From: Lobosporangium transversale
Lineage: Eukaryota; Mortierellomycota; Mortierellomycetes; Mortierellales; Mortierellaceae
Length of the DNA stretch: 64,000 bases
Direction: 5' to 3'
Assembly (NCBI RefSeq): GCF_002105155.1
Contig: NW_019029044.1
Span: 124,001 to 188,000, forward strand
Positions 1 through 64,000 of this stretch are shown here, piece after piece. Both the position numbers and the translations under genes were made by a program. The notes beneath the pieces were generated by a model that searched no databases, was not told the DNA's origin, and saw only the letters and a list, made by a program, of their open reading frames with translations. Within the stretch, counting starts at the first letter, position 1, and every line of letters begins with the position of its first letter.

Positions 1-433
1 AGTGCATATGAATGTGTATGATGTGTGTAATGTGAAGACAGGGCCTTCTTGGCTGTTGTTGAACGGCTATTATGCATAAAGAAAATGTGGTTTTGTTTAT
101 TTGCTTTGTTTGTGTTTAATCATTTATATGAGACGAAGGCAAACCACGTTGTCTTTCTTTTTTACTTTTAATTTTAATTTTAATTCCAACAAAACAGAAT
201 CCTTCTTCCTTTCTCCTACAAAAGAAACCCTCTCCCTTTACCTTTACTCCATTCTGGATACCCTTCAATCCTCTAATCCTCCCTAATAGCTTTTCCTTCT
301 TTTTTATCAACCATGTTCATGTAGACACTTCAAACTTCATTCATTTCATTTCATTCATCATTTTTCTCATTCATTCATTATTTTTTTTTTTTTTTTAGTT
401 ACGTCCTCATTACTTTTCTAGTCTCACTCCATC
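1..433. other. Left flank / leader of the Ser-Pro-rich gene
   Basis: No gene is supported here. The last 150 bases are pyrimidine-rich with TTCATTCATT repeats and a T tract at about 380-396, which resembles the leaders of other genes in this window. The short open frames at 101-310 are compositional. Confidence 0.5.
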
Positions 434-3400
434 ATGTCTAATGCTAACACTAACACCTATATCCCCCCTCCACCTACGCAAGGCCATAACCCCTATCCAC
501 CATCACCACAACATCAAGGGCCTGCTGCTCGGTCTCCTAATATGCCAACGTATGCCCCTAGTGGGCCTCAGTCCGAGTTGCCCTCGCCTACGACGAATCA
601 AATCAACATCTCGGGCCCTCTCGACCTCAAGACATCAGGTCCACAGCCTATCCTGCCCCCAGTTCGAGATGCACACCCTCCTCCTCGGCCCAGTCTCCCT
701 AGCAGAAGCGCAAGTCTGCGCCGTGCACCTTCGCAAAACGCGCAGCGCCAAGAGTCCTCTGCTGGCTCCGTCAACCATACCCTGAATAGCCAGGAAGTGA
801 CCACAGCATCATCTGTCAATGGCGAAAATCAGAATCAGAATAATCAGCAATCACACCAGCAAGGGAACTTGGCCTCTGATCAATATCAACCCCCTTCACC
901 ATATTCTAATCAGACCTCCCCTCAGAACTCGCCTAGTATCCGAACACAACCAAACAGTCCTGGAAATGACAATCACCCTGGCACTAGTCCAACCAGCAGC
1001 TATTTTGACAACAAAAGCTCTACTCAAAGTGATAATGCCTCACTCCTGACAGTCGCCTCATCTTCGGGCTTACAAAGATCCAACAGCAAGATTAATTACT
1101 CCTCGCCACTCTTGCGCCACCAAAGTCGATCGGGACCACCTTCACCTTCAACCCCACATCAACCATTGAAGCGCCAGACATCTATCCTGAAGAACGGCTC
1201 CAAGGACGCACCCTATCTGTCGAACGTCAAAAGCTACCACAGCCACCTCGAGACCCTGAATCAAACCTGGGAGCCTCCAGGTCCTATCTCGGTCGCTTCA
1301 TCTTCTGCATCACCACCTTCGTCTGGATCTCATCATCCACTTGCAAAGCTTGGATCAGCGTCTAATCTAAGGGCCTTGGCAACAGCAGCAGCAACAGTAA
1401 CAGCTTCTGGCACAGAAGGTCCAACGGTTACTTCTGTTCCACTCAGCCCAATGAAGAGTCAAGAGCTGTCAGCCGCCGGAATAGCCTCTCCAGGAGATGG
1501 ATCCGGTTTACAGGGAGCAATAGCATCAACCGATGGTGCTCAACATGCTCAGGTGTGTATGAGAGCTTTTTTTTTTTTTGTACATGTAGTTCACATTGAG
1601 CACCACCTATGCTGCTTCATCGCTTGCTCACAATTTACCCCTCTTTCTTTTTTTTTTCCCTTTGGTCTACTCCCCGCCAGGAACCTAAGGATAAGACAGT
1701 TCATGTACCGACGTATGATTCAGACAACTACAAGGTAAAAACCATTTATTGAATAATCGCTGGTCTAACAAGCTGGTGATTTTATCGGTCTCTAAAAGTT
1801 TAGATTTCTTTTTTATTTTTGGTGGCGCGACTCCTATAGGTGCCTGTACCTCCTTCTCCTGTGGTATCTCCACGCATGGGGCCAACACAGAGCAATACAC
1901 AGAACACATTCAATTTCCTCAATTCAGACCCTACCTTGCAACGATCGACCTCCAGGAGGCGCGCACCACCCATTCAAGTCCAAGCTGGTCAGTCTCCTCA
2001 GTCCGCTCTCTCTCCACAGTCAATGACTTCACCCATCTCCCCTGGCCGCCGTCATCCTTACCATCGCTGGGAGAACGTAGTGCCTTCACACCATACGGAT
2101 GGCTCTGGAAAAGATCGTGCGCATGGACAAGGACAAGATCATCAGGATGACGGAGATTATGAGGATGAAGGCGTGAACGATGATACGGATGGCGATGTCC
2201 TTTCCGGACCCGAAGATCATACTGATCGTCGCCACCATCGTCGCCAGAAACCTGAGGGCACACCATTTACGCCCACACGGTCTGCGCCACAGCCACCCCA
2301 TCTGAATGGCGCCGTGATACCAAACTCGCGTGAGGCTGAAATCGCTCATATCATGTACATTCAACAACAACAGGCGTTGTTTTTGCAAGAGAAAGCCATG
2401 AATCCACCATTGCGGAACAAAATCAGTAATGGAAACCTATCCGGAGGCAACTCGGATGGGACAAAGCCCCACCGAAAGGGATCTCGCCGTAAAAAGATCA
2501 CTGTTATCAGCGAACCTAAGCTCGTGTCAACTACTAATCAAATCAAAACCGTTCCCATCGTTCGCCCTGTGGATCAATCGGACAACGAAGATGCTGGAGC
2601 TAAATCTGAATATACAAGTGGCGGCGAAGGCATCAAAAAGAAGGTACAGAAGATGCGCAAAGCAGTCCGCCATGCTGCAAATGGTGTTTTTCATGACGAT
2701 GATTCTGATCGTGAGGATGCCCATGGGTCTAAGAGCGATGCAGAAAAGAAAGGTGGGTTGAAGCAACTTAAAGCGTTGAAGAGCAAGCTTGCCAAGAGGT
2801 TGAATCGTCCTGGCCATGGCGGCGATTCGAGACGTGATCAGAACGGTGAGCTAAACGAGCAAGGTGGTGAAGAGGGTAGTCGTGGACCTGTTCAGTTCTT
2901 CTCTGAGGATAATCTCCGAGCAAGGTATCTAGCACAGGAACAGCAAGGCGGAAACAGCTTTGCTGCCATGGGCGCCTCATTGCGTAGAAGCAACACTACC
3001 CGTGATAACGCGAGTGGAGGAGCCTCTTTGCTCAAGCGTCATGACCAAGCGGATGGAGATAAACAGGAGTATGAGGCTGAAGAGGAAGGAAAGGATGGTC
3101 AAGAGGCTGATGCCGCTTCTACGCAGCAGGGGGCTGATGAAGAAGCTGCAAAGAAGGCAAAATTAGCCAAATTTGCTAGCAGAACGTTTGACAAAGACGA
3201 GATGATTGAAGTGAATGACGGCTCTGGAGAATCCTTCTTTGTCCCTCGATGGGACATGGACCCTAGAGCCGATGAGTTGAAGTCCTCTAAATCCGTTATC
3301 AGCGTTCATTCTACTAGAAAACTTGAGCGATCCACATCAAGCTCTACAACGACTTCCGTAAAGACAACGAAACCAGCGGCGTCCATTGCTGAGCGTTTGC

Positions 3401-5481
3401 AGAGCTCTGCGGAGGCCGAAGAGACCACTGACATTACTGAGACAGCTGAAAGCACCGGCACAGAGAAACCAATCAAGGCATCAAATGGGGCTGTTTCTGA
3501 AATGACTCCTGCTGAGGCAGCAATGTTGAACATCACTGTTGCTCCCCTTGCGTCTAGCGATGCATCCTCAGCTGAAACAGTGACAGCAACCACGACCACA
3601 AAGGAGAAGGATCCAATCAAGGCAGATGAGGGAGTCCAATCGGGCCTGAAGAATTTGGATGAACCCTTGCCCACCACTGCTGAAACTGCTAGTCAAGAAA
3701 CGCCACAATCCCCAACAGCTGAGGATGCCACTGAAATTCAAGACGTGTCGACCACATCCTCCTCTGGGCTCGCCTCGAGGACCTCCGTCCAGAGTGAGAC
3801 ATCATCTAACGTGTCTTCGGTTGGAGGTATTGTTTATGCGCAAGTGTTGACTCGTCAATCATCCATGAGACGAAATTTCAAGCGCACAGAAAAAGATGAT
3901 CTTAATGAGAAGAGTGAAACCGAGGTACAAACTTCTGCCACAAACACATCCGAGGAAGCAGAGACTAGTCCTACTCCAAGCCAAAAGTCCTCCCATTTTG
4001 GCCTAGGTATCTCCTTACCATTGGCAGAAACTGAAGTTAATCAAAAGGATATCTCTGAACAGACCGTGGCAGCGCCACTCAATACCGAGAAAGAACTCCC
4101 TCCTCTTCCTACGAATGGTGAGTCTTCGGATCTATGGATCATGACCTATTTGAGTATAATATTTTTTTTGCATTGACAACTGACCCCAGTAATTTATTGC
4201 TTGCGCAAAATAGAACAAGCGGAACTCGCCATTCCAGAATCCGGGGCTTCTGCTTTGATGACCGTACGTCCATTGTCGCCCATCCGCCGCTGTGCAAGCG
4301 ATTTAGAAAGATCCCCCTTCCCAGCGAGCGTAGCTTCTGGTCTTTCCACGCGATCGAGTGCCGTCAATGATCAAGTCGACGCTTCTCTCGATACAGCCAC
4401 GCAATCTAGCCAACAATCATCCGATTTGGGTGACAAAAAGACGAACGGCCTCCGCAGCATGTCAAGTAGTTCTTTGACACTTCCTGCTGCGCCTACCTCT
4501 CCTCTTCCTTCACCCTCAATGTCCTCGAACACTCCATCAGTAGGCCCTATGATGCCGTTCCCTGCTGTGCTTGCTCGTCAAGGTTCATATTTAACTGAGA
4601 GGGGCTCGGTTCGATCAATGTATGCGGACAGTATCTATGACTGCTACGATTACGACTCGGCTTCGGAATTGGACAGTCAAGCAGGTCTTGAGCTCCATCC
4701 TGGCTCTAGACAGGGATCATTCAGTAGTCCTCGCATCCCCACGCTCGTTTCAGAACAAAATGAGGCGCCTGTGATTCGTTTGCGGAAACCAGATGCTGCT
4801 TACAATGGTACAGACCTTAAGGAAGAAGAGCAGCACATCCATTATGAGGATATTCCAAAGGCCGTTCCTTATCGTATGTCGATGATGACTACTGTTCCTG
4901 TGGAGCCTGTCGGTGTGGCAGCCTCGCTTTCAATCCCTTCGCGGCCCCCTAGACATCCTATGCGTCAGAGTCGACAAGGCTCAATCGGTACACTCAGTGT
5001 TGGTAGTAGTGATCTGACCTATTCTGACTCCTGGGCATCCAATTCTTTCAGGAACACGCGTGATGATTTGTCTGGCTGGGGGGATAATGAAAGTTTATAT
5101 AGTCGTCGGCCCAGCTTTGCCTCGACCATGTCCCAGTCACGAGTGAGCCATCTTAGTCTTCGTAGCGAGCGAACTATGTCAGTTCTGATGGACAAGAGCC
5201 ATCCCCGTATTCTGGATGATGCAGACGTCTCTTCACTGAAGAGACGCGGTTCTGAGGCGTCAGCTACATCAGTTCGTTTCCCTCGTGAGCCTCAAGATGA
5301 GGTATCGCGTAGACAATGGTTTAGTGAACGCAACTGTGGGACCTGGGGGTCGATCCAAACATCGTCTTCTGACAGTGTCTCGTCCTCAGCTTCATCGCGC
5401 TCTTCACAATTCTATTTCAATGGTCATTCGCCCACCCCTTCACCAACAGAAGAGAGGGCACCTATCTCAAGTGCATTCTAA
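434..5481 (+). CDS. Large Ser/Pro/Thr-rich disordered protein of unknown function
   Basis: Four exons fit phase and splice signals: 434-1552, 1681-1734, 1840-4117 and 4214-5481 (4190 is an equally in-frame acceptor), giving about 1572-1580 residues. The N-terminal 370 residues are Pro/Ser/Gln-rich. The middle has an acidic Asp/Glu/His stretch, a basic RKGSRRKK block and a Lys-rich KQLKALKSKLAKRLNR helix. A more ordered FFVPRWDMDP segment lies near 3236-3265. The last exon is Ser-rich with many RxxS sites and ends in SSAF. No catalytic domain, signal peptide or membrane segment is visible. I do not recognise the family; low complexity with islands of conserved-looking sequence suggests a phosphorylated scaffold or polarity-type protein, but that is inference. 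The start is the first ATG after a pyrimidine-rich leader. Confidence 0.8.
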
Positions 5482-5720
5482 GATCCCTTGTTTTTCTTTT
5501 GTTACGGATATACTACATTGCTAAGATTTTATTTTGCTTTAATTATAATATTATTCCTGTAGTATCGAAAATGTATAAGGAATAACTTTCGTATACGTAA
5601 ACTAATTAATAATAATAATAATAATAATAATCAAATTGGATATTGTAGAAGAGGCCGATCACGATGGCAAAAAATATTAGTGTATTTTAATTGATGATAT
5701 ATAGCCTTTTTTTTTTTTTC

Positions 5721-6208
5721 CTAGTCTACTCGCTTTCCTTTTCCTTCGCTAGGACGAGAAGGAAGACCTAAACGGATAATAGGGATGATGCCCTTATAAT
5801 AATCAACAAAAGGCTGCTGTTGATGAACTGCGTAATGATAATAGACGATGAGCATGGTAGCATGATAAAGAGCACAGGCTGAAAAGACATGCCACCAAGC
5901 ATGAAGTTGAGGATTGAATTTGAGGATAGAAGTTGTGCTGACGCCGTTGACAAACTCACAAAGTCTTAGGTCAACCAACCAGATCGAGACTGCAAAGAGA
6001 GCAGAGACGAAAGCACGACGGATCAGGGCGGTGACTTGAGAGCTGGGGCGATAAAGGAGGCCTCCTTGTTGTCGTTGTTGAACGTGAAGGACCCGTAAGA
6101 AGTAGATCATGCAGAATTGAAGGATAGTATAGGTTGACTGGAATGTGTAAAATTGAAGTTTTCCTGTCGCTGTGGAGAAGATATACGTCGTTGTTGCTAA
6201 CGGTCAAT

Positions 6209-6242
<34 letters not shown>

Positions 6243-6800
6243 CCCCATTTTAGTCTATGTTATCAAAGTTCAAAAGACTTTTTTTTTTCCTCTGTAAGGT
6301 GCTTTTACCAATCCAAGCTGTGAGTAAAAGAGGGAACCATCGACCTTGCGGACCATGTCTGGCCTCAACTAGGATGAATAGGATTATTGTTGCAGAATAT
6401 AGCATGGGTAGCTCATCTGTTTTTTTAAGGACAAAAAAATCACCGAGGTTAATATGAAATTGCAATGACAAGAAAAAAAAAAAGAAAGAGAGAATAGAAG
6501 GTACCTACCAAGGAGCTGCATTTTGTGCTGCAAGGTACCATGGAAGAGCACAGATCCCAAACCGACCAAGGCAAAGGTCAAGAACAACAGCATAAACCGA
6601 CGTTCATGGCCTGGGAAGAAATAATACCCTAGAAAAGCAGCAATGAAGCAGGCGACATTCGAGATCGTGTTCCAGAATTCTGCGATATAAAAGGAGACCA
6701 CATAGTTATTTTCACACCAATCGACTGAAGCTGTATTAGGAGACCAATATCCAAGTTGATCGAATGCAGAAGAGCCTCCTGCTGATACTACAGGCGCCAT
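5721..6800 (-). CDS. Alkaline ceramidase (copy 1)
   Basis: Three exons on the minus strand: 6800-6509, 6416-6309 and 6196-5721, joining in phase to 291 residues. This is a membrane amidase of the YPC1/YDC1/ACER family, which hydrolyses ceramides to sphingoid base and fatty acid in the ER/Golgi. The family block YWSPNTASVDWCE is near the N terminus. The zinc/catalytic set known from ACER3 is present at the right spacing: Ser in GLGS, His four residues later in LFHGTL, Asp eleven residues after that in LLDELPM, and HAWWH (two His four apart) near the C terminus. Hydrophobic segments fit a seven-pass protein. A paralogue lies just upstream on the same strand; the first intron of that copy (before FWNT) is absent here. 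Confidence 0.9.
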
Positions 6801-7351
6801 CCGTATTTGTGTGTAAACCTGTGAAGTCTGTGTGTAACACTTGTTGACTTGTTATTTCACAGTGTGAATGAATGCAATTGATTCAACTTGCGCAGATCTG
6901 ACCTGTGATAAAGGAACAATAGAGAGGGAAGAGAGAGAGAAGAGAGGAAGAAACAGAGACAAGTAAGATCGTGGATCAGATAATAAAAAACAGAGGAGAG
7001 AACTAGAACTAATAGGACTGGGCTGGCGTTAAATGGTCGAGTGAAATAGAACTAGAGTGAGACAGACAGAGGTCTTATCAGCATGTAAACATCCTTTTTG
7101 TCCGAACAAAACAAATAGAAAAACTACGACAGCTCCTTCTTAATATTTTTTTCTGTGCATTTTAGAAGACATGTAATTATGATCGTGTTATTTCACCGGC
7201 AAAAACACTTTTTCCGCAACAATGCATGCAGGGGTATATAACCATATTCAACTTGAACCATGTGCAACGGTTTTTTTTTTTTTTTTGCTGCGCAAATTAA
7301 CAAATAGTCTACACAAGCACATATCTTTATATTCACGGACTTTTTCGTTTA
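6801..7351. other. Intergenic region between ceramidase paralogues
   Basis: No gene seen. It contains a purine-rich GAGAGAGAA stretch at about 6921-6955 just upstream of copy 1 (pyrimidine-rich on the coding strand) and a T17 tract near 7270, downstream of copy 2. Confidence 0.5.
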
Positions 7352-8662
7352 TTAACGCTCTCTCGGTTTCAACTTCGATCCAAGACGGATGGCAGGCACG
7401 ACACCCTTCCAATGATACACGGCTGGACTTCTTTCCAGTACATCATAATGATAAAAGCTAACGAGCAGCGCAGCATGATACATAGCAACGGCTGAGAACA
7501 CATGCCACCATGCATGAAGCTGCGGGTTCCATTTCAACAGTGACTGTGCTCCTTTGCCGTTAATAAACTCGCAAAGACGCAAGTCAACCAGCCAGATCGA
7601 GACTGCTAGAGCCCCAAATCCAAGTGCCCGGCGAATCAAAATCTTGACATCCGCCATGGCTTGTGGTCTCAGAGAGGGCGATGGCGACGGTTGCTTATAG
7701 GAACTGTAATTTACCTTCGTTTGACGGGAAGTATAAGTATTGGAACTGGTGGAGGTAACATTACTGTTCGCAGTCGAGATGGATGATTGATGCTTTGCGC
7801 TTTGTTGGACATGCAGAACGCGAAGATAGTAGATCATGCAGAATTGCAGGATCGTATAAGTCGATTGGAAGGTATAGAACTGGATCTTGCCACTGGCAGT
7901 TGAAAATATGAACGTTGTCAAGGCTATGGAAGGACATTAGTGGCGCGGAAAATCTTTTTTCTTTAGCAGATAAACAAATGAACTCTTTTTTTTTTTTTTT
8001 CTTAATGCCTCTTACAAATCCACACCGTCAACAGGGCAGGGAACCAAGGTCCTTGACGACCATGCTTGGTTTCTACGAGGATGTATAGAATAATCGTGGC
8101 AGAATACAACATGGGTAACTCATCTATATTATAATTTATAAAAAATAAAAATAAAAACACTTGACGGGTCAGACTTGCAATGAAAGTATATAAAAGAATG
8201 ATAACATGACTCCAGCCTAAAGAATGTGTTTTTCCATTTCATACCAAGAAGCTGCATTTTATGTCGCAGCGTGCCATGAAATAGGGCAGAACCAACTGCA
8301 ACAGTACCGCAGACCCAAAACAAGAGTTTGAACCGTCCATCGTTTGTTGGAAATAGATGATACCCAAGGATCACTAACAAGAGACTGGGAAGATTGGAGA
8401 TTGTGTTCCAGAATCTATGGGGTGATAACAGTTATATATATATTTTTATTATTTTTTTTTTCATTAGTACCCTAACGCTCACAGTAGCCACACAATGTAT
8501 CATTTTCCATTCAGCTTTTATTTTTTTATCCTTTACATACTCTGCAATGTAATATGAGACTTCATAATTGCTTTCGCACCAGTCCACAGATGCTGTATTG
8601 GGTGACCAGTATCCGATCTTGTTGAATATTGACGATGATGACGTAGCACTCACAGGCGCCAT
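7352..8662 (-). CDS. Alkaline ceramidase (copy 2)
   Basis: Four exons on the minus strand: 8662-8541 (donor GTATGT), 8414-8245, 8123-8016 and 7923-7352, in phase to 323 residues. It has the same family motifs as copy 1: YWSPNTASVDWCE, VGSALFHGTLRHKMQLLDELPM and HAWWH, so the inferred Ser/His/Asp/His/His active site is intact. It differs from copy 1 by about 35 extra residues, rich in Ser/Thr/Gln, after LRVLHVQQ in a presumed loop, and by an extra intron that splits the AEFWN codon run. An in-frame ATG at 8677 could add five residues; I chose 8662 because MAPV matches the start of copy 1. Confidence 0.9.
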
Positions 8663-9597
8663 TTTGGTAAATAACAAAAAAAAAAAAAAAAAAAAAAAAA
8701 AAGAATCCTTGTCCTGTAATGTCCTACTTTTCTGTCCTTTATAGCCCGTAATAATTCTGTGGAAGGTGGAAGAAGAGGAATGAGAAGAGAAGGGGGATGG
8801 TGAGGGAAAATATCACATCGGGGTCAAAAAAAAAAAATTACGCCTCAGAAAAAAAGGGTGAAGTATTTCTCAGATATCCGAAGGCCGGACAGATGACGTG
8901 CATGCTCACATAAGCTTTTATCCGAAGGTTCAGGAACAAAGTCCTAAATAGCTTGGTCTGACAAGTGTATAAATCAAAGCATATAGTAGGTTGCTGGCCC
9001 CGTCCCTACGGCTACTATTGTGCCCTCGGAGCATCTTATGAAGCTAAGAGTATTGTCACGAAAAAAAAAGCCTTGGGCAGTAAAATGTATATTGCTTTCT
9101 TATATAGTGAGCGTAATTGTCACGAAGTCCGATCTGGTAACCTCGAACAAAGCCTTCCCCTACTCTTTTTGAAGCTGATTTATCAACACTGAACTTTATA
9201 AATAATTTCTTGGGTTACTAGGGATGCCAGTAATGCGTACATGTTCTTACGTGCACTAATGGGGCTTTATTGGAGACTTTTTTTTTTTTTTTTTTTTTTT
9301 CTTTCTTTTTGATAACAAGATATTCATTATGAGAGTAAATGATATACCACACGTGATCGTTGCCTCTTAGAGCGACTATGTTTCAGTGATGGACACAATA
9401 GTGGTGTGTCTCCAAATTTGACCACATGGACCCTATTTAGACTTGTGTTTCTTTATCATAGGAAAAAAAAATTGCATTTTCAGTCCTCATTACTCCTCAT
9501 TTCCTTAACTCTTTTTTTTTTAGTTACTCATTCATCTGATTCTTATTGTCATCGTTTATATCCTACTTCACGCTTACACCCCACCTTATTCTCAACC
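8663..9597. other. Intergenic region with long homopolymers
   Basis: No gene is supported. It holds an A tract at 8677-8702, a T tract at about 9279-9300 followed by CTTTCTTTTTGATAACAAG (the complement of the CTTGTTATC-A(n) motif seen elsewhere), and a pyrimidine-rich leader before the next gene. Confidence 0.5.
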
Positions 9598-11362
9598 ATG
9601 CCCATTCACAATTCAAAGACAGAAACAAATCAACAATTCGAGTCGATGAAAACCACGTTCCCCATCGACTCGCCAAAAAAAACGAGAGAGCAACCTCAAC
9701 AAAAAAAGACAATTACACGACAGAAACCAACCCAAGTGGCCGAGTCATCGACAACACAGACCGCTACCCCGCAGTTTAAAAAGAGGCTCACAAATACGGA
9801 CGATTTTGGCCGAGTCTCCCATTTTAAACGCGCACGACTGAGGTCCAAGGAATCTGTACCTGTACCTGTACCTGTACCTGCCGCCAACTCAACATCAATT
9901 CCCATGGCCTTCATGACTGAGGAGCAAGTTGTAGTTGCTCGAAGAGGCTCGGCTAAGTTTATTCTTGAACAACTCCTGAATAAACCATCGACCGCCGCGG
10001 ATAAAACGCTTACCATATACAAGGTGTACATAAGACAATGGCAGGTAAAATACATCTCTGCATATTTTATTTGATAATGATATATGACAAGAATGGCTGA
10101 TTTTTTTTTCTCCCTCCTTAAATGACCTATATGACTCTACAACCCTATAAAATAAAAGCAATACTGGGATAACAAGGCTCATGAAGGCAGCGATACTGTA
10201 GACTATACTGTTAATGCTGCTCGGATGGTTGAGTTTTTCAACGAAGTAACATTCATGCGAACGACGAAAAAATACGTCGGTGTGAATACTAGCTACATGG
10301 GACCAGTGAGCATAGTACCGCAAGTGGACACAGACGAGATGCCGGGCCCCAATGCAGGATCACTCTGGGTACCTTCCTCACCACCTCCTAACGAGGATTT
10401 GACAAAATGGGCTGTTTCACGCGCTTTGGAATTCACAGCTCAACCTGCATCATCAAAAGCACAAGCCGAAGATCCATCAGATGATAATGATACTGATGAT
10501 GAAGACGAGGGACAAGATGGTGCTGAGCACTCTATGGCAGCTACCATTGGTAGAGCAGGAAAAGGTAAATAGACAATGTTGTCTTCTTTTTTTTTTTTAT
10601 TTATTTTTTTATTTTTTTATTTATTTTTTTATTTTTTTATTTTTTTGCAAACATTGTGAAATGACAGCTTTAAGTTCAGTCATTCAGCAGTCCAAGTCCG
10701 AGTTCAGAACTGATCGGTACGGGAACGCATGCAAAGAAATAGAGGTTCCTATTGGAATGTCGACAGTAGACTGTACCCTGAGGGCTCTTGTGTACCTGTG
10801 GGAACATCAAAATGAGCACACAGCTCCTTATCCTAATCCTGCACCCAACCCTCGAAAGGATGTTGTTCTAAAGAACCTTATCGCAAAATATAAAGAGACC
10901 CTGGTTTTTAACAGAGAAAGAACCAGTTCTATTCGAACAGCAACAACTACTTCGCGCAACCCTTACACAGAGCAAGAATTCATTCGGATGATTTCTTTTA
11001 CATGGCGAATGATTCCTCGGTGCCCACAGAAAGGTCCACGCTCATACAACAATGTCAAACGATTTCCATACCTCCGAGAACACTTCTGTCTTCTAGCACG
11101 GCACCACATGTTGCTTCGTGATGAAGATCTTCGTAATTTAAACCTTTCCAGTATTTTCAGTATCCTAGAATGACATCCTGTACAAGGATCATCCTTGGCT
11201 TTGGGACTCGTGTTCTGTCTGACGTACGGAAAGACGAATCATCAAGGCGACAACACTTTTGCAGTTGCATTCCGTCATAGGAACTTCCTCCGATGTACTG
11301 TTGCAGCATTTGCATTCTGGATGCTGGAGCGATTTGAGGTATGATATTGATTTGGATGTGCT

Positions 11363-11398
<36 letters not shown>

Positions 11399-13044
11399 CA
11401 TCCTTATAACACTCCTTTTTTTTTCTCTCTTAAAAAAAGACATTGAAGGAACCGGTTCCTGACTTCTCAAATACTGAAGAATGGTACGACATCAAGCTCC
11501 TTACTGTTGGCGCCCCAGATCCTGATATCATTCACAAGCGAAATATCCCTATGTCATTCAAAACCCAGATACATTGTGCTACTACAGTCATGAGTCGCTG
11601 TCAGGTGTATTCGAATAAAAAGACACACGCAGGTCGTCATGCTGGCACAACAGAAGCATACCATCTAAGACTAGATGTGAACCATGTGCTTCATCTTGGC
11701 CGTTGGAAGACAGGACAAATGCAAGCGTTTTATGCACCAATGATTCCAATTACCGGCGCGTTTTATATGGCTCATTTTAACAAGATAGATGAGCCATACT
11801 TCATTGAACGCGATCTTGTCACTCCACCTCTCGCCCTTCAGCGCCTTATCTTCCCGTGGATTGAGGATAATTTTAAAACAGACATGCCTCAGAAGACACA
11901 GTCCTGGATCAAGGAATGCGACCAAGAGATGGAGGGGTTGGACCCAAATGTCTGCACAGCAGAAGACCTCCATTCGATCCCACCTCGAGAATCTGCAGCA
12001 ACTGTCGGAACTTCCAGAATCTACGATACTGTTTTGGTAAACCGCATTGCTTTCCTTAAACTCCTTGTTCGTATGAGGCGCGTGATCCTTCAGGATGCCG
12101 TCCTTTACATGAGGACTGATGAAGCCGGCCGATCTTTGACCAATAACCTTCTCGCTTCTCTGGACGTCTTCAAGAACCCGATGTTTATTAAATTCCAGGC
12201 TGATCTTATCCGAGCTATGGATGAATATTCCAAACGCCCCGATCTCATCGAACCTCACGTTTTGGTTAATCGCGATACCGTGGTGCAAGGGTTCAATTCA
12301 CTCAACAGTGGACTCAATTCACTCAACAGTGGACTCAATTCACTCAACAGTGGACTCAATTCACTCAACAGTGGACTCAATTCACTCATCGGCCGTATCA
12401 GCCGCATCGAACAACAACAAGACAAGGTTATCCGAGGTATCTCGGCCCAGATTAACCGTATGATGCAACAGCAAGAAGAATTATCCAAAGAGCGCCAGGC
12501 TCAGTCGCAATTATCGGCGATGAATGATACGTTCAACTTGGAGCTCCATCAGCTGATGGCTCGATCGCCTCAAGTCTTTTTACAAAACCAGCAATCGTCA
12601 TCACAATCCCCACAATGGCCACGCCCTCGCCCTCAGTCCTCGCCGCAGCCTTCAGTCCTATCACAGTCTGCAGAACAGCAGTCAGAGGTGCCACAGGGTG
12701 ATGATAGGAGCAAGGGTTACATTATGCTACCTGATACCTGTTTGACAGTTCAACAGGCTTGGGACGAGTTCTATGGTCCAGTGAAAGTTGCCATCCTTCA
12801 AGATAAGGCATGGCCTTTCACTCCAGCCCGTCGGAAAGCCTATAGGCGCCGTCACCAGCTTATTGAGCTCATCAGGAGGGAGGCGAAAAGGAGGGACCAG
12901 CGCATCGACGAGTTCGTGAAAGCGCTCTCAGAAGCCAGCAAAGGGCGTACCATGAATTCACTTCGTCTTGAAATGGAGGCGAAAGAAAAAGGTGTTACGA
13001 AAGAAGGAGACCAGGAGGAGAATACGCAGGCACAATCATCGTAA
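9598..13044 (+). pseudogene. Crypton/Ndc10-type tyrosine recombinase with GCR1_C domain, one nonsense codon
   Basis: Exons 9598-10044, 10159-10564, 10668-11338 and 11440-13044 join in phase to 1042 codons. A single in-frame TGA at 11171-11173 sits where the related units at 52.6-59.3 kb have an Arg codon (their ...TRHP against ...E-stop-HP), suggesting CGA to TGA. Tyrosine-recombinase residues can be placed: Arg in LLRDEDLRNL, HAGR as the HxxR box, LGRW, then Tyr in QAFYAP. Such Ndc10-like domains are the catalytic core of Cryptons. The 3' exon encodes four to five GLNSLNS heptads (coiled coil), a Gln/Ser linker and a C-terminal block starting YIMLPDTCLTVQQAWDEFY that resembles GCR1_C, a DNA-binding domain. 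A VPVPVPVP run comes from a CTGTAC hexamer repeat at 9857-9881. The element's ends were not found. The TGA could also be a sequencing error. Confidence 0.75.
12286..12386 (+). repeat. 21-bp tandem repeat coding for GLNSLNS heptads
   Basis: The unit GGACTCAATTCACTCAACAGT (period 21) recurs about 4.5 times inside the recombinase 3' exon. It encodes repeated Gly-Leu-Asn-Ser-Leu-Asn-Ser, a heptad with Leu at regular spacing, just before a Gln-rich predicted coiled coil. Confidence 0.95.
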
Positions 13045-13209
13045 GCCGTCCTTACTTGACGCGTTACAAGGATACGCTAAAGGTAATATGGATAAGTAAA
13101 CTAGATGTCATAGTAGACATAGTGACACGATGATAAAAAGCCAGACTGTTGTTATGAAGTAACTTGATGGGAGAGTCGGAAGAAAAAAAAAGAACAAGGT
13201 ATAGAAAGA

Positions 13210-13246
<37 letters not shown>

Positions 13247-13799
13247 CCTTTCTACAAAATAAATAATAAAAAAATACATCAATAATCCTCTATGGCCATC
13301 GGTGTGCTAAAACTTGTGCCATTGCAGTTTATGGACACGGATGTCTTCATAAGAATCGTAAAGGCCTAGTGCTAGGCAAGAACCTCCTTTCGCAAATAGA
13401 GCTGTTAACGACAGAAAATGGCAATTCCACAGCCCGGAGTGTCCCTGACGATGACGAGGATGGATAAGAAGCCATTGAAGTCTTCGCATATGAAGCTGCA
13501 GCATTAAAATGCTCAGGTACACAATGTTAGAAAGCCACGTACTGAGTATTTCGAAGGATGATTGGTTGCAGTTAGTGGCACTTTAAGGTTATCGTGTAAA
13601 TGATTGGATCAACAACAATCACGCCATGGAAAAGATTAGTAATGTCAGGAATGAATCAGCAAAGACAATGAGAATAACAATGGCGACCATCGAATGAGGT
13701 ACATTTCACTTCTCATTTCCCCATTCCCCAACTTCGTTTGTACTCAAATTTCCTTCACCACACAACCAAGCTTACAAATATCATTTTCTCGCTTGCATT
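13045..13799. other. Intergenic region with T35 tract
   Basis: No gene seen. A T run of about 34 bases lies at 13213-13246. At 13632-13656 GATTAGTAATGTCAGGAATG matches, with few changes, a sequence at about 18738 upstream of the broken Ulp1 gene, so the two downstream genes may share promoter ancestry. A pyrimidine-rich leader precedes 13800. Confidence 0.4.
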
Positions 13800-14469
13800 A
13801 TGTCTTCCTCCAATAACACTGCCTCCTCTGTCCCCAACCAGGTTGCTGGTAAAAAACGCGTTCGTGAGGAGTTGGATGAGGGTGCACGTCAGGAGACCTC
13901 GCCTTCCCCAGATGGTCCACCTAATGACCCAGCGTTCACCTATGTGCCATGGGAACGTCCTACCAGAAAAGCGGACAAGATCAAGAAGCTCTTTCTGGAG
14001 AGTGAATTGTGCAATTTCACGGAACGGACAGAAAGTGCACTCTATCAAGACGGGGACGAGGTAAGACCTCGCAAGTACCTCTACTTAGAGGGAGGACCAA
14101 AAGTCGAACTGTCGGGGAAGCAAATAAAGCGTGACAATTTTGGTACACGAACCGTCCTTGTTCAAGCAACTGAAGCGTCGCAAGCTAATGCTTGTCAAGG
14201 AAGCCGACTGGCAACGACTTGAAGCATCAGCAGCAGCCTCGCGGAGTCCACCGCAGGTTGCTGTTACTTCAGTGGCAACCGCGACTGAAGATATGACGAA
14301 GGCGTCGAGTAGCCGCCAAGAGTCAACACAAGAGATGGCAGGGAGACAACTCCAAAAGGTCCTTAAGGAACTGGATGTAGTCGATGTTGACACATCTCGA
14401 AGCAAGCTCTTGCAAGAGAGAGCTGCACTGTTGCTAGACGTGTATAAAACCTTTACGTCGGGTTGTTGA
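13800..14469 (+). CDS. Small hypothetical protein
   Basis: Two exons, 13800-14074 and 14130-14469, join in frame to 204 residues if the donor is GTACCT at 14075. A stronger-looking GTAAGA at 14061 leaves no open frame with nearby acceptors. The N-terminal half is Ser/Pro/charged (KKRVREELDEG) with an FTYVPWERPTRKADKIKKLF block. The C-terminal half is helical and charged (SLFKQLKRRKLMLVKEADWQ; LQKVLKELDVVDVD). An AATAAA overlaps the stop. I do not recognise the family. It lies between the Crypton-type gene and tRNA-Tyr and may be accessory. Confidence 0.5.
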
Positions 14470-14652
14470 ATAAAATGTTGAGTGAAAAAAAAAAGGATAC
14501 GAATTGAGAAGGACGCAGTACGCCCGTGTGAAAAAAAATATCCCGAACATTCCATTGTTTAAGGCCCTAGTTCTTCGAATACAAACTGCGCACTTTATCA
14601 CGTGATATTTATAGTATTATAACTTACTAGATAACGGAGCCCATAACAAGTT

Positions 14653-14735
14653 CCGAAAATAGCTCAGTTGGTAGAGCGGGAGACTGTAGTTTGTCTGTCA
14701 TCTCTAGGTCCCTGGTTCAAATCCGGGTTTTCGGA
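14653..14735 (+). tRNA. tRNA-Tyr (GTA) with 10-nt intron, copy 1
   Basis: The acceptor arms CCGAAAA/TTTTCGG pair. The D-arm TAGCTCAGTTGGTAGAGC and T-arm GGTTCAAATCC are canonical. The anticodon GTA at 14686-14688 is followed, one base 3', by a 10-nt intron (14690-14699), as usual for eukaryotic tRNA-Tyr. The sequence including the intron is identical to the gene at 52390-52472, and both are followed by TATCTTTT, a pol III stop. Confidence 0.97.
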
Positions 14736-16399
14736 TATCTTTTGCTTTTGAAAGCTCATTTGCACGGGGATCTTTCTTTTTTATTTGTACGGGGTCTTTA
14801 TTCCGGTCTTAAATACCATTACCAGGAAGCCTTCCACGGCACAAGCTTAGATCCAGAGCCGATACCTAAATATCAAATACTGATCATAATATTTATCTTA
14901 TCAAGTTCGTACGTAGCTCAGAGTAGATGTTGGCATCCTTTATGCGACTCTGGGACCAAATACAGAATTACAGATGATTTATCTATAATTGAAATATACT
15001 ATGCCGCTCTACTTTGCACTTTTGTTGGTTGTGTTGTTATAGATTGTGCATGGTTCCCCGATGCTTTCTTTCATTTAGCGCGTGCATACATCTTTAGTAC
15101 TACTGTACACTATTAAGCACACAATGATGAGTTCAGGATTAGGAACCTCTAATGTGTAGTCTGTTTCGGCAGATATACAAACAATCATACTATCATACTC
15201 ATTGCTTCGATGCATAGCGTGCCGTGTTACCACTCTCTTTCTTTTCTCTCTCTTATAAGTCCTTATCTCTGTTCTTCTTTATTAAGAGCTCAAGTGCCCT
15301 CGGTAATAAATTCTGTTTATCAAATTCACTAAAATACAATATGGGTAGACCTCAGTTTTTTACCCGTTTGTAACCTGAGAGATTACTTATCTTTTGATAG
15401 TTGGTGGCAGTTCGCACTCAAAGCCGATCGTGCCACAATTACCTATATCCCTATATCTAAATAGCTAAAATACTTTAATAGCACAACCGTGACTAATGTT
15501 ACGTTGATAAAGATCCTTATTTTTGTCTCATTACATTCCAAGTTAATTATATATCATGTTGATTTTTCACCAATAAAATAGCCAAAACTTGCCTTGGGTC
15601 GTCTTTAGCACACAGCAGCACATGTAGATGCTCACTACTCGCTTCATTTTGTACAATCACCTTAAAGAAAGTTTGGTCAAAAAATAAAATCTTGAAGAGA
15701 AGCACTGTCTTCAATCTTATTTCTTGCCGTTTTCCCTCAGCATGTACTACCCAAAGACTTTAGTGATCATCCACATTGGCCTCATTGACAATATCTTTGC
15801 ATGTCGCATATGAGCTGTTTGTCAGAGGTTCAAAATAAAAAAAAAATAAAAAAATTAGAAGTAACCCATGTTGACCAAACTTTTTTTTCGGATGGCTGAC
15901 ACATGTGCTGTTGCTTTCTAAAAAATACCCTCTTCTAACTTAATAAAATATGTTAGCTGGCCATCTTGACCACTTCAGACAAAGCTACAGCCTGTTCTCA
16001 ATGGATCACTCCGTGCTCACTCCATATGCTTATACATGGCGACACATAGCTGACCCAAGGTGCTCTCTAGTATAACATGAAGATATTTTGTGCTCCTCTT
16101 TTGACAAAAAATGAATTGATATCCCAGCGCGGGTCTACATCTTTTCTTACTTTTATTCCTGTACCATTGTCTGGCATAAACTTTTCATGCAATATCCACT
16201 AAAGCTTTCATTGGTCGTGTTGATTTCGGTGGAGGTGTTCATTTTTCACAGCACTTGTTACATAAAAATTAATGTATTCATATGATATATATATATATAT
16301 TTATTGATATTTCGCTGAAAGTTTTTGAATAGAAATATATATGTTATATACATGTATGTAGACGATACATAGCCCAACACTTTTTGTATTAACCACAAT
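14736..16399. other. Gene-poor AT-rich region
   Basis: I see no supportable gene. ATTTGCACGGGG and ATTTGTACGGGG lie just after the tRNA (about 14758-14795), and a similar inverted pair follows the other tRNA-Tyr. An (AT)n stretch lies near 16285. The open frame at 14691-15116 begins inside the tRNA and has no protein character. Confidence 0.5.
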
Positions 16400-17558
16400 T
16401 CATGCATTGTTATTTCCTTCATCCTCGCTCAGATCCTCCCCCAGGTCACTCATCATGAAGAATTGATACTCCTCATCGCTCTCTTCCTTCACAATACCCT
16501 TTCCCTTCAAATTACCCTTTCCCTTCAAAATAACCTTTCCCTTCACATCACTCTTTTCGTTCATTGGCTTCGATGTCACAAAATAATTGAGCAGACTCGG
16601 TGTAGACTCTACAGCCTTGGCTTCTCGAGGACCTCCAGAAGTACCGGCGCCTTGGGTCTGTTTGTTTTTTTTATGCCTATATCTTTTCAATTACAAGACA
16701 CTTGTTAGTTAAGGAAACCATTCATACTTAAAAAGTCACAATCAAAAGAGAAAAAAACTTGGATTCTTACTTCATTGATTCGTCAGGATTTAGAGAACAA
16801 GAGATTCTTCTTTCCAACACTGTAAAACTGGTTCGTAGACAGCCGACTGTTTTTGCGAGGTCTATATTCATATTATAAAATAAAGGTACAGAGCGTTATT
16901 AAACAATCAATGACAATGTTATGTTGTCTCTTGTTCTTGACAGTTTTATGTAGGTGGAGACTATTTATGATTGCTAGCGACTACAAACCTTCGTATTCAG
17001 CTCTGATGATTTCGTTTCTAGCTTTATATATTTAAAAGCACGTATTAGATTTACTTGGACCATCAATCACTGATATAAAATATATATATCTATACACATT
17101 TATATACCTTGATTTTCTTTCGCGAGAGAGTAGACTTCTAATACCGTCTTTTCTATGGACTGAAGCATTTCTTTTACTTCTTTAATCGCTTTGCTATCGC
17201 TCTCATCACCGCTGGAGGCTGTCCTTCTATCTGGTTTATATCTCAGTACAAAGTAATCGTCCTTGAATGCTTCTTTCCTTTGAACGAAATCATTTAGGTG
17301 CTCACATTCCTTATTCTGAAGGTGTCGTATGAAGGATGAGTGGACTTTGTATGAACTTTCGCAAATGCAGTGGAATTTTGATTCTTTTGATTCGTCCCGA
17401 GTGCACTCAATGATGGCACCAGTGTCATGGTCTTCATAGATTGCTGTCTTAAAATGATATTCTCTAACATGTCTGTTTTTTTCTTTGGGGGTCAAGGTCT
17501 CTGAATCAGAGCTTAACGTGCAGTGGTGTAATGTGCAAGACTTGGGTAATTTTGGCAT
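16400..17558 (-). CDS. Zinc-finger-like hypothetical protein
   Basis: Three exons on the minus strand, 17558-17108, 16861-16771 and 16682-16400, join in phase to 274 residues. The N terminus has two Cys/His clusters: C8, C13, H30, H35, then C64, C66, H79, C85 (KFHCICESSY...FIRHL), reading like C2H2-type or BED-like fingers. A helical segment (KAIKEVKEMLQSIEKTVLEV) follows. The C-terminal exon is basic, with KGKG repeats encoded by a CCCTTTCCCTTCAAA-type DNA repeat, and ends acidic (EESDEE, DLSEDEG). It is probably a nucleic-acid-binding protein; whether it is a host gene or transposon cargo is unknown. Confidence 0.6.
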
Positions 17559-17642
17559 TGTAATGGAAAAATGTGGGATTTTTATTTTTTTTGAAAAAGA
17601 AAAAGAAAGAATATTTTCAGCGCCATTTGAGTAATATATTTA

Positions 17643-17992
17643 AAGTCTTCGCCAAAAGTCATAAAAAAATACATATATAAATATATATATACATCCATAT
17701 AGTATATGAATATTCTTAAAATACTCAATTTGAATTGAGTCGGAAAACAGAAAACCCACGCTACGAACTTGAACTTCATTTATTTTTTTGAGTCTGAGGA
17801 GGAAACATTGTGGTCAAAAAAGAATTCTATCCAATTCAAAAACATGAAATACATTTTTGTTTACTTGTCCCCGCCAAAAGTCGCCACCAAGATATTTCTC
17901 TCATTTTTAAATTGAATACAACACCTCCCGTTTTTAGACGGAAGAGATGTACATGACACGTCAATATCCAATTGGCTTTTTGGCGAGGACTT
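17643..17992. mobile_element. 350-bp TA-flanked MITE related to the DDE element at 32.8 kb
   Basis: The ends AAGTCTTCGCCAAAAG and CTTTTTGGCGAGGACTT are imperfect inverted repeats flanked by TA (17641-17642 and 17993-17994). They match the GAGTCCTCGCCAAAAAG ends of the transposon at 32777-35598. Internal stretches at about 17719-17742 and 17868-17935 also resemble that element's two subterminal regions, so this looks like a deleted or nested non-autonomous derivative. Confidence 0.7.
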
Positions 17993-17994
17993 TA

Positions 17995-19383
17995 AATATC
18001 AGAAGGTCAAATATAAATGGTTAACTTAACAAAATTCTTATAATTGAAAAGGATTAACCAAAGAGAGCAACAAGCTTCCACTGCTTTTTTCTCGAAATAT
18101 GCAACCACGTGATACTACATGCTGGTTGCGTTGGGCCGCAAAAAATATGTTGCGTTAAGGAACGCAAAAAAATTTGTTGCACCACAAAATATTTATAAAT
18201 GTGCACATGATCTAGAGTCCTAACCAAAGTCATAAACAAATATACAGTAAAAGGGAGAGTCCGTGAATTTTCTGTTTTTTCGACTTTAAGGATACATTTG
18301 TATCACTTTTTGGCAAGATTAGTGTCATTGTTGCATGAATATCTTGGCATCTCAGTTAAAGCTACATGGAAAATAATAACCGGAAATTGTAAGATAAGTG
18401 AGAATTGAATAACCACATTATCCGAGTATTTATTCATTCATTTTTTATATATAAAATGTAAAAAATGTTATCCTTTTGTACGTGTACATTTGCACGTGTG
18501 ATCAGAGAACGAAGCATGAGTTCGTGGTTCAGGTACAGAGCAAATGAGGCTATGCTGGGAAAAAAATGCTGATTGCTTAGAGATAATTATTTCTCCCTCT
18601 TCTTCTTCTTTTTTATTTTTTTTTTATATTTTTTTATAGATCACATGTAGGAAGAGACATTGATGATTGGTAGGGATCGTGACGCTGTGAGTCACCATTG
18701 CAATTCGCAGATGTTAATTGGTCGAGTGAGATCATGTGGATTAGTAATGTCAGAAACGAATGAGAATGAAGAAAAAAGATGTTGATGGATGGACGATTGG
18801 GGACATAAATTGTTTGCCATTCAGTTTTCATTCCTCCATTCTTCCTTTCACTATTCTCACACTTTCAACCAAACTCCAAGAGACTTCATATTTTCGTTAA
18901 CACCTCTTCAACATACACTTTCACGATATCTTCCAACAATGTTTCATAGAGTTCGCCCGCAAGCTCTCCCGTCGAACTTCACTACTCTTTTACCAGTCAT
19001 TCTGAGGGTGTGAGACACACTGAAGCCATGAGGTGCTGTGGGAACCATGAGGCGCGGTAATGCACGAGATGTTGAATGCATGTAAGTTGTAACACAAATA
19101 CAGAGCAAAAATCTAAAAAACATTTAACATGGAGATATTACATTCATCTACATGGTACTATGAAACGAACCACTTTATCCTTATTTTCAACGTTTCTAAG
19201 CATTCTAGGTACACATCACTCATTCGCCATCATATTTTCCTGCACAGAATCTCCATTTATATCACTATCAAACATGAATACTCCATACGCCCCGTAGGTC
19301 TTAAGCAATAAATGGTGCAAAGGTCAGACTGGAAATAGCTTAGTCTTGCCATTGTCCCATTTACCCCCCCCCCCCCCCCCCTA
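17995..19383. other. Upstream region of the broken Ulp1 gene
   Basis: It contains a possible leader and a short open frame at 18949-19013 (MFHRVRPQALPS...) that could be a first exon, but no splice path to the protease exons could be fixed. A C run of about 20 bases at 19361-19381 directly precedes a TAG acceptor and would act as its pyrimidine tract. The rest is featureless AT-rich DNA. Confidence 0.4.
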
Positions 19384-20470
19384 GTCGAGACAAGTAAAGC
19401 TACCATAATTCAGCTCCATGCCGGGGATATAGTTACGAGCCTGAAAATAGTCAATCCGAACGACATCCACGCTGTTGACATGTTTCCGACAACGGAGTGG
19501 CTATCTGAAGCCCTTCAGACACTGAACGCTTATGATAACAATGTCCTCGTCGACTTCCCTGAGATAAACTATTACATGCTACCGGAAACCCTACGCATGA
19601 TTTTCCAAGTATGTACATATATTATTCAAACAAGAACTTTTAAGGTTTAGAATGGCGAGAAACCGTTTGTTAACAATTTCTATCGCCATTAATTAATAAG
19701 GTGATCAACAACAAGAAATTTGGCGAGGATCTCCAACGAATGCAAAAATGGGTCAAAAACGTCGTACATAGCGTCAATGCCTCTTTTGCGGATCGGCTAT
19801 ATTCTATTCTGACTGTGGAGGACAACATTTATGAAAAGACCTTCCATGCAGACTACAATGTTGAGGCGAACATCACTCTCCGTTCCTTGATGTCACTTAG
19901 TGGAGAGAACTGGCTGGACGACGAAGCGATCAAGGCGATACTGACTTTTTTCTCTCGTGGCTACGGAAACGGAGGAAAATACGTTTTTATTCCCCCTTCA
20001 TGGAGATGGGGTGCCGCTATAGCTTCAGCTACAAAAAAGCATATTGCCAGCAAAAAGACTGAAAAAGTGTTCGCCATTGTATACATAGGGGTGTGGTTTA
20101 TATCGACCTCAAGGCTCACAGTATCGGCTTTGGAGACTCATTAGGCCAGAGGACACCTAAGGAGACGATTGGCGAACTGATAGAGCGACTGGGCTTTCCA
20201 AAAGAAGATCTCCCGAAATGGTGCCGTGCTTTGAAGAACATCGTGACGTTTCCTGTCCCTCCACAACAAGACGCGTTTTCCTGCGGGGTAATGGCCGCTA
20301 TTGCTATTGAGCAATATATAAATAAGTATGCCGAATGGCCATGTCCCGCGTACCCTCTCAAGTACCGTATTCGGCTCATGAGCATACTCACCGAGATTTT
20401 TTCGCGTCTGATGAGTCAAGGAGATCAAAGTTGTTTTTATTATTGTTGTCAAACGAGAGCCTTTTATTAA
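19384..20470 (+). pseudogene. Ulp1-like (C48) cysteine protease, broken at the catalytic His
   Basis: Exons about 19384-19608 and 19701-20470 are related to the protease half of the gene at 26640. Shared features are a Trp-Leu-(N/D)-Asp block (ENWLDDEAIKAIL), a KVFAIVYI strand, GFGDSL (catalytic Asp) and QQDAFSCGVMAA (catalytic Cys). Between AIVYI and GVVYIDL the other copy has KNHW, including the active-site His. Here about 10 bases are missing at 20087/20088, which removes the His and shifts the frame so that the natural reading stops at about 20144. Ulp1 proteases cleave SUMO-like proteins and occur as cargo in MULE-type transposons. It is probably a dead relative of the fusion gene without the transposase part. 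Confidence 0.75.
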
Positions 20471-20674
20471 GGACTCTCAATGACCGTCACATAATATTCT
20501 GACCTTATGAATAAAAATGGAAGTGCACCTGAGGTGCACTCCCAAGCCTCGGTACGTAAAACTCACAGGCGAAATTAAGGTAACGTGTATATTTTTGATT
20601 GACAATGTATTTTATGGGTTTGGTCAATCGTACAAATCAAATCTTAATAACCGTTATTTTGCTTTATCAAAGCA

Positions 20675-21199
20675 TTCAGGGATTATGTGCCTGATGACAC
20701 ACGGCATTTGACGGCAGACGAAGGGACCGAGTATCTCAAGTCCATTAGAGAACGTGATGATGTTGATGACACCGATCGTAAAGCTAAGAGAGCTAAAAGT
20801 AGCACTGGCTCCTTGAGTCTAAGTCCTATCGAACCAAGTTATTTTATGCCTGAGTGCAAGCGAAATTACTATTATAATTTTGTACAACATAGTATTTCGC
20901 CCAATTTTCTAGAGCATTCCTTGCGCAGGACGTTAGCTAGTATAAATAGGCTCACTTTTCTATCTAGTTCTGCAGCACAAGTTCCCCTGAATAAAGACAC
21001 CTTTATTACACCCTTAGATCCCCTAGAATACTACCTTGACTTTTACACTGAGGAAATAATTAGCGGCTGGTCATACGACTGGGAAGAGATTGAGGACTAT
21101 AAAAGACGTACCATTAATCGCACTAGCTGTTGCGCATGTGCTACTGCAAATCAAATAAAAATAGAGGCTCCAGCAATGAGCAGTCGTAACACGCGTTAA
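20675..21199 (+). CDS. Possible 3' exon of the broken Ulp1 gene
   Basis: An open frame begins after a TTCAG acceptor near 20679 (GGATTATGTGCCTGATG) and runs to a stop at 21199, about 170 codons. It has acidic/basic blocks (RERDDVDDTDRKAKRAK) and a C-terminal part rich in Tyr/Trp/Asn. No family is recognised. Its position directly after the protease exons suggests it was their 3' exon, but no splice donor is certain. Confidence 0.35.
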   Translation, partial: FRDYVPDDTRHLTADEGTEYLKSIRERDDVDDTDRKAKRAKSSTGSLSLSPIEPSYFMPECKRNYYYNFVQHSISPNFLEHSLRRTLASINRLTFLSSSAAQVPLNKDTFITPLDPLEYYLDFYTEEIISGWSYDWEEIEDYKRRTINRTSCCACATANQIKIEAPAMSSRNTR

Positions 21200-21360
21200 A
21201 AGGAGTAAAGAAATAAACCGAAATAAAAAACTAGAATCATGTATTCTGTGGGATAAACAGTACGGCTGCAGATGAATGAAGACCCTGCAAATAGTTTTTT
21301 TTATAAGCGAAAAATAATTTACACGGGTATCGTACTAATAACTTCGTCCTTAAACTTTAG

Positions 21361-21533
21361 GAATTAATCTATTTGGCAGCCCAGTTGCTAAATATTATGA
21401 ATAAAGGAAAAATGCACCCCCCCGTCAAATTGAATTTTGACCCCCGGTTGAAAATTTCTAAAACACCCCCGCGAACACCCCCTCTATTCGGAATTCTAAG
21501 CCCCGTCCCCCGGGTTGTCAAATAGATTCACCC
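21361..21533. repeat. Short element with MULE-type terminal repeat and C-rich core
   Basis: The left end GAATTAATCTATTTGGCAGC matches the terminal repeat of the elements at 32.1-32.8 and 52.6-59.9 kb. The right end GTTGTCAAATAGATTCACC is a degenerate complement. The core is strongly C-rich (ACCCCCCCGTCAAATTGA...) and is related, inverted, to the G-rich stretch at 32008-32092. It may be a free-standing degenerate MITE or one terminus of a larger element. Confidence 0.6.
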
Positions 21534-22890
21534 AAATAAATTTATCTTCATGAAATACGCCCTATTAAGCAGACAAATGACATCTAATCACATGACAACA
21601 ATTGTTTTTTTGTACAAAAAAGCCATGTAGATATTTTAAAAAAAAAAGCCATGTAGATATCCATGGTGCTATAGGTAAAGTCGCTCATTTCAGACCCAAT
21701 TGGATTGCTTCGACCTGGGGTCGATAACTGGTACCGGAGCGCAACTTTCAATATATAGTTTTGCATTTTTTGACGAAAGTAAATACCCGTAGTAATGTGC
21801 CAAGTGCAACAAGATAGAGTACCTGACCAATCTAGACGCCATTTCAAAATTAGTTTTGCAGAACTTGGTAAAAACGACGAAGCGCAATAAAGATACACTT
21901 GAAATCTTCAAGACTTTCAGGTTATATGTACTTTTCAATTGCGGATCCAACGGTGGTAAAATCACCACCGGTTATATAGCCAGAAAAATCAGTTTACTTT
22001 AAGTAAAAGCGACTTGGTCGCGAGAAATAGAGATTTTTCGATATTCAAGGGCCATTACTCAAGAACCACTGAATGAAATGTCGACAAACAACATTCATAT
22101 AATAAATGTTGGCAACTTGAACCACTCTCTGCTTTGGCTAGGCTCTACCTCTCAAGATCCCGGCATAATAGCCCGTTGAGTGTGTCAAATTGGCATAAAT
22201 TTGGTTTTTTCTGGCTTTATACAGGTGCTACTACATAGATACTGAGTGAGTCCTCTTAAGAGTCACTTTAAACCGAAGATAATAAGCTTCTCTATTGGCC
22301 ATTCCAGTGGTGCCTGCTTCCTAGCACTCCAGTAGGCTGTAAAGTCCTTAAAAGCACCCAACTTTGTTAAAATTTTAGACGCTATCTCAATAAATACTGA
22401 ACGGATTCTTTTCATTCTTTTTTTATTTGGTGCATTTTGTCATCTTCTACCGTACATTTGATAGGTATGGTACCATCTTTCTTTGAAGGATAGTAACAAG
22501 CACTTCTTTAACACTGGTGATGACAGCGTGTGAAATACCGAACCTTATTTTTCGGCTGTTCCAAAAGGACACTTGTTCCAAAAATAAAATGATGACGCAA
22601 GGCATGCGTGGCTTGCCTTTTTTTGTTTTTTTTCCTGCCCACTTCTTTCAATCACTTCTCTCAATCATCTCTCTCTCCCACTCTCCCACCACTCTCGTTC
22701 ATTCTCTCATTAGGTATGTACGGTGATGGCTTTATCTCAAACATTGAACATTGATTACATCTTTAATTATGGAGTATTTACCTGATGGTCGTGTTTGGTG
22801 ATCTTTGCTTATCTTGGATCTATTCGTAGGTCTCTTTCCTTCTAGAACACATTATGTGAAACGCAATTTTTTTCATGTCCTTTCTGAGAA
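21534..22890. other. Unannotated region
   Basis: No gene is supported. AAAAAAGCCATGTAGATAT occurs twice in tandem at about 21618-21661. A promoter-like CTCTCTCCCACTCTCCCACC pyrimidine stretch is at 22665-22690 but no convincing coding frame follows. The minus-strand frames at 21584-21968 are not recognised. Confidence 0.4.
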
Positions 22891-23678
22891 CCCACCCCTT
22901 AATATATTCCACCGCCTGTTGCACTTTCTTGGGTTTGACTACACTGTCCTCAATCACGCGCGTTGGGTGTTAATCATTCAACACCATGAGGATTCGTTAC
23001 GCTAGAGTCCGGTAGTGGTAGCCTGCTTTGAGGCTTTGGAGTGTTCATAACGCTCGAGCAGAGCCTTCTTGAACCGTGTTGAAGCTCAATCCTGCTATTC
23101 CATCACGCTGTTGATCAGGTTATACCTGGTTCAACACCACTCGAAGATTCGCTATGCTAGAGTCTAAAGGTGGTTGCCTGCTTGGAGACCCAGGATAGTC
23201 AATAACGCTTTAGCAAGCCTTCTTTGACTGTGAGCGTACCCATTCACATTGATTCCTGTCATCATGTCCTATCACAGCCCCACCCCTTAATATATTCCAC
23301 CGCCTGTTGCACTTTCTTGGGTTTGACTACACTGTCCTCAATCACGCGCGTTGGGTGTTAATCATTCAACACCATGAGGATTCGTTACGCTAGAGTCCGG
23401 TAGTGGTAGCCTGCTTTGAGGCTTTGGAGTGTTCATAACGCTCGAGCAGAGCCTTCTTGAACCGTGTTGAAGCTCAATCCTGCTATTCCATCACGCTGTT
23501 GATCAGGTTATACCTGGTTCAACACCACTCGAAGATTCGCTATGCTAGAGTCTAAAGGTGCTTGCCTGCTTGGAGACCCAGGATAGTCAATAACGCTTTA
23601 GCAAGCCTTCTTTGACTGTGAGCGTACCCATTCACATTGTTTCCTTCAAAAACTGCAATAGACTGCCTGTCATCATGC
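22891..23678 (+). repeat. Two-copy tandem repeat, 388-bp period, with internal sub-repeats
   Basis: Copy 1 starts at about 22891 (CCCACCCCTTAATATATTCC) and copy 2 at 23279. They are nearly identical for some 365 bases (I noticed GGTGGTTGCC against GGTGCTTGCC). Within each copy, segments beginning CAACACCA...GATTCG and ending near CCTTCTT repeat degenerately 153 bases apart, so four related sub-units are present. It lies directly before the GRKVD-family gene. Confidence 0.9.
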
Positions 23679-23768
23679 GCCGCTCTGAGTCAAAGAGGGG
23701 CAAGTGGAAAGGACTGGTGAAGGGATTTCACACAAAGGCATTTGTTCAAACCTGCAGACGTCTTACCG

Positions 23769-25750
23769 ATGTCAAGTACCAAGATTTCTTCAAACGTTGT
23801 TGGATATACAAAAATACAGGCGCATAATGACTGGCAAGAGATAATTGCTAGCTTTCTTAACAGTGAACACGAAGGAGCAATAAACTACGGAGTAGGACTA
23901 GAACGAGCGTGGGCAAAAAAAGCTTACGTTGATATCGACGAGGAACGCTGGGACGAAAATGGAGGTACTGTTATTATTATTATTATTATTATTAATTTTA
24001 CTATTTTCTTAATATCATATATAAGATTCATTTCTAAAAATTTTTTATTACACCGGTTCCACCAGATCCAAGGCCCATAGAAGATGACGATAATGATGAC
24101 GATGACGATGACGATCTTCAGCCGATACCCGTCGAGTCGCCATTTGGTGATCTGATTGCTCAGCTTTATCGGCTAGTAAGTTTTATTTTATTTCACAGTT
24201 ACCAAGGTATTTCTTCAGTGCTCTTACGTTAGTTGTTCTATTGTGTAGTACAACCATAATGTTCGGGCCGTTTCTGTTGTGCCTTCGTCAGCCTTGTCAG
24301 CCTTGTCCGGAACCACCAAAGAATTACGCGACTATGCATCTACAAATATTTCTCGCTGGCGGGCAATTTCCGAACTAGAAAGAAAGTCGACAATGTATGT
24401 TAGTGTAATGATAGCTCTTGATATACTCTATTAATATAGCTTCGTTCTGATATGGCTTTTATTAATTTCCCTTAATTAGGGTGGCACTTTCAGGGATCTT
24501 GAATACAATGGATAATGAGATGCGGCATTTTAAAGAATTTGAAGCGGCAAAAAAAGCTTGCTTCGAAGAAGATTTTACATTGCCATCCGATGACACAAAA
24601 TCCTTGATAAATGATCTCCTTAACGCAATGGGGCCCGACCGAGATTACAAGAAGCTAAAGGTGTACTGTGCAGACCAGTTCAAGGAGTTTATTGTCACCA
24701 ATGACGAAAATAGTGAGCGTTCCAGATGTATTGATGTGATCCTTTACCTGTAAGTACATCCATCCATCCATCCATCCATCCCTATTATCCATCCATTTTT
24801 TTTTTCATTCTTTTTAGTCATATCAAATCTAATCAATATTAATTATCTCTCATCGTACCCCGCTTACAATACAGGTGTAAAATAATTTATAATTGTATGT
24901 GGACAAGGGAACTTTTAGAAGACCAATATGTAGGCGTTTGGGAGAGCATTTTTCACCTTTTGTTCGGTGAGAAAGACGTTGGGATATGAACGTACGTATG
25001 TTGGAGATGGAATGAAACACTTCATGTGGATACATGTTTTATTTGGTGCTGACTTCATTATTTTTACTCAGGGGTGAGCCAGGTCTCATTGAGAGCAAGC
25101 AGGACAGGCAGAAAGCTGAGTGGGATTTTGCTTTAAATGACTATAACTTGAGAGGCAGGAAAGTTGACCTCTTATTCCAATGCAAGACGACAGATCTAAG
25201 GAGGAAAGAATGTCGGCATAACCTCGCTGTATTCGAAGCCAAGCCATCAGCCGCAAATGACAACACGCTTTCCATCCAGACACTGAAAGCAACTCGCTTA
25301 AATAAATCCATTATGAGTGCTTTGCATCAACAATACGGCGTGGATACATCTCCCGTTCTTCTAACTTTGCATGGCTTTGTTGGTTATACTTATACAGTCA
25401 AGAGATTTAACGGTTATTATGCTGCTGGAAAGGTGACCGAGATCCCCATTGTATTACCAACCTCAGAAAATGAAATGTACTCGTTCATTGCAGAAGGTGG
25501 GTTTGCAACTCTCATCAATACGAAGGTATGACCTTGTGCCGTGTGGTCATTTGTCGCAAAGTGTCGTATGAATGATGCTAATTTTAACTGTAACTGTCAA
25601 TTATAGAGGAGGATGCAAGTGTTTTCTCAGGTTGTCTTCAACAAAGTATATGCTTGTCAGCTTAAGGAAAAGACGAAAGAAAACGCAGTCAACGACGACA
25701 TGGCAACATTTTGGACCCCAACAAAAAAAAAAAAACAAATTAAATTATAA
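23769..25750 (+). CDS. Mucoromycota-type GRKVD...ExK protein, PD-(D/E)XK nuclease-like
   Basis: Seven exons (23769-23964, 24066-24175, 24249-24394, 24480-24749, 24875-24966, 25083-25525, 25607-25750) join in phase to 466 residues with no stop. The first half has an Asp-rich run (GATGAC repeat) and a helical region. The second half has the order Trp-rich VWESIFHLLF, ESKQDRQ, GRKVDLLFQC, LAVFEAKPS, a TRLNKSI helix, then a GYTYTVKR strand and IPIVLPTS. From memory this arrangement (SKxxR, GRKVDxL, ExK, LRLNKxI, GYxY) marks a family present in many copies in Mucoromycota. The Asp of KVD and the ExK fit a PD-(D/E)XK nuclease core; nuclease activity is inference. The acceptor at 25083 was preferred because the stronger CAG at 25072 gives a stop. 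Confidence 0.65.
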
Positions 25751-26639
25751 CAATTATCACAGGCGGTCAAGCGATGTGTGAACCCCCTTGCCAAAAAGTT
25801 ATTTAGTACTGTACGAAGACAGAAATTCATATATATACTTTGAATAAAATGATGCCATGGCCACCAATTCAATCGTCGTTTTTGATTAAAAATACTAGAA
25901 TTTGTTGGGAATGGACAACCTCATCCTCATTGCCAACCCACTTTACTCACATATCTCTGAAGCGGTAGATCTTACGCCAGATACTGTGGGCATGTTTGGT
26001 GAAAGAAGATAACAAGTTTTGGGGGGACAACAGAAAAACCTTAAAATTTTGAGTTTGTACATGTTTCAAAAATAGAAGTATTCTATTCAATTGAAAAGCC
26101 TGAAAAATATAAAAATATATCCAGTTTATGACTAGACGAAGTACAGCTTCCAGGGGCCGACCAAAATCAACCACAAGGATAAAATGTCAAACAACCACAT
26201 TGAAAGCGGCTAACTTACGTGATGCCGGGAACAGATTAAATAAGGGATGATAATGACAAAAAATCGTCTTTCTTTTTTTAGTTTTATTCGTGTGACAAAT
26301 ACCTTTATTCCTGCAGTTGGCGTCGTCGTAAACAAAAGAAAAACGCGAGTGGACGGACTGTTTGCAGAATGGCGCAATGGGCTGTAGGGGCGAAATGCCA
26401 TAGAGGGTTAGTGCGGCGCAGTGGGGCGGCGCCATGTTATGAGGCCATGACAAGGCGGTGTAGTGGGGTACCGCGTTATGAGGCCATGACAAGGAACATT
26501 GTTAGAGTAATATCTTTGATAAATAACCCATGGACATCGTTGGGGATTATATCTCTTTCTTACTTTTCAAAAGCTTTTCAACACTTGCTCACCTCAATAT
26601 CTACAGTAAACCTTCCTTCTCACTCTTCTACTTTCCAGC
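25751..26639. other. Spacer upstream of the Ulp1-MULE gene
   Basis: No gene is supported. A near-duplicate segment (GTGGGGC/TACCGCGTTATGAGGCCATGACAAGG-like) occurs twice at about 26421-26494. A pyrimidine-rich leader precedes the ATG at 26640. Confidence 0.4.
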
Positions 26640-29600
26640 ATGTCTAGCGAACCTTCCCACGCCTCACTAACTGATTCTCTTGTCATGTCACCTACTGATG
26701 TCCCTTTCTTTTTTGGCCGAGACTGGTGTAGTCAGATGACTTGCAAAGATTTGCTGGCTTGGCAACCTAGTCTTCCGAAATTCAGTTCTGATCCGCTGCA
26801 TCTGACCGACGATGAACCCGAAACAATTTTGCCGCCTTCAAAGCTCTTTCTCCTAAGCTGTATCCCGACTCAAGGTGAATTCGACAGAATAAAAAAAAAC
26901 ATGGATGCGAAAAAGACTCCGTGCTGGGTCTTGATTGACAATGCTGGTCTAGACTATTCCAAATTCCTGCTAATATCACAAGTCATTGGAGTGGTGGAAT
27001 TTATCAATAAGCTCCATCGTATGGTAGAATGGCTCGAAAAAGAAGTACGCACAGCCAACCCCGTGTTTGAGGCATCGTTCATGCCGCGACTTAGCTCATG
27101 CACATGGATGCACCACTTCATTCTCTCGGGAATATCAGTTTCCATACATGACATCCTCCCATTCGCTGGCACTCAGTGGCTAAACGATGGAAGTTTGGAC
27201 GGCATCCTGGGGATGTTCCAGTCCGTCTATGAAGAGTTCCTTTTTATTCCATCATATCAAACATTATGTTTGGGAAACCAGGAGCTCAGAGCAACCAATG
27301 GCGGAGGCTGGAAGCAAGCGGAAATTAAGTCCGGCAAGTATAAAAAAGCATATGCCATTATACATATGAAAAACCACTGGGGTGTACTTTCTATCGATTT
27401 CAAACGCCATGAGATAGCTTTTGGGGACTCCTTGAGTTATCCTACGCCTCAAGAAACAATCAATGGCGTCCGCCGATGGCTAATAAAGTGCTTCGATGGC
27501 AGAGGAGCACAAGCATGGAATAAGCCTGTTAGGAAGTTGCTTGTAGAGCCACAGATAGATGGTGGTTCATGTGGCATTTATGCAGCGAATGCAGTCGAGC
27601 ATGATGTCCATAAGACTCTTCAAGGCGAAACGTCCAACATTTGGAAGCTTGAATCTGCAGACCAAGTGTTGTTCCACCGTATCCGGTATTTAGCTCTCTT
27701 AGTAGGCGTGCCTGAGGTAACAGCAGTAACCGTCGCTTGAAGATGCGACTATACAGACAAAATGACTAAAACAGTGGCTATTATTGTTCGTATTAGATTG
27801 AATCCAATGCCGATGAACTCTCATCCGTATCCAGCGACTGTCAAGGACTGACAGGACGATTGCAAGAGAAGGTAAGTAATTAAGGAACAAGAATGAACTT
27901 AGGAGATTCAAGAATAGTTTTATTGCAGACTGAGGTTTACTATGTTACAAGTCTATTATATTTATACTTGTTTGACTGAAGCGGAGACGCGCTTCAAGAA
28001 CTCTAAATAAAGCTTACTCAAATATTTCCTAAGGACTTTTACCATATGCGGAACTCCAAGTGTTGAGTTAACTTAATACACAGGATCCGAGGAAGATATC
28101 TGGTGCAATCTTATTTCAAGGTTCCTTAGCACTATAAGTCTTGGTTATTGGTTTATAGCTCTTCTAGAATCCTTGGAGCTATTCACGGAGCTAGAAAACT
28201 AGGAGACGCGACTTGGCTTGACAGGCAAACTATGCATGGAGGAATGAGTGAAGGAAATGAGCGGAACAAATTAATCAAGCACACGTGATCTTTTTCAGAT
28301 TCGAATCAGACAAAAGTCATTCATCAATTCATGAGCTAGACATTGCTTGCTGTTCGTGACAGCGACGTACACCAATACAGGGATAGCGCCAGTATTAGTA
28401 CTGATGTAGACCTTGATTTCGAAAACGAATACAAGGCATTGGATCATGATGACTGCCCCTCCACCCTAGATGATTTAATCGTCAATCGAAACCTCGATAT
28501 ATGGAAGGGGAAGCCTTTCAAGGATTGTGTAAATAGCAAGAGTGAAGGTGAGCCTAGGGGAAGTCTGAGGATGACTATTCTCTCAAGTCTATCCGAAGTT
28601 GCTACGATGGTGCTGGCTATTTATGCTAGTTGGCAGCGACGTGAGAGCCGGTACTAATATGAGTAATGTATAATGTATATAGAGAACAATGTGAGCGACA
28701 TGTTCGCAGATAGCGATATCAACGAAAACACGGATCAGGACGAAGTCGGAAGTGACCAAGAGAGCTCCAATGCCCTCAGTAGTGAAACCGACTGTGTGGA
28801 CATGAGTAGGAGCATCAAGAGTATTGAGAGTAGCGCATCAGTATGCCTTAACCAGTGGACCCCTCAGACAGACGACGAGTTTGATGATTTATCTGCAGCG
28901 AGAGCATGGATTGAAGCCTGGGCAGCAGAAATCGGGTTTAAGATCAGGATAGGAAAATCTAAGCCAAATGGAGCTCCACCCTCAAGTACGTACATATCCT
29001 TACTTGAAGAGCATGTTCATGTACTTGAAGCTCAGGGTGTATTCCTCTAACAACCAACGTATTACATGGTATATTGTAGTCAAATTTGTCTGCAGCCTAG
29101 CTGGGATCCATTCGCCAAACAAAAGTCAAGATATGACTAAACGGCACAATAAGGCGCCGTCTAGACGCTGTAGTTGCCCATTTTTCATCAACTTGACTTG
29201 TCCCCGTAACATTTTCCCCAAGTGGCACATCACCAAGGTGGACAATCGGCATAATGGTCATGAGATGGATCCAAAACTCAGGAAATACGATAAGCTATCC
29301 GATGCTATGCTGAGTACCATAAAGAAATGTGCTGATCTAAAGCAGAGCATCGGTAATACTTTGGCATTTCTTGATTACGAACATCGAGGCCACAGGTTCA
29401 ACAAAGTCGAGGCCGAGACTCGCCTCAAGGCATTTAGGAAAGCAAATATCCATAATGAAGTGCCGCAGACCGTTCAACTTCTCACTCTCTTGAATCAGAA
29501 GCCGCGCATTGTCGACTCAATTGATGGTTGGTACCACCATGCCATCTATGACTCGACCAACGCCTTGTCTCGCCTCTTCTGGATGAACCCGAGCCAACGA

Positions 29601-31483
29601 GAGCTATATCGGCGATACCATGATGTTGTGGTGATCGACACTACTTTTCAAACGAACCGACTTCGCATGCCCCTCCATTGTATTGTTGTTGTTGATGCCC
29701 ATTTCAAGACTCGATTAGTTGCATGCGCTTTGATACGTACAGAGAAGGCGGAGGACTATGAATGGGTCTTCGAACAGCTTAGGATAGCAAGCGGTAACCT
29801 TCAACCGGGCACCCTATTAATGGATAGTGACTCAGCAATGGATACGGCATGTTCGGAAGTGCTCAGAGAAACTCGTATCGTGAATTGTATATGGCATATC
29901 AACAAAAATCTCCGTCCAAATGTGCAAACTGTGCTCGGTGATAAGAAGTTTTCTATCTTCAAGAAGCGATTTGAGCAATTGCGCGAGGTCTTAACAGAGG
30001 AGGCATTCGATTACCTCTGGGGAGAGTTATTGGATGATCACAAAGACGACGCCAAGGTTGTTTCCTATTTGGAAACTCTCCATAAACGACGGTCTCATTG
30101 GGCAGGGCCATGGGTCAAGTCGTCTTTTACAGCAGGCATGCGATCGACGCAGCGGGTCGAAATGACGCATAACCTTATCAAATCAGTAGGCATCAATAGC
30201 CAAACGTCTCTGGTCGATCTCTTTGAGGTACTCAGTAAGACTGCAGGAGACGAGCACTTCCGATACAAGATGGATTTGAAGGTTCCCGATGTGACTGATA
30301 GTATGATTGTCAAGACGTTTGAACAGGTCTTAAAGATGAACAGCAAGTATCTAACTAAATACTCCATGAACGAGATAAGAAAGGAGATGGGATACTCATT
30401 TGGATTCAGTCATCAAGCCCTCGATCTTCAGGAGGTTTTGCAGCATGTAGAAATCAGCTCCAGACGGATGGTAGGTCGTCATCCCGCGTTTATGCTTATG
30501 ATATATCCATTGCCTTGAGGCATGGGAGTGCATCTAAAAGAGACACCTCATTGAATGACTTGTCTTCTAAAATATTCAACTTACTGTTTTAAATATGCAA
30601 AAAATCAACACAATAATAGGAGGATCTCCTGTATCAACAGGTTGCTTTCTTGATCTCCAGGGCTGGCCAAGAAAACGTGATGGCTGTTTCCTCCGTCGAA
30701 GACAAGACGTCGTCAGTGTCAGAAATCGTCGTTCTATTCAGAGATAGGAAGCATTTCTGCACCTGCGCTCTTTCAACCAACAAAGGGTTTGTTTGCCGGC
30801 ACTACTTTTGGATGATGCAAGAAGACAACAGGTTTACTTACCACATTAAAATGGTCCTAAGACGATGGTTCCAAGAGAACAAGCAGGAAGGCAAGGCTGT
30901 TGAAGACATGATCGAGGGAGAGCCGTTCGTCAATGCATCAACCCGCAAGGCCCTTGACCCCATTGGCAGCCTACCCGACGAAGGCACGGCGACCCTGCAA
31001 GCTTTTTATCCTCCCCTATCTGTGCCTAAATCCAACAGACGATCTAAGAAGCGCTACGCGGCAGTGATGGGAGTGTCGAAAGCCATTGCAGAAGCCATGA
31101 CGAAAGCTTCAGTGCAGGATGATGATTTTGGCAAGGTTATGGACAGCTTGGACTCGATACAAAAAAGTACAAACATATCAACCAAGGAGACTGGCCTTAC
31201 CGCAGGTTCTGATGAAGTTGTCAAGGCACAGGATGGTGCTGATAGCGATTGCTTGTTTAAAGGTATCCCAGTGGAGAGTATTATTGATGGAGATATACTC
31301 AATGGGAAAGGCAGACCAAGAAGCCGGCGGTTTACGGCAAGCTACGAAGACAAACAGAGCAAAAATGAGCCTGCGGAGCCCACGGCAGAGACGCCAGCAC
31401 GATCCATGCAGGCCAAGCGAAGGAAAGTCGGGTCCGAATCACTTGTCTGGCAGATTCCAAAAACAATCTCTGATTTTAAGTAG
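26640..31483 (+). pseudogene. Ulp1 protease-MULE transposase fusion gene, interrupted by a solo LTR
   Basis: Exons 26640-27716, 27797-27838 plus 28367-28547 (one exon split by the LTR), 28683-28985, 29101-30470 and 30641-31483 share one phase: 1271 residues once LTR and one target copy are ignored. N-terminal part: Ulp1/C48 protease with KNHWGVLSID (His), IAFGDSL (Asp) and DGGSCGIYAAN (Cys). An acidic linker follows, then a FAR1-like Cys/His finger (RRCSCPFF...DNRHNGHEM). Next is a MULE transposase: DTTFQTNRLRMPL (first Asp), LMDSDSAMDTA (second Asp), CIWHINKN. Last is a SWIM finger, CTC...VCRHYF. The C terminus is basic. It would cut and move MULE DNA; the protease may act on SUMO-like conjugates. 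All motifs look intact except for the LTR. Confidence 0.85.
27839..28361 (+). mobile_element. Solo LTR, copy 1, in the Ulp1-MULE gene
   Basis: A 523-bp sequence starts TGTCAAGGACTGAC and ends CTGTTCGTGACA (TG...CA), flanked by the 5-bp duplication GCGAC (27834-27838, 28362-28366). It is nearly identical to 33836-34372. No internal retrotransposon genes are present, so it is a recombined solo LTR. Confidence 0.92.
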
Positions 31484-31518
31484 CATCTTTTGCAAACAAT
31501 AAATTCTTTATAGTGACG

Positions 31519-31549
<31 letters not shown>

Positions 31550-32107
31550 CCATTCATATTTATTATTGGTGATATTCTTTAAGATCAATTAGACTGGGAA
31601 CAATTAATGGGAAGGGATCTTCTTTAGCGGAAAGCGAATTGGGAGGAAGCGGTCATATTAGTCTTTTTAATTGATGGAAGCGTAAGGAGCGCGTGAAGGA
31701 AAGAATAAATAAAGATGGAAGAGGAAGATGAGACATGATCGTGGAAATGAATTTTTTTTTTTTTTTTTTTTTCAGAAAAAAGTCACATGGCTACATGGAT
31801 GATGATTTAGGTCCCGTTATTATACTGGTCTTGCTTTTAGAGAGGTCTTTGCCAATTATACATCTATTGCTTAATATACTTCTTGTATTTGATGGGTATT
31901 TAACTAACAAACGGCAGCGTTACAAAGCTTTATCTGATTACTTGATTTGGAGTGAGAGGCAAAAAAAAAAAAAAAAAAAAAAAAAACCAGAAACAATTAA
32001 ATGTGGATGACGGGGGGTAACAATTCGGGTGAAAACGGGGGGGGTATGGGAATTCTCAGCCGGGGGGCATTTTTCAATTTGACGGGGGGCGCATTATTCC
32101 TTAGTCC
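31484..32107. other. Spacer with A/T tracts and G-rich segment
   Basis: No gene. Homopolymers lie at 31519-31548 (A), 31750-31771 (T) and 31962-31986 (A). 32008-32092 is strongly G-rich (ACGGGGGGTAACAATTCGGG...) and is an inverted relative of the C-rich core at 21410-21520. Confidence 0.5.
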
Positions 32108-32768
32108 CTATTTGGCAGCCTACTTCTGGGGCTGCCACTTAACTTCGCACTCTTGGGTGGCAGCTGGGCTGCCAAATACATTACTTTTTTTTTTTTTTTT
32201 TTTTTTGATAACAGTGTCATAACATCAGTGGTAAAACAGGCAGCGTTTTGTGGATACATTGCCTTGCACAGCTAATGCCGCCGGAGGTACTAAGGGCAGC
32301 GGCGATGACATCTTCACAAAACAACCTTCAATGTACACGGTTAGGGAATGATTTATTGAAGACGTCTAGGTAGCAGGTGAGACGCGTTTGCTCCGAGCGA
32401 AAACCTCTCATAGGCATTGATCTCCAAATGGCACCTCCAAAACTGTATGAGCGACCTACTTGAAAAAAAAAAAGTCATTAGTTTTCTAAATGAGACAAGA
32501 CAATGTCACTACACATAACTATGACGTAGAAGACGGGAGCTTTATTAATTTGAAGTATGAGCGTTATAAACATATACGGTTCCTAGGAATGAAAAAAAAA
32601 AAAAAAAAAAAAAATAGTTAGAGGCCAAATAACGCTGGGTAGGCTGCCAAGTAAATAATGAATGTTATTTGGCAACTGGGCTGCCAAAGAGAGTCTTGAA
32701 AGTTGATTATATTTGGCAATGGGCTGCCAAATAATATTTAGCAACTAGGCTGCCAAATAGATTAATCC
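32108..32768 (-). mobile_element. MULE-type MITE, inverted copy of the 59.3-59.9 kb element
   Basis: 32108-32688 is the reverse complement, with few differences, of 59311-59896, including the internal poly-T/poly-A tracts. Beyond 32688 lie two further TTTGGCA...TGCCAAA units. The last ends GGCTGCCAAATAGATTAATCC at 32748-32768, the family terminus. It has no coding capacity. Confidence 0.88.
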
Positions 32769-32882
32769 AAATAATAGAGTCCTCGCCAAAAAGTCGTAAA
32801 CTAATATATTTTTCAAGATTTTAAATTGAATAAAATACTCCCATTTTTAAACACCGAAAAAGCACGTACAAAACTCAAAATT

Positions 32883-35392
32883 TTAATTTTTTCGAAAGCG
32901 TTTTCTATTATCGATGAGACGCTCCTCCTCAGACTCACTATCCTCCACTAAATTGAATACGGTTCCAACATCTTGGACAAGATCCTCTATCTCAGACTCT
33001 AGTGCAACGGCATCGGCTTCATCTTGGTTCACTACTCTATCAAGTTCCATGTCCCACTCGTAGCTGTCCACTCTAATCGTGTCTTCCAAGTCCTCAACAG
33101 GCTCCTGTTCATCAGTGGCCTCTTGATAAACTTCTTGATCAAAGGTTTCTGCTTGTACACGATCTCTCTCATTGTAGTACCTCATACCAATTTTCACAGA
33201 TTTTCTCCATACAGAGTAGAAGACTCTACAAGGAATTTGGGCAAACAAACTGAGTAGCCTTTTCTTAAGTAACAAGGCTGTCATTGTCGTCCTTGCTTTT
33301 GAAGCGATTATATTTTTCACGACAGCCCAGATCTTTTCAATAGGCTGTAGCTCGCAATGGTACGGTGGGGTCTTGAGTATTTCATGACCGCCGTTCTCCT
33401 GGGCAATCCTGCTGACAGAAAAATACGACTCGTCAGGAATTGCGCTAATCAATCCCATAAGCTCGTCTTTATTTAATGCTTTTCCATCTTCCCTCGTTGG
33501 AATAGCAATATTTTTACCCGCAAGCCATGCTTTGATAGTCGCCACAGTGTCTCTCTTAGTCGGCTTTTTATTTTCCTTGTGGAAATGATATAAAGCGCCA
33601 TCAAGATGGATTTGGCAAGGTCCAAGTCCCATCTGGTTGAGATTCTCACAAAGTCGTTTAAATATACTATCAAATATATTGGCGTTGAAATTCCCATGAT
33701 AGTCGTGATCCGTGGCTACAACTCCTGCGTCCCTGATCTCTACTGGCACATCGGCCCACAGCTCAGCCTCCTGTTCTTGGCCTTTCTTCGATTGAGGCTT
33801 TGGCCCTTTAGCTGGCCAGACATACACGCTGTCCCTGTCAAGGACTGACAAAGGGTTTGCAAGGAAAGGTAAGTGAATGAATAACAAGAATGATAATGAG
33901 CTGAGAACTAGAATGGATTCACGAATAGTTTTATTGCAGACTGAGGTTTACTATGTTACAAATCTATCATATTTATACTTGTTTGACTGAAGCGGAGACG
34001 CGCTTCAAGAACTCTAAATAAAGCTTACTCAAATATTTCCTAAGGACTTTTACCATATACGGAACTTCAAGTGTTGAGTTAACTTAATACACAGGATCCG
34101 AGGAAGATATCTGGTGCAATCTTATTTCAAGGTTCCTTGGCACTATAAGCCTTGGTTATTGGTTTATAGCTCTTCTAGAATCCTTGGAGCTATTCACGGA
34201 GCTAGAAAACTAGGAGACGCGACTTGGCTTGACAGGCAAACTATGCATGGAGGAATGAGTGAAGGAAATGAGCGGAACAAATTAATCAAGCACACGTGAT
34301 CTTTTTCAGATTCGAATCAGACAAAAGTCATTCATCAATTCATGAGCTAGACATTGCTTGCTGTTCGTGACAGTCCCTGACAAATTTGTCCTCGACTTTT
34401 TTCATGGCTTCATCATAGTACACAACGAACGCCGCGAATATAACCACTATTGGTTTCCTTCCCGCGTCGTTAACAACGCCACCACGCCTTTGGACCCAAC
34501 GTCTTGCTGCAGCATGGTCAATGTGGCAATAGGATTCATCAAGGAAGACCTCTGGCATTTTAGGCACCCAATTTCCGTCAATAAATCTTAAATTCTTGAG
34601 GCGCCGCTCAAGGTAAGTTGCTCGGAATGCGACATTCTCCTTGGAGTCATGCAGGAAGTTCTGTCTAACCCCTTTACCCCAATATAAGCCCATTTTATGA
34701 AGATCGCGAGTGATTGACCTCGCTGATCTGCCAATTCCATAGTCTTCTTTAAGTTGGTTAGCGACTATTGCCGCCGAATTAGGGGTCCCAGCCTTGTTTG
34801 ATTCTACTATGATAGACATCACCTTTGAGCTTACATTCTGATCCATTTCTTTCTTTGGGCGTCCAGTTCTTCCACGCTCAGTTCTCTTACATCCCGTTCT
34901 TCCACGATCTTTGATATCGAGGATGCCTGTGGTAGCAAGTTTAATTGCTGTCAAACAAGCGTTCCTCCCTACACCCGTTAGAGCCGATAAATTGTCCGCT
35001 CTATCAGGAGTTTTCATAAACCACTCTCGAACCGCTTGTGGTGTCTCCTCCGCGGTTATAGCTTTAAATATATGCGCTATCATAGCGTATTCATTACGTG
35101 TTATGGTCGCTTTACTGCGAGTAATTTCATCAGTGTCCTTCTGCTCGTTCGACAAGAATGGGTTTGAATCGGCGGAAATGGAAGACTGCCTGGCTTCTTT
35201 CTTTGAAGAAACACCCTTGGCCCTACGTCTAGGAGGAGTGATCCACCGATATTGTGTGGGTGATCTTTGAGGTGATCTTCGGGGTGGAGTTGATGTTCCT
35301 GAAAACCTTAGATCGATAGGACCTAGCTCGTTATACAGATCACCTAAGTCATCATATGCGGGCAAGTTATGGGTTTCAGGAGGGAAAGACAT
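32883..35392 (-). pseudogene. DDE transposase of the TA-flanked element, split by a solo LTR
   Basis: Coding parts 35392-34373 and 33830-32883 are in one frame once the LTR and one GTCCC target copy are ignored: about 655 residues. The start is the ATG of MSFPPE. Order: disordered N terminus, helix-turn-helix region (ALTGVGRNACLTAIKLA; GRTGRPKKEMD), then catalytic Asp in VFLDESYCH, Asp in IHLDGALYH and Glu in HCELQPIEKIW. I count 87 residues between the second Asp and the Glu, far more than the 34 of Tc1/mariner and nearer to the extended-spacing (Sailor-like) families as I remember them. The C terminus is acidic. All catalytic residues are present, so only the LTR inactivates it. Confidence 0.88.
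33836..34372 (+). mobile_element. Solo LTR, copy 2, in the DDE transposase gene
   Basis: A 537-bp sequence with the same TGTCAAGGACTGAC start and GTTCGTGACA end as 27839-28361, flanked by the 5-bp duplication GTCCC (33831-33835, 34373-34377). It differs from copy 1 mainly near its left end, around 33850-33930. Confidence 0.93.
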
Positions 35393-35607
35393 TTTACTCC
35401 TTGATAGATGAGAATATGAATGAGGATGAGGATGAGGATGAAGAATGAGAATGGTATTGATCAATAGTAATCCATATATTTTTTTAAATAAGCTTTATTG
35501 ATTTAAAATATTTGTACGTAAATTTCTTATTTCTCAGACCTCAATTCAAATTGAGTATTTTAAAAATATATTAGTTTACGACTTTTTGGCGAGGACTCTA
35601 TTTGGTA

Positions 35608-35869
35608 CAGTGGAATCTCGATAATTGTACACTTTTGTACAATTTTCGAATTTGCTATATTTCTCGGTTATTGATTGGCTAAGAAGCCGACAATTCATGA
35701 AAAACTATTCTAAAAATCCTCTGCTGATTCCCCTACTCCAGTTGAGTGTGGGTTTTTTAGAATACTTTTTTTTAAAAGAGTAAGGCTCTTAGCCAACCAA
35801 TGGCCTAGAAATATATCAAATTTGAAATTTGTACAAAAGTGTACATGTACAATTATCGAGATTCCACTG
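35608..35869. mobile_element. 262-bp pogo-like MITE
   Basis: The inverted ends CAGTGGAATCTCGATAATTG and CAATTATCGAGATTCCACTG are perfect, flanked by TA (35606-35607 and 35870-35871). The CAGTGGA(A)...CTCGAT type is common to pogo/Fot elements. It sits inside another TTTGG...GTTGCCAA remnant. Confidence 0.88.
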
Positions 35870-36052
35870 TACCTGGGTTGCCAATTAGATTGATCTAACT
35901 TTAAACTGTCTTGTTTTGAACAAAAACATGCTTACAAGGTTGGTGTTCGAAAACCGGGGGATAAGCTTGACTAAAAGCTATTTTGAATGATCATGGACAT
36001 CAATTTTCATCCAAGTCATCAGTATAAAAGAATATAAAACAGATGCAAAAGT

Positions 36053-36125
36053 GTTTGTACTCGGACTCGAACCGAGGACCGTCTGTGTGTTAGACAGACG
36101 TGATAACCAACTACACCATACAAAC
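36053..36125 (-). tRNA. tRNA-Val (AAC)
   Basis: On the minus strand the acceptor arms GTTTGTA/TACAAAC pair. The D-arm is TGGTGTAGTTGGTTATCA, the anticodon loop CTAACAC sits on a TCTGT/ACAGA stem with anticodon AAC (complement of 36089-36091), and the T-arm is TCGGTTCGAGTCCGA. It is 73 nt with no intron. Confidence 0.95.
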
Positions 36126-36544
36126 TTCTCTTTTGATTTGTCGTAGAGCATCTACTAGTGATCTCTGGAAACTAGTAGTAATGATGAAAAATGAAGAATT
36201 GGGCAAGAGCCTCGTGGTTTTGGGATACGATAGTGATCCTAAGTAATGCTTTGAATGATTTTGAGGATGCTGCAAAAGGGCATCGATAATAAGAAGAGAG
36301 ATCTTTAATAACTGCTAATTTTCTGAGAATTCATAATGAGAATAATGAAGATAAACTCACCTGCAAAAGGGCATCGATAATAAGAAGAGAGATGCCGTTT
36401 TTGCAGTGAAGGAAAAAGCTACTTAAATACTATTTAAAAATGGTAGAAAATAGGATGATAGGAAATAAATAAATTGAAAGGAAATACATATTTAGGTAAA
36501 TGAATAGGCGTCATTTACGACAGATTGGGGCGGTTGATACCTCT
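36126..36544. other. Spacer with a 33-bp direct repeat
   Basis: No gene. CTGCAAAAGGGCATCGATAA and the next 13 bases occur at 36270-36302 and again at 36361-36393, 58 bases apart. Confidence 0.7.
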
Positions 36545-36591
36545 ATTAGTATATGTAGATATTCCTACATGACCTCGTGGGTCCTTGTTAT

Positions 36592-36625
<34 letters not shown>

Positions 36626-36640
36626 AGTATATGTAGATAT
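36545..36640 (+). mobile_element. Minimal poly(A) retro-insertion with 18-bp target duplication
   Basis: ATTAGTATATGTAGATAT occurs at 36545-36562 and at 36623-36640. Between them are 30 bases ending GGGTCCTTGTTATC and then about 30 A residues. A target duplication, a poly(A) tail and an extremely short body are the signature of a 5'-truncated LINE or SINE inserted by target-primed reverse transcription. Confidence 0.85.
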
Positions 36641-36732
36641 GAGCGCGATCACGTGGTAACTCTCTGCAATGTATAGCATCAAAAAAAAAAAAAAAAAAAA
36701 AAAAAAACTGTTTCATTTGGTGGCGATTTCTT

Positions 36733-37044
36733 AAGGCCATAGAGGAATTCGGTCGTACAGAAATCTGGAACAAACGGTGTAAAGTCACCGTTGAATGGGA
36801 AAAGGCCCGTGGAATCACAGTTATAAGCAAACGCGCCAGAGGACGCAACTGTGTTGGGGAGCACAGACGTAGTAGCAATGATTTCCTTGTCCCTTCCCTC
36901 AGACAAAGACAGAAGCTGAATGTAAAAGAGATCTACAAGATCGCGGATGGCCAAGTCCAGGACTGTTACCTTGGGAAAACCAAACTGGACGTGATGGAGC
37001 GGCGAGGTGGAATGAAGTTTTTGATGACTATGGATAGCGGATAA
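36733..37044 (+). pseudogene. Orphan coding remnant next to poly(A)
   Basis: A frame of about 104 codons with no ATG near its start is open from just after a long A tract (reading KAIEEFGRTEIWNKRCKV...) to TAA at 37042. Mixed, protein-like composition (VEWEKARGITVISKRARGR; KEIYKIADGQVQDCYLG) suggests a real coding fragment, perhaps of a transposon. I do not recognise it. Confidence 0.4.
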
Positions 37045-37225
37045 TTTGTCGTGTTGCGCAACAGGCCACGTCGGGAAGGTGAACTTTGAGTACCAACCAC
37101 GGTGGTCAGGGATACAGCGGCTCTTGCCGTTTGTGCAGTAATAGCTGTTTATTGACTATAGTTTCTGGAGCATTTTGTTCACAGAGTGTAGAAATAAATC
37201 CCATGGCCTTGAGGGTCCTTGTTAT

Positions 37226-37260
<35 letters not shown>

Positions 37261-38074
37261 GTGGCGATTCCTTATATTTTGAGTGCATTGGCAGCCTTGT
37301 TATCAAAAAAAAAAAAAATAAAAATATATATAATAAATTGAGTCGCTTGTTGTCGCTCCTACATGACTTCGTGGGTGCTCGTGTCCGTTTTGAAGCGGGA
37401 TACCAGGGGAGGTTTACATGTAGTCTATATAGTCCGCCCATTAAAAAATACCATCTAAACCAAAGATATTGTAAAAAACTAAAGCAATTCCTACATGCCC
37501 TCATGGGTCCTCGTTACCAAAAAAAATACATAGAGATACAAATCGGATGGAGTGCAAAAAAAATGGCAAGCGTCGACGCATAAATTGGACAACCTGCTAT
37601 AGCACATGGTTGGAAACACTTCTTCGCCAATGAAGAATAGCTAGAGAAATCCAAGACTTACTCCAAACTCCCACACGCTGTCATAATACATATCATGTAT
37701 GAATTGTATATATTTATCTCGCAGTAAAAGGTCGCAGATGAACTAAACATTGCTTGTGCTTAGTATCGTGCAAGAAACGATATTGGAAGTAATTGTTTTG
37801 TCTTTATGATATTTGAAGTGGTGGCAAGGCGACTCGTTCAATGAGTGTAGTGGAAATGCAACAAATAACTGTTTGTAGTAGGTATATATATTATATACCA
37901 TGGATTTGCAACCTACAAGTCTCTCGTCTGTTAAAAATCCCGAGTTTTCTTTGCAAAAAATTTCTCATACGTTCAAGCACTCTCATTATACAAAATTTAT
38001 AACCTTTTTGTCTAAGAAAGCTTGCAGATGCAGATGCAAAAATGACTCTTTTCAACAGTCTTTACGGTACTTTC

Positions 38075-38105
<31 letters not shown>

Positions 38106-39464
38106 GAGCCTTCAGAATACAGAAAGAGAAGGAATCATGATCTGCAGGAATCTCTGGTGTTGCACTATTTTTTTTTTTTTTTTTTTTTTTGATCTATAAA
38201 ACACAAGTGGACTATGCAGTGACCGTGCATCCAGCAAAGTAGAAGTTCTATTTGGTGTTACTCAATCTTTAAAAAAAAGAGCAATGGTCACTGGGGAACG
38301 CATCATCCCCACCACATAATGTCGCCATAATGTATAAATATACTAGTAACGGCTGGACTGAATGTCGAATGTGTCAGAGAAAAACAGATGATTTTGCTTT
38401 GCAAGGTTTCCTCGATTATAACATGTTGATATTTGTCGAAGGTCCAGGTAGACAGGCAGTCTTGTATACTATTGTTAACATAATTTCTTAGTATCAAACA
38501 ATCTTCATTTGTATTACATGCCCATAAAGTTTTGACATGCTCTAAACTTTTGATGGATACTCTCATGCATTTAATGCAGGGCATGGTCCAGGGTAAATCG
38601 ATGTGTGATTAGATGCTTAAATGGCAGACGAGCGAGTGGGCGTTTCTGAGCGACTTACTACATGCGGTACCAGGATTGGCTATGCCCAGTAGGCTCACTC
38701 CACGTGCAGTCAATGGTTTGGAAACACCCCCTTGATTTACATACTACCATCTCATTGGGTCATGGTAATAGATAACAGAACAAAGCGCTAAGATGGTTGT
38801 TGCTGGGTCATGATATTTGATGTTTGCGCACAGAAACAAAAGATTCTTTTTTTTTTAGTGTTGCGTAAAGATCCCTGTTTGTAAGCTGTCTCCTGAGCAC
38901 GTTCAGGATTAATGATAGGCGTAAGTGGCCGATGGATCTGGTCACTCCCTCATTTGGCATTTGGATGAGGGGAAAAAAAAGAGCGCCTGTTTCCAAAAAA
39001 AAAACCATCTGCTGGGTTAGAAATGTGCTGTGGAAGTGAAAGTTTGTTTGTGTCACCAGGAATGAAATAGGTCGAATGATATGTCCAAATCGAGCGTCTG
39101 CATTGAGGCGTGTGCATGCTTCCGTCCGATCAATTGGCTCATCGGTGCTCGTCCTCATGTTGACCCAGAATTGCATCACGTTGTATTTGCCCCGGTTTAG
39201 TTTGCCAGCCATGCTCACGTTTTTCTTTTTTTTATGTGTGCTCTGTGTGTCCTTGACTACTCTCCATCTTTTCACTTCTCTTTTCACCTTCCTTCTATCT
39301 TAATCCATTCCAACCTACTCCACTCCACTCCACTCTACTCACTTCGCATAGTCGTCTCCTTCGACTTCATTATATCTGATTGCCCTTCTTACTCTCATTA
39401 TTGCTTTTTTTATACTTTTCTACTTTTTTCCCCTACATCTCCTTATCTCTCCTTGCTGATTGCA
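37045..39464. other. Region of poly(A)/poly(T) debris and bHLH leader
   Basis: No gene is supported. Further CTTGTTATC-A(n) motifs lie at about 37217 and 37294, with a GGGTCCTCGTTACC-A(n) variant at 37506. TTGGTGGCGATT follows the A tract at 37258, as it does at 36718. T tracts are at 38080-38105 and 38167-38190. A minus-strand frame at 38303-38584 (MPCIKCMRVSIK...) looks weakly protein-like but is unrecognised. 39230-39464 is a pyrimidine-rich leader. Confidence 0.45.
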
Positions 39465-41264
39465 ATGGTTCATTCTGATACGGATCCTCTCGCCCGAAAG
39501 AAACCTACTACTTCCTATTTCAAGCCTATAGTTCCTGCTCTCGCTCCCCACTCGCGTGGTCCTGCACTTATTCGACCCGCTTCAATCCTCTCTACTTTCT
39601 CGCCTGTCACCCCAGATCCTTCTCCTATAATGAGCCCTGAGGACCCAAAGTTCCAACAACAATCTTATTCTCGCAGGAATTCTGGATCGACTACAACTGC
39701 CGCTTCCACGATTACAGTACACGACCAGGCGTTTTCGGGCCGTACTGCCAGTGGTTCCTCACAACATCTTCCAACCTTCAGTGACTTGAGTAAACCTACA
39801 GGGACACCAAGCTCCTCTTCAAGCTCCTCTTCATCTACTCCTACTCATTCTAGTTCTAGGGCTCTGCATACGCTCTATCCACAGGGCACACCCCCAATGT
39901 CCCCTGGTGTTGGTCATGGCTTGATCTCGCCCATCACAGGACCCCATAGGGGAATTACTGATCCCAGCCACTACTCTTCATCATCATCGTCGTCTTCCGG
40001 GTTCTATCAGCTTCCACCTCCACTCCAGCCGTTTGCGCCCCGTCAGAGTCCTCATCAGTCACCCGCGATGCAACCTCAGCCGAATCACGGCCACAACAGC
40101 TCACTCACAAATCTACCGTCATTGCCACCGCCCTCTGTACATTCCAATAGCGGATATTCACCCAGATCTACACCTCAAATGTCACCTCGCTATATGGTTT
40201 CTCCAGCTCTAGGGCCTCTCTCCCCATACCCCACACCACAGCATCAACCTCGCCATTTCTCCAGTCCTCACTCTGACCCCCTTACATCAAAACAATCCAT
40301 CCCAGCCATGATTCTACCTGCCTCGGCCCTTTCGTCCACTAATAGTAATGGCTCATCTCATGATAATGCTTCAGTAAGATCATATTCAGCCGCCTTACCG
40401 CAGCAGGAATCTGATACGGTAGGGTCCCCAATTGCTGGTCCTGTTGCAGACTCCTCTGCACCTAGCTCACCGCGGCGATATATGATGTTGCCCCCTCAGA
40501 GTCCCTCTGCTCCAATCTCTACATCTCGACGGTCATCACGTTCACAAGGCAGGAAGACCAGTGCTGAATCTAGCCCAACATCTACCAGCACAAGCACCAC
40601 CACTCGCCGCCGAACCTCATCCAGCGCTAAGTTGATTGACCAAGAGACACGAGACCTGATGCGTAAGGTATCGCATTCTGCGATTGAGAGACGGCGTCGT
40701 GAACGTATCAATGACAAGATTCTGCAACTCAAGCATTTGGTACCCGCATGCGTGGATGAGGATCATCTGCACAAATTATCGATTTTGCAGAGCACGATCG
40801 AGTATATCCAACATCTTAAGGCTATCTTACCAGCATCGATTGCGAATGCTAAAGTTGGCAAGGCCACAAACAACAATCCGAATAATAAGACCACAGACAT
40901 GTTAGAGGCTTTGGGTGGTTCTATCTCTTCGAAATCGCCACTGACGCCGCTGATGACTACGGGCTTGAACCATATCTATGAAAAGCGGATCAGGATTGAA
41001 AAGCAAGACATTCGTGCACTCTTAGAGGATCATGGTCCAACAGTTCGACAACAGATAGAACAAAAACAAAAACAAAAGCATCAGCAACAGCAACACGTAT
41101 CGTCGTCCTCACCTTCTTTTTCATCAGATGAAGACGCAAAGGATGGTCTACTGTTATTAGCTAATCAATCGTCCTCCATCTCAGAGGCAGCAACTGGTGC
41201 TTCATCTGACGAAAGTGGATCAACTCATGAATTTAGACCACGGAAAAAAGGAAAGCATGAATAG
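39465..41264 (+). CDS. bHLH transcription factor
   Basis: A single exon of 599 residues. The first 390 residues are Ser/Pro/Gln-rich. A bHLH domain starts at about residue 402 (VSHSAIERRRRERINDKIL), followed by HLVPACVDEDHLHKLSILQSTIEYIQHLKAI. The His-Glu-Arg triad of the basic region (His, +4 Glu, +8 Arg) predicts CACGTG E-box binding as in Pho4/USF-type proteins. A Gln/Lys-rich region and an acidic tail with a basic RPRKKGKHE end follow. The start is the ATG at 39465 because the longer upstream frame is pyrimidine leader. AATAAA lies 58 bases after the stop. The target genes cannot be told from sequence. Confidence 0.9.
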   Translation: MVHSDTDPLARKKPTTSYFKPIVPALAPHSRGPALIRPASILSTFSPVTPDPSPIMSPEDPKFQQQSYSRRNSGSTTTAASTITVHDQAFSGRTASGSSQHLPTFSDLSKPTGTPSSSSSSSSSTPTHSSSRALHTLYPQGTPPMSPGVGHGLISPITGPHRGITDPSHYSSSSSSSSGFYQLPPPLQPFAPRQSPHQSPAMQPQPNHGHNSSLTNLPSLPPPSVHSNSGYSPRSTPQMSPRYMVSPALGPLSPYPTPQHQPRHFSSPHSDPLTSKQSIPAMILPASALSSTNSNGSSHDNASVRSYSAALPQQESDTVGSPIAGPVADSSAPSSPRRYMMLPPQSPSAPISTSRRSSRSQGRKTSAESSPTSTSTSTTTRRRTSSSAKLIDQETRDLMRKVSHSAIERRRRERINDKILQLKHLVPACVDEDHLHKLSILQSTIEYIQHLKAILPASIANAKVGKATNNNPNNKTTDMLEALGGSISSKSPLTPLMTTGLNHIYEKRIRIEKQDIRALLEDHGPTVRQQIEQKQKQKHQQQQHVSSSSPSFSSDEDAKDGLLLLANQSSSISEAATGASSDESGSTHEFRPRKKGKHE

Positions 41265-41321
41265 ATCCAACTAGATTTCTTTTTTTCTTACTTTTATATA
41301 TTGTCATGACTTGCATTAAAC

Positions 41322-41327
41322 AATAAA
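41322..41327 (+). terminator. AATAAA polyadenylation signal of the bHLH gene
   Basis: Canonical AATAAA 58 bases downstream of the bHLH stop codon, in AT-rich sequence. Confidence 0.6.
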
Positions 41328-41568
41328 GCATCATATACCATAATAATTTCTTTAAAAAAAAAGACATTGTGGATCAACATGAAATTACAAGGTCCACTGC
41401 ACGTATTATCTGTAGTAAGTATCATCAACTCTTAGTTTGGTTCACAGAGGTCCATGAAGATATATAATTTCAGTAAAAATTGCGAAGTGGACGGACGATA
41501 TGAATGATAAAGAGGCTATAATGACAATGTGTTATGATGATGAGGAAGAATGGGACGAAAGGAATCTT

Positions 41569-43313
41569 CTAAACGCTCAATTCAGCCTTGCTCTCCTGAC
41601 GCAAGACCTCCTCATAGGGCTTCAAGGCAGGCTGGACATAGTCCTTCAAGAAGCGTTCGACCTGTTGAGGTGCACGGCCAATGAAGGTGGAGGGGTCCAT
41701 CAAGGCATCGAGTTCTCCCCAAATGGGCTCAAAGTAAGAGTCTTTGCGAATGCGCTGGATCAAGTCGTTTTCACCTCCTTGTTGCTTCACTACAGCGCCA
41801 GCCTCATGAGAAAGAACACGGATATGCTCATGGCATTCTTGACGATCGCCTCCCTTCTTGACCATGGCCATAATAATGTTTTCAGTGGCCATGAAGGGCA
41901 ATTCCTGATTGATGCGACGCTCAATGACCTTGGGGTACACAACAAGGCCTTCCGAGATGTTTTGCAACAAAGTCAAAAGAATATCCATAGTCAAGAATGC
42001 CTCAGGTAAGCAGATGCGACGGTTGGCGCTGGTGTCCAGAGTATCATAGATACGCAAACAATGATTTTGTTAATTTTTTTTACTTCATCATCGCCGATCA
42101 GCAAGCTGTACCTTTTTTTTTTACCTGTCATCGAGAGTACGTTCAAGCCATTGAACGCTAGAGGTTCCAAGGGCATCCTGGACCAAGATTTGAAGGTGAC
42201 GAGCCAGGGAGCAGGCGCGCTCACAGCGCATAGGGTTTCTCTTGTAAGCCATAGCAGAGCTTCCAATCTGATCCTTCTCAAAGGGCTCCTCAATTTCCTT
42301 CAAGTTAGCCAACAGACGGATATCGGTTGCGATCTTGTGGACTGTGGCACCAAAGGAGGCCATGGGCATCAACAGATCCACATCAATCTTGCGAGAGTAA
42401 GTCTGGCCAGTCACAGGGTAGTACTCCTTAAATCCTGAGAGTTCTGTCACACGCTGATCCAAAGCCTCGACTTTTTCATGGTTCCCTTCAAAGAGAGCCA
42501 AGAACGATCCTTGAGTTCCTGTGGTTCCCTTGACGCCACGGAATCCAATGTCCTCACGTGCACGGGTCAAGTTGCGGAGATCCCAAAGTAATTCCTGAAC
42601 CCAGAGGGTCGCGCGTTTACCGACCGTGGTCAATTGAGCAGGTTGGTAATGAGTGAAGCCCAAAGTAGGGAGATCCTTGTATTGCTCAGCAAATGCACTC
42701 AGTCGCTGGATCACACGTGCCAGCTTAGGCAACAAGATGTCGAGGCCATCGCGGAGGATAATAAGGTCACCATTGTCGGTCACGTAGCATGAAGTAGCAC
42801 CCAAATGAATGATTCCTGCGGCCTTGGGGCAGGCAACTCCAAAAGTGTGGACGTGAGCCATGACATCATGACGGCGCTTCTTCTCCTCAGCAATCGCCAA
42901 TGTATAGTCGATATCATACTAATGTCACCATGAATAGAAGCAACAACAGCAATAAATAAATAAAAAATGAAGGAAAACATATATAAGAGATCCTTGAGTT
43001 CTCGCGGTTAACGATATCAATTAACGATGAACCGCTTCCGAGTTGTTGTTGATATCCATGCTTTTACATTCTTCTACTCTTCTTCATAGAATAATAATAA
43101 TAATAATAATGACAAATAACATACAAGATGCTCCTTCATCTCCTTGATAGCACCATCAGGAATGTCTAGGCCAAGCTCCTTCTCAGCAATGGCCAAGTTG
43201 AGCCACAGTTTGCGCCAAGTGCTGAAGCGCTTGTTATCCGAGAAATTGGCAGCCATCTCGGGTGAGGCATAACGCGATGTCAGGGGCGACTGATAGCGAG
43301 CGTGTGGATCCAT
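41569..43313 (-). CDS. ADE13: Adenylosuccinate lyase
   Basis: Three exons on the minus strand, 43313-43125, 42918-42125 and 42028-41569, join in phase to 480 residues (yeast Ade13 is about 482). The enzyme splits SAICAR and adenylosuccinate, each releasing fumarate, in purine synthesis. Visible motifs are RYASPEM near the N terminus, [29 protein letters not shown] (general His region), and the fumarase/aspartase signature [11 protein letters not shown] with the flexible-loop Ser. LERTLDDSANRRI spans the second intron correctly. It is a cytosolic homotetramer in known relatives. It lies convergent with the bHLH gene and in the same orientation as lipin. Nothing odd is seen. Confidence 0.96.
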
Positions 43314-43581
43314 AGTGACGGCGATAATGAGTTGTTAAAAGAGAGGGTATTTTAGGGAGATTGAAGGATAAAAAGATCAAAAAGAAAAAGGAAATAGGGC
43401 GAAACAATTTTTCGTCGTGGGAGTCATTCTTTCCGATCAGCCACGCGACAGTCACTATTTTTCAATTTTTTTTTTATATTATATACTTTTTTTTAATGAT
43501 AAAATGGAATGGTATGGTACATGAGGTGGCATCATACAAACAAAAAGATGCAATAAAATTAAATCAGATAAAGTCTTTTCT

Positions 43582-46113
43582 TCAATATGGAACATTCCCA
43601 ATCTGTTCCAGGTACTCGTCCTCGTCGTTTTCGTCCTCTTCATCGCCATACTCGCCTTCATCATCGTCTTCGTAATCACCTTGATATTCTTCTTCACCAC
43701 CATATCCTTCCTCTTCCTCAAGAGTACCATCTTCACCACCTGCTTCAGCATTGGGATGCTGCAACAGCTTCTTTGCTGCAATTTCTTCGTCCCCATCTTC
43801 ATCTTTGACTGTAGCGATACCTTCGCTCTGTGGTTTCTCCAAAGTTTTAGCGATGTTTTCTTCCATATGTAACAGACCATCTGAAGGAGGAGATGATGAG
43901 AACGGCTCGGGCCGCACAACGTCGTCCGGTCCAATCAAGGATGGTGATGGCAATGAGTCTATGATTGGGTTCATGTTAGGAGATTGAGTAAACGTAGATG
44001 TCATAGGCTGAGGAGTAAGCGTTGCTTGGTTACCGGTACTGCCGCTTCGAACAGCACGCATGAATCGAGCAGGAACAAGAGCAGAGAGCATAGAAGGAGA
44101 ACCAGTTTTTGACTTTTTCGACTCTTCTTTCAGCTGCTCGGGTCCCGACTTTTGGTGCGTAGTGTCCTCCTGGCTATGGTGCTGTTGTTGGTCCTGAGTA
44201 TCATCATCACTAGTCCACGTCTCATTACGGCTCAAGAGACTGGCGTAGCTGCTTCTCTCATATGATGAATCACGCTTGCCCTTTGTATCAACTGCGGATT
44301 GTGTAGGCGAGGTGGGTTGGTGAAGTGTGCTGCTTGAGGAAGAGTGGGTCAGCGATGCCATCCTCTTTGCAACAGTTGTCAATGAAGATGATCCGGTACC
44401 GGTATAGTTGTCTGGAGCCAATGGAAGGTCTGGCAGATCGATTTTTGGAAGTTCTTGCTTCCAATAATTCCAGTCATTATACTCAGGTGCCACTTGCTCT
44501 CCAGGGAAAATCTCGTTCACCAAGTCGTTCAGTGCCAAGTACGAAGATTTGAAGGCGCTCAGTAGTTCCAGCTTGACCTCTCCATAAGAATCAATTGTAA
44601 AGATTCTGGATGAGGGCACAGCCACAGCTCTGTAAGAAAGAGCATCTGTAATGCGGTTTCCAAAGCCCGCATAGAAAGGATCTCTATCCCCAAAGAGTTT
44701 CTTGATGTCACGTAAGCACGCCATCTTGAACACCTCGGGTTTTCGAATAATGACTTCACGATGGAAAGCCGAGAAGAGACGGTCAGGACTCATGATTACT
44801 GGACCATCCGGCAACTGGTAGCTGTTCTGCTCAACTTTTTGCAGGTACTTGCGTGTGTAATCAGCTTGGCCGATAGCTCGTGATGTCAGATACAAAATGT
44901 GGTATCCATTGCTCCTGATATCCGTGAATAGCTTGGCAACACCGAGATGAGTCCAATCACGACCAGCCATGGCAAATATATGGCCCAATGCATCGGATTT
45001 GGTGATGGTTCCATCAATATCCGAAATCACTACCCGTGCGTCGTAATCCCATAGGAAGATCTTTGCTACACACGTTGCCGTGCCTTGGTATGGGGAGGAG
45101 ACCGAAAACGAGACTGTGTTTGCGCCCTTTTTCAGGTTCAACAAGCGTAGCTGATCAGATGTCAAACGAAGCGTCTTGGCGTAGCGCTTCTTTTCTTCAA
45201 CCCCTTCCTTCTTTTCGGATAGTGTAGGCACAGCAATATGGTTGTGATCATTTTCACTGTTGTTGGTGGACTCTAATGGTGGTAGAGATTTACTTCTCAA
45301 AGCCTTGTTCACTGGACGTATCTCAGTATCATCTGGACCAATGGCGACAGCGTCTGATTCATTGGACGGTGCTACTGTTGTAGAAGTAGACGTTGCATCA
45401 AGAGTAGAAGATGAAGAACCAGTGCCAGTGTTGGTTTTCCTGAACCAGCGAGAAATTGTACCGAATCGGGTAGAGCTGGGTCGATCTTGCTCTGCTGATG
45501 CCTTTTGGCCTTTGAGATTGAGGCTCGGGACATCCGAGAGAGGCTGATGGAAAAACAAGAGTGCCACTAACTGAGGCATAGCATTGTTCCACGAGTAAAA
45601 GCGCCCATCCATGTAACAAACAAGTTTTTTGTCAGCCAGAATTGCGGCAGGATCCTTTGAGAAGGCATCAAATGTCAACTGGGCATTTTTAAAAGCCTTG
45701 TGAGCAGCGACCTTTATAGAAGTAATTGGAGCAAGTCGAGCATCAGCGTTATTGATCACAGAAATGAAATAAAATAAAATAAAATAAAATTATAGAAAAA
45801 GCCAGTGGTCGCAGTGTGCATGAACATACCAAATTCTTGCCTAACTCCACCTCTCCACAGAGACTAATCGCTACACGACAGGTCGTGGATCCCATCTGCA
45901 ATTCCTTTGTCTCAATTTCAACTGGATCTTCCGGCGTCTTTGTTTGCGACTCCTCCTTGACCTCGTCTTCTTCGTCCGGATTATTTTGTTTCACAGGCAA
46001 TCCGCCCCACCCCCATGTCCATTCTTTCCCTTGAGTTCCTGTGGGCGCTGCCCTTGTTTCATACTACGTTACAGAGCACATATGATTAGTTGCTATGCTA
46101 AAAAATTTATCCG

Positions 46114-46144
<31 letters not shown>

Positions 46145-48111
46145 GAACCTCCATTTCAGTATCGCTCATGACGCTTGGACGTGGCTCTCGTTTTGGGGGG
46201 TCCTCTGCTGTTGTCGTTGTTTTTTTGGGTTGAGACTCATGATGGCGTTTGATATTTCTTGCAAACGTAGGAAGAGGTACATCTATCAAGAAAATTAGAT
46301 ATCACGCACACAAAAATAAGTAAGTTATAGTATATATAACCTCAATACTTCCGATACTGCAGAGAAATCATGAATGATATGCTTACCTGGTTCACCAAGA
46401 GTTGGCATGCTATTCGCTCTCTTTCTTCCCTTCCGTCCGTGCCATCCACTCGGAATACCAGCTCGTTTCTTCTTGTGATGAGCTCTTGAAGCTAAGAAAC
46501 AGGGATAAAAATGTAGTAAAAGTAGCAATTGAGTTCAATGTCCGAACAAAAAGGGGAACTAGGACGGAAATAGATTAAAACAAAAAACAAAAAACGGTAT
46601 TATAGCTTACCTTGACGCTCGGCTTGCACAGAATCCAAGCTATCGTCAGGTTTTAAGAAGGTGCCTTGCTTGATGTCATCCAGAAGTTTCTGCCGCTGAT
46701 CTTTTGTGAGATCGGATTTTTTCTTGCTAAACCTTTTCCTCAAGCCACGATTATGACGCTCGCTGTCAGATAGAATTCCTCGCGGAAGTTCGTTCTCATC
46801 GTCGGAGGACTCTGAACAAGAGTCAGTTTTGTATCCAGTCATGTCAAATAGAACCTCTATATATATAAAATAAAAAAATAAAAAAATAAAAAAATAAAAG
46901 TTAGAGAAGGATAGCACTAACAGCTTTTCTAATTAGAGGGCTTAAGAGTTAAACATCACATACCGCTTCTGCGACGTTCTCTTGAGCGACGACTAGCGTT
47001 GAATTCAGCTTCATTTGGATGTTCTTCGTGAACCACTGTTGGAAAGATGTCATTGATGGGAAATCCAGATTTCACCTTATTGAGAACTGGAGGAGTGGCA
47101 TCTGCACTCTGTTTGCCTTTTTTGGATGATTGAGGATTAGATGGTAATGAAGGAAGAGGCGATGCTGGCTCCTGTAGTGCTTCGTGTGGTGGATCAAAGG
47201 ATCCAGGCATCCTTTCAAAGGATTCAGTTGATTCGTCTCCATTAACTTGTGTTGCTTTTGTAGAAGGAGATGTAAACGAGGTAACAGACTCATGATCGCT
47301 GTCATCCTTTAGACTTTCTTCAAAGGCCGAGCCATGACCACTTGCTGCGCTCACATATCCGTTGTCTATAGATAGATAAACATGTGCACGGGATGAATGA
47401 ATGAATGAATGAATGATGAGCATTTTCGATCGTCGTTCGTTTTGACCGTGGTAATTATTAAAATCTTTTCCGGATCATATGTCTTGCTGGGCTGGGGATT
47501 GAGCTGGATCTGAATTACGAATTTATTTTCTTTTTGTGCTCTGACATATGTCAGACATTAAAGAACAGCCAGCAATGCATACATGTACGCAGATATTGCG
47601 ATTACACATGTCGGTGATCTGATTTCTGTCTTCAACTGTGATTAAAAAAAGTTGTTAAAAAAAAAATAACTAATTTACCTTCGTCCCCTTGTGGGTATTG
47701 CCCACTCGAGCCTTCCAATAACTTGCCTTGCTCTCGCTGTTGATGGTGTGCGTTATTAAGATCAAAGTAGTCAACCGGTGCCAAGTCGCTCTCATCTGCT
47801 GGGGCAGCGAGAGGTGAAGTTGCAAACTCGTCAGGCACATAGTCATTCGTTTCGAGCACAAAGAAGGCCTCGCCAGCGTCACCGACTTTCATTGCAAACG
47901 GAACAACTTCGCCATTGACTCGAACTTCAACGGCTTTGTCTTGCGGTCTTAGAATGCTGAGTTTTCCAAAGCGGACATGGAAAGGTGAACAAGCAAGTTC
48001 GCCATCAGCTTGTTGGACCACGATAATGTCAATGGCACCTGAGAGTGTTGCAGGATTGATTTCATTATAAAATTTCGTGACAGTTGAAAAAAAATTCCCA
48101 ACAGAATACAT
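43582..48111 (-). CDS. Lipin-type phosphatidate phosphatase
   Basis: Seven minus-strand exons: 48111-47679, 47365-46964, 46856-46611, 46491-46387, 46282-46149, 46063-45830 and 45711-43582, in phase to 1227 residues. N-LIP domain: MYSVGNFFSTVTKFYNEINP...SGAIDIIVV. The middle is disordered and basic/acidic. EWTWGWGGLPVK is a conserved lipin motif, and YSWNNAMPQLVALLFF precedes the C-LIP/HAD domain with DIDGTITKSD (DxDGT nucleophile), LTSRA and GFGNRITDA. The enzyme turns phosphatidate to diacylglycerol at membranes, as yeast Pah1 or fission-yeast Ned1. The tail is a long acidic Glu/Asp/Tyr run. The last acceptor is uncertain: no AG precedes VINNADA, so I used AAAG at 45712. Exon 5 ends at an unusual GTTCGT donor. 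It is longer than Pah1 (862 residues). Confidence 0.92.
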
Positions 48112-49256
48112 GGCTGAATTCTGTTTTTACACGGAGCAAAAAAAAAAAAAAAAGGAAGGAAGGAAGGAGAAGGAGAGGGGATTAGGTAGGTAAAGAAGAG
48201 GTAAAAGGGAAGGAGAGGAAGGAGGATGTAGACATGCAAGTGTTTGGAAGATTTAAAGAAGAAAGGCTTGCGTGATGGAAGAATGAGAGAACGTACTAAA
48301 AACATGGACGAATGGGGGAAGAAGTACGCCACAGATGAGTCTGACTCAATATTAAAGGGTTTCAGACAGACTGCATGGAATGATCATGCAATTGAAGATC
48401 AAAACTTTCTCATAATGCAAACCGCCCCTTGTTCTATTTATGCAAGCATTCAAATAATTGTTCCGATGCAAAAAAAAAAAAAAAAAAAAAAAAAAAAGAA
48501 TCAGCACCACTGAGGTTTAATAAAATGCTCTGTATCATTCATGAACATCGAGATGATCATTTCATATATCATCAGGTATATCGCAGACAGATTTAACATT
48601 GATATAATATGTGGTCGGTCATGAGAGTGGACGAAAATCGGTACGATGTGGAAAAAAATGGAGATTATCAAGCACAAAACTACCCCCATGATACATGTCA
48701 TGTAGTTTGATTACTCACGCTGGCAAACTCTAGAGGAGAAGGCGTGTGGGTTCTTTTATCTCCGTAGTTTATACGATGAAACACCCTTCTTTCTTTCTTA
48801 AACTTCTTTTTGGATGATAAGTAAACAAACTCTCGGGTGATAGTCAGGAGTGATCAACTTACTGCTCTCTAAATAATTTTTCGTTCTGTTTACTGCGCAC
48901 AGTTCTTGAAAAGGCAATTTTTTCCCGAGACTCGGCCCCCTTTTTCCCACCATAATTCATGTAAACTCTTCAGAGTCTTCAATTGTTCAAGGAAGGTTAA
49001 GAGAAAGAATACAATTCAATAGAAATGCCATATTGATATTAAAGATGAAGTTTAAGCTGCTTTCTTTTTTTTTTTTTTTTTTTTTTTTTATTATAAAGTT
49101 TTTAAAGATTGTGCTATATTACAATGTGGTGGAGGTTGTTGCACTCATATATTTTGTGCAGATGGGATGCATGGGAATATTGCTTGACGGAGAGGGCAGG
49201 AAATGGTGATGATGATGATGAGAAAAAAAATGAAAGAGAAGCGAAGAAAAGATATT
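48112..49256. other. Intergenic region between lipin and ferritin 1
   Basis: No gene is supported. An A13-15 and GGAAGGAAGGA stretch at 48139-48175 lies just upstream of lipin (pyrimidine leader on its strand). An A tract is at 48470-48497 and a T tract at 49064-49089. Confidence 0.5.
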
Positions 49257-49894
49257 TTAGTGGTCCTTCTTCAACAAGTTTTGATCCCAGAGGTATAGTC
49301 CAAGACCATCACCACCGACACGGTTAAGTTGGGTGACAAGGTCTGCAATCTTCTTGATGGCTTCGACCTGCTCCTCCAAATATTCAGACTCGATAAAGTC
49401 ACAGAGCTGAGGGTCATTGTTCTCCTCGGCAATCTTGTGAAGATTCAACAGGCTCTTGTTAACGTCCTTCTCAAGCTGAAGAGTGGACTCGATAGCGTTA
49501 CGTGCCGAAGACCATTCAGATTCGGGGGCCTGAAGAGTTTGAAGGATGACCTTGCCACCACGACGGTTTTGGTAGTCAATGAGCTTCTGAGCATGCTCAC
49601 GCTCCTCCTCAGCGCTCTCTTTAAAGAACTTCTCAAGACCGGGAAGGGCCTGGTTGACATGACCAGCCCAGGCAGAGAGGGAAAGATAGACCTGTGAAGC
49701 CTGGAGTTCTTGGTTGATCTGTTAAAGAAAAGGGAGGAAAGAAGGAAAAGAGCAGTTAATAACTATAACTTGAGAACATCGAAAGCTCTGTGCAGGAACG
49801 ATGGACCATGAAGTTTAGATAGAGGTAAATGGTGTACCTGATGGTTGATGCCTTCCTCACAGGCGGAAGAGAAGTTCTGCTTTGCCAAAGACAT
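49257..49894 (-). CDS. Ferritin, H-type (copy 1)
   Basis: Two exons, 49894-49838 and 49718-49257, in phase to 172 residues. An iron-storage four-helix protein that forms 24-subunit shells. All H-chain ferroxidase residues can be matched to human H ferritin: Glu in NQEL (E27), Tyr seven residues later (Y34), EE and His in SAEEEREHA (E61, E62, H65), Glu in LQLEKDVN (E107) and Gln in LEEQVEAI (Q141). Further family marks are CDFIESEYL and the C-terminal GLYLWDQ. No signal peptide is seen, so it is probably cytosolic. A close paralogue lies 1.4 kb upstream on the same strand. Ferritins are, to my knowledge, missing from Dikarya but known from zygomycete fungi. Confidence 0.95.
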
Positions 49895-50691
49895 GGTGGT
49901 TATTTCACTTTTGATTAAGGAGAGGGGAGAAGATGTGGATGTGAATGTAAGTGAGTATGAGTGTAAAAGTGTAAAGAAGAGAGAGAGAGAAATGATGTAG
50001 TGACCTATTTATACTTGTGAAGAAAGGAAGCGGAGAGAACATTTTAGAGTTGAGTTTCAAATAACAGTCTAAAAAAGTAGAAATGGATATAGTTTTAAAT
50101 AAATGAATTCAAACAGAGGTCATGCCGCAAGGACATCCTAAAAAGATGAAGCTGTGTTTTTCCGACAACAGGACAACAGGACAACAGGACAATAGGACAA
50201 GTTGTTTGTCTATCGGCACCGAGTCATATGCAAGCGAAAGATTGACACAAATGCAGTTAAAATAGTGAAAATAAAAAAAAAAAAATAAAATAAAAAAAAA
50301 AAAAAAAGATTACTGTGCGTGTACTTATTGCGTATAGGCTGTAATGTGGTCCCAGACACATTTGCTACTCCGCGCACGCCATTTTTTCTTTTTGTTTTTT
50401 GCTTTTTGTTTACTTGTTTGCGTAATCTGAGCCCAAAAAGGCAACTGTCTTCCGAAATTGCCTCTCATGCAAAACTCATCTCTCTTTGTGTCTCTTTGTC
50501 TCTCCCTCTCTCCCCGCGTAAAAAAAAAAAAAAAAAGAAAGTTCCCCCTTTTTCGCTTTGTTTTTTATCAATTCGGCTCAATTCACGAAAAAGCTTTTTG
50601 ATCTCGGCATATTATTTCCTTTTCCATCCTTAGCTCAACGCCAACCCAATAGAGCGCATTAATAATCCTCCATTCTCATATTATCATCCGA
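49895..50691. other. Intergenic region with shared leaders
   Basis: It contains the purine-rich (on this strand) leader of ferritin 1 to about 49990, a GGACAACAGGACAACA pentuple at 50170-50200, A tracts at 50270-50308, and a CTCTCTTTGTCTC-type pyrimidine stretch at 50480-50515 that reads as a plus-strand leader for a possible small gene at 50692. Confidence 0.5.
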
Positions 50692-51241
50692 ATGTCCGCT
50701 TCTCCGATTGGCGTAGGTTAGTCCAACTGATATCCTTCTATTCTATCTTTCTGTCCTTTCTTGGCATCTGTGTCTCCTTTGTCTGCCTGCCTGCCTGTCT
50801 GCCTGCCTGCCTGTCTGTTTATTTGATTTATTTGTTGTGTGAAAAGAAAACTATGCCTTTTGCATAAAAAAACACTTGGACCTCGTGAACAAAACAAATT
50901 GCTTTGTGATCAGTTTAGCTGAACTATTCAAAAAAAAAAAAAAAAAAAAAAAAACAGATGGTAGATCTTAATCCGATAACAATTCGTAAAAAATTAGACG
51001 CTAAAGCATCTTGACTTTCTATATCCATTTCTTTTTTTTTTCTTTTTTTTCTTTTGAAAGAAAATATCATCTATGAAAATGAATAGCGAAGCTCATGCGT
51101 ATATGTGTAATGCTACTATACTTTTTCTTTTTCTTTTTCTTTTTTCTTTTTATTGTAGATAGAATTGAACAAAAGCCTGCATATAATTTACAAGATAGGG
51201 AAGAGTTGGAGGAGGAGAAGGAGGATGTGACGAATGTTTAA
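50692..51241 (+). CDS. Candidate 35-residue small protein
   Basis: Exon 50692-50716 (MSASPIGV) and exon 51159-51241 join in phase across a 442-base intron with a GTTAGT donor and a pyrimidine-TTGTAG acceptor. The product is very acidic/basic (REELEEEKED) and ends in VTNV. A pyrimidine-rich leader like those of other genes precedes the ATG, and its stop lies only 11 bases from the convergent ferritin stop. Further exons may lie in the intron. Such a short frame can arise by chance. Confidence 0.35.
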
Positions 51242-51252
51242 GGTTTCAGGCC

Positions 51253-52141
51253 TCAGGAATACTGCTTCAACAACTCTTGGTCCCAAAGATACACTAAAAA
51301 AACCAAAAAAAATCAACACAAAGTCAGCGGTCAGCAGACAGCAAAAACACTAACATGAAGAGAAAAAGTTTGACACCATCGTGGCGTGAGAATATCTTTT
51401 TCACGAGCAACTTACATCCGAGACCATCTCCGCCAACACGGTTCAGCTGAGTTAAAAGATCGGCAATCTTCTTAATGCCGTCTACCTGCTCAGGAAGATA
51501 CACTGAGGCGATAAAATCGGTCAATTGAGAATCATTACTTTCATCCGCAACCTTGTGCAAGTTAAGCAAACTCTTGTTCACATCTATAATACAAATATAG
51601 TAAAATACCATCATACAATCACAGTTAGTCTTGGCTGTCCTTTGTTTACAATAACAAAAAAAAAAAAAAAAAAGCAAAGTGAAGAAAAAGCACAAACCTT
51701 TTTCAAGCTGCAATGTTGCCTCGATAGCATTCTGAGGAGAATTCCAATCCATTTCTGGCGCCTGAAGAGTCTGAAGGACGACACGACCTCCACGACGATT
51801 CTGGTACTCTATAAGCTTCTGAGCATGCTCACGCTCCTCTTCAGCACTCTTCTTGAAAAACTGTTGGAGCCCTGGAAAGCCCTGGTTGGAACTGTCTGCC
51901 CATGAGGCTAATGAAAGATAGACTTGTGATGCTTGAAGCTCTTGACTTATCTATAAGAGTAAATATCCAATAATAAAAATATTAGTTTTATAAAAAAGTC
52001 TTTGAGTGACAATATTATATATATATATATATATATTTTCGGCTCTACACATTATTATTTCTTTTTCTTTATCTGCATAGTTACCTGGTAGTTAATAGCT
52101 TCTTCACTGGCAGAGGCGAAATTTTGCTTGCAAAGAGACAT
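51253..52141 (-). CDS. Ferritin, H-type (copy 2)
   Basis: Four minus-strand exons, 52141-52085, 51950-51698, 51583-51416 and 51293-51253, in phase to 172 residues, the same length as copy 1. Ferroxidase residues are all present: Glu and Tyr in QELQASQVY, SAEEEREHA, LQLEKDVN and LPEQVDGI. It ends YLWDQELLKQYS. Compared with copy 1 it has two extra introns (inside LEK|DVN and before YLWDQ), while the first intron is at the same codon. TDFIASVYL replaces CDFIESEYL. The tandem paralogues share orientation and the divergent tRNA-Tyr is 250 bases upstream. Confidence 0.95.
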
Positions 52142-52389
52142 GATGCAGAAAAAATTGAAAAAATCTTTAATTGTTTATCAGTTGTTGAAAAAAAAACGAA
52201 ATTGTATGAAGGAAGAATAAAATGGAGAATTTGAATGGAATGCAAGCGATGATGCTATTGCTTTTTATACCTATACCTCAACAGCCACAAACGCATATTA
52301 TTTCCTTTTTTATAATAAACACGTGAGTGGCTTGTTATGCATAATAATATAGTTATATATTTGTAGCAGATCGATAAACTTCAGAGCAT

Positions 52390-52472
52390 CCGAAAATAGC
52401 TCAGTTGGTAGAGCGGGAGACTGTAGTTTGTCTGTCATCTCTAGGTCCCTGGTTCAAATCCGGGTTTTCGGA
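52390..52472 (+). tRNA. tRNA-Tyr (GTA) with 10-nt intron, copy 2
   Basis: Identical over 83 bases, including the intron (52427-52436), to the gene at 14653-14735. Anticodon GTA at 52423-52425. It is followed by TATCTTTT. ATTTGCACGGGCCCGTACAAAT, an inverted pair, lies about 40 bases downstream. Confidence 0.97.
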
Positions 52473-52996
52473 TATCTTTTACCGTTTCATTATTTTTACT
52501 TGGAAAAAGATATTTGCACGGGCCCGTACAAATAACTTCATCCTTTTTACTTAGGATGACCAATTTCATGGTTCCCGTTCCTGTTTTACTTGCACGGCGA
52601 GTGTTTTTTTCTTTTCTTTTGAGGGCTTATTACCCGGATTAATCTATAATGGATTATGATGCCAAATCCAGCCCTTTTTCCATTTAAGGGTATTATGTTT
52701 CATGTCTGTACGTACAAGACATGTGTCCGTTTTGTGGCTTTTACTCCGACACTTGTCCTGAAATTTGAATTGACATCAAATCCATCGAAATTTTAACAAT
52801 GTCATCATGGCATGCTAAAGATCTCTTTCTTTCTTCTTTATTTCACGCCTTCATTCCTCCATACATTCATATACACAATAAAACAATAAAACCTACAATA
52901 CACAGAGTAGACTTACCCTCTCCCCTGACTAAAGCTGAGAAAAATAACGGCACATTCGCATTTTCAAAGGTTCATTCCTGCTTGCTCACTTTCAAA

Positions 52997-54412
52997 ATGA
53001 CAAACAACAACGAAAAGATTTTATCCAATTTCACCTGCATGGATTTGGAACAAAGCACCAGTCAGACGAAGCCAACCAAGTCAAGTACTCGCACTGGATC
53101 CACTCGTGCAGCACCGAGGAGAAAAAGAGTTATTCTGACTGACGAAACGACTCCAGAGCCTTCACCAGTGGCACAGACTGTTAGAGTTAGTGCAAAGTCT
53201 TTTAAGCGCCCTAGGCGTTGTGAGGCTGATTCTTTATCCTCAAATTTCCTTCACTCCGGCCCATTGACAGAGGAAGAGCTGGCGCTGGCGAACGCACGGA
53301 AGGAGTCGGCGAGAAGTGTGCTGTAGATGATTTTAGATGATCCAGATTCATCGACGACAGTGAATCAATATAAGACATAGCTCCGGCTGTGGGAGGTATG
53401 TTTGATCATCAAAATGTGGCTATGAGCTATCTCAGACAGGCTAGCAAACTAGACGACTTGGCTAATTCTCTTTTTTGTTTTTAGCAATACTGCAATGAAA
53501 ATTATCAAGGTGACTGTAGCGTCGATGCGAAACGCATGCTTGAATACTTCACAACGGTTGTCTTCAAGCGAACAGTGAAGCGATTGATCGGCACAGATCG
53601 TTGCTATCGTGGCGCTATTGGGTATGCCCAGCAAGGTGGAGGAGATTCTTCGAATTCTCAGGCTGGGGAAGACGCAGTCTATGAGGGAGAAGAGATCGAC
53701 GAATTAGTCGAGGCAGATATCGACGAACATGAACTAAGCGACATGGAGCAGAGACTGGAGACATTAGATAATAGCGAGCAAGTTGATGACGACGACGGCC
53801 AAAGCATAGACCAAGGTCAACAACAGGGACAGGGACAGGGTCAGGAACAGGGTCAGGAACAGGGTCAGGAACAGGGTCAGGAACGGAGACAGGGTCAGGG
53901 GCAGGGACAGGAACAAGGACAGAAACAGGAACAGGATGAAGATCTGGAGCTTCAGCTGAGGTCATTAGCACAGAGAGGTAAGAAGGCTCCTCTCTCCTGG
54001 GATAATATGGAGCCACCTGAAGGAGTCGACCCACATCAATGGCAGATTGATATAGCATTGAATGATGAGGAGCGAGCATCACATGAAGCTGTAACTGTTG
54101 GGGGTTCAAGCAAGAACATCACGCCGAAGCGGAAGACTGCAGCCGTTATCAGGACTGAAAATGAAAGAGAACAAGGTATGTAAAGATAACCATGTATTAA
54201 TATATAAATTGTCAGTACTGGGATCCAAACCTTTGGGAAGGCTCCGCTATCACGCGTACCCCAGGTGACAAGACACCATGGCTGCAATTCAGTGTTAATT
54301 ATCAATATAAATAGCCTACTAAATTATGACTTAATAAATCATTCCTTAATCCTGCATCCACCTTAATGTATCTTTGATTGTTGCAATTTGGTTGATATTT
54401 TTTATTATACAA

Positions 54413-54449
<37 letters not shown>

Positions 54450-55219
54450 GATATACTTTCGCGTTTGTAGTTATCCTGCAAGCACCAGAGGACAAACATG
54501 GCAGCAAAAATGTCTTTGTTCCTCTCAGGCTGGGGACAGTCGCAAATGTTAAGAAGGCTTTGCAATACTTATGGAGGCAACAGTCTTCTTTGACAGCTCC
54601 GTATCCCAATCCCGCCCCAAACCCAAGAACGGATGTACCACTAGCGGAGGCGATCAAAAATTATGGAGAGAAACTTGTCCATCACAAAGTAACGACAGGC
54701 ACCTTATCCCGCACTGCCACCTGTGCCGTACGAGAACCTTACAACACTAAAATGTACCTGCGTATGTTGGCCTTTACATGGCGCATGCTTCCGACGGTTG
54801 GAGTAAGCGGCAGGCGACCTTCCGACGGTTGGAGTAAGCGGCAGGCGACCTTACGACAGTGTTGCGCGATTTCAATATATGAGGGAGAGGCTATGCCTCC
54901 TTGCACGCCATCATATGTTGCTGCGGGATGAGGATATCCGAAACTTGAACCTGGCTAACACATTCAATATTCAGACCCGTCACCCCGCGCCAGGGTCAAA
55001 GCTGGCGTCGGGGCTTGTCTTCTGCATCACACGTGGAAAGACAAACCATAAAGGTGTCGAACTCTATGCGACAGCTTATCGACATAAGCTGTTCTTAAGG
55101 TGCACCGTGGGCGGGTTTGCATTTTATATACTAGAACGGTTCCAGGTAAATGATGCCGTCAGCCTTGACGCGAGCGTATGATTTTTTCTCATTCAATTAC
55201 ACGAAGTGACATATATCCT

Positions 55220-55252
<33 letters not shown>

Positions 55253-55648
55253 CCCTATTGTAGGTAGGTGTTCAAGGAGCCTCTTCTCAATTTTGCGGAC
55301 CCTGACGAGTGGTACAGCATCAAGGTGCTAACAGGGGGTGGCACAAGCCAAGAACGGTTAGAGAACCGAAAGGAAGCGCTTGTTGGCCGAACCCAAATGA
55401 GCACTACGGCGGCTGTAATGCGTGCCTGCGACGTGCATTCGGCCAAAATTACGCACTCTGGCCGATATGCAGGGGTCTCGGAAGCCTACGAAAGAGGCTT
55501 AAGCCTGGACGATATTCCACTTGGGAAGGTAGCTACAAGAGGCAGAAAACTGTTGGCTGCATCCTTGAGCCAAAAGAGGCTGAGAAAATACAATGTACAA
55601 GCAATCCATTGTCGTGAAATTTGTGATATTCCAAGGTGTTTAGCATAA
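52997..55648 (+). pseudogene. Degenerate Ndc10/Crypton tyrosine recombinase, copy 1
   Basis: Exon-like blocks 52997-53395, 53485-54175, 54471-55145 and 55268-55648 match the recombinase at 9598-13044 in order and splice position. Defects: two in-frame TAG codons before the first donor (after RSVL and after NQYKT), a 31-bp tandem duplication at 54788-54849 that shifts frame before LLARHHMLLRDED, and loss of sequence after the HSGR box, so the LGRW...Tyr region and the GCR1_C domain are missing. A 12-bp CAGGAACAGGGT repeat codes for GQEQ. It cannot make an active recombinase and could move only with help in trans. Confidence 0.85.
54788..54849 (+). repeat. 31-bp tandem duplication causing a frameshift (copy 1)
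   Basis: CTTCCGACGGTTGGAGTAAG plus 11 bases occurs twice in direct succession (54788-54818, 54819-54849). 31 is not a multiple of three. Read with a single unit, the frame continues into the RFQYMRERLCLLARHH segment. Confidence 0.97.
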
Positions 55649-55973
55649 GTATCATCCAGAAAAAAGCATTATCGTCAACACTATTAACAAGACAAAACAC
55701 CATCAAAGCGCTATCAAAGCATTTTTAACTCGACTCGGCTACCAACGCACTATAGCAGAAATAATTGAATACTTCATCAATATAAAAACTGTCTTAATCA
55801 TTAACACTGTCTCTACCATAAAAAGATTTTGTCTATTTCGCTTCACAAATCCATTTTGTGGAAAAAGATTTGTGAAGCGAAATATAAAAATTTTGTGACT
55901 TGGTATCCTTCTGTGTCCACCTGTGTCCGCCTGTGTCCATCTGAATGGACACAGGTGAGCAATTTCGTTTCAC

Positions 55974-57745
55974 AATCTATAATGGATTATGATGCCAAAT
56001 CCAGCCCTTTTTCCATTTAAGGGTATTATGTTTCATGTCTGTACGTACAAGACATGTGTCCGTTTTGTGGCTTTTACTCCGACACTTGTCCTGAAATTTG
56101 AATTGACATCAAATCCATCGAAATTTTAACAATGTCATCATGGCATGCTAAAGATCTCTTTCTTTCTTCTTTATTTCACGCCTTCATTCCTCCATACATT
56201 CATATACACAATAAAACAATAAAACCTACAATACACAGAGTAGACTTACCCTCTCCCCTGACTAAAGCTGAGAAAAATAACGGCACATTCGCATTTTCAA
56301 AGGTTCATTCCTGCTTGCTCACTTTCAAAATGACAAACAACAACGAAAAGATTTTATCCAATTTCACCTGCATGGATTTGGAACAAAGCACCAGTCAGAC
56401 GAAGCCAACCAAGTCAAGTACTCGCACTGGATCCACTCGTGCAGCACCGAGGAGAAAAAGAGTTATTCTGACTGACGAAACGACTCCAGAGCCTTCACCA
56501 GTGGCACAGACTGTTAGAGTTAGTGCAAAGTCTTTTAAGCGCCCTAGGCGTTGTGAGGCTGATTCTTTATCCTCAAATTTCCTTCACTCCGGCCCATTGA
56601 CAGAGGAAGAGCTGGCGCTGGCGAACGCACGGAAGGAGTCGGCGAGAAGTGTGCTGTAGATGATTTTAGATGATCCAGATTCATCGACGACAGTGAATCA
56701 ATATAAGACATAGCTCCGGCTGTGGGAGGTATGTTTGATCATCAAAATGTGGCTATGAGCTATCTCAGACAGGCTAGCAAACTAGACGACTTGGCTAATT
56801 CTCTTTTTTGTTTTTAGCAATACTGCAATGAAAATTATCAAGGTGACTGTAGCGTCGATGCGAAACGCATGCTTGAATACTTCACAACGGTTGTCTTCAA
56901 GCGAACAGTGAAGCGATTGATCGGCACAGATCGTTGCTATCGTGGCGCTATTGGGTATGCCCAGCAAGGTGGAGGAGATTCTTCGAATTCTCAGGCTGGG
57001 GAAGACGCAGTCTATGAGGGAGAAGAGATCGACGAATTAGTCGAGGCAGATATCGACGAACATGAACTAAGCGACATGGAGCAGAGACTGGAGACATTAG
57101 ATAATAGCGAGCAAGTTGATGACGACGACGGCCAAAGCATAGACCAAGGTCAACAACAGGGACAGGGACAGGGTCAGGAACAGGGTCAGGAACAGGGTCA
57201 GGAACAGGGTCAGGAACGGAGACAGGGTCAGGGGCAGGGACAGGAACAAGGACAGAAACAGGAACAGGATGAAGATCTGGAGCTTCAGCTGAGGTCATTA
57301 GCACAGAGAGGTAAGAAGGCTCCTCTCTCCTGGGATAATATGGAGCCACCTGAAGGAGTCGACCCACATCAATGGCAGATTGATATAGCATTGAATGATG
57401 AGGAGCGAGCATCACATGAAGCTGTAACTGTTGGGGGTTCAAGCAAGAACATCACGCCGAAGCGGAAGACTGCAGCCGTTATCAGGACTGAAAATGAAAG
57501 AGAACAAGGTATGTAAAGATAACCATGTATTAATATATAAATTGTCAGTACTGGGATCCAAACCTTTGGGAAGGCTCCGCTATCACGCGTACCCCAGGTG
57601 ACAAGACACCATGGCTGCAATTCAGTGTTAATTATCAATATAAATAGCCTACTAAATTATGACTTAATAAATCATTCCTTAATCCTGCATCCACCTTAAT
57701 GTATCTTTGATTGTTGCAATTTGGTTGATATTTTTTATTATACAA

Positions 57746-57782
<37 letters not shown>

Positions 57783-58552
57783 GATATACTTTCGCGTTTG
57801 TAGTTATCCTGCAAGCACCAGAGGACAAACATGGCAGCAAAAATGTCTTTGTTCCTCTCAGGCTGGGGACAGTCGCAAATGTTAAGAAGGCTTTGCAATA
57901 CTTATGGAGGCAACAGTCTTCTTTGACAGCTCCGTATCCCAATCCCGCCCCAAACCCAAGAACGGATGTACCACTAGCGGAGGCGATCAAAAATTATGGA
58001 GAGAAACTTGTCCATCACAAAGTAACGACAGGCACCTTATCCCGCACTGCCACCTGTGCCGTACGAGAACCTTACAACACTAAAATGTACCTGCGTATGT
58101 TGGCCTTTACATGGCGCATGCTTCCGACGGTTGGAGTAAGCGGCAGGCGACCTTCCGACGGTTGGAGTAAGCGGCAGGCGACCTTACGACAGTGTTGCGC
58201 GATTTCAATATATGAGGGAGAGGCTATGCCTCCTTGCACGCCATCATATGTTGCTGCGGGATGAGGATATCCGAAACTTGAACCTGGCTAACACATTCAA
58301 TATTCAGACCCGTCACCCCGCGCCAGGGTCAAAGCTGGCGTCGGGGCTTGTCTTCTGCATCACACGTGGAAAGACAAACCATAAAGGTGTCGAACTCTAT
58401 GCGACAGCTTATCGACATAAGCTGTTCTTAAGGTGCACCGTGGGCGGGTTTGCATTTTATATACTAGAACGGTTCCAGGTAAATGATGCCGTCAGCCTTG
58501 ACGCGAGCGTATGATTTTTTCTCATTCAATTACACGAAGTGACATATATCCT

Positions 58553-58586
<34 letters not shown>

Positions 58587-59307
58587 CCCTATTGTAGGTA
58601 GGTGTTCAAGGAGCCTCTTCTCAATTTTGCGGACCCTGACGAGTGGTACAGCATCAAGGTGCTAACAGGGGGTGGCACAAGCCAAGAACGGTTAGAGAAC
58701 CGAAAGGAAGCGCTTGTTGGCCGAACCCAAATGAGCACTACGGCGGCTGTAATGCGTGCCTGCGACGTGCATTCGGCCAAAATTACGCACTCTGGCCGAT
58801 ATGCAGGGGTCTCGGAAGCCTACGAAAGAGGCTTAAGCCTGGACGATATTCCACTTGGGAAGGTAGCTACAAGAGGCAGAAAACTGTTGGCTGCATCCTT
58901 GAGCCAAAAGAGGCTGAGAAAATACAATGTACAAGCAATCCATTGTCGTGAAATTTGTGATATTCCAAGGTGTTTAGCATAAGTATCATCCAGAAAAAAG
59001 CATTATCGTCAACACTATTAACAAGACAAAACACCATCAAAGCGCTATCAAAGCATTTTTAACTCGACTCGGCTACCAACGCACTATAGCAGAAATAATT
59101 GAATACTTCATCAATATAAAAACTGTCTTAATCATTAACACTGTCTCTACCATAAAAAGATTTTGTCTATTTCGCTTCACAAATCCATTTTGTGGAAAAA
59201 GATTTGTGAAGCGAAATATAAAAATTTTGTGACTTGGTATCCTTCTGTGTCCACCTGTGTCCGCCTGTGTCCATCTGAATGGACACAGGTGAGCAATTTC
59301 GTTTCAC
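55974..59307 (+). mobile_element. Crypton-like unit, copy 2 (3334 bp)
   Basis: A direct tandem repeat of 52641-55973. The only difference I noticed is one extra T in the T tract near 58556-58586. It ends before a third AATCTAT at 59308-59314, which leads into TTGGCAGC of the host MITE. It carries the same dyads (56034-56056; 59168-59185 with 59201-59218). Confidence 0.93.
56330..58982 (+). pseudogene. Degenerate Ndc10/Crypton tyrosine recombinase, copy 2
   Basis: The same exon-like blocks as copy 1 shifted by 3333-3334 bases, with the same two TAG codons, the same 31-bp duplication (58121-58151, 58152-58182) and the same truncated end. Sharing every defect shows that the unit was already dead before it was doubled. 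Confidence 0.85.
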
Positions 59308-59951
59308 AATCTATTTGGCAGCCCAGTTGCCAAATAACATTCATTATTTACTTGGCAGCCTACCCAGCGTTATTTGGCCTCTAACTATTTTTTTTTTTTT
59401 TTTTTTTTTTTCATTCCTAGGAACCGTATATGTTTATAACGCTCATACTTCAAATTAATAAAGCTCCCGTCTTCTACGTCATAGTTATGTGTAGCGACAT
59501 TGTCTTGTCTCATTTAGAAAACTAATGACTTTTTTTTTTCAAGTAGGTCGCTCATACAGTTTTGGAGGTGCCATTTGGAGATCAATGCCTATGAGAGGTT
59601 TTCGCTCGGAGCAAACGCGTCTCACCTGCTACCTAGACGTCTTCAATAAATCATTCCCTAACCGTGTACATTGAAGGTTGTTTTGTGAAGATGTCATCGC
59701 CGCTGCCCTTAGTACCTCCGGCGGCATTAGCTGTGCAAGGCAATGTATCCACAGAACGCTGCCTGTTTTACCACTGATGTTATGACACTGTTATCAAAAA
59801 AAAAAAAAAAAAAAAAAAGTAGTGTATTTGGCAGCCCAGCTGCCACCCAAGAGTGCGAAGTTAAGTGGCAGCCCCAGAAGTAGGCTGCCAAATAGAGGCA
59901 AAAATTACTATATTTGGTATGGGCTGCCAAATAGATTAATCCTTATTACCC

Positions 59952-62893
59952 GCTGTCTATACATTGGATATAGCAGCATGTAGTAAGCGCCTGGTACTCG
60001 AAGGGAGAGACAACAGTTTACAGGCACTTTTACAAAAGATAATCCTGTGTTGGTGAGAAGCACAGGAGCTCCTATTGAACTTGTTAACATCCAACAAAAA
60101 AAAAGATTCATCACTGTAGGTCAACTTAGGTTTTTGAGCGCGACATCCAGCTACAATCTAGTGACAGTAATGGTTAGAAACACATCAACGTATTTAGGCG
60201 ATCGCCATACTTCTTGTTTATTGATAGATTTTTTTTATGGTGATGGAGTAGCTTCAGCTCAAAGTTGGAAATGATCTTGAACTCCCACTTCTTTGACTTC
60301 ACCCCGACACAACCATGCCGCCGAGCACTTTGCTAGCCATGAGTCCGAAGAAGTTGGGCCCTTGGAGCCCTGCATTATAGTATGGATACAGGCTTTAAAA
60401 AAATAAATAAAAACTAGCAATTAATAATTTATAGCTAACAGTAGTTATGTATATGAATGAGTCTCTTACCAGTAGGCTTTGGGGATTGGAAGCAGTTTAG
60501 CAGAAACAGATGACCTATTTGCAGCATCGATTGGAAGCTGTAGAATGGTTGACGGGCAGCATGCACATGACACATTGTTGGTGATCAGGACGCAGTGATT
60601 GTGTTCTTGGAGCGCGTAATTATGACTTTATCCAGCACGAACCTTTTTTTTTTTTTATTTTTTTTAGACCATCTTCTGGCGGCCTACTCGGCATGGCGTG
60701 GACACTCATATGCTCTTGGCCGAGAACTATCGCACTGAAGGGCTTTAAGCAGATCTTCGGAGAAGAGGATATTGGATTTTAACTAGACAATGTAGAGGTT
60801 AGGAAAGATTACGGAGTCCACACACTACACCCAGTGAGCTATTCATTCATTTTGCATCAATAAGAAGGCCTAAGAATGCTATGAATTATTCATATTGTAA
60901 GCTCACGTAGTAAGTCCAGTCATTTTATATTGATTCCACCAATCAGTCAATCTATCAACCTCCTGATCGATTTATTTTGCTATGGCATTCATTTTATTAA
61001 ACAGTTCGTATATTGCTATCAAGTATAGTTCCTAGACGCTTCAGTTGAACTTCAGCAGTAATTATGAGTGTCTAATTTTACTATCCCTTAAACCGTCAAC
61101 CTGGCAAATTTGCCATTATAAATGGACTTAAAATCCAGCAATTCATGGGCATTGCCTTGAAATTTTATTTCGATGTCGAAATAAATGACCGAAAACTAAA
61201 CTGCCATGGAGCTATCCTGGCTTCTTTATCTGTGCCAATAAAAAACTCCTGAAGGCTTTTGCATGACACTAGCATCCTCTTGGGGGCCCATTGTGTTGTT
61301 TATTTATTGACTGGTGTAATAGAAATAGAAGTGATGATATTCGCCATAGTATCGACTTGAAAGGAGGGCAATCTGAGTTGATTCATTCTACCGCACCATA
61401 GAGTTTGCTCGGCAAGACTTGATTTGTCACATCATTTGCTTCCTCGTCTTCTTGATATATCTGGGTTGGTAAACACTGCTAATAGAGTTTGTTGGGCCTG
61501 TTGAAACCAGAGGGAACCACAGCAACATATCATACCCAAGATGATACAAATATCTCTGTTGGAGTGAGTGGTGAACTGTGTGGTTCAGATGTAGTGGACA
61601 TAAAGGGCGAAAGAATGCATCGAAAGGATGTGAGCGGTTATGAGAGCAAGGAAGAAGGGGTTGGTATGCCTGTTCAAGTCCTTGGCAAGAGAGCATGAGT
61701 AGCAGTTGTGATCAATGGTATAGTTTCTAGACCCTATCTTCCACGTACAGCATTGCATTATTGTTGTTTTCAGACCTGGCGCCAATCATGCGAGGTATTT
61801 CTTTTTCTGAGGGTTCCTTGTGTTAAACGGCCAGACAGAAAGCTTAAAAGACATACAGACACAACGGTGAAAAAAATGTATGTGAGCAAACAGTTGCTGT
61901 GTTTATTTGTTGTCTGCACATGCCTTCTATCCCTAGGAAAGGATGAAACGCGTCGGTATTAATCTCGCTTCTGTAATTCTAAATGCATATATTTTGGCGA
62001 TTGGTATCAACTATCAAGTTCGCACATACACACACCAAACGACCGCCAAAAACCACCACTCTCGCTTCTGCTCTCCCTCCATCCACAAGGCGCTGCGCAA
62101 TATCACCATTAACAAGGCACCGTCCAGTAAGAAAGGGTGCTTAGCTAGCTTTTACTCCAAGCAATAAGCACATCACCTATCTCCGCCATTGATGCCGGAA
62201 CCTGAGAGCCAACGAATATCTCTGCTTTAACGCAATAGTGCTGGGGCTGTTGGAGCAAAGAACGACATCTGAACCCATTCTCTGATAAAAAAGACTTTTT
62301 TTTTCTTTAGTTGTTACCTTTGACAAGGATATAATCACCAAGTCATATCTGTCAATGCATTTATTACCCCTGTTCAAAATTATAAATCTTCTTTTATTCA
62401 TTAAATTCCTCACAAAGCACAAAGCACAAAGCAAGGGCGAGTGCAAACAAAAGAAACTGAAAAAAAAAAAAAAAAAAAAAAATTGTGTAAAAAGGATTGA
62501 CATCGACACTGTATGCTGTATATGGAGATGATTTTTTCGAATGCTCACTTTGGTATTTCAATGCTATTGTTTCCAATCTGCTGTTCATGCGAGAGCTTGT
62601 ATTTATTTGTCAATCTCTGCTATTGACTGGGACAAAACCCCAATCCAAACAAAGGAACTGAATAAAGATTGATGTGGCCTGTGAAGCAAAGGATCGATAT
62701 CAAAACTATATGAGACAATGATAAAACTCATCATCAATCCAGGATATAAAAAGGGATCATTGTCTTCCTCCTTCAAAGTCCCATCCCTTTTACCACTGCC
62801 ACTTGTTCCTATATCTTTCCCTCAATATTCTTTATCTATTCGCTTTGAATCTTTACACCATAAAAAAGCTCATCATTTTATACCTTTGTCGCT

Positions 62894-62933
<40 letters not shown>

Positions 62934-62994
62934 CATTTCTTTTCATCACCACCATTTTTCCTTTTTTCTTTCTCTTTTCGCTTAGATATTGACC
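59952..62994. other. Gene-poor region before the XPG-like gene
   Basis: I find no supportable gene in these 3 kb. Short open frames (60047-60274, 61489-61698, 61943-62167) lack recognisable motifs. An A tract is at 62459-62481, and a long T tract (about 40 bases) at 62898-62933 lies in the leader of the next gene. Confidence 0.45.
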
Positions 62995-64000
62995 ATGGGG
63001 CTGAAGTCCTTCTTCAAACTGGTTGCGGATCGCGGGGTTTTACCTTCGGAAACTGACGTGGGCACTTTCTTGGCGGCAAATCCTGACCATTCTGTTCATT
63101 TAGATCTCCTCGGTACGTTCTATTACGACATCCTCCGCAGAGTCGTCCATGCAAAGATGAAAAACGAAACCATCATTGATGTAGGAAGGTCCCTGGCACT
63201 CGAGATAAAGGATCTTTTCACAACGGACAACCTGACTATACATATTGATGGGGAATCTTGTACTGAGAAAGAAAAAGCAAGGACAGAACGGCAAGCCATA
63301 AGACAAAAAAATATGGACGCTTTGGAGAACAATATGAGCATCTTCGAGAGAAATTCTCGGTATGGACTCGTCCTCAAGTCATGAGGCGCATCCAGAAGGG
63401 TCTTCGAGAAGTCCACACCCTGAGCGTCCAGGACAAGGATCAGCTGGCAACAGGCCTTAGTTCTGTCTTCGATGTCTGTCTGTGTGCATATGAAGCGGAC
63501 CCATGCATAGGGTGCCATGATGAGGAGAATGATAGGATCGTGATATCCCAAGACTCTGATTTTTTTGCGTACGAACGAGTCTGCTTCCTAGTGCGACCCC
63601 TTCCGCACCGTAGACGGAAGTTTGGGGTTTACGATGTAGACAACGTTATCCAAGCACTAAGACTGCCAACACACGCGCATCTGGTGTTATTCTGTGCCAT
63701 CGCAGGCAATGACTACTCAAGGAACCTCGAGACGTTAGGCCCGATTACTAATCTTCGATTAATTCGAAAGGTTGCGTGGAACGAGAACTACAATAAAATG
63801 CTTCAAGATTACCTCAGGGAAGCTAATAAGGTGTTGGGAAGGAACGTAGCCTCTAGGGAAGGCCGTTTCAGTGTAGCTCCCCGCATTTTTACTTCCGGCC
63901 ATCAAACGTTGGGCCAAGCGTTACCATCGAACAATGAGTTCGATAACTTCAAGCAGCGTCTACTCAATGGAAAGGATCTTCGCCATAGAATGGCTCAGCA
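62995..64000 (+). pseudogene. XPG/FEN1-like nuclease, 5' part, with apparent frameshift; runs off the window
   Basis: It starts MGLKSFFKLVADRG, the N-terminal mark of Rad2/XPG/FEN1 nucleases. Metal-binding positions are all visible: Asp in VHLDLLG, Asp in IHIDGESC, CAYEADPCI (Glu and Asp), ISQDSDFFAY (two Asp) and AGNDYSRNL (Asp). The frame changes at about 63359-63362 (CTCGGTATGGACT): the first frame soon stops at 63384, while a second stays open from there to the window end. Two surplus bases or a very short unseen intron would explain it. No other break is seen. The enzyme would cut flap or branched DNA. It may be a transposon-linked family member, and a sequencing error remains possible. 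Confidence 0.7.

Follow-up and report, generated by a model that had tools for sequence, protein, structure and literature searches.

CryptonF elements, found in fungi and oomycetes, encode a tyrosine recombinase related to Cbf2/Ndc10 with a GCR1_C-like C terminus; according to the account of Kojima and Jurka (2011; PMC3212892), they have no TIR, end in direct repeats of 4 to 6 bp and are proposed to have a circular intermediate. The same account records non-autonomous derivatives for CryptonI and CryptonA, as well as MarCry-1_FO of Fusarium oxysporum, a Mariner-Crypton composite that the Mariner moves whole (PMC3212892). The Ty1 and Ty3 retrotransposons integrate upstream of tRNA genes (PMC7175516). 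In bacteria, IS5075 and IS4321 use a conserved terminus of another family, the Tn21-type ends, as a safe harbor and occasionally turn to a look-alike site elsewhere. Their recombinase is of the DEDD type. As far as we found, Crypton site choice and copy-number increase by conservative recombination are little documented, and a search of literature titles and abstract openings, covering few subscription journals, returned no Cryptons in MITE termini and no MULE-type MITE downstream of tRNA genes.

Here we describe two Crypton units in a 64,000-nucleotide stretch of Lobosporangium transversale DNA (the window). Like CryptonF as described in PMC3212892, the family to which they belong, Crypton A, has a Cbf2/Ndc10-related recombinase, a candidate GCR1_C-like C terminus (21 bits here, under the curated 23), no TIR and short direct repeats; unlike the elements of that account, it makes heavy use of the termini of other transposons and frequently forms head-to-tail dimers. 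It shares with MarCry-1_FO the physical joining of a Crypton to a DDE-type transposon, but the Cryptons studied here appear to enter existing MITEs independently. The resemblance to IS5075 and IS4321 lies in the conserved foreign terminus and the occasional site elsewhere, although those elements are bacterial and a Crypton is a eukaryotic tyrosine recombinase element. The parallel with Ty1 and Ty3 concerns the host MITE rather than the Crypton: both sit beside tRNA genes, but the MITE is a DNA element with a 9-bp TSD and lies downstream of them.

Results

The core AATCTAT occurs at window positions 52641, 55974 and 59308, where the first-pass annotation had placed the boundaries of two 3.33-kb units. 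Direct repeats across the region are spaced by 3,333 bp, and by 3,334 bp past a poly-T tract; aligned with each other, the units show no substitutions and are distinguished only by a single T in the poly-T run. Positions 52641 to 59307 thus comprise two head-to-tail units on the plus strand, unit 1 (52641 to 55973; 3,333 bp, a non-autonomous short form) and unit 2 (55974 to 59307; 3,334 bp), with single AATCTAT cores at the boundaries. The junctions read as an attL-like left core (52641 to 52647) and an attR-like right core (59308 to 59314), and the single core common to both units (55974 to 55980) matches the sequence expected of a circle junction.

The unit pair splits the terminus of a MITE with a 9-bp TSD. 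On the left, GGATTAATCTAT (52636 to 52647, plus strand) is the outer portion of the MITE1 terminus; joined to TTGGCAGCC (from 59315) it restores GGATTAATCTATTTGGCAGCC, a 21-mer with 106 occurrences in the 42.7-Mb genome (reversed control, 0). The rest of the host runs from 59308 to 59942 and ends in the other terminus, GGCTGCCAAATAGATTAATCC; identical copies of the TSD, TTATTACCC, lie at 52627 to 52635 and 59943 to 59951. Taken as a whole, the cores, the repeated units and the split MITE are far beyond chance. The proposal that the outer sequence is an intact MITE terminus once the units are ignored was therefore borne out, as was the assignment of the host to the MULE type, since MITE1 has both TIRs and a 9-bp TSD (TTATTACCC in the window, AAAATTTAT at locus C24). 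Among 10 sampled MITE1 copies, the two TSD copies agree at 9 of 9 positions in five (one of them all T), at 7 of 9 in one and at 2 to 3 of 9 in four; at C33, C44 and C106, no TSD was apparent when the sequence on either side of the MITE was inspected by eye. A MULE transposase open reading frame at window positions 28953 to 30515 (E = 6.2e-23), a candidate for an autonomous partner of MITE1, lies upstream of a MITE1-like sequence that ends in the same terminus near 32768. ARAGORN places a tRNA-Tyr gene at 52389 to 52473 (plus strand); the gene is 162 bp away from the MITE, and its transcription runs toward the element. Of 21 MITE1 copies examined, 16 lie just downstream of a tRNA gene, which gives a Crypton inside MITE1 a tRNA-proximal, perhaps safe, address.

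Sixteen complete Crypton A units with readable junctions are present at 11 loci. A further, weak left-end match at C43 (3 mismatches) was dropped, since its similarity to the unit is confined to poly-T. Longer relatives in the same genome (4.75 to 4.87 kb) encode a tyrosine recombinase that matches NDC10_II above the cut-off (E = 1.6e-19). H63-x-x-R66, W89 and Y98 are invariant in all 12 proteins of an alignment that joins the query to 11 of its 24 search matches, and the exon frame carrying this motif is open in all 11 long units (542 to 564 amino acids). The first catalytic Arg (LLRDEDIR) lies in another exon and was aligned in one relative only. The long form thus has the R-H-R-Y signature of tyrosine recombinases, whereas the window units lack the W and Y. 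The sub-threshold GCR1_C match of the long form (E = 4.3e-4) falls in a region deleted from the window units. Crypton A has no TIR; its ends, AATCTATAATGG and TTTCAC|AATCTA, have only the core in common. The Crypton-like character noted in the first reading was thus upheld, and we assign the family to CryptonF on recombinase features and ends. Searched against PDB sequences, the recombinase gave no match up to E = 1. DUF3435 marks the captain recombinases of Starships; a Starship identity was rejected, with no DUF3435 match in Pfam scans and elements of only 3.3 to 4.9 kb.

The window units themselves are decayed, non-autonomous CryptonF elements. In unit 1, remnants of the recombinase gene persist at 54807 to 55181 (N-terminal portion of the catalytic region, matching NDC10_II at E = 2.8e-05) and 55268 to 55648 (C-terminal exon), with unit 2 counterparts at 58140 to 58514 and 58602 to 58982, all on the plus strand. 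The frame is disrupted by a 31-bp tandem duplication (54788 to 54860, plus strand; direct-repeat family D7) shared by the two window units and absent from the 14 other complete units. In unit 1 the C-terminal exon ends before the conserved W and Y because an internal deletion has removed about 1.45 kb (junction near 55530); C69 and C35b carry this deletion too. Near the right end, an inverted repeat, ATTTCGCTTCACAAATC...GATTTGTGAAGCGAAAT, lies at 55828 to 55890 in unit 1 (I19) and 59162 to 59224 in unit 2 (I20); its arm resembles TTTCGTTTCAC, the last bases before the core, making it a candidate recombinase site. Subterminal TGTGTC/GACACA repeats (55910 to 55956 and 59244 to 59290; direct-repeat family D6) are candidate protein-binding sites.

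At seven of the 11 loci for which both ends are available, the insertion follows ATT|AATCTAT exactly, in a terminus of one of two MITE families. The recognized termini of this kind number about 267, a count that permits two mismatches and so takes in the GTG termini of MITE2, against 6,054 genomic AATCTAT sites (a 4.4% share); roughly 0.5 of 11 insertions would be expected there, making the observed seven a 14-fold or so excess (P about 9e-8). The idea that MITE termini are the chosen site holds as a strong preference and fails as an exclusive or obligatory one. Four loci (C2, C69 and two at C35) lie at unrelated sequences outside MITE termini, the outcome that the first reading had named as its own counter-evidence, indicating that the core alone can suffice. 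Nor is a unit present at every MITE copy, as had been anticipated: a Crypton A end is present in 8 termini, against about 267 recognized without interruption. The partial copies C104, C95 and C52 do not enter the 11-locus count; if they did, MITE insertions would number 8 of 14 (C52 is in MITE2). C104 is flanked on its left, but not on its right, by sequence that matches a family B/C element at its left end. Where a MITE2 insertion has a left junction, that junction reads ATT (three of three), and C52, represented by its right end alone, does not disrupt the GTG end of its host; with 36 ATT and 29 GTG termini listed, this side bias has P = 0.09. An exact empty site is available: the unoccupied sequence cactac-ATCTA-actg stands in a family B Crypton, where the Crypton A junctions read cactac|ATCTAT and AATCTA|actg. 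As a core, AATCTAT is correct to within a base or two; one insertion site has only ATCTA in common with Crypton A, and (A)ATCTA(T) is therefore the better notation.

This bias might instead reflect no preference beyond the core, with MITE termini acting as survival sites or open chromatin beside tRNA genes attracting insertions. MITE1 does adjoin tRNA genes, and all four MITE1-borne Cryptons occupy the tRNA-proximal terminus (P = 0.06). However, tRNA genes are absent from the flanks of the MITE2 hosts (about 1.5 kb per side examined), the MITE2 insertions keep to the ATT side, and by our estimate survival might yield a two- to three-fold excess, well short of that observed; we regard this explanation as rather unlikely. 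Highly improbable, in our view, is a composite movement in which a Crypton entered a MITE once and MULE transposase then spread the Crypton-bearing MITE. The seven MITE-borne loci, three of which share one side of MITE2, and the recorded MarCry composite of Mariner and Crypton (PMC3212892) would suit it, as would C39 and C58, whose MITEs differ by only 1.1%. We dropped it because MITE bodies are overall more diverged than the Cryptons inside them: C106 and C33 differ by 3.1% in their MITE bodies and about 0.35% in their Cryptons, and the C51 MITE is barely alignable with those of C39 and C58 (47% mismatches), with Cryptons about 0.7% apart; the Cryptons of C39 and C58, 0.5% apart, point the same way, though weakly if taken alone. 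Further, Crypton A occupies members of two MITE families and, within MITE1, either side, the Crypton in the C44 MITE and the first unit at the non-MITE site C2 show length differences but no substitutions, and the Crypton interrupts the terminus that the transposase would have to bind.

The tandem arrangement likewise admits other origins. Dimers at single loci are known from the assembly only and could be assembly errors, and the window units differ by a single T, as an assembly duplication of one unit would predict. Yet dimers are present at 5 of the 11 loci (C2, C35a, C58, C69 and C91), so the tandem pair is not peculiar to the window, and each of the five junctions is an exact single core equal to the predicted circle junction. 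Within four dimers the units show no substitution; those of C2 have 14 mismatches, all within one 53-bp tract beside a poly-T run. A sister Crypton family with a different core (ATACTG), family B, is arrayed up to four times and repeated at fixed spacing at C82, C48 and C12. Given this recurrence at five loci and in family B, pure assembly duplication was set aside as very improbable. Unequal homologous crossing-over can lengthen an existing dimer, and C35b is a homologous-looking mosaic, but a single copy offers only a 5- to 7-bp repeat, and exchange at so short a core would be a recombinase reaction rather than ordinary homologous recombination. We therefore judge this origin improbable; the earlier suggestion of repeat insertion or unequal exchange fits in its first part, as recombinase-made tandem insertion, and is unlikely in its second as a first step. 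In a flank repeat search at three loci, parts of the C2 and C69 flanks match only themselves, and the C35a right flank is a family B Crypton.

Discussion

Taken together, we consider it likely that the two window units are a dimeric CryptonF derivative, non-autonomous and inserted by a recombinase at its core with a preference for MITE termini, and that such dimers are themselves recombinase-made. Full-length family members elsewhere in the genome would supply the tyrosine recombinase in trans, and the enzyme would cross a circularized element over at the 5- to 7-bp core (A)ATCTA(T), leaving one core per end. It would strongly prefer a core inside ATTAATCTATTTGRCARCC, the conserved terminus of two MULE-type MITE families, and may recognize sequence beyond the core; with such a preference, MITEs would serve as a dispersed, non-exclusive landing site. 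Dimers could form when the recombinase joins the left core of one copy to the right core of the sister-chromatid copy, or when a freshly excised circle reinserts beside a resident copy. Either route would give like units with one core between them.

A broader reading, on which we are evenly divided, is that a Crypton recombinase evolved recognition of the terminus of two transposon families, one of them itself directed to the downstream side of tRNA genes, giving two-step targeting followed by in-place multiplication through sister-chromatid exchange. Target choice and tandem growth can be tested directly here, since a single genome supplies 11 insertions with readable junctions together with an exact empty site, dimers, decay products and a sister family that uses a different core. 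The genome also provides a eukaryotic counterpart to the IS5075-type use of transposon ends and, in MITE1, a DNA transposon seated downstream of tRNA genes. If this reading is true, the Crypton would borrow the safe address of another element and multiply there in place into head-to-tail arrays.

The window units and their recombinase gene

We searched the 42.7-Mb, 127-contig genome, in which the window corresponds to C91:124001-188000. Two Crypton A units lie head to tail at 52641-55973 and 55974-59307. AATCTAT, the core of this family, is present at each outer border of the pair and in a single copy between the units, confirming by sequence the two tandem units, bounded and divided by AATCTAT, proposed in the first-pass annotation. 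Alignment of the units reveals a single T difference and zero substitutions. Both lack the W, Y, and GCR1_C region of the recombinase owing to an internal deletion of ~1.45 kb common to the copies at C69 and C35b (C numbers denote contigs or Crypton loci of this genome; C35a and C35b share a contig). They also contain premature stops and a 31-bp duplication that breaks the frame and is absent from all other complete units. The window units are therefore unable to make a recombinase, which is presumably supplied in trans.

A full-length relative at C106 spans 4874 bp, with its gene split by one or more introns. Stretches of two neighboring exons score above the curated cut-off for NDC10_II (E 1.6e-19), and the C terminus shows a weak GCR1_C match (21 bits versus a cut-off of 23). 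Links of CryptonF to both Cbf2/Ndc10 and GCR1_C are reported by Kojima and Jurka (PMC3212892). The last long exon (542-564 aa, with the H-x-x-R/W/Y motif) is open in 11/11 long units, as is an exon of 248-263 aa containing LLRDEDIR. The recombinase has 24 protein relatives, those named being from Haplosporangium, Mortierella, Linnemannia, Actinomortierella, Dissophora, Entomortierella, and Podila. Aligning the query and 11 of these 24 matches shows H-x-x-R, W, and Y, the catalytic residues of tyrosine recombinases, to be invariant. Judged by its gene and junctions, Crypton A is a CryptonF-type element, with GCR1_C under the cut-off. A further Crypton-type recombinase ORF in the window (11434-13041; 536 aa; NDC10_II E 5.6e-13) belongs to a more distant family.

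Dimers and tandem growth

Searches with the whole unit and its left end, plus stitched loci, identified 16 complete Crypton A units at 11 loci (C2, C33, C35a, C35b, C39, C44, C51, C58, C69, C91, and C106) and partial copies at C52, C95, and C104. Dimers occur at five of the 11 loci (C2, C35a, C58, C69, and C91), each with one core between its units; none of the 11 holds a triple. Units differ by single Ts only in four of the five dimers and in one 53-bp tract at C2. Between loci, units differ by 13-66 substitutions, except for C44 and the first C2 unit, which differ by zero. The sister family B (core ATACTG; 59-71% protein identity) is likewise repeated head to tail. Matches to one segment of this family are spaced 4554, 4569, and 4569 bp at C82 (C82:8500-16500, near the contig start), giving up to four copies with a single core at the one junction examined, and 4569 bp at C48. 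Recombinase matches at C12 (C12:22465-27857) are spaced 4541 bp.

Like units with exact single cores would be produced by recombinase exchange that pairs the left core of one copy with the right core of its sister or, alternatively, by reinsertion of a circle. Ordinary unequal crossing-over is an improbable origin for the dimers, as it requires more homology than a single copy provides. GACACA/TGTGTC hexamers bunch close to the ends of elements whose families do not share a core (family A, 5/7; family C, 4/5; family B, 4/4), with window clusters at 55910-55956 and 59244-59290, and are candidate binding sites.

Insertion sites and divergence of the host MITEs

The left junction reads ATT before AATCTAT at C33, C39, C44, C51, C58, C91, and C106; the core is preceded by AAT at C2 and C35a and by TAT at C69, and C35b has TAC with ATCTAT. 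On the right, AATCTAT runs into TTGGCAGCC at C33, C91, and C106, into ATGGCAGCC at C44, into TTGACAACCC at C39, C51, and C58, and into different DNA at the remaining complete loci. C52, which has the right end only, runs into TTGACAACCC as well. In the C104 copy (C104:69400-72400, positions 870-886), the right end meets the core at an apparent inner TTTCGCTTCACAA repeat and not at the outer repeat, as though an alternative Crypton end were available at the inner arm.

Copying of a Crypton-bearing MITE should leave MITE and Crypton equally diverged. MITE bodies at C106 and C33 differ by 3.1% and their Cryptons by 17 substitutions (about 0.35%). The MITE body at C51 is scarcely alignable with those at C39 or C58 (47% mismatches), and the Cryptons differ by 34-36 substitutions (about 0.7%). 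The corresponding values are 2.7% and 56 substitutions (about 1.7%) for C44-C91, and 1.1% (8 sites; weak alone) and 26 substitutions (about 0.5%) for C39-C58. Read by eye, distinct 9-bp TSDs surround the hosts at C39, C51, and C58, which belong to a second MITE family, MITE2; none is evident by eye around the MITEs at C33, C44, and C106.

The two C35 loci (C35:198371-204695 and C35:673714-686408) are inverted relative to each other. C35a (+) is flanked by unrelated DNA to the left and by a family B Crypton to the right; for C35b (-) the two sides are swapped, family B standing to the left and unrelated DNA to the right. Insert-free family B copies read exactly cactac-ATCTA-actg at the joint. 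C35b is a mosaic, of C35a type up to 2822 at all informative sites except one and of C69 type from 2826 on at 8/8 informative sites, placing the switch at 2822-2826. The flank exchange and the mosaic are most simply read as the result of two copies in inverted orientation recombining, an event that would have inverted about 472 kb; the reciprocal half of this exchange is not mosaic, and misassembly is a possible source of the arrangement. Under the inversion reading, one insertion would be in family B, with ATCTA as its core, and the second in different DNA, with AATCTA as its core. Neither lies in a MITE, with or without this reading.

MITE1 and tRNA genes

The MITE1 element hosting the window Cryptons (52636-59942 including them) lies beside a tRNA gene at 52389-52473. 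Among distinct copies of MITE1, a MULE-type MITE with 9-bp TSDs, 16/21 lie 11-163 bp from a tRNA gene, which is transcribed toward the MITE in all 16 (loci examined, L001, L003, L004, L006, L068, and L070-L089; the copy at C40:755486, with 94 bp of outer flank only, was excluded from the count). A tRNA gene adjoins 4/4 Crypton-bearing copies, 4/5 other early-search copies (the fifth, at C29, has none in the 3.0 kb examined), and 7/10 sampled copies (P 4.5e-9 if the genome had 2000 tRNA genes, an assumed number). The copy at C95:913051 lies beside tRNA-Arg, and the second window copy (32108-32768) is 3.3 kb from the nearest tRNA gene. MITE1 is apparently a DNA element aimed at tRNA genes, sitting downstream of them. 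All four MITE1-borne Cryptons occupy the tRNA-proximal terminus (P 0.06). No tRNA gene was found in the examined flanks of any MITE2 (about 1.5 kb a side) or non-MITE Crypton locus.

Upstream of the MITE1-like sequence at 32108-32768, which ends in a MITE1 terminus, a MULE transposase ORF (28953-30515; 521 aa) marks a possible autonomous partner of MITE1. A short stretch at about 21361-21533, whose left terminus is of the MITE1 type and whose right terminus is of the MITE2 type, is perhaps a hybrid MITE.

Preference of Crypton A for MITE termini

AATCTAT occurs 6054 times in the genome and its reversed control 4140 times; for ATTAATCTATTTGRCARCC, allowing at most two mismatches, the count is 267 (control, 2), which overlooks more diverged termini. 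Against a 4.4% share of AATCTAT sites, the presence of 7/11 loci in MITE termini has P 9e-8, and still 2e-5 at an assumed 10% share. ATTAATCTAT occurs 286 times (control, 70). Because at least 147 of these are exact MITE termini (111 MITE1 and 36 MITE2), a preference for the 10-mer is hard to separate from one for the whole terminus. MITE2 has ATT before the core at one end and GTG at the other (36 ATT, 29 GTG, and one ATG among those listed). All three complete MITE2 insertions use the ATT end and C52 keeps its GTG end intact, which is suggestive only of Crypton A favoring the former (P 0.09).

Literature searches, with most subscription journals outside their scope, returned no report of such a target bias for Cryptons. 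The bias works like that of IS5075/IS4321 in the ends of Tn21-family elements (PMC8269217). The earlier proposal of a genome-wide landing pad, present at every MITE copy, holds as a preference, with seven of the 11 loci in MITE termini, and not as a rule, the other four lying elsewhere.
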